Shown here: one piece after another, positions 1 to 64,000 of the stretch
How positions within the stretch are numbered: position 1 is the stretch's first letter
Layout: each line of letters begins with the position of its first letter
Virus record (IMG/VR): IMGVR_UViG_3300025636_000001
Span: 1-64,000 of that record
Origin: a virus
Length of the DNA stretch: 64,000 bases
Strand: one strand, 5' to 3'
Notes under the pieces: model-generated
Database searches by the model: none
Told to the model about the DNA's origin: nothing
What the model saw: the letters and a program-made list of their open reading frames with translations, nothing else
Translations under genes and position numbers: made by a program

Positions 1-1
1 T

Positions 2-121
2 GAACTAACACCTGATTTTAAATGGTCTGGTTGGAGTTTTGAAATAATGATTACTTCCGAGAATGGAATTTCATACAATATGAAGAAAGATAACATATAT
101 TTTATAAATAAAGATGAATAA
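2..121 (+). CDS. 3' end of a gene cut by the window edge, unknown product
   Basis: The frame is open from the window edge to a TAA at 119-121, so only the last 39 residues are visible. The ATG of the next gene follows the stop directly, the tight packing typical of this operon. The visible tail mixes aromatic and charged residues and has no motif I recognise. Confidence 0.6.
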   Translation, partial: ELTPDFKWSGWSFEIMITSENGISYNMKKDNIYFINKDE

Positions 122-358
122 ATGAAAGCAATATTAGAATTCAATTTACCGGAAGATCAAACCGAATTTGAAATGGCCAATGATGCATCTAAAATGTTTA
201 ATACATTATGGGAGATGAAACAATGGTTGAGATTACAGGTTAAGTATGCACCAGATGATATGAGCCAAGATGCTTATGATGCATTTGAAAAGTGTAAACA
301 TAAACTAAATGAATTACTAATTGATAACAATTTAGATTTAGATATATTAAATTATTAA
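122..358 (+). CDS. small acidic helical protein, unknown function
   Basis: A 78-residue protein, acidic and predicted mostly helical, with no cysteine pair, membrane segment or catalytic motif. Its ATG directly follows the stop of the preceding gene, and the helicase gene starts 18 bases downstream, so it is probably co-transcribed with the replication genes. I do not recognise the family. Confidence 0.75.
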   Translation: MKAILEFNLPEDQTEFEMANDASKMFNTLWEMKQWLRLQVKYAPDDMSQDAYDAFEKCKHKLNELLIDNNLDLDILNY

Positions 359-376
359 AACTATTAAAATTTTAAA

Positions 377-1474
377 ATGACAAATAGAGAAATAGTACAA
401 AGAGATGCATTGGCAATAGCAGTGCAACATAATAGATGTGGTTTAGGTATATCTATGGGTGTAGGTAAAACAAGAATTGCAATACAGCATTTCTTAAAGA
501 ACTATGATCCATTTGTTAAGGCACTGGTTGTTATACCAAAACTATCAATCAAAGAGTCTTGGCTATCTGAATTAAAAAAGATGGAACTTGAACGTTTAGC
601 AGATCATTTAACCTTTACAACTTATTTATCTATTAATAAACAGAATCCTATGGAATACCAGCTTCTTTATTTAGATGAATGTCATAGTTTATTAAATAAC
701 CATAGAAGTTTTTTATCAGCATTTTCTGGTAACATACTTGGTTTAACAGGTACACCACCAGTACGTAAAGGAACAGAGAAGTATGCAATGGTTGCAGAGT
801 TTTGCCCAATTAAATACACCTTTACTGTTGATGATGCTACAGATAGTAATATCTTAAATGATTATCAGATTATAGTTCATGAGTTACTTTTAGCTAAAAC
901 ACCTACACACAAGAAGAAAAATAAGAAAGGTGGATTCTGGTATACATCAGAATATAAAGATTATATGTATGTAAACAAAAGATTTGAAGAGGCTATAACG
1001 CCAAAACAACAACAGTTTGCTTCTATCATGAGAATGAGGGCTTTAATGGACTATAACACTAAAGAAAAATATGTAAAGTCTATATTAGCAAACATCAGTT
1101 CTAAGTGTATTGTATTTGCAAACACTCAAGATCAAGCTGATAGAATATGTAAACACAGTTATCATTCTAATAATCCAAATTCAGAAGATAATTTTGAGTT
1201 ATTTAGTGATGGACGTATAAATAATATGTCTTGTGTACTACAGCTTAGTGAAGGTGTTACTATACCAAAGCTTAAGCAAGGTATTATAATGCATGCATAC
1301 GGTAATGAAAGAAAAACATCTCAGAGAATTGGCCGTCTATTAAGACTTAATCCGTCAGAAAAAGCAACCTGTCATATACTATGTTATAAAGGAACAGCTG
1401 ATGAAAGATGGGTAAAAAATGCTCTTAAGAGTTTTGATGAAAAGAAAATTAAATATTATAATCCATTAGATTAA
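377..1474 (+). CDS. SNF2/SF2-type DNA helicase (short phage form)
   Basis: A 365-residue superfamily 2 helicase. Visible motifs in order: Walker A SMGVGKT (residues 26-32), DECH box (100-103), motif III-like TGTPP (124-128) and the arginine-finger motif QRIGR (316-320). Two RecA-like domains are therefore present, with little accessory sequence. Short SNF2-type helicases of this kind are a regular part of crAss-like phage replication modules, where a role in fork remodelling or recombination is assumed but not proven. The gene is followed three bases later by a small zinc-ribbon gene. Helicase fold is secure; exact substrate is not. Confidence 0.9.
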   Translation: MTNREIVQRDALAIAVQHNRCGLGISMGVGKTRIAIQHFLKNYDPFVKALVVIPKLSIKESWLSELKKMELERLADHLTFTTYLSINKQNPMEYQLLYLDECHSLLNNHRSFLSAFSGNILGLTGTPPVRKGTEKYAMVAEFCPIKYTFTVDDATDSNILNDYQIIVHELLLAKTPTHKKKNKKGGFWYTSEYKDYMYVNKRFEEAITPKQQQFASIMRMRALMDYNTKEKYVKSILANISSKCIVFANTQDQADRICKHSYHSNNPNSEDNFELFSDGRINNMSCVLQLSEGVTIPKLKQGIIMHAYGNERKTSQRIGRLLRLNPSEKATCHILCYKGTADERWVKNALKSFDEKKIKYYNPLD

Positions 1475-1477
1475 GTT

Positions 1478-1711
1478 ATGGGAAAAATGAAAGAAATATT
1501 TATGCAGCAAATACAAGAACAGTATGGCTCATATGATAAATACATAGAAGAAGAAAATAAGAATGCAGCTAGACAATGGATACACTTAGATGAACATCCT
1601 TGTCCTAACTGTAATAATACAACACTACACCAAGATGAAGAGTTAGACATAAACTGTGATGTTTGTGGTCAAAACTTTATACAAATTGATAATGCTTTAA
1701 GATTTAAATAA
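1478..1711 (+). CDS. small zinc-ribbon protein
   Basis: A 77-residue protein with a helical N-terminal half and a C-terminal treble of the form CPNC...CDVC, spaced about 20 residues apart, which should bind one zinc ion. Its stop overlaps the ATG of the next gene (TAATG). Small zinc ribbons of this kind can bind nucleic acid or act as adaptors. Nothing in the sequence identifies the partner, though position next to a helicase hints at a replication or transcription role. Confidence 0.8.
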   Translation: MGKMKEIFMQQIQEQYGSYDKYIEEENKNAARQWIHLDEHPCPNCNNTTLHQDEELDINCDVCGQNFIQIDNALRFK

Positions 1712-1995
1712 TGGGACTATATACACATACAATTGCAACAGGAGATAGTGAGATTTATCTTGATATTGAATATTCTTATGAAGCAGGTGAGCCTGATGAG
1801 TATTATGATCAACATGGTAATCCAGGAACACCAGGTTATCCTTCATCAGTTGAGTTAACACATGTTTGGTATACATTGAAAGATTATAACAAAAATACAG
1901 TTACAGTAGATATACTCCCAGTGTTTGATATAATACTAGAAGGTGATATATATAATCTTGAAGAAGAAATATTAGATTATCATGAAAACAAATAA
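1711..1995 (+). CDS. conserved-looking beta-rich phage protein, unknown function
   Basis: A 94-residue acidic protein starting inside the stop of the zinc-ribbon gene and overlapping the next gene by 14 bases. The centre carries a Gly/Pro-rich turn (HGNPGTPGYP) between predicted beta strands. No catalytic motif is visible. I do not recognise a function; translational coupling to its neighbours is likely from the overlaps. Confidence 0.75.
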   Translation: MGLYTHTIATGDSEIYLDIEYSYEAGEPDEYYDQHGNPGTPGYPSSVELTHVWYTLKDYNKNTVTVDILPVFDIILEGDIYNLEEEILDYHENK

Positions 1996-2224
1996 AGTAG
2001 AAAAACATGTATATAAAAAGAATGATATAATTATTGAATATTTACTAGATGCTTCAAAAAATTCTAATCAAACTAAATATAAATATACTATATGTATAGA
2101 GGATATTTTATTAACAGATGGTTATGAAAAAGAAAGTATTTTTTATAAAATGAGTGAAAATGATACATTAGATTATGTTTGTATGCTTATGAAACATCAT
2201 GAATCACAAAATATCAATATATAA
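1982..2224 (+). CDS. small unknown protein
   Basis: An 80-residue protein, rich in Lys and Tyr at the N-terminus and acidic towards the C-terminus. It overlaps the preceding gene by 14 bases, and the next gene probably begins four bases after its stop. No domain recognised. Its support is the packed operon context and a codon use (A/T in third positions) like its neighbours. Confidence 0.65.
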   Translation: MKTNKVEKHVYKKNDIIIEYLLDASKNSNQTKYKYTICIEDILLTDGYEKESIFYKMSENDTLDYVCMLMKHHESQNINI

Positions 2225-2228
2225 AAAA

Positions 2229-2615
2229 ATGAAAAATCATATATATCTAAACGCAGAAATTAAAGGAGGTAAAATTATTTACCCTATAAAAGCAAATGAA
2301 TCTAGAATTAATAACTTTTTAGCCAATGCACCAGAAGGTGCAAAGGTTGAGATGTTCATTAGTGTATCTGATGAAGTTAAAGGTAGTAATGCACAACTGG
2401 CAAGAATACATGTTATGTGTAGAGAAATAGCAAATGAGATTGGTTATACATTTAATGAGGTTAAGCTAAATGTAAAAAGACAGGCAGGACTTTGTTTTAT
2501 GAGAGATAATTCAGAGTACTGCAAGTCTTTTGGTAAGTGTGATAAAGATGAATTAAATTTAGCTATACAAGCATGTATAGAAATAGGAGATTTTAGTAAT
2601 ATGAATTTAAGATAA
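2229..2615 (+). CDS. possible NinB/Orf-like recombination mediator (low confidence)
   Basis: About 128 residues. An in-frame ATG exists at 2199, but it would overlap the previous gene by 26 bases; the ATG at 2229 lies four bases after that gene's stop and starts a natural N-terminus (MKNHIYLNAE), so I prefer it. The C-terminal half has the layout I associate with NinB-like proteins: a helical region, a stretch about helix-forming evk-type residues, then KSF and a final acidic helix. This is a weak, by-eye resemblance. It converges with the minus-strand gene at 2607-3026 and overlaps it by nine bases at the 3' ends. Confidence 0.6.
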   Translation: MKNHIYLNAEIKGGKIIYPIKANESRINNFLANAPEGAKVEMFISVSDEVKGSNAQLARIHVMCREIANEIGYTFNEVKLNVKRQAGLCFMRDNSEYCKSFGKCDKDELNLAIQACIEIGDFSNMNLR

Positions 2616-3026
2616 TTTAGGTTTTATTAATTTTTGTATTTCTTGTAGTTTTTTATCTGCAGCTTTTGAATCATCATCCATTAAAGCTGTCATATAAGCA
2701 GTCAAATCTTCTTTAGTAATTTTACTATCTACTTCAATTTCTAAATTTTGTTCTTTAGCTTTTGCTTTTAATAATTGTTGAAGAGCAAATAAAGTATATA
2801 TTTGACTTTCTATTTTATCTAATTTTACTTTTTCTGGTTCGTCACCTGTAATTATTTTTTCAAACTTTTTAAAAGTCTCTGGTAAAGTAGTTGCATCTTT
2901 AACAATGTTAGTTATATAAAACATCAGTATATCATTAAGACCTAATATAAAACCGGTATTAATTTCAATATCTTTAATGTTTTTGGTAAAATCGTATGTA
3001 TTAGTTGTTTTTACAAAATCTTCCAT
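2607..3026 (-). CDS. lone minus-strand gene in the early operon, unknown helical protein
   Basis: A 139-residue, highly charged helical protein without cysteine, membrane segment or known motif. It is the only minus-strand gene in the first 22 kb. It has its own promoter-like box (TATATTTG on the minus strand at 3045-3052), 19 bases before its ATG. Its 3' end overlaps the end of the preceding plus gene. An independently transcribed single gene in a phage early region is often an accessory or host-directed factor, but that is inference; no function is visible. Confidence 0.8.
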   Translation of the reverse strand: MEDFVKTTNTYDFTKNIKDIEINTGFILGLNDILMFYITNIVKDATTLPETFKKFEKIITGDEPEKVKLDKIESQIYTLFALQQLLKAKAKEQNLEIEVDSKITKEDLTAYMTALMDDDSKAADKKLQEIQKLIKPKLS

Positions 3027-3044
3027 AATGTTTCATTTAATATA

Positions 3045-3072
3045 CAAATATAGTAAAATATGCATCAACAAA
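3045..3072 (-). promoter_or_regulatory. Bacteroidota-type promoter for the lone minus-strand gene
   Basis: On the minus strand, TATATTTG at 3052-3045 matches the Bacteroidota -7 consensus TAnnTTTG. TTTG occurs 16 bases upstream (3072-3069), slightly close for a -33 box; a TTG is also present about 20 bases upstream. The box ends 19 bases before the ATG at 3026, implying a very short leader. It overlaps the start of the UDG gene on the other strand. Confidence 0.5.
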
Positions 3073-3761
3073 CAATCAATATGCCTGAAAAGATAGGTAA
3101 ATTAAAATTAAAACTAGAAAATTCAGGTTGGGAAAATATAATATATCCTTACTTGGATTCAGAAAGTTTTTACACTACTCTTAATAAACTTGCAGGTATG
3201 GTGCAAAATGGCACCAGATTTACACCACCAATGAAAGATTGGTTTAAAACTTTTACAAAGTGTCCTTATAAGGAAACAAAAGTTGTATTTATTGGACAAG
3301 ATCCATATCCTCAACTTGGTGTTGCTGATGGTATATCTTTTAGTTGTAGTAATACAATGAAAGAACAACCTTCATTAAGACATATATTTAATTCATTAGA
3401 GAAACAGTATCCAGGTTATGAAAGAAATCCTGATTTGACTAGATGGTCAGAACAAGGTGTGCTTATGCTTAATACTGCTTTAACAGTAGAAATTAATAAA
3501 ATAGGTTCACACTATTCATTATGGCATTCATTTACAACACAACTACTTACTGGAATGAATAATTATCCTTCTAAGCTTGTTGTTGTATTACTTGGTAAGA
3601 AAGCTCAAGAATGGCAAAAATTATTACTTAATCATATTGTAATTCAAGTAGAACATCCAGCAGCTGCTGCTTATAAAGGCGGTGTATGGAATGATAAAGA
3701 TTTATTTCTAACAATAAACAAAATACTTAATGATCAGGGAAAGTCCTTGATAAATTGGTAA
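3060..3761 (+). CDS. ung: uracil-DNA glycosylase, family 1
   Basis: A 233-residue enzyme that would excise uracil from DNA as the first step of base excision repair. The water-activating loop GQDPYP is at residues 79-84 (the usual motif is GQDPYH, so His is replaced by Pro). The leucine-intercalation/His motif reads HPAAAAYKGG at 199-208, corresponding to HPSPLSAYRGF in bacterial Ung, with the intercalating Leu position altered. Length fits the family. UDG is common in crAss-like phages. The diverged loop suggests some change in kinetics or specificity. It is flanked by its own upstream gap and by a promoter for the following gene. Confidence 0.9.
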   Translation: MHQQTINMPEKIGKLKLKLENSGWENIIYPYLDSESFYTTLNKLAGMVQNGTRFTPPMKDWFKTFTKCPYKETKVVFIGQDPYPQLGVADGISFSCSNTMKEQPSLRHIFNSLEKQYPGYERNPDLTRWSEQGVLMLNTALTVEINKIGSHYSLWHSFTTQLLTGMNNYPSKLVVVLLGKKAQEWQKLLLNHIVIQVEHPAAAAYKGGVWNDKDLFLTINKILNDQGKSLINW

Positions 3762-3777
3762 AAATTTCTTAACTTTG
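3747..3777 (+). promoter_or_regulatory. Bacteroidota-type promoter before the DnaA-like gene
   Basis: TTG at 3747-3749, 20 bases, then TAACTTTG at 3770-3777, which fits the TTG/TAnnTTTG consensus with a normal spacer. The ATG of the next gene is 21 bases beyond the box. The -33 element lies inside the end of the UDG gene. No biochemical support, so moderate confidence. Confidence 0.5.
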
Positions 3778-3798
3778 TTAAGACCCAAAATAAGTTAA

Positions 3799-4320
3799 AT
3801 GACTGAAAATCAACATAATAATATTCTAAAAGATATACATGCTTTCAGAATAAAGCTGTATAATGAATATGGCGTAGATATACATTTATTTGTAAAAAAC
3901 AAAGATTATAGAGTTAGTCTTGAAGTGTTAGAGAAAATGTGTATTGCTACATTACATGAGCAGTACCCAAGTTTTATTCATACTAAAAGTTTGAAAGATA
4001 GAACACGCATTAAGCCAATAACAATGCTTAGACAAATTTTCTTTTACATAGCTGTAGAAAGGTTTGGTTATGGTAAATCAGAATCAGGTAAGTATATGAA
4101 AAGAGACCATGCTACATGCATACATTCAATTAAAGTTTGTGAAGACTACATGTATGTTGGTTACTCTGAATTCAATAAATGTATAGAATCAGTGCAAAAT
4201 AAAATAAACCAATATGTGGGAAATATTTCAGAAAATAACAAAGGAGAAGATAACTCCAAATCAAATGCTTCTATTGTACAGCGTGAAGGAAAAGACATCA
4301 GTACCGTTACTGAAATCTAA
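3799..4320 (+). CDS. DnaA domain IV-like DNA-binding protein
   Basis: A 173-residue protein. Residues 68-115 reproduce the DnaA C-terminal DNA-box-binding domain: MLRQIFFYIA helix, a turn with FGYGKS, then the signature RDHATCIHS (102-110), matching the bacterial RDHSTVxHA loop that contacts the DnaA box. The AAA+ ATPase domain of full DnaA is absent, so this is a stand-alone recognition domain that may mark the phage origin or compete with host DnaA. The last third is polar and overlaps the next gene by 107 bases in another frame. Confidence 0.8.
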   Translation: MTENQHNNILKDIHAFRIKLYNEYGVDIHLFVKNKDYRVSLEVLEKMCIATLHEQYPSFIHTKSLKDRTRIKPITMLRQIFFYIAVERFGYGKSESGKYMKRDHATCIHSIKVCEDYMYVGYSEFNKCIESVQNKINQYVGNISENNKGEDNSKSNASIVQREGKDISTVTEI

Positions 4321-4807
4321 AGATGAATTACCTGCACTATTAGAAGAAGGATTTCTTATTAAAGAGGAATCATCATACAAGCTTACAAATAAAGCTAAAA
4401 AACTAATTACAAAATTAGATGGCTATTTTATTAAAGCCAAGAAGAAAACCAACATTGAATTGATGGGTAAAGATCTTAATGATAAATTGGATATATATAG
4501 AAATATATTTCCACCTGGAAGATTACCTTCAGGAATGCCATCAAGACAAAATGTAAAAGCTCTTTCTGAGTCTTTTAGATGGTTTTTTGAAACTTATGAT
4601 TATACTTGGGATGAAATACTTGATGCAACACGTATGTATGTAAATGAGTATAGAGAGACTAACTACATGTATATGGTTACAAGTCAGTACTTTATAGCAA
4701 AACAAGACAAACATAAGGTAAAACACAGTAAACTAGCAGATTACTGTGATATGATTAAAGACGGTGTAAAAACAGAGACTCATCATTTTAAAGAAAAAGT
4801 AGTATAA
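4214..4807 (+). CDS. winged-helix replication protein, possible initiator or helicase-loader-like
   Basis: A 197-residue protein. Residues 10-60 look like a winged helix (paired helices, LKSKDELPALLEEGFL, then a beta wing SSYKLT). The C-terminal part has a pattern with conserved Trp/Tyr (YTWDEILDAT...YMYMVTSQYFI), which I associate with phage replication proteins placed just before DnaB-type helicases. The start at 4214 overlaps the DnaA-like gene by 107 bases; the next in-frame Met is too far inside the winged helix, so the overlap seems real. The stop overlaps the next ATG (TAATG). Loader function is inference from position. Confidence 0.7.
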   Translation: MWEIFQKITKEKITPNQMLLLYSVKEKTSVPLLKSKDELPALLEEGFLIKEESSYKLTNKAKKLITKLDGYFIKAKKKTNIELMGKDLNDKLDIYRNIFPPGRLPSGMPSRQNVKALSESFRWFFETYDYTWDEILDATRMYVNEYRETNYMYMVTSQYFIAKQDKHKVKHSKLADYCDMIKDGVKTETHHFKEKVV

Positions 4808-4965
4808 TGACATCAGATAAAATAACAGAAGTATTACATAAGTTAAACCAGATACTAGAAGATTTTCAAATGCTTAGAGATGGAACATGGGTTCCGGATG
4901 AAGCTTCTTGTGAAGCAAGTATAGAAAATGTTGAGAGTATCATATACACAATAGAAAATGAGTAA
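4807..4965 (+). CDS. 52-residue acidic helical protein
   Basis: A short frame beginning at the TAATG overlap with the preceding gene and ending eight bases inside the helicase gene. The product is acidic, starts MTSDKITEVLHKLNQILEDF and is probably a helical hairpin. Perfect end-to-end coupling with both neighbours is the main support. It could be a small helicase or loader cofactor, but nothing proves this. Confidence 0.65.
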   Translation: MTSDKITEVLHKLNQILEDFQMLRDGTWVPDEASCEASIENVESIIYTIENE

Positions 4966-5917
4966 ACCAACAGAAGGATGGGCGGGTCAATATGCTGCAT
5001 TTAATGATGCACTTAAATATATGGTCAAGCGTGCAAACGGTGAAGAAAAATCTATTTACACTCCATGGCCTAAATTTAATGACGCCACTACTGATGGTTT
5101 AGAATGGAACACTCTTACTGTAATTGGTGGAAGACCTGGTTCAGGTAAAACATTGATTAAAGATCAGATTATAAGAGAATCTTTTGAATTAAATTCTGAA
5201 GATGATTTTAGAGTCTTAGAGTTTCAGTTTGAAATGGTTGGTAGAACCTCAGCATTGCGTGAGTTTAGTTCTATAACTGGTAAGACATATAAAGAATTAT
5301 GTAGTGCTGGTAGTGTATTAACAACAGATGTATTAAACAAGTGTCATCAGTATGCTAAAGAACGTGTAAAATATCCTGTTGATATAGTCTCAAGACCTAT
5401 GACTGTTAATCAAATGAGAGAACAGATTGATATGTATATGAATATACATAAAGGTAAAAAGACTATAATCACACTGGATCACACTATGCTTGTTAAGAGA
5501 GCACCATATCAAAATAGTAGTTTAGATATGCTATTTGAATTAGGTGAGTTCTTTACACAAACAAAACGTGAGTATCCATGTTTGTTTATTGCTTTATCAC
5601 AGCTTAATAGAAACATTGATAACCCAGAACGTGCACAACAAGGTAAGTATGGTAATTATATTCTTGAATCAGATTTGTTTGGTTCAGATGCTATGCTTCA
5701 ACATGCTGATACTTTAATAGGTATTAATAGACCAGCTAAACAGAAAATTAGATTGTATGGACCAGACAGGTATATTATAGAAGATGATAGAACATTAGTA
5801 CTACACTTCTTAAAAGCCCGTAATGGTGATACAAGAATGAGTTTCTTTAAAGCAATGTTTGAAAAAATGGAAATAGCTGAAATGCCAACACCAGCACAAG
5901 AAGCATTAAGAATGTAA
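4958..5917 (+). CDS. dnaB: replicative DNA helicase, DnaB/SF4 family
   Basis: A 319-residue protein with the RecA-like core of DnaB: Walker A GGRPGSGKT (57-65), an EFQFEM segment after strand 2, an IITLDHTML Walker B region, and the ALSQLNR motif typical of DnaB H3. The N-terminal scaffold domain of cellular DnaB is missing, as in many phage versions. It would form the hexameric ring unwinding DNA at the fork, working with the primase at 7906 and polymerase at 17539. It overlaps the 52-residue gene upstream by eight bases. Confidence 0.9.
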   Translation: MSKPTEGWAGQYAAFNDALKYMVKRANGEEKSIYTPWPKFNDATTDGLEWNTLTVIGGRPGSGKTLIKDQIIRESFELNSEDDFRVLEFQFEMVGRTSALREFSSITGKTYKELCSAGSVLTTDVLNKCHQYAKERVKYPVDIVSRPMTVNQMREQIDMYMNIHKGKKTIITLDHTMLVKRAPYQNSSLDMLFELGEFFTQTKREYPCLFIALSQLNRNIDNPERAQQGKYGNYILESDLFGSDAMLQHADTLIGINRPAKQKIRLYGPDRYIIEDDRTLVLHFLKARNGDTRMSFFKAMFEKMEIAEMPTPAQEALRM

Positions 5918-5945
5918 AATTGAAAATTTAATAAGGAATGAAAAA

Positions 5946-6452
5946 ATGACTCCAGAACAAAGAAAACAAAAAGTAAAAGAACTAAGAGAACAGCATGAAA
6001 ACTATTTCAATATGAATGAGTTATCAAATGCTGCTTATATTCCCAAAATGGCTTATAGACCATCAGGAAAGGATGAACTACATGTTAGTTTTTTCCCAAG
6101 TGAGCTAGAAAGAAACAAAGATATTTACACAGAATTTGTAAGTATTGATTATGACTCAGAAGATCCTAAGAGAACTTTATATTTACATAAATATAATCCT
6201 CACTGGAAAGAAGAATATGAGTTAGTAGAAAGCAATAGTGGTTTTCAAAGACACTTAATTCCTGTTTCTGAACTTAAAGTTGTAAGTGATGTAGTTTCTA
6301 AACAAGGAAAAAATACTATCTTTGATAACTTACTGGAACAAATGGAAGATCTTCCAAATCCAGATGAAGCAGTACCAATGAATGGTATTGTTAAAGCACT
6401 AAACAGAATTGCAGATAGTTTAAGTAAAATAGAAAAGAAAATAAATAGTTAA
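5946..6452 (+). CDS. unknown protein between helicase and RecA-like ATPase
   Basis: A 168-residue protein with a charged helical N-terminus (to about residue 20), a beta-rich middle containing many aromatic residues, and an amphipathic C-terminal helix ending in IEKKINS. No catalytic motif or cysteine cluster. It lies 29 bases after DnaB and two bases before the Sak4-like ATPase gene, so it is probably part of the replication/recombination unit. I do not recognise the family. Confidence 0.75.
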   Translation: MTPEQRKQKVKELREQHENYFNMNELSNAAYIPKMAYRPSGKDELHVSFFPSELERNKDIYTEFVSIDYDSEDPKRTLYLHKYNPHWKEEYELVESNSGFQRHLIPVSELKVVSDVVSKQGKNTIFDNLLEQMEDLPNPDEAVPMNGIVKALNRIADSLSKIEKKINS

Positions 6453-6454
6453 GT

Positions 6455-7138
6455 ATGGCACAAAGTGTTTTAGTAATTGCTGAGTCAGGCTCAGGTAAAT
6501 CAACCTCAATTAGGAATTTAGATCCTAAAGAAACAGTTATTATAAATATTGCTAATAAACCCTTACCTTTTAAAGGGTGGAAAAGTAAATATACTCCTTT
6601 GGATAAATCAAATCCAGATGGTAATTTGATCAGTGTATCAAGCGGCCCAGGAGTTTATAAAGCTATGCAGCATGTAAGTGATAAAATGCCTCACATCAAA
6701 AACTTAGTAATTGATGACTGGCAATACATGTCAAGTTTTGAGTACTTTGATAAAGCTAATGAAAAAGGCTATGATAAGTTTACTCAGATTGCTGCAAATC
6801 TTGCTCAAGTTGCAAAGCTTCCTAAAGACTTGAGAGAAGATCTTTATGTATTCTTCTTGACCCACGCTGAAGAATCAACGGATATCAATGGTAACCGTAA
6901 AGTAAAAGCAAAAACTGTGGGTAAAATGATTGACAATGCACTTACACTAGAGGGTTTATTCTCTATTGTATTGTTTGGCAAAGTCCGTAAAGAAGATGAT
7001 GGTAGTTTACACTATGGTTTTGAAACACAAAACAATGGAGAAAATACCTGTAAATCACCAATGGATATGTTTGAAGATGATTTTGTTCCAAATGATCTTC
7101 AGTATGTCAGAGAGGCTATTACAGCCTATGAAAATTAA
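6455..7138 (+). CDS. Sak4-like RecA-fold ATPase (phage recombinase-type)
   Basis: A 227-residue P-loop ATPase. Walker A AESGSGKS is at residues 9-16 and Walker B NLVIDDWQY at 83-91. A further beta strand ends FFLTHAEE, the sensor position of RecA-type enzymes. Size and motif layout match the phage Sak4/AAA_24 group, single-domain RecA-like proteins that promote annealing with an SSB partner. The next gene is an SSB-like protein, the usual pairing for Sak4, which strengthens the call. Likely role: recombination-dependent replication or repair. Confidence 0.8.
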   Translation: MAQSVLVIAESGSGKSTSIRNLDPKETVIINIANKPLPFKGWKSKYTPLDKSNPDGNLISVSSGPGVYKAMQHVSDKMPHIKNLVIDDWQYMSSFEYFDKANEKGYDKFTQIAANLAQVAKLPKDLREDLYVFFLTHAEESTDINGNRKVKAKTVGKMIDNALTLEGLFSIVLFGKVRKEDDGSLHYGFETQNNGENTCKSPMDMFEDDFVPNDLQYVREAITAYEN

Positions 7139-7170
7139 TAATCAAAGTTAAATTTAAAATCAAAAGAGAA

Positions 7171-7854
7171 ATGTTAAGTACAAAAGACATGTCAGCCGGT
7201 AGCGGCAAAGTAAAACCAGTAATTGATGCAGGTAACCAAGAATTAAAAATTAATTCTATTGTTTTAAACGCTCCACCTTATGATAGCTCTGCATATGATC
7301 TACAAATCAATGTAGAAAGTAGACCAGTAAAAGGAGAGTTTGAAGGTTTCTTACATGATATGAATAATCCAAGTGGACCAAGATATCAAGGTCAAGTTGG
7401 TAGAGTATCATTTCAACGTTATGCATTTGCTGATGCAACATTACCAAGCGGTAGAGAAATCAATCGTGATGCTGAAATTATGAAAGCTTTAATCTTTTTA
7501 GCTGAACAACAAGGTAAACGTGGAGAACTTGATTCAATTCAAGCACAAACAATTGAACAATTTGTTTCATCTGCAAACACTATTTTAAGTGGTGATACTT
7601 ATTACAATTTCTGTATTGCAGGACGTGAGTGGGAAAACAAAGAAGGTTACATCAACCTACAGTTATTCTTACCAAAGCGTAGCAGAAATGGAGTTACTGT
7701 TGAAAGATTAGATGTAGATAACTCTAACTTAGTTGAGTTTAATAGATCTGAGCATATTGTTCCATTAAAGAATAAGTCTACTAACACGGCTTCTACTACA
7801 AGTTCATTTGAACCAGTAGCTGGAACAGTGTCTGGTGATGATTTTGATCTTTAA
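7171..7854 (+). CDS. single-stranded-DNA-binding protein-like
   Basis: A 227-residue protein with beta-rich N-terminal segments consistent with an OB fold. A low-complexity Ser/Thr linker (about 190-215) then leads to a short acidic tail ending DDFDL. That architecture, folded core plus flexible linker plus acidic hydrophobic tip, is the hallmark of SSBs, whose tips recruit partners. The gene follows the Sak4-like ATPase and is ended by a strong terminator, which suits a highly expressed protein. OB-fold assignment is inferred rather than read from a motif. Confidence 0.65.
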   Translation: MLSTKDMSAGSGKVKPVIDAGNQELKINSIVLNAPPYDSSAYDLQINVESRPVKGEFEGFLHDMNNPSGPRYQGQVGRVSFQRYAFADATLPSGREINRDAEIMKALIFLAEQQGKRGELDSIQAQTIEQFVSSANTILSGDTYYNFCIAGREWENKEGYINLQLFLPKRSRNGVTVERLDVDNSNLVEFNRSEHIVPLKNKSTNTASTTSSFEPVAGTVSGDDFDL

Positions 7855-7870
7855 TCTTTAAAATAATAGG

Positions 7871-7900
7871 AGGGGTGGTTTAGGCTACCCCTTTTTTTTT
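7871..7900 (+). terminator. Rho-independent terminator after the SSB-like gene
   Basis: Arms AGGGGT (7871-7876) and ACCCCT (7886-7891, sharing the last T with the tail) extend inward by wobble pairs around a four-base loop. A run of nine T follows. It closes the transcription unit that begins near 3.8 kb. Confidence 0.85.
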
Positions 7901-7905
7901 ATAAT

Positions 7906-8883
7906 ATGTTTAGTACTAAAAATTTATTAATAAATATAAAAGACATACCAAGTTATTGGGTATTTCAATACTATTTAAATATTCCTGAAAAATTAATAGG
8001 TCAAAATATTAAAATAACATCTATATTTAATCCTGGAGAAAGAACTCCAAGTTTTGCTATTTATGTTGATACTAGAACAAGACAGTATAAATTTAAAGAT
8101 TTTTCTACTGGTATTTCAGGTAATAAAACAGATTTAATTCAAAAAATATTTAATTTAAATTATACTCAAGCTGTTAACAAAATTATTCAAGAATACAATG
8201 AATATGTTAAAAGTGGAAATGTTGAATTAATTACTCTTCAAGCAAATGCTAAATGGAAATTTGAAGGTGCTTGTATAAAAGAATGGGATAGTATTGATGC
8301 TGACTATTGGTTATCATTTAGAATTGGTTCTAAAATTTTAAATGAATATAATGTAAAACCCATTGAATATTTTACTATGGTAAAGGAACAGGATGATAAA
8401 GTAGAAGTTGCAAAGTTTAGAAAACCTATGACATATGGTTACTTTAATAAAGACGGAGATCTTATAAAGTTATATCAACCAAAAGACCCTAAACACAAGT
8501 TTTATAATATTAATCCGTATCTGCAAGGTTATGATCAACTTAAATATAATCAACCCTACTTAGTAATATGTTCATCTTTAAAAGATGCAATGTGTTTAAA
8601 AGGTATGGGTTATAATATAGAAGTGATTGCACCTAATAGTGAAAACACGTTAATCAAACCTTATCTAATTGATAATCTAAAGAAAAAATACAAAAAGGTA
8701 ATCACATTATTTGATAATGATGAGGCGGGTTCAAAAGCAATTAAAGCATATGCAAAAGCCTATAATATTCAAGGATGTGCCTTAACTATATGCAAGGATA
8801 TATCAGACGCTATGAAGTTACATGGTTTTGATAAGGTTCATGCAATGCTAAAGCCATTATTAAAAGAAACATTAAATAAATAA
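7906..8883 (+). CDS. DnaG-type primase with TOPRIM domain, no zinc cysteines
   Basis: A 325-residue primase-like protein. The N-terminus (about 1-100) has the CHC2-like layout, with FNPGERTPSF and KFKDFSTG, but none of the zinc-binding cysteines. The TOPRIM domain shows FDNDEAG (269-275) and KDISDAM (297-303), the DxD-type metal sites. The usual first Glu is replaced in ICSSLKDAM (221-229). It should make RNA primers for the DnaB/PolB replisome. The gene starts five bases after the terminator T-run, so expression may need readthrough or a promoter overlapping the terminator. Confidence 0.8.
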   Translation: MFSTKNLLINIKDIPSYWVFQYYLNIPEKLIGQNIKITSIFNPGERTPSFAIYVDTRTRQYKFKDFSTGISGNKTDLIQKIFNLNYTQAVNKIIQEYNEYVKSGNVELITLQANAKWKFEGACIKEWDSIDADYWLSFRIGSKILNEYNVKPIEYFTMVKEQDDKVEVAKFRKPMTYGYFNKDGDLIKLYQPKDPKHKFYNINPYLQGYDQLKYNQPYLVICSSLKDAMCLKGMGYNIEVIAPNSENTLIKPYLIDNLKKKYKKVITLFDNDEAGSKAIKAYAKAYNIQGCALTICKDISDAMKLHGFDKVHAMLKPLLKETLNK

Positions 8884-8885
8884 AT

Positions 8886-8993
8886 ATGATAGAAGCAATA
8901 GGTTGGCTAACAATAGCCGTAGTAGTAATGATAGTTGGAAAGTTTATAGCTAAAAAGTTATGGCCAGAAGACTGGGATAATGATCCATTTTAA
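8886..8993 (+). CDS. 35-residue single-span membrane miniprotein
   Basis: ATG two bases after the primase stop. The product has one hydrophobic helix (residues 5-21, LTIAVVVMIV core), then basic residues and an acidic tail ending WDNDPF. The arrangement predicts one membrane span with a cytoplasmic C-terminus. Function unknown. Spacing and the clear membrane pattern support a real gene. Confidence 0.55.
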   Translation: MIEAIGWLTIAVVVMIVGKFIAKKLWPEDWDNDPF

Positions 8994-9015
8994 TAAAAAA
9001 ATAATTTAAAATAGT

Positions 9016-9429
9016 ATGGCAAATAAAAAATGGTTTATACCCGGCAATGTACCAAGCTCAAAAAATGGGCGTAGATGGACAGGTAAGTATTTTATAGCAA
9101 GTAAAACTGTTATGAACTACCGTAAAAATACAAAAGAGTATTTTCAGAAATATGCTCCTGAGTTCCAAGAAGAACTTAAGAAGTATAAACTTCCTGTTAA
9201 AATTGGTTTTACATTTGTTAGAGGTACACGTCATAAGTTTGATTATATAAATCCTGCACAAACAGTGCAAGATGATATGACATCATATGACTGGATAGAA
9301 GATGATAATGCAGATAATATACTACCAGTATTTTATAATTATACATATGATAAAGAAAATCCAGGTGTGTATATAGAGATTTTAGAAGATAATGAATTAA
9401 AAAAAACAAAGGAAAACAATGGAGAATAA
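9016..9429 (+). CDS. rusA: RusA-like Holliday junction resolvase
   Basis: A 137-residue protein matching the RusA pattern: an N-terminal strand followed by VPSSKNGRR (12-20), a central D76-x2-N79 with QDD at 85-87, and a second acidic pair DD at 96-97. These acidic residues bind the catalytic metal in RusA, which cuts four-way DNA junctions symmetrically. It would resolve branched intermediates made by the Sak4/SSB system before packaging. It overlaps the next gene by 11 bases. Confidence 0.78.
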   Translation: MANKKWFIPGNVPSSKNGRRWTGKYFIASKTVMNYRKNTKEYFQKYAPEFQEELKKYKLPVKIGFTFVRGTRHKFDYINPAQTVQDDMTSYDWIEDDNADNILPVFYNYTYDKENPGVYIEILEDNELKKTKENNGE

Positions 9430-9802
9430 AAATGAAGAAAAAAATAAAGAAAATCTAAAAAGAGCTCTAACTTTAATGAATTGCAAACACTTAGGTGTAG
9501 TTGAAATTACAATTGAGTTTTCAGGAAGTGGTGATTCTGGAGATATTGATGAGATATACTTCAGAACTGAAAAAGATAGTTATGAATATATTGATATGCC
9601 TAATAAAAAAGCAGAAGAAATAATCAGAGATTTTGCTTGGGATATTATTGCTTCTAAGGTTGATACAGTTGGAGACTGGGTTAATAATGAAGGTGGTTAT
9701 GGTCACATCACAATTGATGTAGAAAATAATACATTTAACTTAAATTATTCTCAGAATATAACTGAAGACTATGACTGGTCTGATGAAATGCTGTTTATAT
9801 AA
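9419..9802 (+). CDS. DUF6878-like protein
   Basis: A 127-residue acidic protein. The motifs FSGSGDSGDI (40-49) and WVNNEGGYGHITIDV (about 87-101) match my memory of DUF6878, a family of unknown function that has a GxGDSG turn and a W-nn-G-yG segment. In other genomes I associate such proteins with phage or plasmid cassettes that also encode MoxR/VWA and DUF6915 proteins, as here. The stop overlaps the next ATG (TAATG). Confidence 0.65.
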   Translation: MENKNEEKNKENLKRALTLMNCKHLGVVEITIEFSGSGDSGDIDEIYFRTEKDSYEYIDMPNKKAEEIIRDFAWDIIASKVDTVGDWVNNEGGYGHITIDVENNTFNLNYSQNITEDYDWSDEMLFI

Positions 9803-10149
9803 TGGCTCATCCATCATTACATGCTAAGAGTTCTGTGAGAAAATGGGGTGGTAAAGTTGAAGATTATGTGCACATTCATGATTGGTTTGATGAAACTAAA
9901 TCATGGGTGGGTCATAGTATTCATAGAATGTTCCGCCATCATTCAGAAGGAATTTTTGAAGCAGAAAGATTATTTGGAAATAGTTTTACTAACTCGGATG
10001 GTAAAACAGTATACACAAGATATGTTGGAGAACAACATGTAAAAGAAGATTGTAATAATTATATACCTTCTGCAAAAGAATGGTTGACTCACATAAATCG
10101 TGAAAAAAAACCACATTGGATGTCTAAAACTTTAAAAATAGAAGATTAA
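9802..10149 (+). CDS. DUF6915-like protein
   Basis: A 115-residue protein with the characteristic His-rich pattern SSVRKWGG (10-17), IHDWFDE (25-31), RMFRHHSEGIFEAE (42-55) and GEQHVKED (76-83). I recognise this as the DUF6915 family of phage, plasmid and bacterial genomes. The several invariant His and acidic residues suggest a metal site, but no activity is known to me. It sits between the DUF6878-like gene and the VWA/MoxR pair. Confidence 0.75.
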   Translation: MAHPSLHAKSSVRKWGGKVEDYVHIHDWFDETKSWVGHSIHRMFRHHSEGIFEAERLFGNSFTNSDGKTVYTRYVGEQHVKEDCNNYIPSAKEWLTHINREKKPHWMSKTLKIED

Positions 10150-10578
10150 ATGAATAGTTTAAACATAAAAGATTATAAATCTTTAAATGAAATATTGTCT
10201 TCATCAGTAAAAGAAGATGTAAACATAGGATTGGAAAATTTAAAAAATTTAAATCTAGATCCTATTTATATATTGTTTTTTGCTAAGGATTCTAATAAAT
10301 CTACAAGAGAAAAAATAATTGAATCACACAGTGATATATTTAGTAATGATGGGTTTGATATTTTTAAACAGGAAATATCATCAATGTATAGATCAAATAC
10401 AAGCATAACAAATTTAAGTTGGCAGAATTTCTATAACTTTATCATTCAGTACCGTAAAGATGATGATGATGTTAAAACATTATTTGAATACTTATTTGAC
10501 AAGGAGATAAAAGGAACAATAGAAGAGGTAACTGATTATAAATTTAATTATGATATAAACATGAAGTTAAAATGGTAA
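10150..10578 (+). CDS. unknown helical protein upstream of the VWA gene
   Basis: A 142-residue protein, mostly helical, rich in Asn, Lys and Asp, without motifs. Its ATG abuts the stop of the DUF6915-like gene, and it overlaps the VWA gene by seven bases, so the three are translationally linked. Repeated Leu-Asn patterns in residues 20-45 could be a helical-repeat start, but this is weak. Confidence 0.7.
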   Translation: MNSLNIKDYKSLNEILSSSVKEDVNIGLENLKNLNLDPIYILFFAKDSNKSTREKIIESHSDIFSNDGFDIFKQEISSMYRSNTSITNLSWQNFYNFIIQYRKDDDDVKTLFEYLFDKEIKGTIEEVTDYKFNYDINMKLKW

Positions 10579-11735
10579 AAACAGCAGATCAACTTGCAAA
10601 AGCAAGTAAAACATTAATACTTGAAGAGCCCTTTTACGGGCTCTTTTTAGTTGGTCTTAATAAGACTTTTAGAAAAGACATACCAACCGCTGGTGTAAGC
10701 AAGCATGGTATAGGTGTACAGTTGGCAGTTAATCCTGATTTCTTTGATAACCTGAGTTTAGAGCACAGAGTTGGATTAGTTAAGCATGAGATATTGCATA
10801 TAAGCTTTGGTCACTTAATAATGCGTGATATATACAGTGACAAAAAGTTATTTAATATTGCTGCAGATTTAGAGATAAACCAATACATAGATTCAAGTTA
10901 CTTACCTGAAGGTGGCATTACAATGGATTCATTTCCAGAACTAAAACTACCAGTAAAAGCGGGTACTAAAGTCTATTATGATTTACTGTCAGAAGCTAAA
11001 GATGATGGGACATCTCCATCTCTTGACTCTATGCTTAATGATACTGAAGGAGATAGTCCTTATGATGCTCACGCTACATGGGATGAATTTGATGAACTTT
11101 CTGAAGCTGATAAAAAGCTTATAGAAAAACAAATAGAGCATCAACTTAAAGAAGTTGCAGAACAAACTGAGAAAAGACAAGGTACTATTCCTGGAGAATT
11201 AGGTGAGATAATATCTAGGTTGCGTCATGTTGAACCAGCAAAGTTTGATTGGAAAGCTTATTTAAGACGTTTTGTAGGTAATTCTTCTGTTGTATATACA
11301 AAGAAGCTAAGAAGAAAGTATAATAAGCGTTATATAGCAAATCCCGGTCTTAAAATTAAGTTTAAGAATCATATTCTTGTTGGTGTTGACACTTCTGGTT
11401 CTGTATCAAGCAGTGAACTGGTAGAATTTATGAATGAAATAAATCACATGCATAAAACCGGTCATAAAATTACAGTAGCACAGTGTGATACAAGATTAAA
11501 TTCTGTAGAAGACTTTAATCCAAAAAAAGATTGGAACATTAAAGGTAGAGGAGGTACATCTTTTCAACCTGTTGTAGATCACTACAATGAGTACGGGCGT
11601 TATACAGCCCTTATATATTTAACAGATGGTGAAGCATATAATCCAGACAACTGCCCTAAAAATACTCTTTGGGTATTAAGCAGCAGGTCTCATATGAATA
11701 ACGATTTACCAGGAAAAGTAATAAAATTAAATTAA
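10572..11735 (+). CDS. VWA-like protein with N-terminal metallopeptidase-type domain (DUF2201 type)
   Basis: A 387-residue protein of two parts. The N-terminal domain carries HEILHISFGH (72-81), a zinc site of the HExxH form with a further His at 81. The C-terminal von Willebrand factor A domain has a complete MIDAS: DTSGS (273-277), a Thr in GGTSF (327-331) and TDG (351-353). This matches the DUF2201 architecture, the usual partner of MoxR ATPases, and the MoxR gene follows 12 bases later. Together they probably act as a metal-dependent chaperone or remodelling pair. A terminator-like hairpin lies within codons 18-26. Confidence 0.85.
   Translation: MVKTADQLAKASKTLILEEPFYGLFLVGLNKTFRKDIPTAGVSKHGIGVQLAVNPDFFDNLSLEHRVGLVKHEILHISFGHLIMRDIYSDKKLFNIAADLEINQYIDSSYLPEGGITMDSFPELKLPVKAGTKVYYDLLSEAKDDGTSPSLDSMLNDTEGDSPYDAHATWDEFDELSEADKKLIEKQIEHQLKEVAEQTEKRQGTIPGELGEIISRLRHVEPAKFDWKAYLRRFVGNSSVVYTKKLRRKYNKRYIANPGLKIKFKNHILVGVDTSGSVSSSELVEFMNEINHMHKTGHKITVAQCDTRLNSVEDFNPKKDWNIKGRGGTSFQPVVDHYNEYGRYTALIYLTDGEAYNPDNCPKNTLWVLSSRSHMNNDLPGKVIKLN
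10624..10648 (+). terminator. terminator-like hairpin inside the VWA coding sequence
   Basis: AAGAGCCC (10624-10631), loop TTTTAC, GGGCTCTT (10638-10645), running into five T. The stem is perfect and has the full form of an intrinsic terminator, yet it encodes conserved residues (EEPFYGLF) near the N-terminus of the VWA protein. Ribosomes translating the start would mask it, so it could act as an attenuator that stops untranslated transcripts. Confidence 0.6.
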
Positions 11736-11747
11736 TAAAAAACAATT

Positions 11748-13001
11748 ATGGCACAAGTAAATTTAAACATTGATGAAGTAAAAGATTTTGTAAATCACAT
11801 CATCACAAACAATCGTAAGATACAAGCAGAAGGTAAAAATCCAGTAGCAATTGAAGTTGTTGGTGAATCAGGTATCGGTAAAACATCTACTATTATAGAA
11901 TTAGCAAAAGAAAATAATTTAAACTTTGTTAAGTTAAACTTAGCTCAGATAGAAGAGCTTGGTGACTTAGTTGGTTTCCCTGTACGTCAATTTCAGATGT
12001 ATACAGAAAAAACAGTTAAGAAAGTAAATGATTTAAACTATACAGCAAAAGCAGGTGCTGATCTTGCAAAACTAGGAGGCACAGTGACTAAGAAAGTTGG
12101 TCAATGGGTTGATGAGTTAGCAGTTGATGCATATCTAAAGAACGGATATAAAATGACTGGTAAAAACAGAATGTCTTATGCAGCACCAGAATGGATTGCT
12201 GATGTAAAAGAAGGTGGTATTTTATTATTGGATGACTGGAACCGTGCTGATGTGAGATTTATTCAGGCAGTTATGGAATTAATTGATCGTCAGACTTATA
12301 TTTCATGGTCTCTTCCAAAAGATTGGCATATTATATTGACAGCAAACCCGGATAACGGTGATTATATGGTAAACAGTATTGACAGTGCACAAAAGACACG
12401 TTATATTACTGCTAACTTAAAGTTTGATGTTAATGTATGGGCTCGTTGGGCAGAAGAAGCTGGTATAGATACAAGATGTATTAACTTTTTGTTATTACAC
12501 CCTGAGTTAGTAACACAAGAAACTAACTCAAGATCTATTACTACATTCTTTAACTCTATTTCAAGCTTTGACAATTTTGAAGATAACCTTAGTATGATCC
12601 AAATGATTGGTGAAGGTTCTGTAGGTGATGCATTTGCATCTATGTTTACAACTTTTATTAATAACAAACTGGACAAACTGGTAACACCTAAAGATTTATT
12701 GGCTCATGATAATGAATCATATATTCTTGGTGAACTAAGAGGTTGTGTTGGAAAAGATGATGCTTACCGTGCAGATATTGCATCTACACTTGCAACACGT
12801 TTGGCTAACTATGCTGTTGTATATTCTAAAGACAATACAATTACTCAGAAGATCACTGATAGATTAATAGCTCTTTGTACAAAAGACTATTTCACTAATG
12901 ATCTTAAGTATTTGATTGTACGTACAATATTTAATGGCAACAAAGCTAAGTTTAACAAAATGATGATGAATGCTGATATCATCAAAATGACAATGAAGTA
13001 A
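11748..13001 (+). CDS. MoxR-family AAA+ ATPase
   Basis: A 417-residue AAA+ protein. Walker A GESGIGKT at 39-46, Walker B GGILLLDDWNRA (156-167), where the usual DE becomes DD, and sensor 1 TANPD at 198-202. The WNRA after Walker B is the MoxR hallmark. About residues 85-145 form a long insertion between the first strands. MoxR proteins act with VWA proteins, here encoded just upstream, to insert cofactors or remodel complexes. The target in this phage is unknown. Confidence 0.85.
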   Translation: MAQVNLNIDEVKDFVNHIITNNRKIQAEGKNPVAIEVVGESGIGKTSTIIELAKENNLNFVKLNLAQIEELGDLVGFPVRQFQMYTEKTVKKVNDLNYTAKAGADLAKLGGTVTKKVGQWVDELAVDAYLKNGYKMTGKNRMSYAAPEWIADVKEGGILLLDDWNRADVRFIQAVMELIDRQTYISWSLPKDWHIILTANPDNGDYMVNSIDSAQKTRYITANLKFDVNVWARWAEEAGIDTRCINFLLLHPELVTQETNSRSITTFFNSISSFDNFEDNLSMIQMIGEGSVGDAFASMFTTFINNKLDKLVTPKDLLAHDNESYILGELRGCVGKDDAYRADIASTLATRLANYAVVYSKDNTITQKITDRLIALCTKDYFTNDLKYLIVRTIFNGNKAKFNKMMMNADIIKMTMK

Positions 13002-13002
13002 A

Positions 13003-14022
13003 ATGGCAACAAAATCAGTATATCAAGATTTTGATACTGATGCATTGACACACTTTGGATTGGATAGTGCCCCATTATATGGGGTGCTAACCTCTTCAGG
13101 TGTTGAAGATGTATTAGCTACTCAAGATGAAACAACGTATGACAATATAGTCAGACTGTTATCTGTACCAACAGAAACAGATCAGACATTTATAAACAAA
13201 AAGAAAGCTTTCATATTACCCAGATGTAATGTATCACAAGATAGATTGAAAGCAGCTTTAAAAGAGCATAAGATCACAGTAACTAATGATTATACATTGG
13301 CTGATCTTATAATTGGACATGATGAAATATTTGGTAAGTTCCAAAACGGTCTGAATATACCTAGTACGTATATGGCCGGTAAATTATGGAATATGGAAGC
13401 TATATCTTCTACCAATGGGTCTATACTAGATGTGGATAACCATAATAATCATGTTATAGTAACAGAAAAGGTTACAGATAAAGTTAGATATTATAGTTTA
13501 GATGTTGAAGAGAGTCTTTATGATGAGTGGATGCTTACAGGTATGGCAATTAACTTAGCACATAAAATTGATACAACATCTGTTTCTGTAGTTGATGCTG
13601 AAACAGTACTTCATTCTTCTGCAAATAAAATTGTATTAGATGAAGAAATGTTAGAGTTATTAGTTTCTCAATTGAATTCTTATGACAGTGCAGATCATGA
13701 TTTAGCATCAAAGATAATTCCAACTATTGATTATACTAAGAACATACATTTATTATGGGAGTTTGCTCAAAAAGCTTACAGTAATATGTATAAGTTCAAT
13801 AGAAATAAAGATATTCAATATTGGATGGATCAATCAAACTTCAACAAATTATCACGTAATACAGCTGAAGATATGATATTAATGTTGGAGAAAGAAGATA
13901 AGCTTTCAAAAATTACATTCAGATACTTTGAGCCTATATGTAGAAAAGACATACAGATTTATAACAGGAATCTGTATACGTTTAAAGTTAATGTAAAAAA
14001 AGAATATTTAAAATATTTATAA
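13003..14022 (+). CDS. MoxR/VWA-cassette protein A, unknown
   Basis: A 339-residue protein starting one base after the MoxR stop. No catalytic motif is visible. The N-terminal half is mixed alpha/beta and the C-terminal half (from about 205) helical. Several short stretches can be matched by eye with the next gene: an RLKAALKEHK/DLLKEKYDI-type region, followed by an acidic helix block and a Tyr-rich segment. The two may therefore be diverged tandem duplicates. It is probably the client or adaptor of the MoxR/VWA pair, by position only. Confidence 0.7.
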   Translation: MATKSVYQDFDTDALTHFGLDSAPLYGVLTSSGVEDVLATQDETTYDNIVRLLSVPTETDQTFINKKKAFILPRCNVSQDRLKAALKEHKITVTNDYTLADLIIGHDEIFGKFQNGLNIPSTYMAGKLWNMEAISSTNGSILDVDNHNNHVIVTEKVTDKVRYYSLDVEESLYDEWMLTGMAINLAHKIDTTSVSVVDAETVLHSSANKIVLDEEMLELLVSQLNSYDSADHDLASKIIPTIDYTKNIHLLWEFAQKAYSNMYKFNRNKDIQYWMDQSNFNKLSRNTAEDMILMLEKEDKLSKITFRYFEPICRKDIQIYNRNLYTFKVNVKKEYLKYL

Positions 14023-14023
14023 G

Positions 14024-15124
14024 ATGAAGAAAATATATAATTATCACTTTAGAAATGGATCAGGTGCTATATTTGACAGTTTTGATATGTATCTGTCATA
14101 TTTTGCAGGTACAGGCCAGTTTGATATTAAAGGTATAAATATTAGTAAAGTTAATACTGTAGATATACAAAGTAAGTCTTTCTATAGATATCCTAAATTA
14201 GATTTACCACGTATGAAGGTAGATTTATTAAAGGAGAAGTATGACATTTCTATTACCAGAAATAAAGATACAGCGGATTATAAGGTTGTATCATCTAAGT
14301 ATCTTAATAACTTAGCAACATATTCTTGGGAGTCATTATATTTAGTTAGTGATGTAATTAAAAGTTATAAAGCTAAAGGTGCTGGGGTTGTGGATGCTGA
14401 TACTTTAAATAATTTTATATCAGAGCTTGAGCTTTATAATCAAGATGATCTTGTTTCTATTAAAGCTCAGTACGGTTACAATCAAATAAATATGGATAGC
14501 TGTTATCCTGAAAGAACACATTACAATCATTATTATTTAGATAAAGAAGGTTATGATGAGATTGTAGGAATAACATCTTCAAGTAATGTTATATTAGATT
14601 CAAACCTTAATGAAATAATTTATGAGGGTTTGCATATATTAACTCAGGAGGAGTATTCTAACGCAAGAAAAATGATTAAGTCTGATGATTTAGAAAACAG
14701 GGCTTTAGCTTTAGAGTTACTTTCAAATTGTAACTTAACTAAGTCATTTGACTATGTATCATTGTTATATTATTTTTACTATGATTACTTAAAAGATGCA
14801 AGAAACTGGAATAGTGTTAATGTGAAAACTTTGAAAGCAAGTTTGAAAGAGTTTTCACCATACACACAGACTAGATCCGGTCATTACTATAATACATACC
14901 TAATGAAGTTGATAGAGGCAGATCATTTTAGTGAGTTTGCTTTTAAAGAGTGCGCTAGATATGCTTTTCATAATGTAGTTAAATCTCATATGGGTTTATC
15001 TGATGATAGCGTGTTTACTATAAACTTAGATGCCATTAAGGTTAATCCAAAGTATATAGATAAACTAAAAAGAGAAGCAAGTTTTTTTAACACAGAGTTA
15101 GAAGAACAATTAATAACAATTTAA
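14024..15124 (+). CDS. MoxR/VWA-cassette protein B, unknown
   Basis: A 366-residue, Tyr- and Asn-rich protein starting one base after the stop of the preceding gene. No known domain. Its C-terminal helical region (about 210-320: EEYSNARKMI, ALELLSNCNL, YYFYYDYL) resembles the corresponding part of the preceding protein in pattern. The gene is followed by a two-stem RNA structure, which probably ends this unit. Function unknown. Confidence 0.7.
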   Translation: MKKIYNYHFRNGSGAIFDSFDMYLSYFAGTGQFDIKGINISKVNTVDIQSKSFYRYPKLDLPRMKVDLLKEKYDISITRNKDTADYKVVSSKYLNNLATYSWESLYLVSDVIKSYKAKGAGVVDADTLNNFISELELYNQDDLVSIKAQYGYNQINMDSCYPERTHYNHYYLDKEGYDEIVGITSSSNVILDSNLNEIIYEGLHILTQEEYSNARKMIKSDDLENRALALELLSNCNLTKSFDYVSLLYYFYYDYLKDARNWNSVNVKTLKASLKEFSPYTQTRSGHYYNTYLMKLIEADHFSEFAFKECARYAFHNVVKSHMGLSDDSVFTINLDAIKVNPKYIDKLKREASFFNTELEEQLITI

Positions 15125-15180
15125 GGAGAATATTGCCATAATCGTGGAGGGCCCTTATGGGTCCTCTCTCCTTATTTTTA
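15122..15180 (+). terminator. two-stem hairpin / terminator after the MoxR cassette
   Basis: The inner stem GAGGGCCC (15147-15154), loop TTAT, GGGTCCTC (15159-15166) is enclosed by an outer stem TAAGGAGA (15122-15129) with TCTCCTTA (15167-15174). It is followed by a weak T-tract (ATTTTTA). It overlaps the stop codon of the preceding gene. The weak T-run leaves open that it is a processing or stability element rather than a simple terminator. Confidence 0.7.
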
Positions 15181-15189
15181 AAACAAATT

Positions 15190-16173
15190 ATGATAGATAC
15201 ACAAAAAGAAGAAGAGTTTTATTCTAAAGACTTTTCATTTAGCTATTCTTCATTGAATAGATTATTATTTTCCCCGTCCCTGTTTTACAAGGACTATATA
15301 TTAAAAGACAGAGAAGTCAAAACAGATAAGTATCTTGTTGAAGGAAAGCTTGTACACTGTTTGGTATTTGAACCAGAGCATGTTAATGATAAGTTTAATG
15401 TTGTCCCTGGTAGTGCACCATCAGATAATGTAAGAAAGATATTCAAACATTTATCTACTGTTACAGACTCAGAGACTCTTGGAGGTATTGATAACACAAT
15501 CATACTTGACACTTTAAAAGAGTTTAATTTGTACCAGTCACTTAAACTGGATGATGCTAGAATAGCAAAGATTAAAGTTGATGACTATGAGCCTTATTGG
15601 AAGTTTCTTTTAAACACTAACGTTGATGTGATTGATCAAGATACTCTTGCTAAATGCACAGAGTACGCTGAAATAATTAAAAGCAATAAAGATGTAATGA
15701 GTCTTTTTAGTAAAGCAGCAACTGAATTTGATTTAGATCCTATTCAGACATATGCTGAGAAACCTTTGTCTTGTGATTTAATTGATAAACCTTTTGGTTT
15801 AAAAGGTATTATTGATTTCTATAAAGTTGATGCTGATGAAAAACTGGTCACAATTTGTGACCTCAAGACAACCAGTAAGTCTATATCAGACTTCAGAGAG
15901 ACTATAGATTTCTATAAATATTGGTTACAAGCAGCTATTTATTGTAAATTAGTCTATGAAAATTTAGATGAGTCAGAGAAAGATTACTCAATTATTTATA
16001 AGTTTGCTGTGATAGATAGTTACAAGCAAGTTTATGTATTTGATGTATCTTCTGAGACATTATCAATATGGACTGAGGGTTTAAGGGATGTTCTTACTGT
16101 TGCAGAATACCACTACAAAGAGAGAAACTACACTTTGCCTTATGAATTCTTAGCTAAAAAAGTTATATTATAG
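15190..16173 (+). CDS. PD-(D/E)XK nuclease, RecB/exonuclease-like
   Basis: A 327-residue protein counted from the ATG at 15190. An in-frame ATG at 15157 lies within the hairpin loop/arm and would add a hydrophobic, non-conserved leader, so I reject it. Motifs: EGKLVH at 51-56, GIIDFY with the first catalytic Asp at 209, DLKTT (224-228) giving D224 and K226, and a Gln helix WLQAAIY (245-251). This is the RecB/Cas4/exonuclease VIII pattern. It would digest DNA ends for recombination or degrade host DNA. Confidence 0.83.
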   Translation: MIDTQKEEEFYSKDFSFSYSSLNRLLFSPSLFYKDYILKDREVKTDKYLVEGKLVHCLVFEPEHVNDKFNVVPGSAPSDNVRKIFKHLSTVTDSETLGGIDNTIILDTLKEFNLYQSLKLDDARIAKIKVDDYEPYWKFLLNTNVDVIDQDTLAKCTEYAEIIKSNKDVMSLFSKAATEFDLDPIQTYAEKPLSCDLIDKPFGLKGIIDFYKVDADEKLVTICDLKTTSKSISDFRETIDFYKYWLQAAIYCKLVYENLDESEKDYSIIYKFAVIDSYKQVYVFDVSSETLSIWTEGLRDVLTVAEYHYKERNYTLPYEFLAKKVIL

Positions 16174-16174
16174 T

Positions 16175-16756
16175 ATGGCTGGTGTATATACACAATACTT
16201 CCAAAAAAGTAAAGTTTTTTTATATCCTTTACTGAAACTAAAAAAAGGTATAGCTTTTGTCCCTGAACAAACATATATTTCATGGGATAAATTTTATAAA
16301 CCTGAAGACATGAAGTTTATGTGTTTATACAATGCAAAAGCGGATTCAAAATATATAGAGTTTGAGTCTAAATACATCAAAAATCATCCACTACTTGAAG
16401 CATATTTTAACCTGGGAAATGATCAACATATATATGTTTATGATTTTTCAAAATACAAACATGATTTTAACTCTTTTATTGATGGTAAGTATTCCAAATT
16501 TAGTATAAACACAAAGGAAACAATTACAAAATTCTTTGGTACTGTAGGTAACATATCACAATATGTAGAAAGTTTTTTATCACCTGATTCTTTTCATGAA
16601 ATTTATGCAAGAGAATTAGGTGTAGATCTTTCTATTATAGAAACTGTGCATGAATTATGTTCAGTTCCTGATATTAAAAAAGAAACATTATTTGAAAATA
16701 TCCCAGATGAAATAGAATTATTTAAAAACAATTTTATATCTTTGGACAAACATTAA
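16175..16756 (+). CDS. unknown protein downstream of the nuclease
   Basis: A 193-residue protein, starting one base after the nuclease stop (TAGT ATG). Rich in Lys, Phe and Tyr, with a beta-rich first half and helical second half; no cysteine cluster or catalytic motif. The constant company of the nuclease and the following gene suggests a recombination or DNA-processing unit. I do not recognise it. Confidence 0.7.
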   Translation: MAGVYTQYFQKSKVFLYPLLKLKKGIAFVPEQTYISWDKFYKPEDMKFMCLYNAKADSKYIEFESKYIKNHPLLEAYFNLGNDQHIYVYDFSKYKHDFNSFIDGKYSKFSINTKETITKFFGTVGNISQYVESFLSPDSFHEIYARELGVDLSIIETVHELCSVPDIKKETLFENIPDEIELFKNNFISLDKH

Positions 16757-16762
16757 AAATCA

Positions 16763-17182
16763 ATGGCAAATTTAGGAAACAATATGATGCTTGTAAACTC
16801 TGTATTCAGAGGAGCAAGATCATTTAGTCTAGTACCGGTGAGCTTAGAATCACCTTATATTGAAGCCATGTTTGACCCAACGTCAAGCATATTAGCTGTA
16901 ATTGGAAAAGAGAAGAAAGAATCTTTTCATATGATGCCCCGTCTTGATGAAAGCGGTCAGCCTCAAAGATTAAAAGTTCCAAATAATACAACAGGTAAAA
17001 CTGTTAAGGAACAAAGAGTAACTCTTAATACTTTTCAAGAGTATTATATTAATGATAAAGCTGACATTGAAACATTCATTGAGCTTTTTGCAATAAATGC
17101 ATCTTCATTTAATTATAAAGAGTTCTTAGAGGTAAATATTGAAGAAACAAAAGTTTCTAAAATTATTATGCCAGGTCAATAA
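16763..17182 (+). CDS. small unknown protein of the nuclease unit
   Basis: A 139-residue protein, beta-rich at the N-terminus with a flexible Gly/Asn/Lys loop at about 75-85 and a helical, acidic C-terminal third. No motif recognised. It is the last gene before a terminator at 17228-17257 and lies six bases after the previous stop. Size and fold would suit a small nucleic-acid-binding or clamp-type protein, but this is not shown. Confidence 0.7.
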   Translation: MANLGNNMMLVNSVFRGARSFSLVPVSLESPYIEAMFDPTSSILAVIGKEKKESFHMMPRLDESGQPQRLKVPNNTTGKTVKEQRVTLNTFQEYYINDKADIETFIELFAINASSFNYKEFLEVNIEETKVSKIIMPGQ

Positions 17183-17227
17183 ATTATACATTTTCTTTAG
17201 TCTACTAAAGAGATAATATCAGATACC

Positions 17228-17257
17228 AAAAAAAGCTCATTAATTTGGGCTTTTTTT
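17228..17257 (+). terminator. intrinsic terminator with A-tract and T-tract
   Basis: A run of seven A, then AGCTCA (17234-17239), loop TTAATT, TGGGCT, and a run of seven T. The stem contains one G-T pair. The flanking A and T tracts make it able to act in both directions, although genes on both sides point the same way. Confidence 0.8.
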
Positions 17258-17276
17258 GGCTCTAATAAGTAAAGTT

Positions 17277-17558
17277 ATGAAGCAATTAAAGAATGAAGAA
17301 ATAATTGATATTAATATCTTATGTGCACTAACAAAATGTTTAGGTGAAGTTTCTCACAATTTACAATATGTTCTTTCTCAAATGGAAAAGAAAAAACTAA
17401 AGAATTGTATTCAAAGTATTAGTGCTTTTGAAAGAGAAATAGATAAAAGATTTCATGGATCACAAAAAGATGCAGTAGAATCAGTATATGACGTAATAAT
17501 GGATTTAATACTTGAAGCAAGAGAAGTAAGTCTTAAAAATGCAACAAATAACAATTAA
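17277..17558 (+). CDS. small helical protein before the DNA polymerase
   Basis: 93 residues from the ATG at 17277. An earlier in-frame TTG at 17256 lies in the terminator and is unlikely. The protein is all-helical by pattern, with Lys/Glu-rich helices. Its last 20 bases overlap the first possible start of the polymerase gene, so translation is coupled. It may be a polymerase accessory factor; only position supports this. Confidence 0.65.
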   Translation: MKQLKNEEIIDINILCALTKCLGEVSHNLQYVLSQMEKKKLKNCIQSISAFEREIDKRFHGSQKDAVESVYDVIMDLILEAREVSLKNATNNN

Positions 17559-19560
17559 AAAGATGGAAAAAAAACATTGGGTACATGATTATGAAACACT
17601 ATCTAATTGTTTCACAGCCGTCTTTGAACATTATAAAACAACAGAGACAGAAATATTTGTAATTCATGATCTAAGAAATGACTTTAATAAGTTTATAGAT
17701 TTTCTTGAACAGAATGTTAAAAATAAAGAATGGCATATATCATATAATGGTTTAGCCTTTGATGGTCAGATTACTCAATATATAGTAGATAATCACTATT
17801 TGTGGTTAGATTTAACAGGTTGTGAAATTGCAAATATTATTTACAGGTATGCTCAATACTGTATAGAAAAGTCTAACAAGAAGGAGTTTATGGATTATCC
17901 TCAGTGGAAAATGAAAATAGGTCAGATTGATTTATTTAAAATGCATCACTGGGATAACCCTGCAAAACGTTCAGGCCTCAAATGGATTCAGTATAGTATG
18001 GATTGGGAAAACATATTAGATATGCCTATTCATCACACTGCAGAGATTACAACACTTGAGGAAATTGATACTGTATTAGAATACAATATTAATGATGTTA
18101 AGTCAACCAAAGAAATATTTAATAGGTCTAAGGATCTAATTAAGTTAAGAAAGGAGTTGACTAATACATATGATATAAATTTATACAGTGCCAGTGAGCC
18201 CAGGATAAGTAAAGAATTATTTGCTTATTACATGTGTGAAAAACTAAATATACCTAAAAGAGATCTTAAGCAAATGAGAACTCATAGAAGTATTGTTAAG
18301 TTTAAAAATATTATACTACCTTATATTAAATTTACATCTCCACAGTTTCAAAATCTTCTTGAGAGATTTAACGCTGTAGAGTTAGATCCTAACAATCTTA
18401 AGGGTGCTTTTAAGTATTCTGTAAATTATAAGGATGTTAAAACTGATTTTGGTGTAGGTGGTGTTCACGGTGCAAGAAAGGCTGGAGTGTATACATCAAA
18501 TGATGACTATGTAATAATGTCATCAGATGTTACATCATTTTATCCTAATCTTGTAATTAGAAATGGATGGGCTCCGGGACATTTTCCTGCTAAAGATTTT
18601 TGTGATCAGTATGAATGGTTTTTTGATGAAAGAAAAAAAATTCCTAAATCAAATCCCATGAATTATGTTTACAAGATTATATTAAATTCAACCTTTGGTC
18701 TAAGTAATGATAAGAACAGTTTCTTTTATGATCCTGAACTTACAATGAGGATTACAATTAATGGTCAGTTAAGTCTAGTTATGTTATATGAAATGATTAT
18801 GGAAAGAATACCTGATAGTAAAGCATTAATGCAAAATACTGATGGTATAGAAACAATTATTCCAAGAAAATATGTAGATGAATACATGGCTATTTGTAAA
18901 GAGTGGGAAGATCTTACAAATTTACAGCTAGAACATGATGAATATCAAAAATTAGTATTAGCCGATGTAAACAACTACATAGGGCTTAATAACTATAAAG
19001 AAGTAGATATGACCACTTGGAGAGACGTCAAGAAAAAAAACCCTCATTATAAATTTAAAATAGAAGGTAGTAAATTCTTTTTTGCTCCCACCAAAACAAA
19101 AGGTAGATTTGATTTCTTTAACTTACAATTACATAAAAATAAATCAAAACTTGTTATACCTAAAGCAATTTTTTATTATTTTATACATGACATGTTACCT
19201 ATGGATTATTTAAATGAAAATAATAACATTTTAGATTATTGTATAGGTGGTAAATCTAAAGGAGATTGGAAACAGGTGGCAAAGTCAATAAAAGATGGAG
19301 CATACCATGAAGAAGATCTGCAGAAGATAAATAGGTATTATATTTCTAAACAAGGTGTAAAGATTGTTAAAGTAAACAAATCAGACGGTAGAGAAATTCA
19401 ACTAGAATCTGGTAGATGGGTGCAAACAGTTTTTAATAAAATGGAATTAAAACCTAAGTGGGATGCTTATGGCATACACAAAGGTTACTATTTAGAAGCT
19501 ATTGAAAAAGAGATAGATAGTATAATGAATGTAAGTGCAAATCAGTTAACACTATTTTAA
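17539..19560 (+). CDS. family B DNA polymerase with 3'-5' exonuclease
   Basis: 673 residues from the first ATG; an ATG at 17563 is an equally good start. Proofreading motifs: ExoI DYET (17-20), ExoII with N70 and D75 (YNGLAFD), ExoIII YNIND (182-186). Polymerase motifs: the GGVHGA loop (307-312), motif A SDVTSFYP (329-336), motif B KIILNSTFG (379-387), motif C NTDGIE (433-438), where NTD replaces the usual DTD. The A-B interval is very short, so the fingers are minimal. This is the replicative polymerase, and a B-type one occurs in some crAss-like lineages. Confidence 0.93.
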   Translation: MQQITIKKMEKKHWVHDYETLSNCFTAVFEHYKTTETEIFVIHDLRNDFNKFIDFLEQNVKNKEWHISYNGLAFDGQITQYIVDNHYLWLDLTGCEIANIIYRYAQYCIEKSNKKEFMDYPQWKMKIGQIDLFKMHHWDNPAKRSGLKWIQYSMDWENILDMPIHHTAEITTLEEIDTVLEYNINDVKSTKEIFNRSKDLIKLRKELTNTYDINLYSASEPRISKELFAYYMCEKLNIPKRDLKQMRTHRSIVKFKNIILPYIKFTSPQFQNLLERFNAVELDPNNLKGAFKYSVNYKDVKTDFGVGGVHGARKAGVYTSNDDYVIMSSDVTSFYPNLVIRNGWAPGHFPAKDFCDQYEWFFDERKKIPKSNPMNYVYKIILNSTFGLSNDKNSFFYDPELTMRITINGQLSLVMLYEMIMERIPDSKALMQNTDGIETIIPRKYVDEYMAICKEWEDLTNLQLEHDEYQKLVLADVNNYIGLNNYKEVDMTTWRDVKKKNPHYKFKIEGSKFFFAPTKTKGRFDFFNLQLHKNKSKLVIPKAIFYYFIHDMLPMDYLNENNNILDYCIGGKSKGDWKQVAKSIKDGAYHEEDLQKINRYYISKQGVKIVKVNKSDGREIQLESGRWVQTVFNKMELKPKWDAYGIHKGYYLEAIEKEIDSIMNVSANQLTLF

Positions 19561-20220
19561 ATGACTCAAAATACAGATAAAAAACCGCCCAAGGGGCCAA
19601 TAAGATTTTCAATAACTCTTTCTGAAGAACAAAAAGAAGCTAAGAGCTTAATTTTAAAACATCCTTTTAATTTTATAGTTGGTAATGCAGGTAGTGGTAA
19701 AACACTGCTTGCTGTCCAAGTAGCTTTAGACCAGTTCTTTAAGAGACAGTATAATAAAATCATAATTACAAGACCTACAGTCTCAACAGAAGATAATGGT
19801 TTTTTACCTGGTTCAGAAAAAGAAAAGATGGAGCCTTGGTTGGTTCCAATTCGTTCCAATATGAGGAAGGTTTATAATAAACCGGCCATCTTAGAGAAGA
19901 TGGAAAATGAAGAGAAGATAGAATTAGTATCACTTGCTCATTTTAGAGGAAGGACTTTTGATAACTCTATAGTTATTATAGATGAATTCCAAAACTTAAC
20001 AAGAGCTCAACTAGCCATGGTCTTAGGAAGACTTGGTAAAAATTCAGTTATGATTCTTTGTGGAGATAACCAACAAATTGATTTAAAGGATAAAAATTAC
20101 TCAGCAATTAATGAAGTTGCTAAAATTTTAAATTCTAAATATGTAAGTAAAACCATATTAAAAGATAATCATAGACATGAATCATTAGTGGAAGTATTAG
20201 ATTTATTAGCAAACAATTAA
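19561..20220 (+). CDS. phoH: PhoH-like ATPase
   Basis: A 219-residue P-loop NTPase with Walker A GNAGSGKT at 41-48, IITRPTVS after strand 2, and Walker B IVIIDEFQN near 138-146. A final GDNQQIDL motif is typical of PhoH and related SF1-like helicase cores. PhoH is frequent in marine phages. RNA-related and phosphate-stress roles have been proposed for the family, none established here. The ATG follows the polymerase stop directly. Confidence 0.88.
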   Translation: MTQNTDKKPPKGPIRFSITLSEEQKEAKSLILKHPFNFIVGNAGSGKTLLAVQVALDQFFKRQYNKIIITRPTVSTEDNGFLPGSEKEKMEPWLVPIRSNMRKVYNKPAILEKMENEEKIELVSLAHFRGRTFDNSIVIIDEFQNLTRAQLAMVLGRLGKNSVMILCGDNQQIDLKDKNYSAINEVAKILNSKYVSKTILKDNHRHESLVEVLDLLANN

Positions 20221-20234
20221 ACAATTAAAACCAA

Positions 20235-20537
20235 ATGGATTATTTTGAATTAGAATGTGCCGTTGAAGAATGGGCACAAGAAAAAGGAATCTTGGATAAA
20301 GCCACACCAATGGCCCAAGCTCTTAAAACTTTAGAAGAATGTACAGAATTATGTACAGCAATCAACGCAGATGACCGTGAAGAAGTCATTGATGCTATGG
20401 GTGATATTATGGTTACCCTGATCATTCAAGCTAAAATGCAAGGACTTAAATTAGAAGAGTGCCTTGAATCAGCTTATAATGTAATTGCTAAACGTACAGG
20501 TAAGATGGTTAATGGTCAATTTGTAAAAGACAATTAA
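20235..20537 (+). CDS. mazG: MazG-like nucleotide pyrophosphohydrolase
   Basis: A 100-residue all-helical protein with the metal-binding pattern EExxEL (34-39) and a downstream DAMGD (53-57), as in MazG and dUTPase-like all-alpha NTP pyrophosphatases. It would hydrolyse abnormal or regulatory nucleotides (possibly dNTPs or ppGpp) and sits in the replication unit with PhoH. Compact single-domain form, common in marine phages. Confidence 0.85.
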   Translation: MDYFELECAVEEWAQEKGILDKATPMAQALKTLEECTELCTAINADDREEVIDAMGDIMVTLIIQAKMQGLKLEECLESAYNVIAKRTGKMVNGQFVKDN

Positions 20538-20538
20538 T

Positions 20539-20739
20539 ATGGAATTACATCAAGTACCTAGAGGCTCTAAAATAAAAGTTAAATCTGATATAAAAGTTCC
20601 TCCCGGAGCTCCTGCAATTCAGGAAGAACAAATACTAATTTTTAATCACATAGATGGGATGTATTCTCATTGTTTAGATTTAAAAGGTAATGTTGTTCAT
20701 CTTGTTGCATGGGCTGACGTAGAAATAGTGAATGATTAA
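20539..20739 (+). CDS. small beta-rich protein, unknown
   Basis: A 66-residue protein starting one base after the MazG stop and overlapping the radical-SAM gene by eight bases. Predicted short beta strands around HQVPRGSKIKV and a DG turn resemble an SH3-like barrel. No cysteine pair, no membrane segment. Function unknown. Confidence 0.65.
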   Translation: MELHQVPRGSKIKVKSDIKVPPGAPAIQEEQILIFNHIDGMYSHCLDLKGNVVHLVAWADVEIVND

Positions 20740-21565
20740 AGTACAAGAGACTAAAACTCTTGTTACTAAGGACAATAATAATAGTGCTAACTGCATTGCT
20801 CCTAACCTTATATATGGTTGTTTTGGAGGATGTGTTAGCACTTATTGTTATATGTCAAGATACAATGACAAGAGAGTCTATGTAAATACAAACGTAGATC
20901 AGATATTTCAGTCTGTTGTTGAATGGGAAAAGTCTTATGATAAAGTACCGGATCAACAAGACCCCATATACACTATGGTAGATATTGCATGTAATACAGA
21001 TTTAGTATTAATGCAGAAACATTTACCTGAACCACTGTTACATTATCTTAAACGTTATGATGATCACCCGCAGCTTAATAGCACAATGGCTACTAAGTAT
21101 CCTGGATTACTAACCTTAGACGTTAGTAGTTTCAACAAGAAACCTAGAGTGCGTGTAAGTCTTATGCCACAGAAGTACTCTGATATACTTGAACCCAAGA
21201 TGTCAAGTATCTTGAGCCGTATACATGACATTAACCGTCTCAAAGACTTAGGATGGGAAGTACATTGTAATTACAGTCCACTTATATTTTACCCCGGATG
21301 GAAAGAAGAGTATGATAATTTATTTAAACAAGTAAAAGATATTGCTGGTGAAAATAAATGTGAAGTAATTGCACTTACAAATCATAAGTTTCAAATGATT
21401 AGATCTTCAAATGAAGCTCAAGAATTAATGAAATACAGCTCAGAAGTGAAGAATAAAAGTGGTGTATTAAGATACCCCTTGAGCCATAAATCAAGATTAT
21501 TAAATGAGTTTAAAACAATATATAGTAAATATTTTGACTTAAAAACAATTAGATATATATTTTAA
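20732..21565 (+). CDS. spore photoproduct lyase-like radical SAM protein with atypical cysteine motif
   Basis: A 277-residue protein. Its central region, RVRVSLMPQKYSDILEP followed by SSILSRIHDINRLKDLGWEV and SPLIFYPGWKEEYDNLF, closely follows the pattern of spore photoproduct lyase, which repairs UV thymine lesions with a 4Fe-4S cluster and S-adenosylmethionine. The C-terminal TNHKFQ corresponds to the lyase THRFT region. Cysteines are C30, C34 and C39 (CX3CX4C) instead of CX3CX2C. It would be a DNA photolesion-repair or DNA-modifying enzyme; altered cluster spacing leaves activity uncertain. It overlaps the preceding gene by eight bases. Confidence 0.75.
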   Translation: MIKVQETKTLVTKDNNNSANCIAPNLIYGCFGGCVSTYCYMSRYNDKRVYVNTNVDQIFQSVVEWEKSYDKVPDQQDPIYTMVDIACNTDLVLMQKHLPEPLLHYLKRYDDHPQLNSTMATKYPGLLTLDVSSFNKKPRVRVSLMPQKYSDILEPKMSSILSRIHDINRLKDLGWEVHCNYSPLIFYPGWKEEYDNLFKQVKDIAGENKCEVIALTNHKFQMIRSSNEAQELMKYSSEVKNKSGVLRYPLSHKSRLLNEFKTIYSKYFDLKTIRYIF

Positions 21566-21566
21566 T

Positions 21567-21597
21567 TTTGTTTCTAAGATTATATTTGTTATATTTA
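21567..21597 (+). promoter_or_regulatory. possible Bacteroidota promoter before the DUF932-like gene
   Basis: TTTG at 21567-21570, 19 bases, then TATATTTA at 21590-21597, one base off the TAnnTTTG consensus. An exact TATATTTG also lies at 21581-21588. The ATG used here is at 21616. It begins in the stop region of the radical-SAM gene. Confidence 0.4.
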
Positions 21598-21615
21598 CAC
21601 TTTAAAAATTTACAA

Positions 21616-22458
21616 ATGCCAAAACTAATAAAAGATACAACAAGAAGCTATTTAGAAGCAGCTTCACTTCCGTCTCACGGGGATAGCTATACGGTTATAC
21701 CTCATAAAGATGTTATAGAAAACACTCTTAACATGTTGAATGCCAGTGGCTTTACTGTTACAAGAGAAATGTATAGAGCAAATATAAATGCAAACGTTGC
21801 TCAGGGAATTTATCATATCATACCAACACGTTCTCTTGATGATAAGATAAATCAAGAATCAGAATTAGGAATGATGTTTGCTTGGACGAACTCTTATGAC
21901 AAAACAACTAGATTTCAGTGTGCCGTAGGTGCATATGTTGGAGTATGTTATAACGGTATGGTTTCTGGAGACATGATGAACTTTGCAAGAAAACACACTG
22001 GTTCTGCAGATTATGAAGTTAGAATGCAAATTTCTAATCAAATTAAAAATGCTGAAAAGCATTATAGAAAAATGATTGATGATAAAGATTCATTAAAGCA
22101 GGTAAATCTTTCATTTAAAGAACAATCTGAACTATTAGGTAGATTGTATGCGGATGAAGAATTGCTGGATGTAGGACAGCTTACAACTGTTAAATCAGAA
22201 ATGAAAGATCCATCATATGAATATGATGCTGATGCAGAAAATGCTTGGACTTTTTATAATCATGTAACACATGCGCTTAAGAAGACTCATCCAAGACATT
22301 GGTTAAGTAGTACTCAAAAGTTTCATGACTTTATGGTAGCTGATTTATTAGGTCAAATGGGTATTCAAATACAAGATACTACTGATGCAGTAGAAGAAGA
22401 GTCTTTACAAGAAACTCCTCAATATAATTTGTTTGAACCAGCAACATTTGATTTATAA
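21616..22458 (+). CDS. DUF932-like phage/plasmid protein
   Basis: 280 residues from the ATG at 21616. The longer frame from 21568 adds a hydrophobic non-conserved leader that overlaps promoter-like sequence, so it is rejected. The central region FQCAVGAYVGVCYNGMVSGD and the later basic helical segment resemble DUF932, a family of phage, plasmid and host proteins of unknown role. Last gene of the early unit; the C-terminus ends in an acidic, low-complexity tail. A strong hairpin terminator follows about 100 bases downstream. Confidence 0.7.
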   Translation: MPKLIKDTTRSYLEAASLPSHGDSYTVIPHKDVIENTLNMLNASGFTVTREMYRANINANVAQGIYHIIPTRSLDDKINQESELGMMFAWTNSYDKTTRFQCAVGAYVGVCYNGMVSGDMMNFARKHTGSADYEVRMQISNQIKNAEKHYRKMIDDKDSLKQVNLSFKEQSELLGRLYADEELLDVGQLTTVKSEMKDPSYEYDADAENAWTFYNHVTHALKKTHPRHWLSSTQKFHDFMVADLLGQMGIQIQDTTDAVEEESLQETPQYNLFEPATFDL

Positions 22459-22463
22459 AGTTA

Positions 22464-22541
22464 ATGAAAGAGTATCTGTCAATATTATTAATACTCTTTA
22501 TAATGAGTCTTTTTTATAAAGAAGATAATACAAGAAGGTAA
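22464..22541 (+). CDS. possible 25-residue membrane miniprotein
   Basis: ATG six bases after the DUF932-like stop. The peptide has one hydrophobic helix (LSILLILFIMSLF) followed by charged residues. Such short single-span peptides occur in phages, but length alone gives little proof. It lies between the last early gene and the terminator. Confidence 0.35.
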   Translation: MKEYLSILLILFIMSLFYKEDNTRR

Positions 22542-22550
22542 GATTAAGAA

Positions 22551-22592
22551 GGGAACCAACCCCACTGGTTTTTTGCATTTCCGGTGGGCCCT
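22551..22592 (+). terminator. intrinsic terminator at the end of the early region
   Basis: The core stem CCCACTGG (22561-22568) pairs with CCGGTGGG (22581-22588) around a T-rich loop. Outer GGG at 22551-22553 can pair with CCC after it. A TTTT run follows. It ends the unit from 17.3 kb. Confidence 0.75.
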
Positions 22593-22653
22593 TTTACTTA
22601 TTTAAATTTACAAATCCACCGTAATAAGTAGGGCAAATAAATAAGAAATCAAA

Positions 22654-22818
22654 ATGAAAATAGAAATTTACAGAATGGACCGTTGGCATATAACGCCATC
22701 AATTGTATATTATAATGACATTGACTGGCATGGAGATAGAAGTATAGACTTTGTCTGGTTGAAATGGGGTATTAGTATTATATGTGAACTATGTAAACAA
22801 AAAAAGGGAGACATTTAA
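22654..22818 (+). CDS. 54-residue aromatic-rich protein, unknown
   Basis: Between two terminators and in its own short unit. The product begins MKIEIYRMDRWHI and is rich in Trp and Tyr with two Cys near the end (ICELC). No family recognised. The stop codon lies within the following bidirectional terminator stem. The isolated placement suggests an independent promoter, which I cannot place. Confidence 0.6.
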   Translation: MKIEIYRMDRWHITPSIVYYNDIDWHGDRSIDFVWLKWGISIICELCKQKKGDI

Positions 22819-22830
22819 GCTCCCTTTTAT
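22801..22830. terminator. bidirectional terminator between converging units
   Basis: AAAAAGGGAG (22801-22810) and CTCCCTTTT (22820-22828), loop of nine bases, with A-tract on one side and T-tract on the other. It serves both the plus-strand small gene and the minus-strand late unit, whose last gene ends at 22832. Confidence 0.85.
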
Positions 22831-22831
22831 T

Positions 22832-23119
22832 TTACCATTTCACTTTATGTGACCAATATCTTGCAGATAATTTATCAGGTTTTGAATCCTGTGCATTATG
22901 TCTAGCATAGTAAGATTTTTTACGCGCTTTATCTTTTGCAGTTTTTGGATTTTTACCAGCACCCTTTACACCTTGTTGACCAAAACGTATTGTTTTAACC
23001 GTGTCACCTTTCTTAGCAACAACAACGTGTGATTTTGTAGGATGAGAAGGGGTTCTCTTAGGTTTATTATAACCAGAAACTCCTGCTCTTTTTAATCTAC
23101 TATCTTTATTTTTAGCCAT
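22832..23119 (-). CDS. very basic conserved marine-phage protein
   Basis: A 95-residue Lys/Arg-rich protein. It has the pattern RLKRAGVSGYNKPKRTPSHP, a KTIRFGQQGV segment, and a C-terminal SARYWSHKVKW. I recognise this as a family frequent in marine phage and metagenomic contigs, function unknown. Its charge suggests DNA or polyanion binding, or a virion-associated role. It is the last gene of the fibre unit. Confidence 0.75.
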   Translation of the reverse strand: MAKNKDSRLKRAGVSGYNKPKRTPSHPTKSHVVVAKKGDTVKTIRFGQQGVKGAGKNPKTAKDKARKKSYYARHNAQDSKPDKLSARYWSHKVKW

Positions 23120-23148
23120 TATTATATTAAATTTAATCTTTTAATTTT

Positions 23149-23850
23149 TTAATAATCCCTAACAAATCTAACATAAGCATACTTATTAGAATTTGCTTGA
23201 TATGCAAATGATATTGTAGAGTCTTCTCCATTATATGAAAAACCAGGAGTACTTTCGTTCGTGCTGCTTATACTTCTCCAATAAAATTCACTACTAGTTT
23301 TATAAAAAATCATAGTATCTCCATTACTACGAGCCCAACCACGTCCTTGACTATCAAATCCAGAGTTTCCAAAATCTAGTTTAGAAGTTATATCCAAAGG
23401 TAAAAAATTAGGAGTACCTCCAGTTCCATTTGTTACATCTGTACTACCACTTAAATACTCTAATGCTTGTTCAAGTTTTGCCCAATCTTGTGAAGTTGGT
23501 AATCTAAAACCATCAGGTGGAGTTAAAGCCTCTGCACCTTGTTTATTGAAAAGTAAACCTCTTGAATTATTACTTGAATCAAACTCAAAATAAACACATG
23601 CAGCTTGATCATTATCTAAATAACTGATTGCTTCTGCTTCTGTAGTAGCAATAGGAATACCAGCTTCAGTTTCGCTAACATTTGGTTTTGTCCAAACTAA
23701 ATTTCCTATTAAAACTTCATTTTCCCCAATAGGCTCAGGAATCGGAAATACTTGTGTATATCCATTATAAATTTTTTGCACATTTTCTGTACCTAGCTTT
23801 ATTTTACCAATTTCATCAAATGTTATATTATTAAATTTAAATTCTCCCAT
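23149..23850 (-). CDS. receptor-binding-type tip protein with FGE / C-type-lectin-like domain
   Basis: A 233-residue protein. The N-terminal 40 residues form a small adhesion-type module, and the rest has the features of the Fibrobacter-type paralogous domain: PPDGFRLPTSQDWAKL (111-126), RGWARSNGD and a terminal YVRFVRDY. These are the core strands of the formylglycine-generating/C-type-lectin fold, which also forms receptor-binding tips such as Mtd. It follows the two fibre genes and is probably a tail-tip adhesin. No reverse transcriptase gene was seen that would make it a diversity-generating target. Confidence 0.7.
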   Translation of the reverse strand: MGEFKFNNITFDEIGKIKLGTENVQKIYNGYTQVFPIPEPIGENEVLIGNLVWTKPNVSETEAGIPIATTEAEAISYLDNDQAACVYFEFDSSNNSRGLLFNKQGAEALTPPDGFRLPTSQDWAKLEQALEYLSGSTDVTNGTGGTPNFLPLDITSKLDFGNSGFDSQGRGWARSNGDTMIFYKTSSEFYWRSISSTNESTPGFSYNGEDSTISFAYQANSNKYAYVRFVRDY

Positions 23851-23851
23851 A

Positions 23852-25219
23852 TTATACTATTATATAAAGTGTTGAAGCAGATGGACTACTTATAGCTGTA
23901 TATTGAGCTTGAGATAATGTTACTATCTGAGTTACTTTAGCAGAAGGCGTAAAATCGTCTTCATTGTTTTTAACATAATTATCACTAACATCATCTATTC
24001 CATCTAGTTTTGTTTTATCCGCTGCACTCATACTACCTGCTGCAGATGTAGTAGCTGCAGTAATAGATATTGCAGGAGTAGTTCCTCCACTACTAACTAT
24101 AGGAGCAGTTCCTGTTACGCCGTCAATAGAACCTGTTCCGTCTCCAGCTCCTATCAATGTTCTAATTTCCTCAGCTGTGATACCAGTAGCTAAGGTTGGT
24201 GTACCTGAGTCAGATAGTATAGCTGAAGCAGCTGGTTTGTTACTTAGACTATTATAGTCTCCATCAAAAGATGAAGGTGTATATCCTAGAAAGTCTATAA
24301 TTTCTTGGCTTGATAAGCTTAAACTACCACCTAATGTTAAACTACCTGAATCAGTTACAGTGCCAGATAAACTAATACCATTAACTTCACCTGTACCGGA
24401 TACTGAAGTTACTGTTCCAAAACCACTTAAGTCAATATTACCTGTAAAAGCATTTCCAACACCTGTAATTTCTAAATTAGATCCGTTAAGTGCAACGCCT
24501 GATATATAATCAATATCATTTGTATTTGTATCTAATAATGAAGATAAATCTAAAGTAAATGTTGTAGCATCATCACGTGTGAAAGTTGCTATACCTGTTT
24601 GAGCATCTAATGTACCACTTACAAGTCTTGCTAGATTTGTATCATCTAAGTATAAAGATAAGTCAATATCTGTATCAGCATTATTCTCATCAGTATATGT
24701 AAGGACATTTGCATTAATACTCAAACTGGTTACTGTTTCAGATACATTAACACCTGTATTATAATTTTTTAAACCTTCTACTGTAAGTAACGTTGTACTA
24801 TCATTAATAGAATCTTCAATATCATTTACAATTGCATTTACTGAATATGATCCAGGATTACCAGTTAGTGTTATATTACCAGTAACTTTAAAATTACCCG
24901 TAACTTTACCTTCAGTTGCTTGAGCATTTTGGCTAAATATAGAATCAACAATGGTTTGCACATTGCAATTATTAGAATCAACAGTAGACCACATTGGTAA
25001 TGTGTATTCTTGACCTGTTCCACTTATTAAACCGCTAATAATTTCACATTTAAGATTATCAAATCTAATTGCATGTGGTTTCATTTTAGGTGAATACAAT
25101 GGATTACCAACCGAGCTTGCTTTTTGTCTACCAAATTCAAACCAATCTTTAGTAAGATTTAATTCTTCTTTGTCTTCTTTTCTGTCTAAAAGATTTAAGA
25201 CCTCTTGTATAAAATTCAT
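23852..25219 (-). CDS. tail fibre protein
   Basis: 455 residues. The first 120 residues closely follow the N-terminus of the longer fibre upstream (DWFEFGR, IRFDNLKCEIISGL, WSTVDSNNC, QTIVDSIFSQ), presumably the virion-anchoring part. The rest is a Ser/Thr/Gly/Asp-rich beta repeat region typical of fibre shafts, with a C-terminal LSQAQYTAISSPSASTLYII tip of the type seen in marine phage fibres. It is one base from the tip gene and shares an anchor with three other genes, so it may be an alternative or partner fibre. Confidence 0.85.
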   Translation of the reverse strand: MNFIQEVLNLLDRKEDKEELNLTKDWFEFGRQKASSVGNPLYSPKMKPHAIRFDNLKCEIISGLISGTGQEYTLPMWSTVDSNNCNVQTIVDSIFSQNAQATEGKVTGNFKVTGNITLTGNPGSYSVNAIVNDIEDSINDSTTLLTVEGLKNYNTGVNVSETVTSLSINANVLTYTDENNADTDIDLSLYLDDTNLARLVSGTLDAQTGIATFTRDDATTFTLDLSSLLDTNTNDIDYISGVALNGSNLEITGVGNAFTGNIDLSGFGTVTSVSGTGEVNGISLSGTVTDSGSLTLGGSLSLSSQEIIDFLGYTPSSFDGDYNSLSNKPAASAILSDSGTPTLATGITAEEIRTLIGAGDGTGSIDGVTGTAPIVSSGGTTPAISITAATTSAAGSMSAADKTKLDGIDDVSDNYVKNNEDDFTPSAKVTQIVTLSQAQYTAISSPSASTLYIIV

Positions 25220-25277
25220 AGTTGTTTAATATTATTTTTTTATTTATTTAAATTTAATACTCATATTGGATTATTAA

Positions 25278-28200
25278 TTATATACCTACAAATCCAAGAG
25301 CTAAGAGCCTTTCTCTATATATACCCATATAATACTGACCATTTTGTTGAACTTCAAGTGCAGTTCCTGTTTGATTTAGGGATGCAAAAAATAAATCTTG
25401 CTGATTACCTACACCTGTGATTACTCCATGAATTGGGTCGTTTGTATACCCAGCAGCAACATATTTTATAGGTGAAGTGTTATTAGGTACTGGCATAAGA
25501 TTGTTATTTGTCCAATCACCACCAAACGTAGGTGCTGGTCCATTTACTCCCACAACAAGACCTTGAACTAAATCAGCTATATTAGGAGTTGCATTTCCAA
25601 TAACCATATGGACAGCTCTATAAATTTGATTGTTACCTGCTGCAGTTTCTGCTGCTTGAATATAAGACTGTAAGGCTGCAATATCAGATGCAACAAGTTG
25701 ACTTGACGTAGTAGTATTTGGAGATTGATAATCTAGACTAGTCATATAATTAGTATTAGACTCATCACCCCATGCTGCAATTACGACAGTATCTGCATTT
25801 TCAAATTGATCACCCGGATTTGTTGTTAAAGGTCCATTTCCACAATTTGCTAAAAACTTTATAGTATGCTCAGAAGTGCCACCACCTCTCCAGCCAAATT
25901 TAACTTTATTGTCATATTCATCTGAACCATTTGTTGCAGGATTATTTGGAATATTTGCAGCATCTTCTTGAGCTTCTGTTAAACCTATTGCATAAAAATC
26001 TTGTAAAAAAGATCTAGCGGTTAACCTAGTATTATTTGCTCTACCACCATCATAATCAGCTTTTTTCTGAGCAGCCGTTCTTCTAAAGACAAGAGCTGAG
26101 TTAACCGGAAGTGTTACAGGGTTAGTAAGCGTAATAGAGGTATTAGATTTAGTAGATACAGGCTGTCCAGTAACAAAAGCTCCAGTACTTGTTTCATTTC
26201 CTGTCACTTGATCCATTACAAATAGTTCCATACCATCTACTATTAAGTATTGATTATTATAAGGTACATAATTAGAAGTAATATCTGACATATCATTTAC
26301 AAACTGACCTTCACCTGAAGGTCCGCCATCTTGACTTCCTGGGCTAATTATTACGGTAGTACTATTATTAGCTGGAACTGTGTTTATTGTTCTAACATAA
26401 CCAATACTTGATGCTCTTGATAATATTGTTCCTGCTCCATCCATAGATCCAGATGCATCAAACCAATTTACAAAATATGTATTTATAGTTGGCAATATAC
26501 CCGCTATAGTAAAGCTATCTGTTTCAGAAAGAACCGGATTTCCGTCATCGGATACAGTCATATTAACTGTCCATGCTCCACCGGTTGGTGGGTATTGACC
26601 AGATAATGTACCTCCACATCTATTGGAAGGAGTAGGTGTAAAAGTTAACCATTGATTAGCATCAGGTAATGTGTATACCGTATTAGTTGTTTCATCTGTT
26701 ACTGTAACTGTATAAGTTAAATCAGAACAAGGGGTTTCAGCATCTATAGCTGTCCAATTATATTCCCATTGATCTCCTCCAGTTAAATTTGGATAAGTAT
26801 TAGCTGTTACTGGGTTTGTAGATGTCCAAAGAGGTTTATCATTTACAGCACTAATATTTATAGTTATAGTAGCAATATTACTATCACAGTATCCATCATT
26901 TGCTTGAAAAGTAAACTGTTCAACACCATCATAATTAGCATCCGGTGTATATGTCCATACGCCAGTTGCATTATCAAATGTAAATGTACCATTATTAGGT
27001 TGAGTTAGTGCAGTATATGTTAAACCATAACCCCCGTAACCATCGTCTATTGCTTGAGCTGTAGCAGTTAATGTACCACTATCTTCATCAATAGTATAGC
27101 TATCACTAGTTGCTACAGGGCAGCTATTATTTCCATATATAACGCAGTAACACCAATTCATTTGTTTTCCTGTAGTAATATCATGATACATTTCACCAGT
27201 AAACTTAACTTTATCACCAAAACGTAAATGAGACGTTGGATAACCTAAATTTGGTCCAGCTGGAGTAGTTGGAGAATTCCAAGAAGCAAAATTTATGACT
27301 TGTGTTGGGCTCCCCCAAGTAGGAAATTGAATGGCATAATCAGCTAAATTAGAACCTTGTTTAGTATTTTCTGCAATAACAACAACTCTATCTCCATCAA
27401 CAAGCCAATCCATATCTTTAATATTTTTGACTGGTGTTGTTGTGTCATTAAGTTTTATATATGCATTAAAGTTACCATTAGTTGATGCCCAACCATCAGG
27501 TAACATATCTAATGTATCAAAACCAACCTGTGGTTTTATTGATGAAGCATCTCTAAATTTAATTAAATTATCATTTGCTGTATCTCTTACAAGAACTTGA
27601 ACAAGTGTATCATCTTGAGCAAGTGTATCTAATTTTGTTGTTCCGTTGACCTCAACATTACCTTCAAGAAAAGTATTAGTTTCTACATGTAAATCACCCT
27701 CTACTATAGCTTCACCTTCAATTGTAACTTTAGTAGCTGGAGTAGTTGAGTCTCCATCTTGTATTAAGATAGAATCACCTAGTTCATCATCACTTGGTGT
27801 CCATAAAGGTAAACGGTATATAGTTCCTTTACCTGTTACAATATCCAATGAGTCTAGAGTTTGCCACTCTGGTACAGTTCCATTAGATACTAATATAGAA
27901 TTAGCTGCAGATATGGGTAATTCAATTTTTAAGTTGTTTGAATCACCATACCATAGAGCACCATGTGTAAGTGTTTCTACAATATCATCATTACCCCATA
28001 GTACAGTGCCATCAGCTTGTCCAATAAGAACTTGGTTTTCTTGACCTGTATTACCTGCTGCATCTACAATAGCTCCATTAACATAAATACTATCACTAGG
28101 AGTTTTTCCTAATTCAATATCACCATGTAAATGTGAGCTTGGTCCATTTACTAATAGTACTGAACCATCAAATGTAAAGTTTGCATCATCTTCTAACTCT

Positions 28201-29171
28201 CCATCTACACCAACAATAACTACTCTATTATCTGTTAAATCTTCTACGTTTACTGATGCAAGAGTTGATTGTCCGTCTACATCAAGAGTTCCTAATATTT
28301 GTGTGTTACCATCACTTACCTGAACTGTAAAGTTACCAGCTCCTATATTAAGTTCTACACCGTCAAACGTGAAGTTGGCATCATCTTCTAGTTGTCCTCC
28401 TGAGCCTACAATTACAACTCTGTCTTCTGTTAGATCTGTTACTGTTAAACTGCTTGTTGTTAACTCCTCACCATCAAAAGTTAAATTAGGACTATCTTCT
28501 AATTCTCCATCAGGTCCAGCAATAACAAGTCTATCTTCAGTAAGATCTTCTACATTCGCACTAGCAAAGGTAGCTTGATCATCAACATTTAAAGTACCAA
28601 TAATTTGAGTATTACCTGTAGTCACATCAACAGTAAAATTACCTTGACCAATGTTAAATGTAGTTCCATCAAAAGTAAAATTAGCGTCATCTTCCAACTC
28701 TCCGTCTAATCCTACAATAACTATACGGTCTTCAGTTAAATCTTTTATGTTAGCTGATCCTGCTGTAAGTTGTGAATTTATATTAGCATTTTGATCTACT
28801 TGTAAGTTTTGTTCTAATACAGTATTACCTGTAACTCTAAAGTCACCACTAACAAGACCTTCTGTAGCTATATCATCTTGACTAAAGATAGAGTCAACTA
28901 TGGTTTGAACTTTACAATTGTTTATATCAATTGTAGACCACACAGGTAAAGTATGTTCTGTCCCAGTTCCACCAACCAAGCCAGAAATAATTTCACATTT
29001 TAAATCATCAAACCTAATTGTATAATGATCCATCTTAGGTGCATATGATGATTTACCTAAATAACTACTTTTTGTTCTTCCAAACTCAAACCAGTCTCTT
29101 TTTAGTTGTAATTTTTTTTTGTCTTGCTTTCGTTGTAACAAGTTTAAAACCTCTTGTATAAAAATACTCAT
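25278..29171 (-). CDS. giant tail fibre with repeat shaft, cadherin-like and VWA-like adhesion domains
   Basis: A 1297-residue protein. Residues 1-120 are the shared anchor. Residues about 140-340 contain four copies of a 26-residue unit (LTEDRVVIVG...GELEDDANF), a beta-helix-like shaft. Around 685-780 there is a cadherin/VCBS-like Ig domain (TIDEDSGTLTATA, GVWTYTPDANYDGVEQF). From about 900 a VWA-like domain begins with DASGSMDG (905-912), the MIDAS form, and VVIAAWGDES as a later strand. The C-terminus is probably the receptor-binding tip. Fibre role is well supported; VWA metal binding is by motif only. Confidence 0.85.
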   Translation of the reverse strand: MSIFIQEVLNLLQRKQDKKKLQLKRDWFEFGRTKSSYLGKSSYAPKMDHYTIRFDDLKCEIISGLVGGTGTEHTLPVWSTIDINNCKVQTIVDSIFSQDDIATEGLVSGDFRVTGNTVLEQNLQVDQNANINSQLTAGSANIKDLTEDRIVIVGLDGELEDDANFTFDGTTFNIGQGNFTVDVTTGNTQIIGTLNVDDQATFASANVEDLTEDRLVIAGPDGELEDSPNLTFDGEELTTSSLTVTDLTEDRVVIVGSGGQLEDDANFTFDGVELNIGAGNFTVQVSDGNTQILGTLDVDGQSTLASVNVEDLTDNRVVIVGVDGELEDDANFTFDGSVLLVNGPSSHLHGDIELGKTPSDSIYVNGAIVDAAGNTGQENQVLIGQADGTVLWGNDDIVETLTHGALWYGDSNNLKIELPISAANSILVSNGTVPEWQTLDSLDIVTGKGTIYRLPLWTPSDDELGDSILIQDGDSTTPATKVTIEGEAIVEGDLHVETNTFLEGNVEVNGTTKLDTLAQDDTLVQVLVRDTANDNLIKFRDASSIKPQVGFDTLDMLPDGWASTNGNFNAYIKLNDTTTPVKNIKDMDWLVDGDRVVVIAENTKQGSNLADYAIQFPTWGSPTQVINFASWNSPTTPAGPNLGYPTSHLRFGDKVKFTGEMYHDITTGKQMNWCYCVIYGNNSCPVATSDSYTIDEDSGTLTATAQAIDDGYGGYGLTYTALTQPNNGTFTFDNATGVWTYTPDANYDGVEQFTFQANDGYCDSNIATITINISAVNDKPLWTSTNPVTANTYPNLTGGDQWEYNWTAIDAETPCSDLTYTVTVTDETTNTVYTLPDANQWLTFTPTPSNRCGGTLSGQYPPTGGAWTVNMTVSDDGNPVLSETDSFTIAGILPTINTYFVNWFDASGSMDGAGTILSRASSIGYVRTINTVPANNSTTVIISPGSQDGGPSGEGQFVNDMSDITSNYVPYNNQYLIVDGMELFVMDQVTGNETSTGAFVTGQPVSTKSNTSITLTNPVTLPVNSALVFRRTAAQKKADYDGGRANNTRLTARSFLQDFYAIGLTEAQEDAANIPNNPATNGSDEYDNKVKFGWRGGGTSEHTIKFLANCGNGPLTTNPGDQFENADTVVIAAWGDESNTNYMTSLDYQSPNTTTSSQLVASDIAALQSYIQAAETAAGNNQIYRAVHMVIGNATPNIADLVQGLVVGVNGPAPTFGGDWTNNNLMPVPNNTSPIKYVAAGYTNDPIHGVITGVGNQQDLFFASLNQTGTALEVQQNGQYYMGIYRERLLALGFVGI
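28160..28745 (-). repeat. four tandem-like repeat units coding a fibre shaft
   Basis: Within the giant fibre gene the unit coding DLTEDRVVIVG then ELEDDANFTFDG occurs four times (variants IVIVGLDG, LVIAGPDG, VVIVGSGG, VVIVGVDG), separated by about 40-60 residues of related spacer. DNA similarity between copies is visible but imperfect, so they are diverged duplications rather than recent ones. Confidence 0.8.
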
Positions 29172-29189
29172 GATTATATATTTTATTAT

Positions 29190-29432
29190 TTATCTTTTTT
29201 TCCCTTTATGTAATCCATGCTTGGCATGTTGTTTACCTTTTTTAGTAGCAGCTCTTTTCTTTTTATTTGCTGCTGCTAACTTTTTTCTACCTGCTGCAGT
29301 ACTTTTAAGTTTAGAAATAGTTTTAGCTGGAGCATATACTTCTCCAGTGTCTTTACTTTTTTTACCAGATGGTGTTCTCCATTTCTGTTTAGTCCATCTA
29401 TCTAAACTTTTTTGTGATGCTGCTTTTGCCAT
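29190..29432 (-). CDS. histone-tail-like basic protein
   Basis: 80 residues, about a third Lys or Arg. An N-terminal segment WTKQKWRTPSGK resembles the start of DUF5872-type marine phage proteins, followed by a pure Ala/Lys tail like eukaryotic H1 or phage condensing proteins. Probably binds DNA or RNA. It lies between the fibre and other basic proteins and ends one base before the next gene starts. Confidence 0.7.
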   Translation of the reverse strand: MAKAASQKSLDRWTKQKWRTPSGKKSKDTGEVYAPAKTISKLKSTAAGRKKLAAANKKKRAATKKGKQHAKHGLHKGKKR

Positions 29433-29623
29433 TATTTTTTGGTTTTATATCCTCCACCTTTAGCTTTATACTGTTTAGCAAGCATTTGTGCTTTACGTGC
29501 AGACCACTGACCAGGGTTACCACCTTTACTTCCAGCTTTAATCTTATTAAATAAGTTTTTACGCATGGTTGGTTTTGTATAGTTACCTGCTTTGTTTACT
29601 GTACTTTTCTTTTTAGTTGCCAT
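29432..29623 (-). CDS. small basic protein of the QWSARKAQMLA type
   Basis: 63 residues. The pattern TKPTMRKNLFNKIKAGSKGG then QWSARKAQMLAKQYKAKGG is one I recognise in many marine phage genomes, with no known function. Basic and probably helical after residue 20. It overlaps the previous gene in the TAATG style on the minus strand. Confidence 0.75.
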   Translation of the reverse strand: MATKKKSTVNKAGNYTKPTMRKNLFNKIKAGSKGGNPGQWSARKAQMLAKQYKAKGGGYKTKK

Positions 29624-29626
29624 AAT

Positions 29627-30292
29627 TTATACATATGTTTTTTCAATATAATAAATTACGTCCCATATTTTAACATCTTCACCTACAGCACTTACCAACC
29701 ACTGATTACCATTAGCTACAAAATCAGCATCACCATAATACTTAAACATCATGTAAAAGTTCTGAGTTTCATTATTACCTTTAGTAAAAGACAAAGTTTG
29801 AGATACTCTTTCATATGGTGTAGAACCGCCACCTGTTAAAGATAAATCTAAATGTGCTTGTTCTACATTACCTGTTGAAGCTTTAAATGTTACAACCATA
29901 GTGTATGCACTATTTAATTTGTTTATTTGAATTTTTTCAGATGCAGGATCATAAAAAGGTTTAATATCATGCATGCTTGTTTCAATAGAAAAACCAGCAT
30001 TGTTTGGTAAAACAACAGGTGTAGCATCTTCTATAACTGTAAATGGATCCAGCTCCGTATATTCTTTATCATCATAACGGGCCCAGCCTCCAACATAAGC
30101 AGATTTAATTGCTTGTATAAAATATTTTTTTAATCCTGCAATGCTTATTAAAGAAGGATGCATTTTAGGATTTGGTTTTAAAGCTTCTTGAGGATTATCA
30201 TAAGCTGCAGATATAATATAATCTTTATCTGTAGGTGTTTTAACTTTACGTCTTTTAATTAAACCTAATATATCTTGTAATACTGAATTCAT
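29627..30292 (-). CDS. fibre-associated or adaptor protein with shared anchor motif
   Basis: 221 residues. The N-terminus (MNSVLQDILGLIKRRK) is like the anchor start of the three other fibre-type genes here. The remainder is beta-rich and Ser/Thr/Asn-rich. It ends two bases before the next gene. Probably a short fibre or a baseplate-linked receptor-binding component. Confidence 0.65.
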   Translation of the reverse strand: MNSVLQDILGLIKRRKVKTPTDKDYIISAAYDNPQEALKPNPKMHPSLISIAGLKKYFIQAIKSAYVGGWARYDDKEYTELDPFTVIEDATPVVLPNNAGFSIETSMHDIKPFYDPASEKIQINKLNSAYTMVVTFKASTGNVEQAHLDLSLTGGGSTPYERVSQTLSFTKGNNETQNFYMMFKYYGDADFVANGNQWLVSAVGEDVKIWDVIYYIEKTYV

Positions 30293-30294
30293 TG

Positions 30295-30879
30295 TTATTG
30301 TATTAATGTTGTTAGTTCACCTGCATTATTTATACTAACTTCCCAAACATTTCCATCAGGAGAAGTAAGTAAAACTTTAGCAAGTTTTATATCTATAGTA
30401 TCTGTATTTTCAGTAACTTGAATACTATTATCATTATTAGTAATAGATTTAAATCTTAAACTTTCACCATTTTTATCTTTGTAAATACCATTACCTCCAC
30501 CAATATTTTGAGCAGTGTTAGGTTCACCGGCAGTAGATATTTCAATTTCATTATTGTTTTGAACTAAACTTATATTGTTACCAGTAACAGAGATGCTTCT
30601 TAAATTAACGGAGCATGGATTTGAAGTTGTATTTATATAAATACCAGCTCTTCCAGATGATGGTGCACCATTATCTAAATTAATATGAGCGCAAGGAACA
30701 GATGTTACTTTTAAATCTTTAGCTTTAACAAGCTTAACGCTCTTATAAGGTATTGGTGATGCAACTCCCAACATATCAGGTTTCTCATGTCTTCCAACAA
30801 CAATAAGGTCATCAGATGTGAGTTCTTCTACAAGTTGTTTTCTTTTAAATAAACTTAATATGTCTGTTAATATATTCAT
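30295..30879 (-). CDS. short tail fibre protein
   Basis: 194 residues. The anchor-like start MNILTDILSLFKRKQLVEEL leads into beta-rich repeats. The C-terminal SPDGNVWEVSINNAGELTT is the form seen at the ends of many marine phage fibres. Overlaps the next gene by one base. Confidence 0.75.
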   Translation of the reverse strand: MNILTDILSLFKRKQLVEELTSDDLIVVGRHEKPDMLGVASPIPYKSVKLVKAKDLKVTSVPCAHINLDNGAPSSGRAGIYINTTSNPCSVNLRSISVTGNNISLVQNNNEIEISTAGEPNTAQNIGGGNGIYKDKNGESLRFKSITNNDNSIQVTENTDTIDIKLAKVLLTSPDGNVWEVSINNAGELTTLIQ

Positions 30880-31130
30880 TACTTTTTCTTTTTAGGACCG
30901 CTATAAGTGTTAGCAGTACTACCACCCATTCTCATTTTATTGACCATTTGATCTGACATATCCATTGATGCCCCACCATAAGTCATTTTGTTTAATAGTT
31001 TTTCACCACCGCTTTTCATATAACCCATTTTATTACGTACAGCTGTTGGTAATTTAGCTAAACCTTTATTGTCTTTTGGTACTGGTTTCATTTCACCACC
31101 TGGTTTATATTTTATTTTATCGTATCCCAT
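30879..31130 (-). CDS. basic Gly/Met-rich small protein
   Basis: 83 residues with the pattern GGEMKPVPKDNKGLAKLPTA and several MGG/MRMGG repeats. The LAKLPTAVRNKMGYMKSGG block looks familiar from marine phage virion-region genes. Disordered and basic; function unknown. Confidence 0.7.
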   Translation of the reverse strand: MGYDKIKYKPGGEMKPVPKDNKGLAKLPTAVRNKMGYMKSGGEKLLNKMTYGGASMDMSDQMVNKMRMGGSTANTYSGPKKKK

Positions 31131-31142
31131 AATTTTTAATTT

Positions 31143-31289
31143 TTATTCTATGTCTAATGTTATTGTTAATACACCTAAATATAATTTAAAGGTATCATAT
31201 GAAAACTTTTCATCTGCTCCAATAAATTCCCATCCTAAAGCAAATCTGTCATGAGGCCAATGTAAAGCTAATTCTAAATTCCAATTCAT
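31143..31289 (-). CDS. 48-residue aromatic protein
   Basis: A complete minus-strand frame beginning MNWNLELALHWPHDRFALGW, with the WEFIG and FKLYLGVLTITLD patterns. I recall closely similar small proteins in marine phages beside tail genes. It fits exactly between its neighbours (12 bases after one, two bases before the other), which supports it as real. Function unknown. Confidence 0.65.
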   Translation of the reverse strand: MNWNLELALHWPHDRFALGWEFIGADEKFSYDTFKLYLGVLTITLDIE

Positions 31290-31291
31290 AA

Positions 31292-31537
31292 TTACTCTTT
31301 ATTATTTTTATTACCCCAAACTTTATCAACTGAAGCTAAACCTAATGCACCAAATGCTAATGCTGCTACAGCATTAATCAATACAGCAGAAGGAGCAATA
31401 TGTTCTTCTGTAAATTGATTTGCAAATAAAGTAACACAAAGAGATATACCTGCAAGTATACCTATAAATCTTTTAGATGAAGCATTTCCTTTTTCATCTT
31501 TAAGTAAATCAGAAACCCAGTTAACTATTTTTTTCAT
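31292..31537 (-). CDS. holin-like membrane protein
   Basis: 81 residues counted from the ATG at 31537 (MKKIVNWVSDLLKDEKGNAS). A longer frame to 31618 is possible but would overlap the next gene by almost 100 bases. Two hydrophobic stretches (FIGILAGISLCVTLFANQF and SAVLINAVAALAFGALGLAS) predict two membrane spans, with short charged ends: the usual class II holin arrangement. No endolysin gene is visible in the window. Confidence 0.65.
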   Translation of the reverse strand: MKKIVNWVSDLLKDEKGNASSKRFIGILAGISLCVTLFANQFTEEHIAPSAVLINAVAALAFGALGLASVDKVWGNKNNKE

Positions 31538-31820
31538 TTTTATGTTTTTTAGGTGCACGTTTCTTACGTGGTTTAGCAGCAGGCTTTCTACCTTTTCTTG
31601 CTTTACCTTTAGCTGCATCTACAACATCTTTGGATTGTTTACCAACTTCTTTGATTGCATCTGCTACATCTGCAACTTCTTCTTTGACACGTTTAACACG
31701 TCTCTTTGTTTCTTTAACAACTTCAATTGCTTTTTCATCAACTGTAGTTTTAGACCAAAGTAATTTCCATGCTTTTGACAATGAGAAGTTCCAGATTTTA
31801 TTTAATACTTTTTTAAACAT
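31521..31820 (-). CDS. amphipathic/basic coiled protein
   Basis: 99 residues. The N-terminal 25 are an amphipathic Trp/Lys helix, the middle (30-70) a long charged coiled helix, and the tail is almost entirely Lys, Arg and Pro. Overlaps the previous gene by 17 bases. Possible membrane-surface or DNA-associated protein of the virion; not recognised. Confidence 0.65.
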   Translation of the reverse strand: MFKKVLNKIWNFSLSKAWKLLWSKTTVDEKAIEVVKETKRRVKRVKEEVADVADAIKEVGKQSKDVVDAAKGKARKGRKPAAKPRKKRAPKKHKNEKNS

Positions 31821-31856
31821 AATATTGATTTTATTTTGTAAATATAATAATTTTTT

Positions 31857-32168
31857 TTAAGACAAATTTTTAAGACGTTCATTTTCTTTTTCAAGAAAAT
31901 CAACCTTGACTCTTAAAGCATGAACTTCAGCTGTAAGATTAAGAACTTGTTTTCTCATAAGATCTTTTTCTTCTGAAGATTGAGCAAGTAAAGACTCCAT
32001 ATTTCTTACTCTTGCTTTTAAATCATCTCTGTATTGCATACCATCACTATTTACTTGATCAAATTTTTCTTTTTCTTTTTGTGTTTTATATCTTGTAGAT
32101 ATAAACTGCCATATGCCTGTAGATCCAGCAACTGTGATCAAAGTTAATATTATTTGAGTGATATCCAT
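31857..32168 (-). CDS. membrane-anchored coiled-coil protein, holin/spanin-like
   Basis: 103 residues. The N-terminal hydrophobic helix (about 4-22, IILTLITVAGSTGIWQF) is followed by a long charged heptad coiled coil (about 27-100). The single-span-plus-coil layout is common in phage lysis-region proteins. It is the first gene of the minus-strand unit, transcribed from the 32.2 kb intergenic region. Function inferred only from topology. Confidence 0.65.
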   Translation of the reverse strand: MDITQIILTLITVAGSTGIWQFISTRYKTQKEKEKFDQVNSDGMQYRDDLKARVRNMESLLAQSSEEKDLMRKQVLNLTAEVHALRVKVDFLEKENERLKNLS

Positions 32169-32300
32169 TTTAAAATTTTTACATACATAAACAAAAAGAA
32201 AACATACAAATTCTTATATTTGCATACTATCTATATATAATATACAAAATTCTGAATGAATTTTGAAATTTTAAACTTATAATCTTTAAATTACTATAAA
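32169..32300. promoter_or_regulatory. divergent promoter region
   Basis: 132 bases between the minus-strand late unit and the plus-strand unit. On the plus strand, an exact TATATTTG lies at 32215-32222 and a weaker TTTG-containing pair further down (32262-32265). I could not find an exact minus-strand TAnnTTTG box. It is extremely AT-rich, as expected for a divergent regulatory region. No operator repeats recognised. Confidence 0.45.
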
Positions 32301-32492
32301 ATGTCAAACGTAACTGAAAACACATTCAACCACAAAGTCAATTTTACATTGTTTCCATCAGAGCCTTTATTAGGTATTAACACAATTAACGCTCAAGTTA
32401 AATGTGCTGATGAGCAATTTAGAAACGTGCTAAGTATTGAAGTGGGTTTATTTTTTTTTAAAATTAGTTATTCCAATATGATTTGGAAATAA
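32301..32492 (+). CDS. 63-residue unknown protein
   Basis: Begins MSNVTENTFNHKVNFTLFPS, ends with a hydrophobic segment (GLFFFKISY). The frame is followed after about 55 bases by a strong terminator, which supports a separate small transcript. No family recognised. Confidence 0.55.
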   Translation: MSNVTENTFNHKVNFTLFPSEPLLGINTINAQVKCADEQFRNVLSIEVGLFFFKISYSNMIWK

Positions 32493-32548
32493 TCTAATTT
32501 ACATTTGTAAGATACATCAATTTTTATTAAATTGATTATACACTAGAC

Positions 32549-32594
32549 AGCTATACTGCCAGCTTAAATGAGCTGGTTTTATAGCTATTTTTTT
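32549..32594 (+). terminator. strong intrinsic terminator before the RNR genes
   Basis: Outer stem AGCTATA (32549-32555) with TATAGCT (32580-32586), inner stem CCAGCT with AGCTGG around TTAAATG-type loop, then a T-rich tail. It isolates the small upstream gene. An upstream TACATTTG (32500-32507) could make it an RNR leader attenuator, but spacing to a -33 box is poor. Confidence 0.8.
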
Positions 32595-32621
32595 CTATAA
32601 ACTATTATAAATTAACACATT

Positions 32622-33602
32622 ATGAGCAAAAATATTTTTATGCCTAGGGAAAACATAATGCCCTATGAATACCCGTCCTTACTTGATTATAAGGATGCTA
32701 TAAGACACTCTTATTGGATAGATACAGAGTACAACTTTACAACTGATATTGATGACTTTAAAACTAAAGTTTCAGATGAAGAACGTGAAGTTATTAAAAA
32801 AACAATGCTTGCTATTGCTCAAATTGAAGTTAATGTCAAAACCTTTTGGGCTGATCTTTACAAGAGAATGCCTATCACAGAAATTGGAGATGTTGGAATG
32901 ACATTTGCAGAATCTGAAGTAAGACACAAAGATGCATACGCAAGACTTCTTAGAATTCTAGGATTAGAAGAAGAATTTAAAACGGTTGTTGAGATACCTG
33001 CTATTGCTGGAAGAATTAAGTACTTAAAAAAGTACTTAGATGGTTCACGTAGTAGAGATGATAAGATGTACACTAAATCAGTACTTCTATTTTCTTTGTT
33101 TATTGAACATGTAAGTTTGTTTAGTCAATTCTTAATTATGATGTCCTTCAACAAAGAAAGAAATTTATTTAAAGGTATTTCCAACGTAGTTGAAGCAACA
33201 TCTAAAGAAGAAGATATTCACGGTAACTTTGGTGCAGAACTTATCAATATCATTAAAGAAGAAAACCCAGATTGGTTTGATGAAGAATTTAATGATTTAA
33301 TTTATTCAGCATGTAAAAAAGCATATGATGCTGAGTGTAGCATATTAGATTGGATCTTTGAAAAAGGAGAACTTGAGTTTTTACCAAAGCAGACTATATA
33401 TCACTTTATAAAAAACAGGTTCAATAACTCTTTAGCTAAAATTGGAATGAATCCTATATTTGAAGTTGACACCAATTTATTAGAGTCAACAAAATGGTTT
33501 GAGGTAGAAATTACAGCAACCAAAGAAGGAGACTTCTTTTACAAAAAACAAATTGATTACAACAAAAAGTCCAAGGCAATAACCGAGGATGATTTATTTT
33601 AA
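32622..33602 (+). CDS. nrdB: ribonucleotide reductase class Ia, small subunit (R2)
   Basis: 326 residues. Iron ligands and radical site are visible in order: Asp in FWADLYKRMP, Glu and His in AESEVRHKDAY with the Tyr of the same segment as the radical tyrosine, Glu in FSLFIEHVSLFS, and Glu/His in SKEEDIHGNF. With NrdA it reduces ribonucleotides to deoxyribonucleotides for phage replication. The gene begins a two-gene unit after a terminator. Class I enzymes need oxygen, which fits an aerobic aquatic host rather than the anaerobic gut. Confidence 0.93.
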   Translation: MSKNIFMPRENIMPYEYPSLLDYKDAIRHSYWIDTEYNFTTDIDDFKTKVSDEEREVIKKTMLAIAQIEVNVKTFWADLYKRMPITEIGDVGMTFAESEVRHKDAYARLLRILGLEEEFKTVVEIPAIAGRIKYLKKYLDGSRSRDDKMYTKSVLLFSLFIEHVSLFSQFLIMMSFNKERNLFKGISNVVEATSKEEDIHGNFGAELINIIKEENPDWFDEEFNDLIYSACKKAYDAECSILDWIFEKGELEFLPKQTIYHFIKNRFNNSLAKIGMNPIFEVDTNLLESTKWFEVEITATKEGDFFYKKQIDYNKKSKAITEDDLF

Positions 33603-33616
33603 TAAACCAACAAATT

Positions 33617-35242
33617 ATGGAATACAAAAAATATTATTGGCTTAATGATGATAGCCGTACTTTTTTATCAAGGGGTTATATTTCAGAAACTCCAGAACAA
33701 AGAATCAAAGATATTTCTATTAAAGCAGAAAAATATTTGAATATAAAAGGCTTTGCAGAAAAGTTTGAAAACTATATGGCTAAAGGATATTACTCTTTGT
33801 CAACACCAGTTTGGATTAACTTTGGTAAAGCAAAAGGTTTACCTATCAGTTGTTATGGATCTAACGTTGATGACAACTTAGATAGTATCTTAAATGCTGG
33901 CCGTGAAATTGGAATGATGTCTAAATACGGAGGAGGTACTTCTGTATACTTAGGTAACATTAGACCTAGAGGTACAAAGATAACAACAGGTGGAACTGCA
34001 GATGGTCCTGTGCATTACGCTAGAATCTATGATACTGTAGTAGATGTATGTAAACAATCTGAGGCTCGTAGAGGTGCATGTGCTGCTTGGTTACCTGTAG
34101 AGCATCCTGATGTTTTAGAATTTTTAGAAATAGGTGGAGAAGGTAATCCTATTCAAAATCTACAATTTGGTATTACAGTAACAGATAAGTGGATTGAAGA
34201 AATGAAAGAAGGGGATTCTGATAAACGTAAGATTTGGGCTAAGATTATTCAAAAAAGAAATGAGTTTGGATTTCCATATATTATGTTTAAAGATAATTCT
34301 AATAATAATTCACCATATAAAGAATTAGGTTTAGATATTACAGCATCTAATTTATGTTCTGAGATTCAATTACCAACTGATTCATTCAATTCATTTGTAT
34401 GTTGTTTAGGTTCAATCAACTTATTGCATTGGGATGAAATTGTTAAAACAGATGCTATTGAAACTTACACTTTATTCTTAAATGCTGTTATAGATGAATT
34501 TATTACAAAGTCTAAAACAATGCCAGGTATGAGCAGAGCATACAACTTTGCAAAAGATCATAGAGCTGTTGGTTTAGGTGTAATGGGATGGCACTCTTAT
34601 CTACAGTCTAAGCTGATTGAGTTTGAATCAATGGAAGCTAAATTCTTAAACACAAGTATATTTAAAACAATTAAAGATAGATCTGAGGTAGCGTCCAAAG
34701 AACTATGTGAAGTTTATGGTGTAGAGTCAATTAGAGAAGGTTATGCAAATACTACATTAGTAGCTATTGCACCCACTAAATCAAGTTCATTTATTCATGG
34801 TCAAGTTTCTATGGGTATTGAACCAATTAAATCTAATTACTTTATCAAGGATCTTGCTAAGTCAAAGACTATATATAAGAATTCATTCTTAGAGTGTGAA
34901 TTAGCTAAGTATGATATGAATACTCCTCAAGTATGGGAAGACATCTTGAAAAAAGATGGAAGTGTGCAACACTTAGACTTTCCAACAAAAGCTGTATTTA
35001 AATCATTCATTGAGATTAGCCCTAAAGAAATAATTATTCAAGCGGGTGCTAGACAAAAGTTTATTGATCAAGCACAGTCATTAAACTTAATGATTCATCC
35101 AACAGTGCCAGCAAAAGATATTAATCAATTGTATTTATTTGCACATGAATCAGGAGTTAAGACTTTATACTATCAATTTAGTATGAGTTCTGCTCAAGCA
35201 TTTTCAAGAAATATTCTTGAATGTGCTAGCTGTGAAGGATAA
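33617..35242 (+). CDS. nrdA: ribonucleotide reductase class Ia, large subunit (R1), lacking the ATP cone
   Basis: 541 residues, well short of the usual 750 or more because the N-terminal ATP-cone (allosteric activity) domain is missing. Catalytic residues present: C79 (SCYG), N245-C247-E249 (SNLCSEI), the CC pair at 262-263, and the C-terminal redox pair ECASCEG (C536, C539). Loss of the cone suggests the enzyme escapes dATP feedback inhibition, a common phage change that keeps dNTP supply high. Follows NrdB by 14 bases and ends at a strong terminator. Confidence 0.93.
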   Translation: MEYKKYYWLNDDSRTFLSRGYISETPEQRIKDISIKAEKYLNIKGFAEKFENYMAKGYYSLSTPVWINFGKAKGLPISCYGSNVDDNLDSILNAGREIGMMSKYGGGTSVYLGNIRPRGTKITTGGTADGPVHYARIYDTVVDVCKQSEARRGACAAWLPVEHPDVLEFLEIGGEGNPIQNLQFGITVTDKWIEEMKEGDSDKRKIWAKIIQKRNEFGFPYIMFKDNSNNNSPYKELGLDITASNLCSEIQLPTDSFNSFVCCLGSINLLHWDEIVKTDAIETYTLFLNAVIDEFITKSKTMPGMSRAYNFAKDHRAVGLGVMGWHSYLQSKLIEFESMEAKFLNTSIFKTIKDRSEVASKELCEVYGVESIREGYANTTLVAIAPTKSSSFIHGQVSMGIEPIKSNYFIKDLAKSKTIYKNSFLECELAKYDMNTPQVWEDILKKDGSVQHLDFPTKAVFKSFIEISPKEIIIQAGARQKFIDQAQSLNLMIHPTVPAKDINQLYLFAHESGVKTLYYQFSMSSAQAFSRNILECASCEG

Positions 35243-35281
35243 AACTATCATTAAGACGTAAAAAGACTTTTAATGCTAGTT

Positions 35282-35329
35282 AAAACAAACAAAGACCGGT
35301 CATATAATGTGGCTGGTCTTTCTTGTTTT
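35282..35329 (+). terminator. long perfect terminator after nrdA
   Basis: Core stem AAAGACCGGTCA (35291-35302) with TGGCTGGTCTTT around TATAATG, extended by AAAACAA (35282-35288) with TTGTTTT (35323-35329). One of the strongest hairpins in the window. Confidence 0.9.
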
Positions 35330-35388
35330 ACATTCTTAAAAGTTGTATATTATTATATAAATACTTATGTATATTTTAATATAATATT

Positions 35389-35589
35389 ATGAAAGAATTA
35401 CTTAATAGCATTACTGATACCCGTATGGTTTATCTTTTAATGTCAATTGTTTTATTGACAGGTTATTTTTTTCAATCATGGAGTGTAGTAATATTTGTAA
35501 CATTTATGTTAAACGTTGGTGTATGGACGGGGTTTTGTCCTAGCAAATGGTTCTTTGCTAAATGTGGTTTTAGAAAAGCTGATTTATAA
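35389..35589 (+). CDS. small two-span membrane protein, DUF2892-like
   Basis: 66 residues with two hydrophobic helices (about 12-30 and 31-48) and a Cys-containing C-terminus (GFCPSKWFFAKCGF), a layout like the DUF2892/YgaP membrane family. It starts the signalling operon after the strong terminator; a TATATTTT box at 35370-35377 may be part of its promoter. Overlaps the kinase gene by one base. Function unknown; may assist the membrane kinase. Confidence 0.6.
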   Translation: MKELLNSITDTRMVYLLMSIVLLTGYFFQSWSVVIFVTFMLNVGVWTGFCPSKWFFAKCGFRKADL

Positions 35590-36869
35590 TGAAAGCACTT
35601 TCAGGTTTATCAATTAACTCTAAAATATCTTTAGGAGTTGCTTTAGTTATCATGATGACATTCTTCATGGTGCAGACCTGTATTGTTTTTGGTTTATGTG
35701 AGCCTTCATTAGAATTAGCTAAATTTGGCTGGGGTTGTGTAGTGTTTTTCATGCCCCCTTTTTTTAAAGTTGTGCAAGAATTTGTCAGCAACATTAAAAG
35801 AAAAGAAGAAAATATAGATGTTTATTTAAATGCTATTGATAAATCTAATCTAGTTGTTATACTGAACATTGATGGTTATGTTTTAGAAGCAAATCAAAAC
35901 TTTTGCTCAGTAATGGGGTATCAAGAAAAAGATTTAAAAAATAAGCTTCACAAAAATTTAGTACCTAAAGAATATAATGAAAGTAAAGAATACTTTAACT
36001 TTTGGAAAACATTAAAAGAAGGTAAAAGTATAACTGGTGAATTTGAACGTATAGGGAAAAATGGAAAAAGTGTTTGGTTATTTGGTAATTATACCCCTAT
36101 TCAAAATAAAGCAGGTAAATATACTAGGGTCTTAAAAATAGCAACTGATATAACAACTCAACATGAGGCTGAGATAATAGTAAATCAAAAGAATACTTAT
36201 TTAGAATATGCAGCAAAAATCATACGTCATGATATGCACAGTGGTATCAATACTTACTTACCAAGAGGAATTAAGTCCCTTAACCGCAGACTTAGTCAAG
36301 AAAATATTAAAGATCTAAAAATAAGTGCTCCTTTAAAATTAATAAGTGATGGTTTAGATCATACACAAAAAGTTTATAAGGGTGTATACGAGTTTACAAA
36401 TCTTGTTAAAGAGAATGCACAGCTTACCACTGAACAAAATGATGTAACTGAAATACTAAAAGATTATCTAAGACTAACAGCTTACAAAAACAGCGTTATC
36501 TTATCTGATGACTTACCTAAAACATTGGAAATAAATAGAGCTTTATTTTGCACAGCTGTAGATAATTTTATTAGAAATGGATTAAAGTATAATGATAGTG
36601 GTACAAAATGGGTTAAGATTTATCTTGAATCAAAAATTATAAATAGCAAAACAAAAAACTTTATTGTTATTGAAGATAATGGTAGAGGTATTACAGGTGA
36701 AGAATTTACAAAATTATCAAAACCATACATACGTAAAGAAGATCAAAGTGAAACTGGAACTGGATTAGGATTAAATATTTCTATTGCAATTTTAGAAGAG
36801 CATGGGTTTAAAGTTCACGCAGAAAAAAAACAAAAAGATAACGGTACAAAAATATATATAAGGTTATGA
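35589..36869 (+). CDS. membrane sensor histidine kinase with PAS domain
   Basis: 426 residues, complete. Two membrane helices (about 13-36 and 45-62) with almost no periplasmic loop, so sensing is intramembrane or cytoplasmic. PAS domain about 80-190 with FWKTLKEGKSITGEF and SVWLFGNYTPI, the pattern of PAS domains in chemoreceptors and BdlA-like proteins, many of which bind haem or flavin. Phosphoacceptor region IIRHDMHSGI with H214; N-box DNFIRN (325-330); G1 DNGRG (363-367); G2 GTGLGLN (390-396). All catalytic elements present, so it should be active. Overlaps its receiver by four bases. Confidence 0.92.
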   Translation: MKALSGLSINSKISLGVALVIMMTFFMVQTCIVFGLCEPSLELAKFGWGCVVFFMPPFFKVVQEFVSNIKRKEENIDVYLNAIDKSNLVVILNIDGYVLEANQNFCSVMGYQEKDLKNKLHKNLVPKEYNESKEYFNFWKTLKEGKSITGEFERIGKNGKSVWLFGNYTPIQNKAGKYTRVLKIATDITTQHEAEIIVNQKNTYLEYAAKIIRHDMHSGINTYLPRGIKSLNRRLSQENIKDLKISAPLKLISDGLDHTQKVYKGVYEFTNLVKENAQLTTEQNDVTEILKDYLRLTAYKNSVILSDDLPKTLEINRALFCTAVDNFIRNGLKYNDSGTKWVKIYLESKIINSKTKNFIVIEDNGRGITGEEFTKLSKPYIRKEDQSETGTGLGLNISIAILEEHGFKVHAEKKQKDNGTKIYIRL

Positions 36870-37300
36870 TAAATACATTGATGTTGATTGATGATGAGAA
36901 TCTCTTTCATTTAGTGTTTGAAGATGCATGTTCAATGCTAGATATAGCATTATCAATACAATCACTAGACAGTAGTGATGAAGCAGATAAAATGTTTAAA
37001 AGTTGGTTTCCAGATAATGATGAGGAAAAACCTGAGTGTGTCTTTGTGGATCTAAATATCATTGGTTCTAGCTTTGATGGCATAGAAATGATTAGGAAAA
37101 TAAATCAGGATTATGGTAATGGTTGTGTTATTGGAATTATTTCTAGTAGTTCAGATCAAGAAGAAATTGAGAAAGCCAAAGCAGTAGGTGCTCAGTTTTG
37201 GATTATTAAGTCTGATGACATTGAACCAAGACTGGAAGAATTTCATAAAGATTATGAAGGGTATGTTAGTAAAACAAATCCTTTCAAAGTATACAGATGA
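36866..37300 (+). CDS. stand-alone receiver (response regulator)
   Basis: 144 residues, a complete CheY-like receiver: acidic pair D9/D10 (LIDDEN), phosphoacceptor D62 (FVDLNI), the Ser position near 93 (GIISSSS) and conserved K115 (IIKSDD). There is no output domain, so signal would pass by protein contact, as with CheY/Rcp1-type regulators. The ATGA overlap with the kinase gene and another with the next gene make translation coupled, so the cognate pair is secure. Confidence 0.9.
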   Translation: MINTLMLIDDENLFHLVFEDACSMLDIALSIQSLDSSDEADKMFKSWFPDNDEEKPECVFVDLNIIGSSFDGIEMIRKINQDYGNGCVIGIISSSSDQEEIEKAKAVGAQFWIIKSDDIEPRLEEFHKDYEGYVSKTNPFKVYR

Positions 37301-37869
37301 TAAGCTCTAAACATACAATCAAAGAAGCTTTAGAAATAGCTAAAAATAAAAAAGTTTACATAGAAGGAAACTTTACAAAGCTATTAAATGAAACTTCTGA
37401 TAAAGAAGTTAAAAGCTACATTGATTTATGTAAAGAAAAAGATTTACAGAACAGAAAGAAAAGATTACAAATAACTAAACAAGTTCAAAAGCAAAATAAA
37501 GATCTTGAGTCAGCAGCTAAAGAAAATGAAAAACTTGTTGTTGATTTGAAAAAGGCTTTAAAAGAAACTGAATCAGCAAAAAAAACTGCTGAGGATAGTA
37601 TGGATAAAGCTTTACAGGATCTAGAGGTTGTTCAAAAGAAAAGTCAATTTGAACTTATTGGTACTATTGTAAGAGTTGCTTTATGGGTTATAGGTGGTGT
37701 TGGTATACTAACAACCTTGATGTATGCAGTAGCTTTAATGAATGATGTAGATACTCAGATAATCGGTAGTACCTGGTCTAATATGTTTGGTATACTCCTA
37801 ACTAATGCTTTCTCTATTGTAGGGACCATTATGGGTGTAAAGTATGCCACAGATAATACAAAGGAATAA
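37297..37869 (+). CDS. coiled-coil protein with two membrane helices
   Basis: 190 residues. The N-terminal 50 residues are charged and helical, then a long Lys/Glu/Ala coiled coil (about 55-125), then two membrane helices (about 127-150 and 160-182). The C-terminus is short. Coupled to the receiver gene by a four-base overlap. The cytoplasmic coiled coil would be available for the receiver to bind, and the C-terminal membrane hairpin is holin-like. No family recognised, so lysis or transport function is inference. Confidence 0.7.
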   Translation: MISSKHTIKEALEIAKNKKVYIEGNFTKLLNETSDKEVKSYIDLCKEKDLQNRKKRLQITKQVQKQNKDLESAAKENEKLVVDLKKALKETESAKKTAEDSMDKALQDLEVVQKKSQFELIGTIVRVALWVIGGVGILTTLMYAVALMNDVDTQIIGSTWSNMFGILLTNAFSIVGTIMGVKYATDNTKE

Positions 37870-38453
37870 TGAAAAAGTATTTTAAGAATTTACAGACACT
37901 GCTTATAGTAGTTCTGGTTGTAGTTATATTACTAATGAGAAGTTGTTCTGGTAAGTCAGAACCTGTTGAACCTGTTATTATAACAAACGTTGAAGTCAAG
38001 TATGACACCATCACTGAATATGTACCTGAGTACATCCCTAAGCTTATCACAAAAGTGGAGTATGTACATGACACAGTAGTTAGAACACAACCTATTGATA
38101 CAGTAGCAATACTTAAAGATTATTTTGCTACATATGTATATGAAGATCGTCAAAAGTTAGATAGTCTAAACATAACTATCAAAGACTCGGTAACTCAAAA
38201 CAAAATTATATCAAGGTCTATAGCTTATGATCTTATATATCCCACTACTACTATTACAAAAGAAATCTACTTAAACAATAGAGAGTTTTATTATGGTCTA
38301 AACCTTAACGGTAAATCAGATCAACTAAACTACTTAGGTGGAAGTCTTTTATATAGAACTAAAAGCAAGCAAATATATAGTATTGGTTTAGGTGTTAATC
38401 AAAACATGGAACCTGTTATATCAGCCGGATTATACTGGAAAATAGGAAAATAA
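37869..38453 (+). CDS. membrane-anchored envelope protein, spanin-like
   Basis: 194 residues. An N-terminal single membrane helix (about 10-27) with no signal cleavage or proper lipobox, then an extended periplasmic region rich in Val/Thr/Tyr/Glu, and a C-terminal block of alternating aromatic/hydrophobic residues (SIGLGVNQ, ISAGLYWKIGK) resembling outer-membrane beta strands. Such layout could bridge inner and outer membranes. Gene start overlaps the preceding stop by one base. No family certain. Confidence 0.65.
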   Translation: MKKYFKNLQTLLIVVLVVVILLMRSCSGKSEPVEPVIITNVEVKYDTITEYVPEYIPKLITKVEYVHDTVVRTQPIDTVAILKDYFATYVYEDRQKLDSLNITIKDSVTQNKIISRSIAYDLIYPTTTITKEIYLNNREFYYGLNLNGKSDQLNYLGGSLLYRTKSKQIYSIGLGVNQNMEPVISAGLYWKIGK

Positions 38454-38482
38454 AAAAGGAAGACTTTTACATCTCCCTCTTT
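38454..38482. terminator. weak terminator between converging units
   Basis: AAAGG/TCTTT and AGA/TCT arms with an internal bulge around a CTTTTACA loop, between the plus-strand signalling operon and the minus-strand giant genes that converge here. Imperfect, so only suggested. Confidence 0.35.
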
Positions 38483-38484
38483 AG

Positions 38485-41400
38485 TTATTTTATAAAGAAA
38501 TTATTTAGCTGAATGTAATCTTGCCACTTCTTAATTGTATAGAGAATTGGTACTATATCCATAAATTCTTTACCTACTTTTAATTTACCGGCTCTTCTAC
38601 CTCTCTGATAGTATACGTCTTTATTATAATACCAGTCATCTTCATTACCTGTGACCATGTATTTAATACCGCTTGTTCCATAATCCCAAGATGCATCTAT
38701 AAGCCCTCCCATTTCACCAAGAGTTCTTGTTATAGCAAAGGGGCTATCAAAGAATTCAACAGTTTGTGTTAAACCACTAGAACTAGGTACAAATATTAAT
38801 AATTCTTTTTTAGTTCTATCTGCTTGATAGCGTGCAATATTTTTAAGCTTCTTTACAAAATCACTATCATCATCATCACTTAATAGTATTGAATCAAATA
38901 GATTAATTATTAAAAATGTTAAACCAATTGTAGCTAACTCACCATTAAATCTATGAACATTTAATATTTTGTTTTCTATTCTTTGTCTTTCAGATTCACT
39001 TATTTCTTTATCATTATTTAACCTTGCTATACTGTCTATGTAACCTTGAACAGTCATACCTTTATTAAGATCCCCTTTAAGTTTACCTAGACCAGCTTCA
39101 CTCATGTACTTTACAAATGACCACCAAGATCTAATCCTACCTTCCATCCAACCTAAGTTTTCATCAAAATATTCCCTTTGATATCTCGCTCTTATTGCTG
39201 GAGCAACCCACTTATGAAATTGAAATAATAATTTACCAACATAAAGTTGTTGTAAAACAACCTTATCTTCAGCAGCATAGTTACCATGAATTTGTTTATT
39301 TACTTCACGTATTTTCATACGCAGATCATATCTAAACTTATCATTGTATTCACCAACCTCATCATAAAGCATATTACCTTGCTCATCTTTTTTAATGTTG
39401 TTACCTTTTAGAGCTTGCTTAAATGTTGGAATTTCTTTTTTAGGTTTTATTATTGTTGTAAATCCTTCTTTTAATTCTAATTTTTGATCTCCACTAAATT
39501 CAAATGCATCATATAAACTTAAGATTTCACCAGTGTCTTTGTTTAATATATAGGTGTCCATTACTATTGCCATACCTATTTTAGTTTGAACATTATATTC
39601 AGCTGCATCCTGTAACAAATATCCAAACTCTTTAAATCGGTCATAATAACTTTTACCTGTTCTATCAGTAACACCACCAGATTCCCTTAAATCTCCTTTA
39701 TTATCCATCATTCTAAAGAGATCAACAAAACCTTCAAACTTACTTGTTGGTTCATATGGATCATACCTACCGCTACTTCTAACAGCAGTAACATCATGGG
39801 CTGTTCTTCTAATAAAATCTGGAATAGCTCTGGTATTAAATTCTTTACTTGCTCTTATATAAGCATCTCTTGCAAAGAATCTTTGACCCATTACTTCAAT
39901 ACCATTATTAACCCTTGCAATAACGTAGTTATTAAAGTTACCAAAAACGTTAAATGCAACATAACTTAAAGAAGTCCATCCTAAAACGCCATCAATGATT
40001 TTTTCAAATTGATTTTTAGTCATATCATCTGAATCATAGAATACCATTTCCATGAATTTTTTTGCAGCCTCTTTAGTATTACGTGCTTTTTGATCAGCAG
40101 GTGTATCATCAACACTACGACCACCTGTTAATTTTTTAGCTTTTCTTGCAACTTTCTTAACTGTTGTAACTCTTTTACTATATTCTCTTTTATTAATTAC
40201 TTCTTGAAAAGCCAACATTGTTTCTTCAACACCACTCATGACTTCATAGTTTTCAGCCATTGCAGCGTATTTCATTATAGCTTCCGTCAAATCATAACTT
40301 AACTCTTCTGCTGCAGGTTTAGACCTTACGGCAACCAGTTCAGATTCCAGTTTTTGTAATTTTTTTAAATAGCTTTGAGAAGTTGCAGCTGTTGAATTAC
40401 CATATTGATTTTTAAGCTCAGCTATTTTATTTTCAATAGCTTCAACATCTTCAGCTTGTCTAAGATTTCCAGTATACATTATTGGTATACCATCAACCAT
40501 TTCACCCTTTTCATTTACATTAACCTTTGTAAGTCTTGTTGTTGTAGAAAAGAATTCTTTAGTATTAGTTTTAGTTGCTGCCCAAAGAGCTTTAGCACCT
40601 GTAGGTTTATTTTTAGCATAACTTGAGAAATTACCACGGACTCTTGGTGATTTACCATACATGTAACTACCAACACCATCAGGTAACTTATCATTAAGAT
40701 CTTTCCACAATGCAGTATAAGCTATATAATAAGCTTTTCTAGCTGACGCTAATGCATCAGTTTGTGGAGCATCCATTATAGCTCTATACTTATCACTAGT
40801 CATAATCTGACCTGACTTAGATGTTTCTAAAATTTCTACATATTCTTTTTTAGGAAAAACACCTTCTTTCTCTACAACCTTTCCTGTAAATACACCATCT
40901 TTCATTATAGCTTGGTTGTACTTAACTACATTATAATATTTATTATAGTACATCTCTTGTTCTTTCCCTTTAGAACCATTGTATACCCAGCGTCCATTAT
41001 CTAGTTGTATTTCATTTTTATTTCTTGCATTTATAAACTCAGAATTATATGTATGATATTCACCAGTTTCAGTTGTACCATCATCATTTACAACTTCAGC
41101 TTGCATAAACTTTCTATACTCTTGTTTCTTTCTATATAACTCTTGATTAAAAGCAATATCTTCAGGTTTAGCTTTTGATATATCACCAATAGGTCTATAC
41201 ATAATCATCTCACCGTTAGAGTCACGTAGTGATTTATATAAAGCATTAAACTTATCATAGTATTGAGGACCTATTTTTTTAACTAGCTCCCCTGTATGTA
41301 CACCATTTTCATCAAGTTCAATCATGAACTCATAAATTTCTTTAGCATTTTTACCTGGAGATAATTTAGCTAACCTTGATGCATACAAAACAAAAGACTT

Positions 41401-44247
41401 TCTTTCTTCAATTCTATCTAGAACTTCTTGTCTTTTAGCATGCCACATCTTTTTCATTAATGCAATTAAAGTGTCTTCTGCTGTATTTGTATCTCTCGTG
41501 TAATAATCCGTAAGGCTCATATCTTCAATTACTGAATGAAATAAATCTTCAAATGGATCAACAACTTCACCTGTTATTGGATCCACATAAGGAGCAAAGT
41601 CTTTACTTGAATTTTCTCTAACAATGGCCTTAACATGTGTAAACAAAGCTTCATCAATAACACTTTGTTTTTCTGAAGTAGATTCACCTAATCTATTTAA
41701 TGTATTTTGTATCTGAAGTATGATATCCTTTTGTGTTGTATTTAAACCCGCAATGGAAGGAAGCTTATATAAACCTTCAAAGGTTTTAATAAAGTTTTCA
41801 TAGTTTCTTGCTCTTGTTAAATACAAAGGATTAGAAGCATTATCTTTATTTAAAAGATATTTTTCATACTCCTCTAATTCTTTTTTAATATCAAGAAGTA
41901 ATTCTGTAAATACTCTAGGTGCTTCTCCTGTCTCTGTTAGTGCAATTGTTGTTAATGCAATGTTTGAACTTAATCTTTCAACAGCATCTTCTTTAGTTCT
42001 ATCCATATAAACAGCAGACTTTACTGTTTCTATAACATCACGTCTTGTTGTAAGACTTTTTCTGTATTCTTTAATAGCACCTATATACATGTTTTGTTCC
42101 AACCCACCAAACTCTGTTGGGCCAGCTAAATCCATGTTCTTTATATCACCAAGATCTTGACCATCAAATTTTTCAATAGCAGTATCTGTTTCATTTAGAA
42201 GCTTTTCTAATTCTGCTTTAGATTGTTTGTTTACTTTTTTAGGTACTAAGGCATTAACATAAGGCTCATTTTGATTTAGTGGATGAAATACAACATTCTC
42301 TATTTCAAAATTTCCATTAAACTTTTGATCTTTCCCTTTACCTGTTATATCCACCCATAAGTGATGAGTGCTTGCACCTTGTTCACTTGCATCAACTTCA
42401 TAACCCATATTTTCAAGCATCCTTCTATATAAGTTTACTTGAAGATTGTGTTTTTGTTTTGTTGATAGAGTCTTTACACCGTAAGCTTTTAGTAAAGAGT
42501 CATCTTTTAAATCCCACTTATTATTATACTTACCATCTTCACTTGTTGATAATCTATTCTTACTTGTCTTTAAATCTAAAATCTTCAGCTTTCCCTGGGG
42601 TGTTATTGCAAGTAAATCTATAGTTCCTGCAATATTAACACCGTCTGCATTTTCACCATGCACTACAACTTGAGGAACTAAAATATCTCCATCATTGGTT
42701 ATTGCTTTTATATAACCGTCCATTGAATAGTAAGCTCTTGTTAGCTGTTCATCTGTTAAGATTTGCATACCCGCTTCTTTCACATCAGCTAGGGATTTTC
42801 CTAATACTATAGCTTCTGCTATATTATCAAAGTCATTACCTACAGCTAAATTAAGTTCTACATCATCAAGATTTTCCATCTTACCACCTATAGCAGTTGT
42901 TGATGAAACATATTCAATTGATAAATCTTTTAGATTATAGTATGTATGATTCTTCTCATTTAGAATTACTATGTCATCATTGTTTCCAACATCTTTTTTA
43001 CCAGCACTAAATGTAGGAGTCTCTCCCTTTCTTTGTTGTGCAGCATGAAATAGTTTATCTAAAACAATTTTTTGAGCGTCATTAGCATTTCTTCTTATCT
43101 GATCAAGTGCTGTTTGTTTTTCTTCAGATAATGAATATCTAACTTTAGAATCTACTTTCTTCTCTAATATAAATTGCAATTCACTTGTATTCAAAAGTTT
43201 TGCAACATCAGATAAGTTTGATCCGGGTTTTATTTTATCTACTTTAAGTTTAGCAGTACCACCAGTGTATGCTTCATGAAGATTTTTAATTACACCTAAG
43301 AACCAATTTAGGAACTCATTGATTTTATCTTTAAAAGATTTAGTGGGTGTGTTCTCAAATTCATTTGAAAAATATCTTGTAAGAGCTTGTGTTACCAACT
43401 CTAGTTCTCTGTGTCTTTCACTAAACTTTCTATACTTGGTATTATAAGCTTCATCTATTTCCTGCTTTAATATAGGAAAGTTTGCAGCAGCTTCATCGTA
43501 AAGAGTTTTAAACAGCTCTGGGTTGTCTACATACACAGCATCAATAAAAGGGTGTAAGACCTCTTCTATAGCTATATCATGTGTCACTTTACCTTTAATT
43601 AAAACAGCAGTTTGATTTACATAAAAACTTCTTACCTGTGAAAAAGGTGTTTTGTTTTTTTGATATGCTGGTAATGTATCATACAAGTTCTCTGCTTCTT
43701 TAGCAGATAAGATCTTAATTGCTAAACCTGGGAACATTTTTTGTATGTGACTTAACACATCTACTGTATGTGTACCTGCAGCTCTTCTGCTTTTTGGTAA
43801 AACATCCACAGGCATTAAAGCATCTTCATTTATAGAGATCCTTCTTGACCTCCTTGTTATAGTATCATTTATAACATCTCTTGGTATTTTATTTTTATCT
43901 AAGTATCCAAGTAATCTATTATAATTAATCTTTAGACTTTTAGGGTTACCAACCATTTCACCATCTCTTGTGTTGTTGAGATAGTAACCACCATACTTTT
44001 CAGAATAATGTATAATTTTATTTCTAACAAGGTTGGCAATCAAAGCATCTGTAAAAGCCTTTGTCTTTAATGAAAAAGACATATTAAGTTCTTCTTGCAC
44101 TTGCTTTGCTTGCTCTACCGTAGGAAACTCTTCTGAGTTATTTAATGATTGCCATTTTTCAATTAAACTATCAACAACCATATTGTCTTTAAACTCCTCA
44201 CTTAAAGACTGATACTCAGGTAAATTTTTATTATAACACTTAGCCAT
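38485..44247 (-). CDS. giant polyvalent virion protein with zincin-like relic and PD-(D/E)XK nuclease domain
   Basis: 1920 residues. Around 228-232 the sequence EEVLHPF follows an AIEEVLHPF helix typical of HExxH zincins, but the first His is Glu, so catalysis may be lost. Around 310-340 an amphipathic block (FLNWFLGVIKNL) follows. At 540-590 GTIDLL (D544) and ILDLKTSK (D558, K560) with a later QVNLYRRM helix match a RecB/Cas4-type PD-(D/E)XK nuclease. The remainder is helical and charged, with a membrane-like stretch near the C-terminus (FLIINLFDSILL). It is the last gene of the giant-protein unit. A virion-packaged, ejected multi-enzyme protein is the likely role. Confidence 0.8.
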   Translation of the reverse strand: MAKCYNKNLPEYQSLSEEFKDNMVVDSLIEKWQSLNNSEEFPTVEQAKQVQEELNMSFSLKTKAFTDALIANLVRNKIIHYSEKYGGYYLNNTRDGEMVGNPKSLKINYNRLLGYLDKNKIPRDVINDTITRRSRRISINEDALMPVDVLPKSRRAAGTHTVDVLSHIQKMFPGLAIKILSAKEAENLYDTLPAYQKNKTPFSQVRSFYVNQTAVLIKGKVTHDIAIEEVLHPFIDAVYVDNPELFKTLYDEAAANFPILKQEIDEAYNTKYRKFSERHRELELVTQALTRYFSNEFENTPTKSFKDKINEFLNWFLGVIKNLHEAYTGGTAKLKVDKIKPGSNLSDVAKLLNTSELQFILEKKVDSKVRYSLSEEKQTALDQIRRNANDAQKIVLDKLFHAAQQRKGETPTFSAGKKDVGNNDDIVILNEKNHTYYNLKDLSIEYVSSTTAIGGKMENLDDVELNLAVGNDFDNIAEAIVLGKSLADVKEAGMQILTDEQLTRAYYSMDGYIKAITNDGDILVPQVVVHGENADGVNIAGTIDLLAITPQGKLKILDLKTSKNRLSTSEDGKYNNKWDLKDDSLLKAYGVKTLSTKQKHNLQVNLYRRMLENMGYEVDASEQGASTHHLWVDITGKGKDQKFNGNFEIENVVFHPLNQNEPYVNALVPKKVNKQSKAELEKLLNETDTAIEKFDGQDLGDIKNMDLAGPTEFGGLEQNMYIGAIKEYRKSLTTRRDVIETVKSAVYMDRTKEDAVERLSSNIALTTIALTETGEAPRVFTELLLDIKKELEEYEKYLLNKDNASNPLYLTRARNYENFIKTFEGLYKLPSIAGLNTTQKDIILQIQNTLNRLGESTSEKQSVIDEALFTHVKAIVRENSSKDFAPYVDPITGEVVDPFEDLFHSVIEDMSLTDYYTRDTNTAEDTLIALMKKMWHAKRQEVLDRIEERKSFVLYASRLAKLSPGKNAKEIYEFMIELDENGVHTGELVKKIGPQYYDKFNALYKSLRDSNGEMIMYRPIGDISKAKPEDIAFNQELYRKKQEYRKFMQAEVVNDDGTTETGEYHTYNSEFINARNKNEIQLDNGRWVYNGSKGKEQEMYYNKYYNVVKYNQAIMKDGVFTGKVVEKEGVFPKKEYVEILETSKSGQIMTSDKYRAIMDAPQTDALASARKAYYIAYTALWKDLNDKLPDGVGSYMYGKSPRVRGNFSSYAKNKPTGAKALWAATKTNTKEFFSTTTRLTKVNVNEKGEMVDGIPIMYTGNLRQAEDVEAIENKIAELKNQYGNSTAATSQSYLKKLQKLESELVAVRSKPAAEELSYDLTEAIMKYAAMAENYEVMSGVEETMLAFQEVINKREYSKRVTTVKKVARKAKKLTGGRSVDDTPADQKARNTKEAAKKFMEMVFYDSDDMTKNQFEKIIDGVLGWTSLSYVAFNVFGNFNNYVIARVNNGIEVMGQRFFARDAYIRASKEFNTRAIPDFIRRTAHDVTAVRSSGRYDPYEPTSKFEGFVDLFRMMDNKGDLRESGGVTDRTGKSYYDRFKEFGYLLQDAAEYNVQTKIGMAIVMDTYILNKDTGEILSLYDAFEFSGDQKLELKEGFTTIIKPKKEIPTFKQALKGNNIKKDEQGNMLYDEVGEYNDKFRYDLRMKIREVNKQIHGNYAAEDKVVLQQLYVGKLLFQFHKWVAPAIRARYQREYFDENLGWMEGRIRSWWSFVKYMSEAGLGKLKGDLNKGMTVQGYIDSIARLNNDKEISESERQRIENKILNVHRFNGELATIGLTFLIINLFDSILLSDDDDSDFVKKLKNIARYQADRTKKELLIFVPSSSGLTQTVEFFDSPFAITRTLGEMGGLIDASWDYGTSGIKYMVTGNEDDWYYNKDVYYQRGRRAGKLKVGKEFMDIVPILYTIKKWQDYIQLNNFFIK

Positions 44248-44254
44248 TATTTAT

Positions 44255-47200
44255 TTATTTTAAGTAACACTTTCTCAAGTGCTCTTCATATTGTGATTCT
44301 TCTGTGAATGCGCTCTTCTTAAATGATTCTTTAAGAGAATTTAAATCTGATATGTTAACACCATCTTTTTTCATTTTTTGGATTGCTCCAGGTGTTGTTT
44401 TTAAATCATCCAGCAATATACTAAAATTATCTGTCAAGCCTAAATTCATAGCTGATAATTCTTCAACATCAAATAAATCTAATTGAGCATTTTCAACCTC
44501 ACTAGCTTGTTGTGTTGGTTGTTTAGATATAAAAGCGGTAAGTTTATCATTCACTTCCTCTGAAACCTCTGCTGGTATATCTGCTTGAGTTAGATCTGCA
44601 ATATTTTTTCCTTCAACTTCAATACCTTTTTCTGTAGCAGTTCTTGTTAAGTTGTTTAAACTACCAAACTCTGCAATATTATCAGGCATTGTAATGTCAT
44701 CTGGAATTGTATCCATATTAAAATCAACATCAATTGAATCAAACCTATCAGAAACATACAAGTCTTTTGTTTTAGGTCTTTGGAAGTTATCATTATTAAA
44801 GATAAACCCTATTGCATTTTGGTAATAAGAACCTTCTAAATCAAACCTTTCATAAACGCCTTCTGTTAATACTGAACCATCTATGTTATCAACAGGAACT
44901 TCTAAATTTTTATTACCCCCTTTAACTAGTATGTAGTATTGTTTTTGAACACCTATTGGATTTTTAGTTTCTCTAGAAATGAATTTAGGGAAAACTATAG
45001 CAGGTAATCCATCTTCTTCTACAGCTCTAGATACTCTAATTATGTCTTTGTTATCTTTATCAACATTTACTTTGTACCCATTGTCTTCATTAAAAACAAA
45101 ATAATCAGGTTTTATATTTTTAGAAAATGCAGCAGATCTACCATAATTATTTATAAAATCTTTGCTCATATCTTCTAAGCTTTCACCAAACACCTTTTCA
45201 AATTCAACTTGACCTTTGAATGCTTTGAATACTTCTGTACTAGAAGATAAATATTTTTCAAGACCAAATGGAGTGATTGCTTCTAATAGACTACCAGCAG
45301 CTAGACTTAAACCATCCTTAGCCATTATATAATGAAGTATGTTAACTGCCTCTTTTCTTGTTTTAATATCACCATATAAAGCTTGGAAACCATTTTGAAT
45401 TCTTACCTTCTCATTATCACTGAGCTTTCCAAAGCCTCGTGTAGTTGCAATATTCATCCCAGTTTTATTATCTTCTGCATTTACAGTTTTTGTAAATACA
45501 AAATAATCTAGGAAATAATTATCTCCAACATTAAAGTTACTCTTAAGATCTTTAATTACAGTAGTAATATTAAAGTCACTGTTTTCACTTGGATACAAAA
45601 ATTCATTTGATAATGATGCACCAACAAGAGAACCTGCTTCTCTATCAAATAGATCTTTTATGTAAGCTTTTATTGTAAAGTAAGACAATATATCTTTCTG
45701 AACTTGTGCTTTTAGTTTAGCACCTTCAGGTCCAAAAGAAACATTAGCATAAGACATTACACCACTAAAAATACGTTTAAAAGCAGGACTTTGAGAAGTG
45801 AATACTTCCGGTAAAACATTTCTTTTAAAGTCTTCAAATACTCTTATGTTTTGACCTATGTAATGACGTACAGGTTTATCTTTTGTTAAGTCAGTACTAA
45901 ATGCATTTCTTAAATCAAATATTAATTCTTTTGTTCTGATCTTATCTTTCATTTCTGAATTAGATGTATATAAGCCAGCTTTTTCTATTGACTCATCTAC
46001 ACTTAACAAAGAAGAAAAATCTTTACCAAAACCTTTATTTAATTGAAATATAGCTTGAAGATTATCAACTTCTTTTGTTAATCTATCCACCTTTAATACT
46101 TCAAGAAGTAAACCTAATAAAGCTCCGGGCTTTTCATTACCTTCTATACCTTCACTTAAAGTTTTAGTTGTTACTCTTTCAGGTTTAACACCTCCAGCAT
46201 TTAAATCTTTAATTATTTCTCTGATCTGACCAACAGGACTCTCAGTTTCTAAAGCTTCTCTTATGGCTTTTACATTTACAAGCATTGTTGCTTGCTCCAA
46301 AGGAACACCAAATGAGACCATGCTTAATACATACTTAATACCTTTTTTATTATATCCAAGTTTACTTAATAAGCGTTCTTTAGCATCATCTGTTGCAAGT
46401 GTTATTAAGTTGGATAATACATACTGTGTTCTTTGCAACTCACCATTAGAGTCTATTTCATTTACAAATCTATTATAAGATTTCCCATCTACTTGTAATT
46501 CAAACCATTCTGAAGAAATATTCATTTCTCTTAAAAAGTTTATAATTGTAGCTGGTGGTACAACACCTCCAATAAGGCCTGAGTTTTCTTTAACATTTTT
46601 ATGACTATAGAACTGACCAACTAGATTATCAATAGCAATACCCTCATCTTTAGTGTACGTTTTAAGTATACTAAATCTTTCACTTAAATCTTGCCATACT
46701 TGTTTAACAGCCTCAATGTCTGCGGGCTGATAAGATAAAGGAACAGAATCATCTTTACTTTCAGTAAGTTTAGTGTTACCAACAAGAGTATACTTTAGAT
46801 CAACTAGTTTATTAGTGATTGCAGCTTTGTACGGTTCTACATCATTATCCTTAATATAATCTTTATACTCTTTTTGAGTTAAAGGTAAACCTAACATGGT
46901 TGCACCATCTATTGCTTCTGAAGTATATCCAAGTTCTAATAGTTCTTTTATCTCAGCTAATGACTTAGTCTCAACCTCAGATGAAAGACCACCATCTTCA
47001 TACTTTGAATAAGCTTCATTTAAGTTGCTGCCTTTTTCTGCCACCTTTTTATTAGTATACTTAATGTAATCAGCATATCCTTCTTCTCCCTTTCTGCTAC
47101 CATATTCAATGAATTTACCGTCTTGGTAATACCATTCTTTAATTGCAGCATATACTTTATCAATATCAAAATCCGCTCCTGATATTTTAATTAAGTCTTC

Positions 47201-50200
47201 AGGGAATATTGCAGTTGATCCATAATATACAGGTAAGAAATCAACAACCTTTGAAGCCATTGAAGAGTGTTTATCTTGTGTAGGTATCCTAACAGCAAAC
47301 ATCTTAGCTACAGAATCAGGTACATCTTTAATATTTTTATTTTCTAAATAACGCATCACTTCTTCATGATGAGCAGGCATTAGTGTTTCAGCATATCTGA
47401 CATTAGTTGGCACCCAAGTTGAAGGATCATTTGGATTAACCATATTATATTCTTTCATGTCATAACGCAATCTATCTAAAACAACAATTGGTTTAGAAGG
47501 ATCAGATTCAAGTTGTTGTTGTGCTGATTGTAAATCTTCAGCATTAGTTATATCTAATAACTTTTGACCATTATATTGGTTAGAGTTTTTTCTTCTAATA
47601 ACTCTTTGTTTATCTGGTCTACCCGTCTCATCAAATGAATATATCTCTCTAATAACTGGAACACCAAAGTCAGACATCAATGCTAAAGTAACACCTGGTA
47701 CTTTTTGAGACAATACTTTTTTACTAAAGTATGCCATAAAGAACTGTTCAAACTTCTGACTGATTATAGGATTATTTAATTCATATTTAGGTTTACCATC
47801 TTCTTCTGTAAAGAATTCTATTTCTTTACTACTTGCCGCAGATGATTTTAAGTTAGCCTGAGCTGTTTTAATAAAAGAATATAAATTAGGCTCAATATTC
47901 ATTTGCTCTAATACTTCTTCATCTAAGTGAGGTATTAAATCAAATATTAAATTCTTTTTACCAATATATTCAAAATCCAATCCTGCAGCTGTAAGCTTAT
48001 GATATTCACTTACAACATCAGCCATTGGCAGTTCAACACCATCAATAACAACTTTAAAGTCTTTATCATTTATATCTTGTTCAGAAGATATAATTGTTTT
48101 AATTTGACTAGGATCTGTTATTAAAAGTTTGTTTGAAGGGTTTACCATTTGTCTACCAAAATCTTTGGCGTCTAACAAGGTAACATGCTCTTCATTTAAA
48201 ACCATTGTTTCAGCAGTCATGCTTTCATTGTCAATGACATTTTGCTTTAACATTTTAACAGCTGACTCAGGAGCACCTATAGCAATCTTATCACCATTTT
48301 GAGACTCCCACCTTTCCATGTTTTCACGTAAGTTGTGCAACCTTTCCATTCCTACTTTAGCTACCCACGCACCTTCTTCATTTTGATAAGAGGTAAGTTC
48401 TTTTGTTAAGACAACTGTAGATGTTTTGATAAATGTTTGACCATTACCAAAAACATATTTTTTAGAATTTAATGGAGCATGCTTAGAGAATTTTTTTAAG
48501 TAATTATTAAACCACTCATTATCCACACTTTCCCCAGCTTCAATTTTATCATACATTTTAGCTAAGTCACTATTTAAGCTACCTAAACCAAATGCAGAAT
48601 AACGTGCACCTTTGATTGTTTGATATGATTGTGCATCAGCTTTATCACCACCATCTTCTGTTGAAGGATCTGTGAATGTAAACAATCCAATAGATTTATC
48701 ACCAAGTGTATGAGATATACCAAAAGAATCATCCTTTGGTAAGAAATCAAAAGCAATAGAATCATGAGCTGCGTTTTGCATCTTAGCTCTTTTTATTGGA
48801 TCTACTACAGCATCTTTAAATAGTTTAGCTTCTTCACCCAATATTAGTTCATTGATTGCCATTGTATTCAACCAGTTGCTAATAAAGATCTGAGCAAGGT
48901 TTGCTTTTTCATTCTTTCTAAATACATTAAGCTTTTCCATACTGTTTGAAGCTGCTTCTGTATCTGGGAATATACCTTTTGCGTGTTGTGATATACCTTG
49001 TAATTTTCCAGATGCTAGATCTTGGAACTCTTTTATATAATCTTTTAATTTATTATTAAGCTCTGTCTTGTATTCTTTGCTAAATACGTCATCAAAGTTT
49101 TTACCTTCAGCTGCTGCTTTAATTAATTCATTCTGAGTTTCTTCACTTATAAGTTCAGCACCCTTAAAGAATTTAAATCCACGTCCATTCTTACTATCAT
49201 TATAACCTTTTATGTTACCAGGTCCATTTAAATCATATTCTTGATTATTTTTCTGAATAACATTATATTCTGTTTTAAGTCTGTTAACAAACTGATCAAA
49301 TGCTTCAGGTGTCAATACAACATATTTACCATCTGAACTTAACTTAACACTTTTTATAATAGGTAGTCTTGTACTATCACCTGTGTTAGATGATTCAATT
49401 ATTCTTATAAATACTGGTGCTAATGCAACATTAGCTGCAGTTTCTACTTTGTTTGATTTTGTATTAAACCCTTCAAAGTAATTATTTATAAGGTTAGTTA
49501 CAAACTCAACAGAAGTAAACTTACCATACTTCTTACCTTGTATAGATCTTCTTGATAAGTCATCAGCATCTTGGAGATCCATTGACTCCATGTTTTCTGC
49601 AAGCATGTTTGAACCAGCCGTTCTAATTAACTGAAGTTGTTTGGATGCTGACAATTCTAAGAAAGCTTCTGAATTAAGTAAAGTATTATCAGGGAACTCT
49701 GATTGAAGTTTTCTAATAACCTCTTGATCAGATAACTGAATCATTCTTCTTGAATGTAGAGTTTGATTTTGATGTGCATATATTAGATTTCTTTCAGGAT
49801 CTTCAAACACAGTATTACCAACCGTCTCATCAAACTCTGCATTTCCTAATGCTATTTGTTTCAGCCTAGAGCTAATACCTTTTTCGGCATCATCAATAAA
49901 TAAATTCTCAGGTAGTGGTTTTGCTGTTTCTTTATCCTTACCTGTTAATTTGTTATTAATTAAAACTAAATCTTCTTTAGTAAGCAACCTTGCATTTCTA
50001 CCAATATCTTTTAGTGTTTCTTGATACTTAGTTAATTTACCAGATATAGCATTAGCTATACTAATTTCTATATAAAGAGGACTGAGTTTTATACCTAACT
50101 GATCATTAATAAGTTTAGAATACATTAAAGATTTAGCTCCTAGTTCTTTATTTGTAATTCTAGTTCTCTTCTCAGAGAAATTAGTCAAGTCTTTTAAAAG

Positions 50201-53200
50201 CATGTTTACACCAGAAACTGCTTCTCTTATACTAGCATTATCATTTCTAAATATTTCAAACTTATCATTAAATAACTTTTTCCAATAATCTATTTGAGCA
50301 TTAGCAGCATCCCTATTGGAAGCTGATATAATTCTAACTTTACCTGTGTTAGGGTCAGTTAATTGGAAAATGTAATCAAATCTAGCATTCTTAAATGTTG
50401 TCATAAATTGATTAAACAACATTGAGTTATCTATTGTATTTGGTATCTGACCTGTTTCTTGAAATTCATTTATATCAATACCTGTTACTCTAAATAATTC
50501 ATCTATTACAGCAGCCGTGTTTTCATTTCTACGTGAGAAGTAATACATCTTCTCTAACATTTTTGCATCACTGGTTTCATTCATACCAGCTAACATTAGA
50601 CCGTTATAAACATCTACATGATTTACAGGAACTCTTATTGGTGTACCATCCATCAATTCAACGTTACCAAACATATCTTTAGATTGTATGGATACACCTG
50701 CTATAAAGGTTCTTACTTCTTTTGTAGCTGAGTTATAACCACCGGTCTGATTAGCATCTTTAGTATAGTCACCAACCTTTCTTGATCCATAGTCATCCTC
50801 ATCTTCTTCAAGCTGCTCATCCATCTCATCAAACTTGAGATTTAAAATATCAAGATATTGAACAACAGATTCTTTGACAGCTTTACCATCTTGAAGATTA
50901 AGTGCTTCATTTAGTTGTTCAACAGTATCTAATTCAACGTCAGAAAGACTTGCATAGATATCTCTCTCTGAATCATAAAGATCTGCAAAATCAATAATGA
51001 TAGTATCTAATAACTCTTCATCTTGCAACTCACTATAATCTGATTGACCTCTTTTTAAAACAAATATCTGTCCAATCATTCTTGTAAGAATATCTGCTTT
51101 TGAAGGATCTAAATATTTAGCTGATTTTAATTTATTACCTCTTATAATTTTATAAGGTATTGCTTTAAATGCATCTAGGGCTACACCAGACTCTAAAGAT
51201 CTTGTGTATTGATTATCTAATATTTGACCACCTCTGTATTTACCTGCATCAATTCTTTCATAAAATAAATCAAGTTCATTTTTTCTGAATGATTTTAAAA
51301 CAGACTTAATCCACTCAACAACACGGTTAAAGAAACTCTTAATTGCTGAGCTAGTTTTAGTACTTCTTGGGTTTGTTTTAAAAGCTTGGAATTGATCTGC
51401 CATATACTCTTCCAAGTATTCACGTTCTAAAGCTTGTTTAGATAGTGCTCTATACTTTGGATGTCTATTTGCAAATCTGCTAATGTCTTCTTGTAAAGCT
51501 TCAGTTGTTTTAAACTTCTTTCTTACTTCATCTTTAGCAAGTTTTAATAATCCGTTTTGCTCTTCAGTTGTAAGTAACATTCTAAATATAGCATGGAAAG
51601 ATTCATGATAACCTATACCATTAGACGGACCCGTATAAATAGTACCTTCTATATTAAGACCACCAGCAATATTTCTCAAAGCCATTGTAAACTGACCTAC
51701 AGTTGTACCTGTACTTTTAAGACGTGACTTAATCTCAGATAAATCTTTGATCTTAATAAAATCAGGTAAGTTCTGAGCTGCCCATTCTAAGAACTCATCT
51801 ATAGACTCTTCTTTCTGTAAAGACTCAGAAGGATCTAATATCTTAAATGCACTCTCATCAGTACTTCTTCTTTCTAGTTCATCCAGTTGATCCATCAAGC
51901 TGACATACAACTCAGAATTTTTTCTAAGAGTTGCTTGATGTTGACCGGTTCTTTTAGCTTCAGCAGCTATACGTCTCTTCTCTTTTTTTATTGCAGCTTC
52001 TACTTCAGCTATTTCTTCCTCTAAAGATTTAGATTCTTCAACAGGTTTTTGATATGATTTACTCATGATAAGCAATTCAAGCTCATCACTATTCATTTTT
52101 AATATCTCTTGTTCTCTAGCATCTAATGAGTCTCTACCTTCTTGGACTACTTTATTTACAATAGCAACTTTTATTGATCTAGGTAGATCTTTAAAGTCAT
52201 TACTTTTAAATTCATTATAACGCTCATCACTCATTTCTTGCAAGCTGTTATCTTCTTGTAATAACTCTTCTGCACGTTTTTGCTCTAATATTTTATTAAT
52301 CTCCGCTACCTTATCTTGGAATATAGCCTTCTCTTCTATTGTAAGAGAGTTAGGGTTATTAACATATTTGTTTGCTATCCTTTCTAAAGTTTCTTGTGAT
52401 ACAATACCTTTAGCAACAAACTGAGTATATTCATCAGACTGTGTGTTAACTGGTTTTGATGGTTGTACCATTTCAAGACCCTTAACCATTTCATCAGTTG
52501 TATCAAGCTTTACTCTAACACCTTTAAGAACACGTGGATCTAAGTTTGTTTTGGTGCTACTAAGCATTTGTTGTAAAGATGCCGATAATGGGAAAGTTTC
52601 TCTTATATTATTGTCCCCAAAGCTAAATGGATATTCAACTGTTTTATTAAACTTTATAATCTTTTCATTTTTATTAAGCAATGAATATAAAGTTAAAATG
52701 TCATCAGGGTTTAATCCATCTAGTTCAGATGCTTTAAAACTTTCACTTACTGTAAAACCTGTTTCATCTACTTTAAATCTTAAATAAATATCTCCTTTTG
52801 ATGAAACGTTTAAATCTAAATATGATTTTACTGATGGATTAGTTGCACTGAAAAATTTATTATTAAATTGCTTATTCCAATCAAGTAAAGACATGCTCTT
52901 TTTTGTAGCACCAACCTTAGTAGTTGTTTGTGGTGCTGATTCTAAAGCAGCTAATTCTGCATCATATTTAGCATTAATTTTGTTAGTATTTGTTACACCT
53001 TCTTTAAAATTATCTAATTCATTTAATAATGCAAACAATTCATCTCCTAAAAATTCACCTCCAAAAGGTAAAAGTTGAGTTAGTTTATTTTTATATTTAG
53101 AATCAACTACCTTATCTCCATTTACAAAAGACATTTTTAATATTTTGTTTTCTAAATTTTCTTTTGTAGGAATATTATTTAACTCTTCTTGCCTTCTTTT

Positions 53201-56200
53201 TTCTATATCAGCTTTTTTAGCTTCAATATTAGTTGTTTGTTGTCTTGGTTGTTGACCACTTTTAGAATCTCTAACTTCTTTAGCTTTTTCTATAAGTTCA
53301 GTAAATAATTCATTACGTTCATCTACTTCTAATTTTCTAGGTTTTAATCTAGCTAATACAATTTTACCCGTAAGCGGATCTTTTATAATACCAACATACC
53401 CACCTTTTGACAAAGCTTTTCTAAACATGTTAGACCCTTCTTTGGATTTACTATCAGATGCAGGTGTTGATTCAAGATCTTTAATAAGCTTCTGTATAAA
53501 AGCTTCATTCTCTTTAGGATCTTCAATATCTGTTTCAAATCTTTCTCCTACTGTGTCTACGTTTCTTGTATTAACTATTACAACCTTATGTCCATCATAT
53601 GTATTCTGTGCTAGATCATCATATGAGTTATCATAGTTTTCTGTATCCTCATACTGACCACCTGTTACTTTAACTGAGAAACCTAGTTCTTCTAAGTCTG
53701 CTATAGTAATAGCAGCATTAGTTTTGTCTTTCATGAACTCATCAATCTTCAAAGTAAAGTAGTCTTGCTTAAGCATTTCATTTCTTAATTCAGAAACGCT
53801 TACACCTGTAGGTGTTATATACCTATCAATTACTTTATCTTCAAGCTGGCTAATCTTTACAATTTCTTTTGGATTACCGTTTTTAGTAAATCTAAAATGA
53901 TCATTTCTTATAAAACCAATAGAACCATCCCAATTTTGAGGATAGTCAAAACCATCCATATTTTTAGCAATCTCTTCTCTTAATACTTCAGGTATAAATA
54001 CTTCTATTGAATATTTATCACCTCTAACAATAAGCTTGTTTTCAGTTGTATCATCACCAGCTCTAAGAAAATTAGATGATTGATTTGGATTTGGTCTTAT
54101 TCTTATTTCTAAAGCAGAGATTTGCTCAGGAGATAATAAAGACAAAACCTTATTAAGTCTTAGAGCTGAATCTGCATCAACTGCACCAAATGATTTAGGA
54201 TATAAACCATTTACTTCACCTGGTAATAATTTTACAGCATCTGTTGAAAGCTTAACACCTTCAAATGTTTCTTCAACCTTTGTATATATGTCTGAGAATC
54301 CTGCTTCTTCAACTGTAAAAGATGCAAGCGTTTTATCGTTGCCCTCAAGATCTTTTTTATCTAAAGCAATTAATTCAAGCTTTGCTGCATTTTTAGCAGA
54401 AGTTGAAGTACCAAGAACTACAAATTTATTTCCATCTACATCTTCTACAACATCTAAATTTACTAGCGTTGTACCATCAAAGTTAAATGGTGTTGTGTCA
54501 GGCATTAGTTTCTTTAATTCATCAAAAGCTTCAACAGCCTCATCAAAATTTGTAAATGCTGCCTTGTCTAATCCAGCCAATTCCAAAAGATCTCCGGATA
54601 AAGTATCACCGTTATTATCAGTTAGAACATATATTGTTTCTCTCAACTCAGAAGCATCTTCATTATCAATAGAATCAATACTAGCTATTTCTTTTTTAAG
54701 AATATTTACACCAGGTCCTTTATCAGCCCATTCCATTAAAGGATCATTCTCAACAACTGAGTCTAATCCTTCATTAGTCTCATTTCTTTCTATATCAGCT
54801 GCTTTTAATCCAGCAAATTCAAGGGATCTGTATACAAAAGTATCATCCTTTTGATCAAGAATCCATTGTTGAAAGCCTTCTTCACTTTTAGTAATATTGT
54901 TTTTAGCTTGCTCTGATAAAGCTTTATTGCTTTCTGAGGCTAGCCATATACCTTTAATTTTTTCTAACCCTGCAACAGCGTTAGTTCCTTCTTTTGTATT
55001 AATCCAATCTGCTTTGCTAAGTATTGTTTTTTTACCTAACTGTTGTTTTTGTTTATACTTTAAATATAAATCATCCAATAACAATTTTGAAAAAGGAGAT
55101 TCATTTTCTTTTAAAATATCAACACCCTCTTCAACATTTGCAATAGGACTATCAGAAGTTAATTTTAAATATTCATTTAACTCTGATGTTTTATTTGAAC
55201 TTGTATCTTTCTGATTAACATCTGTTTTTTCTTCTTCAGCTTTTTTATCAGCATTTTCAGTTTCAAACTTTACTCTATTGTAATTATCAATAAGTGTTTG
55301 TATTTTCTGATAAAGTTCATTGTTATTAGATTTAAAAACTTTACCAGCTTCAGTATAAAAATCTGTTAATACAGATGTATCACCAGTCTCCATAAATTTA
55401 ATGGACTGTTCTGTATCTGCATACACACCTCCGTTTTTATTTTCACTACCTATACCAGCTAGAGCTTCAAGTAAAGAAACTCTTTCTTGATTTTGAATAC
55501 CTTTTATGACACTCTTCTTAAAATCAGCTTTAATATTATTAAAACGTGTTAAGAATATTTCACTAAGTCTATCTGACATTTCAGTAAACTTAACATTATC
55601 ACTAAACATAGAAACACTACGGGCATATACTTGAGCTCTCTTGTCTAAATAACTGTGATCTACTAACTGCTTTACCAAGTATGATAACTTAGCATCATCA
55701 ATCATTGCACCTTTTGATACAGCCTCAATATATGATTTAAGTGGAGTTTTTAAATTTTCCATCTTATCTCTATCATATACATCTGAGTCTTTATCATATA
55801 TACCTTCTAGAGTTGTTAAGTAACCAGCTAGAGCTACTAGTTTATCTTCCTTATCAGTAAGAATTTTTTTATCTACATTTTCAGAATCCTTTAAAACTCT
55901 TATCTCATCTGACAATAAAGCTATTTCTCTTTGTATAGAATCAACAGCTAACAATGGTGTAAGGTCATTAACATCAGTACTACCTTCAACTGTTGAAAGT
56001 TTTAATGCTTGTTCAATAGCATCTCTTCTGTTTGCTGCAGATTTAAAAGATTCTTTACTAACTAGATAAAGCAAACGTCCGTGTTCTACAGCACTGTATT
56101 TTGCCAACTCTGCATTAAATTCCTTTGTACCTTTATCAAATCTTTTAAAAGCATAAGGGTTTTGTATAACATCAAAAGATGCATCATAATCTTTTTTAAA

Positions 56201-58360
56201 GTCCTTAACTCTATCAATTGATTTACCAATACGTTCTTTAAACTTACCAGACTCTATATCTTCTTTTTGATTAGGGTATGCTTCTATTAAAGCTTCATCT
56301 GATAGTTTTTGTAAGTCTTCTAACTGCTCAATATATAAACCTTCAGTTCCATTAGTAACCATGTGATGAGCATTCATAATAAAGGAATCATCCTTACTAT
56401 CTCTCATACCCAACTCATCATCTTCAAACATGTGCTTATCACCGTCATCTTCAGATTGCTTTTGAGCAAAAAAGTTTAGTTTAGAAGAGCTCATAAAGTT
56501 TTGAGGATCTTTAGCTACTTCTTCAGCTATATTATTAACCTCATCTACAAAAGCATCTCTTTGTTTTTTATACTCTTCATATTGTTTAGGATCTCTTTTT
56601 TGTTGTATGTAATCAGGTAATACTTCAAAGAATAATCTTTGAGGTCCTTGAACCAAACCACCCATTAAAAATCCAGATAAAAAAGTTTCAAAACCTTGAC
56701 CTGTCATTTGACTATTAAAGCCTGATTGAAAAGCTGCTTTTTGAAGATCGTGCCTGTTTGCATTTGGGTTTTCTAATAATAATGAATGATAATCAACAAG
56801 TCCTTGAGATACACCTTCTTGAAACATTTCCTGAAAACCTTCTCCCAATCCACCAGATGAGTATCTAAGTATCCCACCTGCTGTATGTTTGATACTACCT
56901 TTAACACCTAAAGCTTTTAACTGATTCCAACCAATTAATTTACCAAATATTGTTTTATTAGATGTTTCTTGAAATAATTTACCTGCTGTTTTTCCAGCAG
57001 CTCTATTCTTAACAAAGTTTTCTACTGTTGTCCTTCTAACAATATTTTTAGAATTACCAAGTTTATTAAATATTCTTCTTAGTTGTGGAGAAAATCCACC
57101 AAGTGCTTTACCTAATGCTATTTTATTAGTTACAAAAATTACAGGAGCATTAAACAAAGCAGCATTTGAAGCCGCCTTTAATGCTTCTTCATTAATTTCA
57201 CTTAATTGATCTGGTGTTAATTGAGCACCTCCGTTTTCACGCATCACTCTTTCAACATTTCTACCAAACATATCTTGATATACAAAACCTCCTTCAAGTT
57301 TTGATTCGCTTATTGTAAGGTTTAATGCTCTAGCATCTCTATAAAAAGCACCAAACCCTTTTGATGTTTTAGCTAAATTACTTAAACCTTTTGCCGCGCT
57401 TTCTGTTGATTTAAAAGATTTTAATGTAGCTCTTAATTCTGGTGTAAAGAAATCACCTGCAAGTTTACCACCCGTTTTAGCCACGCTCCAAAAATCTTTT
57501 GCTTTATCTGCTGTTCTAAGTGTAGCTAAAACATCCTTACCAAGCCTCATTGTTCTTGTAACATCAAAAATGTTACCAATACTTTTAACACCCCTAACAA
57601 GGTTTTTACCCGTCCTTGCTAAAAACATAGGTGCCGCACCACCTTCAGTGGCAGCAGTAGCACCGGCTAATACTAATTCTTCAGCTAAAATCTCACTAAT
57701 TGTACCTAAAGTTTGAGCTGCGTTTAAATTAAGATTTATCAAAAAACCTGTTGCACCACCTCTTGTGCTTGCCCCTAATCTATTTGCTTCAGACATAGCT
57801 GCAGCACCTTCTAAATCTGCAGATGTCCAATAACTTTCATCACCTGAAAAAAGATCACCCCAAGATCTAAATGCACTTCCAAAACCACTAGAAAAATTAG
57901 TCAACCAAGGCATTACTGATCTTTTATAATCATCCCATCCTGTTGTGTTTGCATTATAATAAGATTCCATATCCATATCAGGTCTCCAACCTAATTTTTC
58001 AAAAGCACCCATTCTTGCATACCTATCATAACCGGAAGATTTAATTCCAGATATAATAGGGTCTTGTATTTTCATTTGCTGTTCACCTCCTAGAAAAGGA
58101 GTTGGAGCATTAAAAACTTTTTTAAATGATTCAAAATTATCAAACCCAGGTTTTGGTGAGTTATGTCTTGACATAGGTAAATCAAGAGGTATAGCAAACT
58201 GATTCATCTTTGGTGCCAAAGATTCTAAATCTTTCATGTAATCACCCATATCTTGAACGCTTTCAACGTCAAAGTCTAAGTCAAACATTTCATCAATTGG
58301 TTTAAACTGAAAATCATCTGGTTGATACATAGGATCAGTTTGGATATTTGAATCTTGCAT
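44255..58360 (-). CDS. giant 4701-residue virion protein containing a crAss-type RNA polymerase
   Basis: The DFDID metal site lies at residues 3730-3734 (bases 47173-47159), preceded by RIPTQDKHSS and VVDFLPVYYGS blocks, the context typical of crAss-like virion RNA polymerases such as phi14:2 gp66 (about 2180 residues). A zincin-like site HESFH is at 2252-2256, with a later EEYMAD segment as possible third ligand, followed by an amphipathic WIKSVLKSF block. N-terminal region (1-600) has Gly/Ala-rich membrane-active-looking segments (for example GFLMGGLVQG). About twice the size of the known RNA polymerase, so it appears to fuse several proteins. Expected role: injected early transcriptase plus other ejected domains. 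Confidence 0.88.
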   Translation of the reverse strand: MQDSNIQTDPMYQPDDFQFKPIDEMFDLDFDVESVQDMGDYMKDLESLAPKMNQFAIPLDLPMSRHNSPKPGFDNFESFKKVFNAPTPFLGGEQQMKIQDPIISGIKSSGYDRYARMGAFEKLGWRPDMDMESYYNANTTGWDDYKRSVMPWLTNFSSGFGSAFRSWGDLFSGDESYWTSADLEGAAAMSEANRLGASTRGGATGFLINLNLNAAQTLGTISEILAEELVLAGATAATEGGAAPMFLARTGKNLVRGVKSIGNIFDVTRTMRLGKDVLATLRTADKAKDFWSVAKTGGKLAGDFFTPELRATLKSFKSTESAAKGLSNLAKTSKGFGAFYRDARALNLTISESKLEGGFVYQDMFGRNVERVMRENGGAQLTPDQLSEINEEALKAASNAALFNAPVIFVTNKIALGKALGGFSPQLRRIFNKLGNSKNIVRRTTVENFVKNRAAGKTAGKLFQETSNKTIFGKLIGWNQLKALGVKGSIKHTAGGILRYSSGGLGEGFQEMFQEGVSQGLVDYHSLLLENPNANRHDLQKAAFQSGFNSQMTGQGFETFLSGFLMGGLVQGPQRLFFEVLPDYIQQKRDPKQYEEYKKQRDAFVDEVNNIAEEVAKDPQNFMSSSKLNFFAQKQSEDDGDKHMFEDDELGMRDSKDDSFIMNAHHMVTNGTEGLYIEQLEDLQKLSDEALIEAYPNQKEDIESGKFKERIGKSIDRVKDFKKDYDASFDVIQNPYAFKRFDKGTKEFNAELAKYSAVEHGRLLYLVSKESFKSAANRRDAIEQALKLSTVEGSTDVNDLTPLLAVDSIQREIALLSDEIRVLKDSENVDKKILTDKEDKLVALAGYLTTLEGIYDKDSDVYDRDKMENLKTPLKSYIEAVSKGAMIDDAKLSYLVKQLVDHSYLDKRAQVYARSVSMFSDNVKFTEMSDRLSEIFLTRFNNIKADFKKSVIKGIQNQERVSLLEALAGIGSENKNGGVYADTEQSIKFMETGDTSVLTDFYTEAGKVFKSNNNELYQKIQTLIDNYNRVKFETENADKKAEEEKTDVNQKDTSSNKTSELNEYLKLTSDSPIANVEEGVDILKENESPFSKLLLDDLYLKYKQKQQLGKKTILSKADWINTKEGTNAVAGLEKIKGIWLASESNKALSEQAKNNITKSEEGFQQWILDQKDDTFVYRSLEFAGLKAADIERNETNEGLDSVVENDPLMEWADKGPGVNILKKEIASIDSIDNEDASELRETIYVLTDNNGDTLSGDLLELAGLDKAAFTNFDEAVEAFDELKKLMPDTTPFNFDGTTLVNLDVVEDVDGNKFVVLGTSTSAKNAAKLELIALDKKDLEGNDKTLASFTVEEAGFSDIYTKVEETFEGVKLSTDAVKLLPGEVNGLYPKSFGAVDADSALRLNKVLSLLSPEQISALEIRIRPNPNQSSNFLRAGDDTTENKLIVRGDKYSIEVFIPEVLREEIAKNMDGFDYPQNWDGSIGFIRNDHFRFTKNGNPKEIVKISQLEDKVIDRYITPTGVSVSELRNEMLKQDYFTLKIDEFMKDKTNAAITIADLEELGFSVKVTGGQYEDTENYDNSYDDLAQNTYDGHKVVIVNTRNVDTVGERFETDIEDPKENEAFIQKLIKDLESTPASDSKSKEGSNMFRKALSKGGYVGIIKDPLTGKIVLARLKPRKLEVDERNELFTELIEKAKEVRDSKSGQQPRQQTTNIEAKKADIEKRRQEELNNIPTKENLENKILKMSFVNGDKVVDSKYKNKLTQLLPFGGEFLGDELFALLNELDNFKEGVTNTNKINAKYDAELAALESAPQTTTKVGATKKSMSLLDWNKQFNNKFFSATNPSVKSYLDLNVSSKGDIYLRFKVDETGFTVSESFKASELDGLNPDDILTLYSLLNKNEKIIKFNKTVEYPFSFGDNNIRETFPLSASLQQMLSSTKTNLDPRVLKGVRVKLDTTDEMVKGLEMVQPSKPVNTQSDEYTQFVAKGIVSQETLERIANKYVNNPNSLTIEEKAIFQDKVAEINKILEQKRAEELLQEDNSLQEMSDERYNEFKSNDFKDLPRSIKVAIVNKVVQEGRDSLDAREQEILKMNSDELELLIMSKSYQKPVEESKSLEEEIAEVEAAIKKEKRRIAAEAKRTGQHQATLRKNSELYVSLMDQLDELERRSTDESAFKILDPSESLQKEESIDEFLEWAAQNLPDFIKIKDLSEIKSRLKSTGTTVGQFTMALRNIAGGLNIEGTIYTGPSNGIGYHESFHAIFRMLLTTEEQNGLLKLAKDEVRKKFKTTEALQEDISRFANRHPKYRALSKQALEREYLEEYMADQFQAFKTNPRSTKTSSAIKSFFNRVVEWIKSVLKSFRKNELDLFYERIDAGKYRGGQILDNQYTRSLESGVALDAFKAIPYKIIRGNKLKSAKYLDPSKADILTRMIGQIFVLKRGQSDYSELQDEELLDTIIIDFADLYDSERDIYASLSDVELDTVEQLNEALNLQDGKAVKESVVQYLDILNLKFDEMDEQLEEDEDDYGSRKVGDYTKDANQTGGYNSATKEVRTFIAGVSIQSKDMFGNVELMDGTPIRVPVNHVDVYNGLMLAGMNETSDAKMLEKMYYFSRRNENTAAVIDELFRVTGIDINEFQETGQIPNTIDNSMLFNQFMTTFKNARFDYIFQLTDPNTGKVRIISASNRDAANAQIDYWKKLFNDKFEIFRNDNASIREAVSGVNMLLKDLTNFSEKRTRITNKELGAKSLMYSKLINDQLGIKLSPLYIEISIANAISGKLTKYQETLKDIGRNARLLTKEDLVLINNKLTGKDKETAKPLPENLFIDDAEKGISSRLKQIALGNAEFDETVGNTVFEDPERNLIYAHQNQTLHSRRMIQLSDQEVIRKLQSEFPDNTLLNSEAFLELSASKQLQLIRTAGSNMLAENMESMDLQDADDLSRRSIQGKKYGKFTSVEFVTNLINNYFEGFNTKSNKVETAANVALAPVFIRIIESSNTGDSTRLPIIKSVKLSSDGKYVVLTPEAFDQFVNRLKTEYNVIQKNNQEYDLNGPGNIKGYNDSKNGRGFKFFKGAELISEETQNELIKAAAEGKNFDDVFSKEYKTELNNKLKDYIKEFQDLASGKLQGISQHAKGIFPDTEAASNSMEKLNVFRKNEKANLAQIFISNWLNTMAINELILGEEAKLFKDAVVDPIKRAKMQNAAHDSIAFDFLPKDDSFGISHTLGDKSIGLFTFTDPSTEDGGDKADAQSYQTIKGARYSAFGLGSLNSDLAKMYDKIEAGESVDNEWFNNYLKKFSKHAPLNSKKYVFGNGQTFIKTSTVVLTKELTSYQNEEGAWVAKVGMERLHNLRENMERWESQNGDKIAIGAPESAVKMLKQNVIDNESMTAETMVLNEEHVTLLDAKDFGRQMVNPSNKLLITDPSQIKTIISSEQDINDKDFKVVIDGVELPMADVVSEYHKLTAAGLDFEYIGKKNLIFDLIPHLDEEVLEQMNIEPNLYSFIKTAQANLKSSAASSKEIEFFTEEDGKPKYELNNPIISQKFEQFFMAYFSKKVLSQKVPGVTLALMSDFGVPVIREIYSFDETGRPDKQRVIRRKNSNQYNGQKLLDITNAEDLQSAQQQLESDPSKPIVVLDRLRYDMKEYNMVNPNDPSTWVPTNVRYAETLMPAHHEEVMRYLENKNIKDVPDSVAKMFAVRIPTQDKHSSMASKVVDFLPVYYGSTAIFPEDLIKISGADFDIDKVYAAIKEWYYQDGKFIEYGSRKGEEGYADYIKYTNKKVAEKGSNLNEAYSKYEDGGLSSEVETKSLAEIKELLELGYTSEAIDGATMLGLPLTQKEYKDYIKDNDVEPYKAAITNKLVDLKYTLVGNTKLTESKDDSVPLSYQPADIEAVKQVWQDLSERFSILKTYTKDEGIAIDNLVGQFYSHKNVKENSGLIGGVVPPATIINFLREMNISSEWFELQVDGKSYNRFVNEIDSNGELQRTQYVLSNLITLATDDAKERLLSKLGYNKKGIKYVLSMVSFGVPLEQATMLVNVKAIREALETESPVGQIREIIKDLNAGGVKPERVTTKTLSEGIEGNEKPGALLGLLLEVLKVDRLTKEVDNLQAIFQLNKGFGKDFSSLLSVDESIEKAGLYTSNSEMKDKIRTKELIFDLRNAFSTDLTKDKPVRHYIGQNIRVFEDFKRNVLPEVFTSQSPAFKRIFSGVMSYANVSFGPEGAKLKAQVQKDILSYFTIKAYIKDLFDREAGSLVGASLSNEFLYPSENSDFNITTVIKDLKSNFNVGDNYFLDYFVFTKTVNAEDNKTGMNIATTRGFGKLSDNEKVRIQNGFQALYGDIKTRKEAVNILHYIMAKDGLSLAAGSLLEAITPFGLEKYLSSSTEVFKAFKGQVEFEKVFGESLEDMSKDFINNYGRSAAFSKNIKPDYFVFNEDNGYKVNVDKDNKDIIRVSRAVEEDGLPAIVFPKFISRETKNPIGVQKQYYILVKGGNKNLEVPVDNIDGSVLTEGVYERFDLEGSYYQNAIGFIFNNDNFQRPKTKDLYVSDRFDSIDVDFNMDTIPDDITMPDNIAEFGSLNNLTRTATEKGIEVEGKNIADLTQADIPAEVSEEVNDKLTAFISKQPTQQASEVENAQLDLFDVEELSAMNLGLTDNFSILLDDLKTTPGAIQKMKKDGVNISDLNSLKESFKKSAFTEESQYEEHLRKCYLK

Positions 58361-58383
58361 GTTGATTATTTTATTTTAATATG

Positions 58384-61300
58384 TTATTGTGCTGCTTTGT
58401 TTTTCTTCTTCCAAGCTTTCTCTGTTTCAATATTTCTTCTAAACTCTTCCATCATTATTAATTGATAATGATTTACAAAGTTATCAATATTATGCTTACC
58501 TGCAGGTCCATTTTCATCTTGAACTAAAATAGGATCTTGTATACCTGCTGAATTAAACAAACCTGTCTTTGGATCTAGCTGCATCATTTCCATTGCAACA
58601 TAATAATTGTTATTATTTTTAAAGACTTTAAAAGACCCAGCTTTTTCAGAAAATGCATCATAGTTATAAACTTTATCTTCTGATAAATCAATGGCTGTTT
58701 GAATAGCTGATACATTATACTGACCAGCTCTTTTTGGATTCATGTCTTGTTCTGATGGTACTAATACTTTAATACTTGTGTATTCGGGTATTTGTGTAGG
58801 ATTTAACATTGCTGTGTTTTTACCACCCCCTGTACCTTTTGTTGCACCGGAAAATTCTTTAATATAATCATAATCAGTTTTAAGAGTATATGATGCAAAT
58901 GATTTACCATCTATTGTTTCAACGGGATTATATTCTATTTGATATGATAGTTTCTTTGAAGCTGCTGATTTTGGATTAAGCATTGCCTGTCTACTATCTC
59001 TTATTATTTCATCAACAATAAATTTAGCATTTGCATTGTTTTCAACTTCAGTTGCAGATTGAGTCATAACAACTTTATCCGCTGACATATCATACTGTCT
59101 CTTAAAATTAAAAATCATTTCTTGAGCCTTTTTATCCTTAGCTATAGTACTAACACTAAATGTGGCACCATATCCTTGATAAGTAAACAAATTACTTTCA
59201 TTCATTTCTTCTAAAGGAACACCTCTAAAAACAGCTTCTGCTGAAAATGGTTGGAATGTTCTTGACCCACCCATTTCATTCATATTTAAAGTACCATTTA
59301 TAGATTGATTTAATAAACCATATTGTACTTTATAAGCTTCTTCAGCATCTTCCTTTGCTCTTTTTTCTACAAATATTGTATTTCCAAATAATTCATCTGT
59401 CTTTTTACCAAGATAATTAGCTATTCCTGGAAACATGCTTATTTCAATAAGATCTTTACTACCATCGTCATTCCTACCATTTCTACCTTCTATGTAGTCT
59501 TTACCTTTTATTACACCTTTTTTTGCTCTCTCTACATATTCAGCAATAAAATCATCTTTGGATAAAAGAGCTCTTTGAGTGTCATCATTTTTACTTGTGA
59601 TAACAAGCTCAGGCATATTAGCTTCAAGTTGTCTTTTTAATTCTGCACCTTGTTTTGTAGTACCTACTTTTAATAAATCATAATTTTTACCAAGAACTGT
59701 ATTTAAACTTTTTTCATAAGCAATAGATTTACTTTGTCTTCCTTGTATTGTATTATACATACTGTAAGCTTCAACCAGTTGAGGACTTTCTAAAGCTTTA
59801 GGATTATTAGTGGGTAGTTTATTTGTAAGAGTCTTTACAGCATTATCATAATTTAAATCAACTAAGTTTTCATTTCCTTCTTCTGATAGTTTAGCTTTTA
59901 TTTGATCATAAGATCCTTTAAATGTGCTACCATCATTGAGTTTAATCTCCATACTATTATAGTTAGTATTTTGAAGACTTCCACCCATCTTACTAAGTTG
60001 ATCTATTTTAAGTATAAAGTCAGTTTTACTTTGATTAGTTTCTTGTGCATAAGCTGCTGCTCTCTGAGCATTATCAGCCATTGCATCTTCAACCTCTCTA
60101 ACCTCAGTTGAATTTTTTGTTATACCTGTTGTTGAACCACCAAACAAAGCATCAACTAAATTACCATCAGCTGTTGATTGCAATGTTGGATCTAATTTTG
60201 CCTTTAATTCTATTTCTTTTTTTCTATTAATGTGCTGTTGCTCAATTTTAGCCATGCTATATTTATGCTGAACCTCTAATTTTTTATAAGGGTTAGCCGT
60301 AATAGTTCTGGAATAATCTTTCATACTATGAGCTTTAGCCGCTCCTAAGATATCAGAGCTGAGGTTATAGTTCATCAAAAGATTAAAGGCTTTATTTAAA
60401 AGCTCAGGATCCTCATCAATATTTATATTATCAACTCTTTGTAGAGTTTCTTCATTTCTTTCAAGAGCACCTCTGCTTTTGTCATACTGCTCAATAGCTT
60501 CAAGCATTGCTTTAGCTTCAGGGCTGTTTGGTGTAACACCTGATGTTCTTTCATACTCTTCCCAATTCTCTTTAGCTTTTAAAGCTTCATCAAATTGTTG
60601 TTTGATAATCTCATTGGCAGTAGCATTTCTTTGAGCAAGATCACTTAACTTATCTTTTGCCCATGCAGTCTGTCCCTCTAACACAGTAGAGTATAAACCG
60701 TTGTCTAAACCTTTTTGAGCAAAGTTTCTAGAATCAACATAACCACTTGCTCTGTAGGCATCCATTACTCTTGGATCCTCTATTAAAGTTTTTTGTAAAA
60801 AATTATATGCACCTGGTACTTGTTGTTTACCATTCTTCTCTCTGATAATCCAATGACCTGTTGGATCTGGAATATCAATTTCTACATCTCCAAATCCAGC
60901 ATCTTTTAAAAGTTTAGTAGACATTGAATATAAATCAACGTTTTCTATATATGTTGGTAGACCTTGCTTTAAAGCTGCATCTCTATCAGCAGTTTTAAAA
61001 TCTTCCATTTGATAGTTCAAGTATTGCATACCTGTAGACCAATATTTTTTTCTTTGATCTACATTATCAGAATCTTTAAATGTCAACGCACGTTGTGCAT
61101 TTTGTTTATACTGTTTTGTATAAACAAGATCTTTTACAATAAGATCATCCTCATAAAAAGGTTTAAAAACGCTCTTAGCTGAATCAACATTTTGACGTAG
61201 AGAAAGATCCATGCCTGAAATTTGTTGAATCTTTGGTGCAAGTTGATTTGCATACTGATCCCTCATTGCAATTGTATCTTCTCTTGATAAATCTGCATAT

Positions 61301-61452
61301 ACAACCTTACCATATAAATCACTTAATTGTTTATAGTTGGTATCATAGCGATCCTGTCTTGTATCCAATACAGAAGACAAAAACTTATAGTCTGGTGTAA
61401 ATGGTTGAATCTCTCTTGAATATGTCTTACTTCCTGGTACGTATGTTGCCAT
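58384..61452 (-). CDS. virion cargo/structural protein, unknown
   Basis: 1022 residues, charged and mainly helical, with many Gln/Asn/Lys/Asp and no enzymatic motif. Short Tyr-rich start (VPGSKTYSREIQPFTPDY) and long coiled regions (about 280-440). Position beside the RNA polymerase giant is that of the cargo or muzzle-region proteins of crAss-like virions, which I infer but cannot confirm. Ends 23 bases before the start of the giant gene at 58360 and begins 59 bases after the end of the next. Confidence 0.8.
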   Translation of the reverse strand: MATYVPGSKTYSREIQPFTPDYKFLSSVLDTRQDRYDTNYKQLSDLYGKVVYADLSREDTIAMRDQYANQLAPKIQQISGMDLSLRQNVDSAKSVFKPFYEDDLIVKDLVYTKQYKQNAQRALTFKDSDNVDQRKKYWSTGMQYLNYQMEDFKTADRDAALKQGLPTYIENVDLYSMSTKLLKDAGFGDVEIDIPDPTGHWIIREKNGKQQVPGAYNFLQKTLIEDPRVMDAYRASGYVDSRNFAQKGLDNGLYSTVLEGQTAWAKDKLSDLAQRNATANEIIKQQFDEALKAKENWEEYERTSGVTPNSPEAKAMLEAIEQYDKSRGALERNEETLQRVDNINIDEDPELLNKAFNLLMNYNLSSDILGAAKAHSMKDYSRTITANPYKKLEVQHKYSMAKIEQQHINRKKEIELKAKLDPTLQSTADGNLVDALFGGSTTGITKNSTEVREVEDAMADNAQRAAAYAQETNQSKTDFILKIDQLSKMGGSLQNTNYNSMEIKLNDGSTFKGSYDQIKAKLSEEGNENLVDLNYDNAVKTLTNKLPTNNPKALESPQLVEAYSMYNTIQGRQSKSIAYEKSLNTVLGKNYDLLKVGTTKQGAELKRQLEANMPELVITSKNDDTQRALLSKDDFIAEYVERAKKGVIKGKDYIEGRNGRNDDGSKDLIEISMFPGIANYLGKKTDELFGNTIFVEKRAKEDAEEAYKVQYGLLNQSINGTLNMNEMGGSRTFQPFSAEAVFRGVPLEEMNESNLFTYQGYGATFSVSTIAKDKKAQEMIFNFKRQYDMSADKVVMTQSATEVENNANAKFIVDEIIRDSRQAMLNPKSAASKKLSYQIEYNPVETIDGKSFASYTLKTDYDYIKEFSGATKGTGGGKNTAMLNPTQIPEYTSIKVLVPSEQDMNPKRAGQYNVSAIQTAIDLSEDKVYNYDAFSEKAGSFKVFKNNNNYYVAMEMMQLDPKTGLFNSAGIQDPILVQDENGPAGKHNIDNFVNHYQLIMMEEFRRNIETEKAWKKKNKAAQ

Positions 61453-61511
61453 AATACTAAATTACTAAAATTTTATAAGTTTTAAAAACTTTTTCAATAC
61501 ACTTTTTGAGT

Positions 61512-64000
61512 TTAATAACCCGTTTTACCTGTATAAAAAGGAACAACATATTTTTTCATCTCTTTTCCTTTCTTTCCAGTTGTTCCTGGATAACCGCCTG
61601 TTTGACTTAGCATCTTTAATGCATCCGCATATGGATTAGCCCCATAAGATGGAGCACCTTTTGTAGAAGAAGTTTTAGAACCAGAACCCATTATGGTTTT
61701 AATATCTTCTTCACTAAAGCCGTCTTTTTGTAGTTGTGAATAAGCGTTAGCTCTATCTGTATAACTACCATAATTGTTAGTATTAGCTGCTGATTTATTA
61801 GCAACTATTGCAGGTAAATTATCAGCCACATTTATTACACCACCAGTTGTTGGATCTATATTAAAATATGGATATAAAGTATTTAAGTTTGCTGTGTTTG
61901 CTCTATTGGTTATAGCCGTATTCATCAAACCTGTATACTGCTCCCTATCAAGATTTTTTTCATCCATATAGTTTTGCAATGTCAACTGCGTATCATCATA
62001 CAATTTAACATCTCTATCTCTTTGCTCTCTTTTACCTGCTGCTTCTAATTGAGCATTCATTGCTAAACCTCTATTAACAGTGCCTATATTTCTTTGATGA
62101 ACTTGAGCAAAAGTATTTGCATTTTGCGCAAATGCTTTACCTTGAGCTTGTGATGCTCTAGCATTAAATGATTGAGGATTACCAAATGAGGCAGCACCTT
62201 GAGTTATAATATTTAACTGTTCATTTACATCAGCAAGTTGTCTTGTAGGTTCTTCTAAAACATAATCAGCTTTAGGTATTTCTACAGCAGGTTGCCATGG
62301 TAAAAACATCTCCCTATCTCTCATTGCAATTGCAGCAAGATTATTTAAATCCTGTGTCCAGTATTCAGGGCGTAAAGGTGCTAGACTTTTAACTTCAGGA
62401 ATATCAGATTCTTTTTTCTCTTCCTCTTTTTCTTTCTTTGGTTCTGGTTTTTTTGATTCCTTTACCTGTAATGTTTGATTCAAAGTGTTGTTACCGTAAA
62501 ATCCTTCAGCTTTAGAAATTGTTTTATTATCTGCCCAGTTACCTTTTTGATCAGGTCCGCTAGCAACATAATTTAAATTAGGGTTGTCACTTTCATTATC
62601 TGCTAAAGTAACAGCTTGAAAAAATAACTGATTCATTTTAGTTGTAGCGTCATCTATTTGATAAGCTTCATACTGATCAGGATATAATTCAGCAGTTCTA
62701 TTAAACAACTTCTGAGTATTTTCATTCTTCTTTACATCAGCTGCCTTATCACTACCTTTATCTAATTGGGTTGCATACCTGTATTCATCAGGAACTAAAT
62801 CTTGAATCTTATAATTATTTTCTTGATACTTCAAAAAGTTTTGCATTGCAACATCTTTTGTTGGTATCTGATCTTCAGCTATTCCTTGAGCAAGTGCATT
62901 TGCTTTAAACGCAGCATAAGCTCTATCAGTTGTTGCTTTCCATTCAGGGGAATCAGAAGTAAATAAACGCTCTAGTTCTTGATACTGTTTGTATCCAGAA
63001 CCTAAAGATCTACCACCTTTAAACCCATCTAGATCTATTCTTCTTCCACCTATCTGTCTACCTGTAGTTCTACGTTCTGTATTAGTATTGCTTTGAGTAT
63101 TTGTATTAGTGTTTGTATTGGTGTTTTGATTTGCTGCATCTTGATTAACACTTGTTATACCAAAGTCTGTAAGATCAGGTTCATCTTGCTTTATAGCAGT
63201 ATTTCCAAAATATTTTTCTTCAAAAGCTTTATTTTTTTCTTCATCTTTTTCAAACTGGTCTTTCGCGTCTTTAAAATCAAACACACGTGGTTGAAATACT
63301 CTGGTATTATCTTGCGCTACTGTAGGTGGTATAAAATCATACTTAAATTCATAATCATTTTTACCATCTTGAGCCTTTGGTAATTCACTACCATATTTAG
63401 CCATAGGCATTTGTTGCTGTTGTCCAGCTTGTGCCATCATCTGCTGAAGAGCTGCCATTTTTGCTTGTTCTTCAGGAGGTAAAGATTGTAACATTCTTTG
63501 TGCCGCTTGCTCTGCAGTTATATTCTCAACCTTTTGAGTAAACTCTATAGGATCAATACCCATACCTATCAAATACGGATGAGATGCAAGTGGTACTCCA
63601 TCTTCAAAATTCTTTTTTGATTCTTGAGCAAAAGCCAACTTAGATAATTTATTTTGATTTTTATCAATCATTAGTTCAGCACTCTTAAATTTTATAGGAT
63701 CTATATCCTCAGAGTCCATTGCACCAATAAATTCATTAAGTTGATATTTTTTTGATATCTGTGCTGGAGTCATTTTCTTTTTTGATTCTATACCAAATTC
63801 TGCAAGCTCTCTTCTATTAAGCTTCATCTTTTGTGTATCAGAAAAAACAAATGACTGTTCTGGTAAGAACATAGGAACACCACCACTTCCATGTCTAGGA
63901 CCAGTTATATTATATAAACCAAATTGACCATCATCATTAAGATCAGTAAGAACTGTTTCTCCACCTTCAGCTTCAATATTAGCCATATCTCTAGGTACTG
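61512..64000 (-). CDS. virion protein, 5' end beyond the window
   Basis: At least 829 residues. An ATG at 63986 is available, but the frame stays open upstream to the window edge (four further codons, V-P-R-D, no stop), and the preceding NIEAEGGETV context looks like the middle of a protein. I therefore read it as partial. The start region GPRHGSGGVPMFLPEQSF followed by SDTQKMKLNRRE is a pattern seen in crAss-like structural proteins. Gln/Ala-rich segment at about 165-200 and an Asn/Thr-rich disordered one at about 290-310. Likely part of the virion interior. Confidence 0.75.
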   Translation of the reverse strand, partial: VPRDMANIEAEGGETVLTDLNDDGQFGLYNITGPRHGSGGVPMFLPEQSFVFSDTQKMKLNRRELAEFGIESKKKMTPAQISKKYQLNEFIGAMDSEDIDPIKFKSAELMIDKNQNKLSKLAFAQESKKNFEDGVPLASHPYLIGMGIDPIEFTQKVENITAEQAAQRMLQSLPPEEQAKMAALQQMMAQAGQQQQMPMAKYGSELPKAQDGKNDYEFKYDFIPPTVAQDNTRVFQPRVFDFKDAKDQFEKDEEKNKAFEEKYFGNTAIKQDEPDLTDFGITSVNQDAANQNTNTNTNTNTQSNTNTERRTTGRQIGGRRIDLDGFKGGRSLGSGYKQYQELERLFTSDSPEWKATTDRAYAAFKANALAQGIAEDQIPTKDVAMQNFLKYQENNYKIQDLVPDEYRYATQLDKGSDKAADVKKNENTQKLFNRTAELYPDQYEAYQIDDATTKMNQLFFQAVTLADNESDNPNLNYVASGPDQKGNWADNKTISKAEGFYGNNTLNQTLQVKESKKPEPKKEKEEEKKESDIPEVKSLAPLRPEYWTQDLNNLAAIAMRDREMFLPWQPAVEIPKADYVLEEPTRQLADVNEQLNIITQGAASFGNPQSFNARASQAQGKAFAQNANTFAQVHQRNIGTVNRGLAMNAQLEAAGKREQRDRDVKLYDDTQLTLQNYMDEKNLDREQYTGLMNTAITNRANTANLNTLYPYFNIDPTTGGVINVADNLPAIVANKSAANTNNYGSYTDRANAYSQLQKDGFSEEDIKTIMGSGSKTSSTKGAPSYGANPYADALKMLSQTGGYPGTTGKKGKEMKKYVVPFYTGKTGY

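Follow-up and report, generated by a model that had tools for sequence, protein, structure and literature searches.

A phage-specific histidine kinase and receiver cassette with a candidate membrane effector that may time lysis

The window, i.e., the whole 64,000-nucleotide stretch of DNA analysed here, was taken from a virus record of 116,877 bases that stems from a crAss-like phage. Proteins of crAss-like phages are matched by its large genes, with hits falling mostly on crAss-like and flavobacterial phage records at 20-30% identity, and this core-protein homology places the phage in the Crassvirales. An exact 127-nt direct repeat found near both ends of the virus record (1-127 and 115551-115677), with divergence thereafter, is possibly due to k-mer overlap in the assembly and not to terminal redundancy. 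At 23152-23850 (minus strand), the window encodes a Fib_succ_major domain protein adjoining tail-fibre genes. The five coupled open reading frames of the original prediction are present on the plus strand between positions 35389 and 38453, and the features relevant for this study are as follows.

31292..31618, minus strand: ORF that contains a two-span protein of about 80 aa, probably with an internal start; candidate for a holin-like protein, some 4 kb away from the operon
35291..35321, plus strand: terminator-like hairpin, 14 bp stem and T-rich tail (consensus match only)
35389..35589, plus strand: M66, 66-aa membrane protein with the C-terminal motif GVWTxFCPSKW
35589..36869, plus strand: HK, 426-aa histidine kinase with PAS and HATPase domains, H214
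36866..37300, plus strand: RR, 144-aa single-domain receiver, phospho-acceptor D62
37297..37869, plus strand: CC, 190-aa protein with coiled coil and two-span membrane hairpin; proposed effector
37869..38453, plus strand: EB, 194-aa protein with one span and with beta strands predicted at the C-terminus; candidate for a spanin-like protein
38453..38482, no strand assigned: terminator-like hairpin between convergent operon ends (consensus match only)

Successive genes of the operon overlap by 1 nt (35589), 4 nt (36866-36869), 4 nt (37297-37300) and 1 nt (37869). The upstream hairpin sits after the RNR large-subunit gene, between the ribonucleotide-reductase genes and the signalling operon, and the two flanking hairpins suggest that the latter is a separate transcription unit. 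This arrangement is not due to chance, as the same gene order is found in well over 100 viral contigs and is under purifying selection.

From the HK sequence, a PAS_3 domain (E=6e-14) and an HATPase_c domain (E=1e-14) can be deduced with Pfam, and inspection confirmed that the kinase boxes are intact, i.e., the H-box RHDMHS (H214), the N-box NFIRN, G1 (DNGRG) and G2 (GTGLGL). Wherever they could be aligned in the first 99 relatives, these residues are conserved without exception (H in 91/91, the N-box N in 93/93 and the G1 D/G/G in 94/94). RR matches PF00072 (E=3e-8) and bears D9/D10, D62, S93/S94 and K115, with D62 and K115 being invariant in 97/97 and 99/99 of the first 99 relatives, respectively. 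As anticipated, its 144 residues comprise a receiver with the complete DD/D/S/K set and, according to Pfam, no DNA-binding output domain. The gene immediately upstream of RR codes for HK in 133 of 146 loci having enough upstream sequence (134 when counting L132, whose RR start is over-extended), while one gene lies between them in nine loci and no HK was found upstream of RR in L188, L225 and L231. A YceI-like gene, recognised by eye, is located between HK and RR in L178 and L195. The distances of HK and RR correlate well (r=0.83 in the 41 loci with all genes), in line with the view that the two form a phage-encoded cognate pair. Conservation of RR peaks at alpha1, the loop of the phospho-Asp D62, beta5 and the start of alpha5, and faces such as these are used by receivers for contacting the kinase and other partners. 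The interface columns of RR are nearly invariant, in a set of only 57 clusters.

The first 65 residues of HK read as two membrane segments connected by a linker of about 12 residues with a Cys-x5-Cys pair, each cysteine of which is kept in 58-59 of about 82 HK members. A hydropathy scan scored only the first span in the window's HK and two spans in no more than 83/163 HK relatives, so that a pair of membrane helices with a short connection is a likely but not a proven reading. If correct, it would agree with how intramembrane-sensing kinases such as SaeS are defined, i.e., by two helices, a linker of <25 aa and no extracytoplasmic sensor domain. The kinase input varies between no sensory domain, PAS, GAF plus PAS, or two kinases. 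An early start of the kinase core, without a PAS, was found for 38 members; in 56, a PAS-sized segment comes first, and in 36, the core starts further on. The combination of GAF and PAS is carried by kinases of jumbo-size contigs (up to 430 kb). Two same-family kinases upstream of one RR were found in eight loci with long upstream sequence (L014, L168, L179, L183, L197, L205, L223, and L230), sometimes with the gene of a secreted coiled-coil protein between them. In contrast to the proposal of oxygen or redox sensing through the PAS domain, this domain is absent in three of the four crAss-like relatives (L105, L092, and L138) and in many other members, and such sensing is ruled out as core mechanism because PAS is optional. 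M66 is encoded directly upstream of HK in 65/167 loci. It does not match any family in Pfam (E<=1) or NCBIfam, so that its former labeling as DUF2892-like has to be dropped, and by linkage only, it is a possible membrane co-sensor.

CC is a coiled-coil protein with two membrane spans, as described before, and two spans are also predicted for all 161 full-length relatives. The AlphaFold (AF2) model of low pTM shows a long helix (36-148) followed by a second one (154-188), and the predicted membrane-hairpin topology resembles that of class II holins. Assignment to a known holin family or solved fold had to be rejected, as no match was obtained in Pfam, NCBIfam or, by sequence and fold, the PDB. 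Likewise, comparison with neighbouring membrane proteins by hhalign gave no match, and the sole strong fold match is an unnamed phage protein 46% identical to CC. A role as defence protein was also dismissed, since the underlying PADLOC match to LeoBC (E=2e-6) covers just coiled coil and membrane segments, so that it was put down to sequence composition. Directly downstream of CC, a PhoH-like ATPase gene was recognised by eye in L017, L020, L042 and L107, and 25 loci (e.g., L002, L007, and L082) encode, downstream of CC, members of a family of multi-span membrane proteins with coiled coil, 350-460 aa in length and not matched by Pfam. EB had been regarded as an envelope-bridging type of protein. 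It has one N-terminal span, and its structure model is too poor to be used (pLDDT 40). The protein lacks a Pfam or NCBIfam family, and a distant relative (27% identity over the full length) is found in a podovirus, where the gene that follows directly is that of an M15 peptidase, and this neighbourhood hints at a spanin.

At least 563 viral contigs encode relatives of RR (profile of ten RRs) and at least 521 relatives of CC, while neither was found in 50,697 isolated-phage records. Each of the 167 non-redundant loci has both RR and CC. CC directly follows RR in 138 of 162 testable loci and is not more than 1.1 kb away in the other 24; the loci were gathered with RR or CC from the best 80 per scan, and the sample thus leans to conserved members. 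Hence, the linkage of the pair to downstream genes, on which the original prediction had staked its case, holds for the membrane protein CC throughout, but EB is limited to the four loci of the crAss-like group. In the 41 loci with all genes, CC distances track those of RR less closely than HK does (r=0.35 versus 0.83), indicating that CC is also exchanged between phages; over all loci, the values are 0.63 for CC and 0.58 for HK. RR and CC are the fixed core of the cassette, while the kinase inputs vary. Median dN/dS values of 0.10 (RR), 0.12 (CC), 0.13 (HK) and 0.12 (M66) indicate purifying selection. Regarding the cassette as a crAss-like peculiarity proved too narrow, as it is spread over several phage types, including crAss-like, T4-like and jumbo-size contigs. 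In the large-phage contigs L190, L187 and L188, a DnaK-like chaperone gene is present 2-3 kb downstream of RR.

Neighbours of the cassette across the loci include PF05105 holins, M15 peptidases, Amidase_2, GH19 and CHAP proteins, as well as DUF5675 and PG-binding proteins. Where a PF05105 holin gene is present, it shares 4 nt with M66 in 21 of 28 cases. A holin, Amidase_2, M15 or GH19 gene lies within 4 kb in 16 of 43 representatives at 90% RR identity that have 4-kb flanks, versus 7.6% of positions chosen at random in nine long contigs of the set, corresponding to an about fivefold enrichment near holin/endolysin genes (binomial p~4e-8) against a background of only nine contigs and with only these four lysis families counted on both sides. 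No recognised lysis gene is located within 4 kb in 54/89 loci, and such genes are lacking near the crAss-like, MCP-adjacent and PhoH-adjacent cassettes. In the window's own crAss-like group, a PF05105 holin was not found, and the amidase of this phage is encoded 67 kb from the operon. The two-span protein at 31292-31618 belongs to a family of about 80 aa present in 51/167 loci, often adjoining endolysins, which has no Pfam or PHROG match and represents a candidate holin family. The suggested role in lysis is thus supported by conserved holin and endolysin neighbours, but these are weak in the group of the phage for which it was proposed. Control of lysis by the cassette would have about the same chance of being right as of being wrong, with the weakest case in the window's own crAss-like group.

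Taken together, these sequence-based findings are consistent with the following scheme, to which we assign a probability of roughly 0.5. HK, possibly with M66 as membrane co-sensor, would act like an intramembrane-sensing kinase whose two short-linked helices report a change at the inner membrane, with cytoplasmic PAS and GAF domains optionally tuning the input. Damage late in infection, membrane energy or the arrival of a second phage might be such a change. HK would then phosphorylate RR at D62, and RR, which has no DNA-binding output, would bind CC, the membrane hairpin bearing a long coiled coil in the cytoplasm. The phosphorylated regulator may thereby change the state of CC and license or delay lysis, i.e., function in lysis timing or lysis inhibition. 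Phosphotransfer, the signal, the contact between RR and CC and the control of lysis by CC are steps that we infer; direct contact between RR and CC is a good hypothesis, as CC is linked to RR in all 167 loci. The more general proposal that a phage-wide phosphorelay with membrane-effector output, in which interchangeable sensors feed a fixed RR-CC core, times lysis is tentative, its chances being slightly below even.

The same HK-RR-CC module might instead serve an envelope-stress response in which CC alters the envelope to exclude superinfecting phages or to stabilise the infected cell. This would fit a membrane hairpin having no holin homology, the resemblance of the kinase to intramembrane sensors of envelope stress and the missing lysis genes around the crAss-like, MCP-adjacent and PhoH-adjacent cassettes. 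However, the fivefold enrichment by endolysin and holin genes and the 4-nt coupling of holin and M66 genes argue against such a function, which we consider rather unlikely. Single-domain receivers can also serve as phosphate sinks. RR might hence act on a host protein, with the pair rewiring or draining host two-component signalling and CC employed as scaffold. Stronger conservation of RR (down to 56% pairwise) than of HK or CC would agree with a conserved partner of this kind, but a host-directed regulator would not require the invariable company of CC, and the cognate kinase accompanies RR in nearly all loci, making this explanation improbable.

The possibility raised at the outset, that the genes were recently captured from a host and have no phage function, could be based on the bacterial-type domains of HK and RR. 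However, about 85,000 bacterial and archaeal genomes gave only one relative, when scanned with exact peptide patterns that remote host homologues could escape. It is encoded on a phage-like 16.8-kb contig of a draft genome, and the RR of this contig is 99% identical to that of the viral contigs L154-L157. A profile search of 245 genomes from the phylum of this draft genome did not reveal any other close relative, and RR was not found in plasmids either. With near absence from the sampled bacterial genomes and hundreds of viral carriers under purifying selection, recent capture is rejected, its probability being minimal. That the module is a phage-specific signalling system can be regarded as secure, and timing of lysis through CC is the function that we favor for it.

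The components of the cassette are of known kinds, and what is new is their phage-specific combination with a membrane output. In the open-access literature, to which the search was confined, neither a kinase in crAss-like phages nor kinase control of lysis was found, in agreement with the novelty originally claimed for crAss-like phages. Histidine-kinase signalling is a hallmark of cells, and a conserved cassette of kinase, receiver and effector living almost only in phages would represent signal transduction of viral type. Should it set the time of lysis, the way in which a phage monitors the condition of its infected host becomes testable, and the lysis timing of abundant uncultured aquatic phages would be linked to environmental input.

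Among known systems, the intramembrane-sensing kinases SaeS, LiaS and BceS have two helices and a short linker without extracytoplasmic sensor domain, as is likely for HK, and need accessory membrane proteins. In SaeS, helices 9-31 and 41-63 are joined by a 9-aa linker (PMC4388633); on the side of HK, the likely linker comprises about 12 aa, and the small membrane protein M66 of the operon might be a parallel to these accessory proteins. Unlike these kinases, HK is phage-encoded, has optional PAS/GAF domains and works with a regulator devoid of a DNA-binding domain, and it is not assigned to them by sequence. RR resembles CheY-like single-domain regulators in lacking an output domain and in having a full receiver, including the acid pocket, the phospho-Asp, the Ser and the Lys. 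In contrast to them, RR is always accompanied by the gene of a two-span membrane protein with coiled coil, and it makes up a separate family of high conservation that was found in viral contigs. In T4 lysis inhibition, the phage likewise controls lysis timing by an envelope signal (PMC6832632), as proposed here, albeit with the antiholins RI/RIII instead of phosphotransfer and without homology. Clostridium difficile phage phiCDHM1 carries the sensor-kinase homologue AgrC (PMC7790227) as part of host-like quorum-sensing genes lacking the regulator AgrA and any link to lysis. Finally, divergent Rec domains of jumbo phages have been reported never to occur with histidine kinases (PMC7824862), in contrast to the RRs described here, which always keep their catalytic residues and are nearly always accompanied by a kinase.
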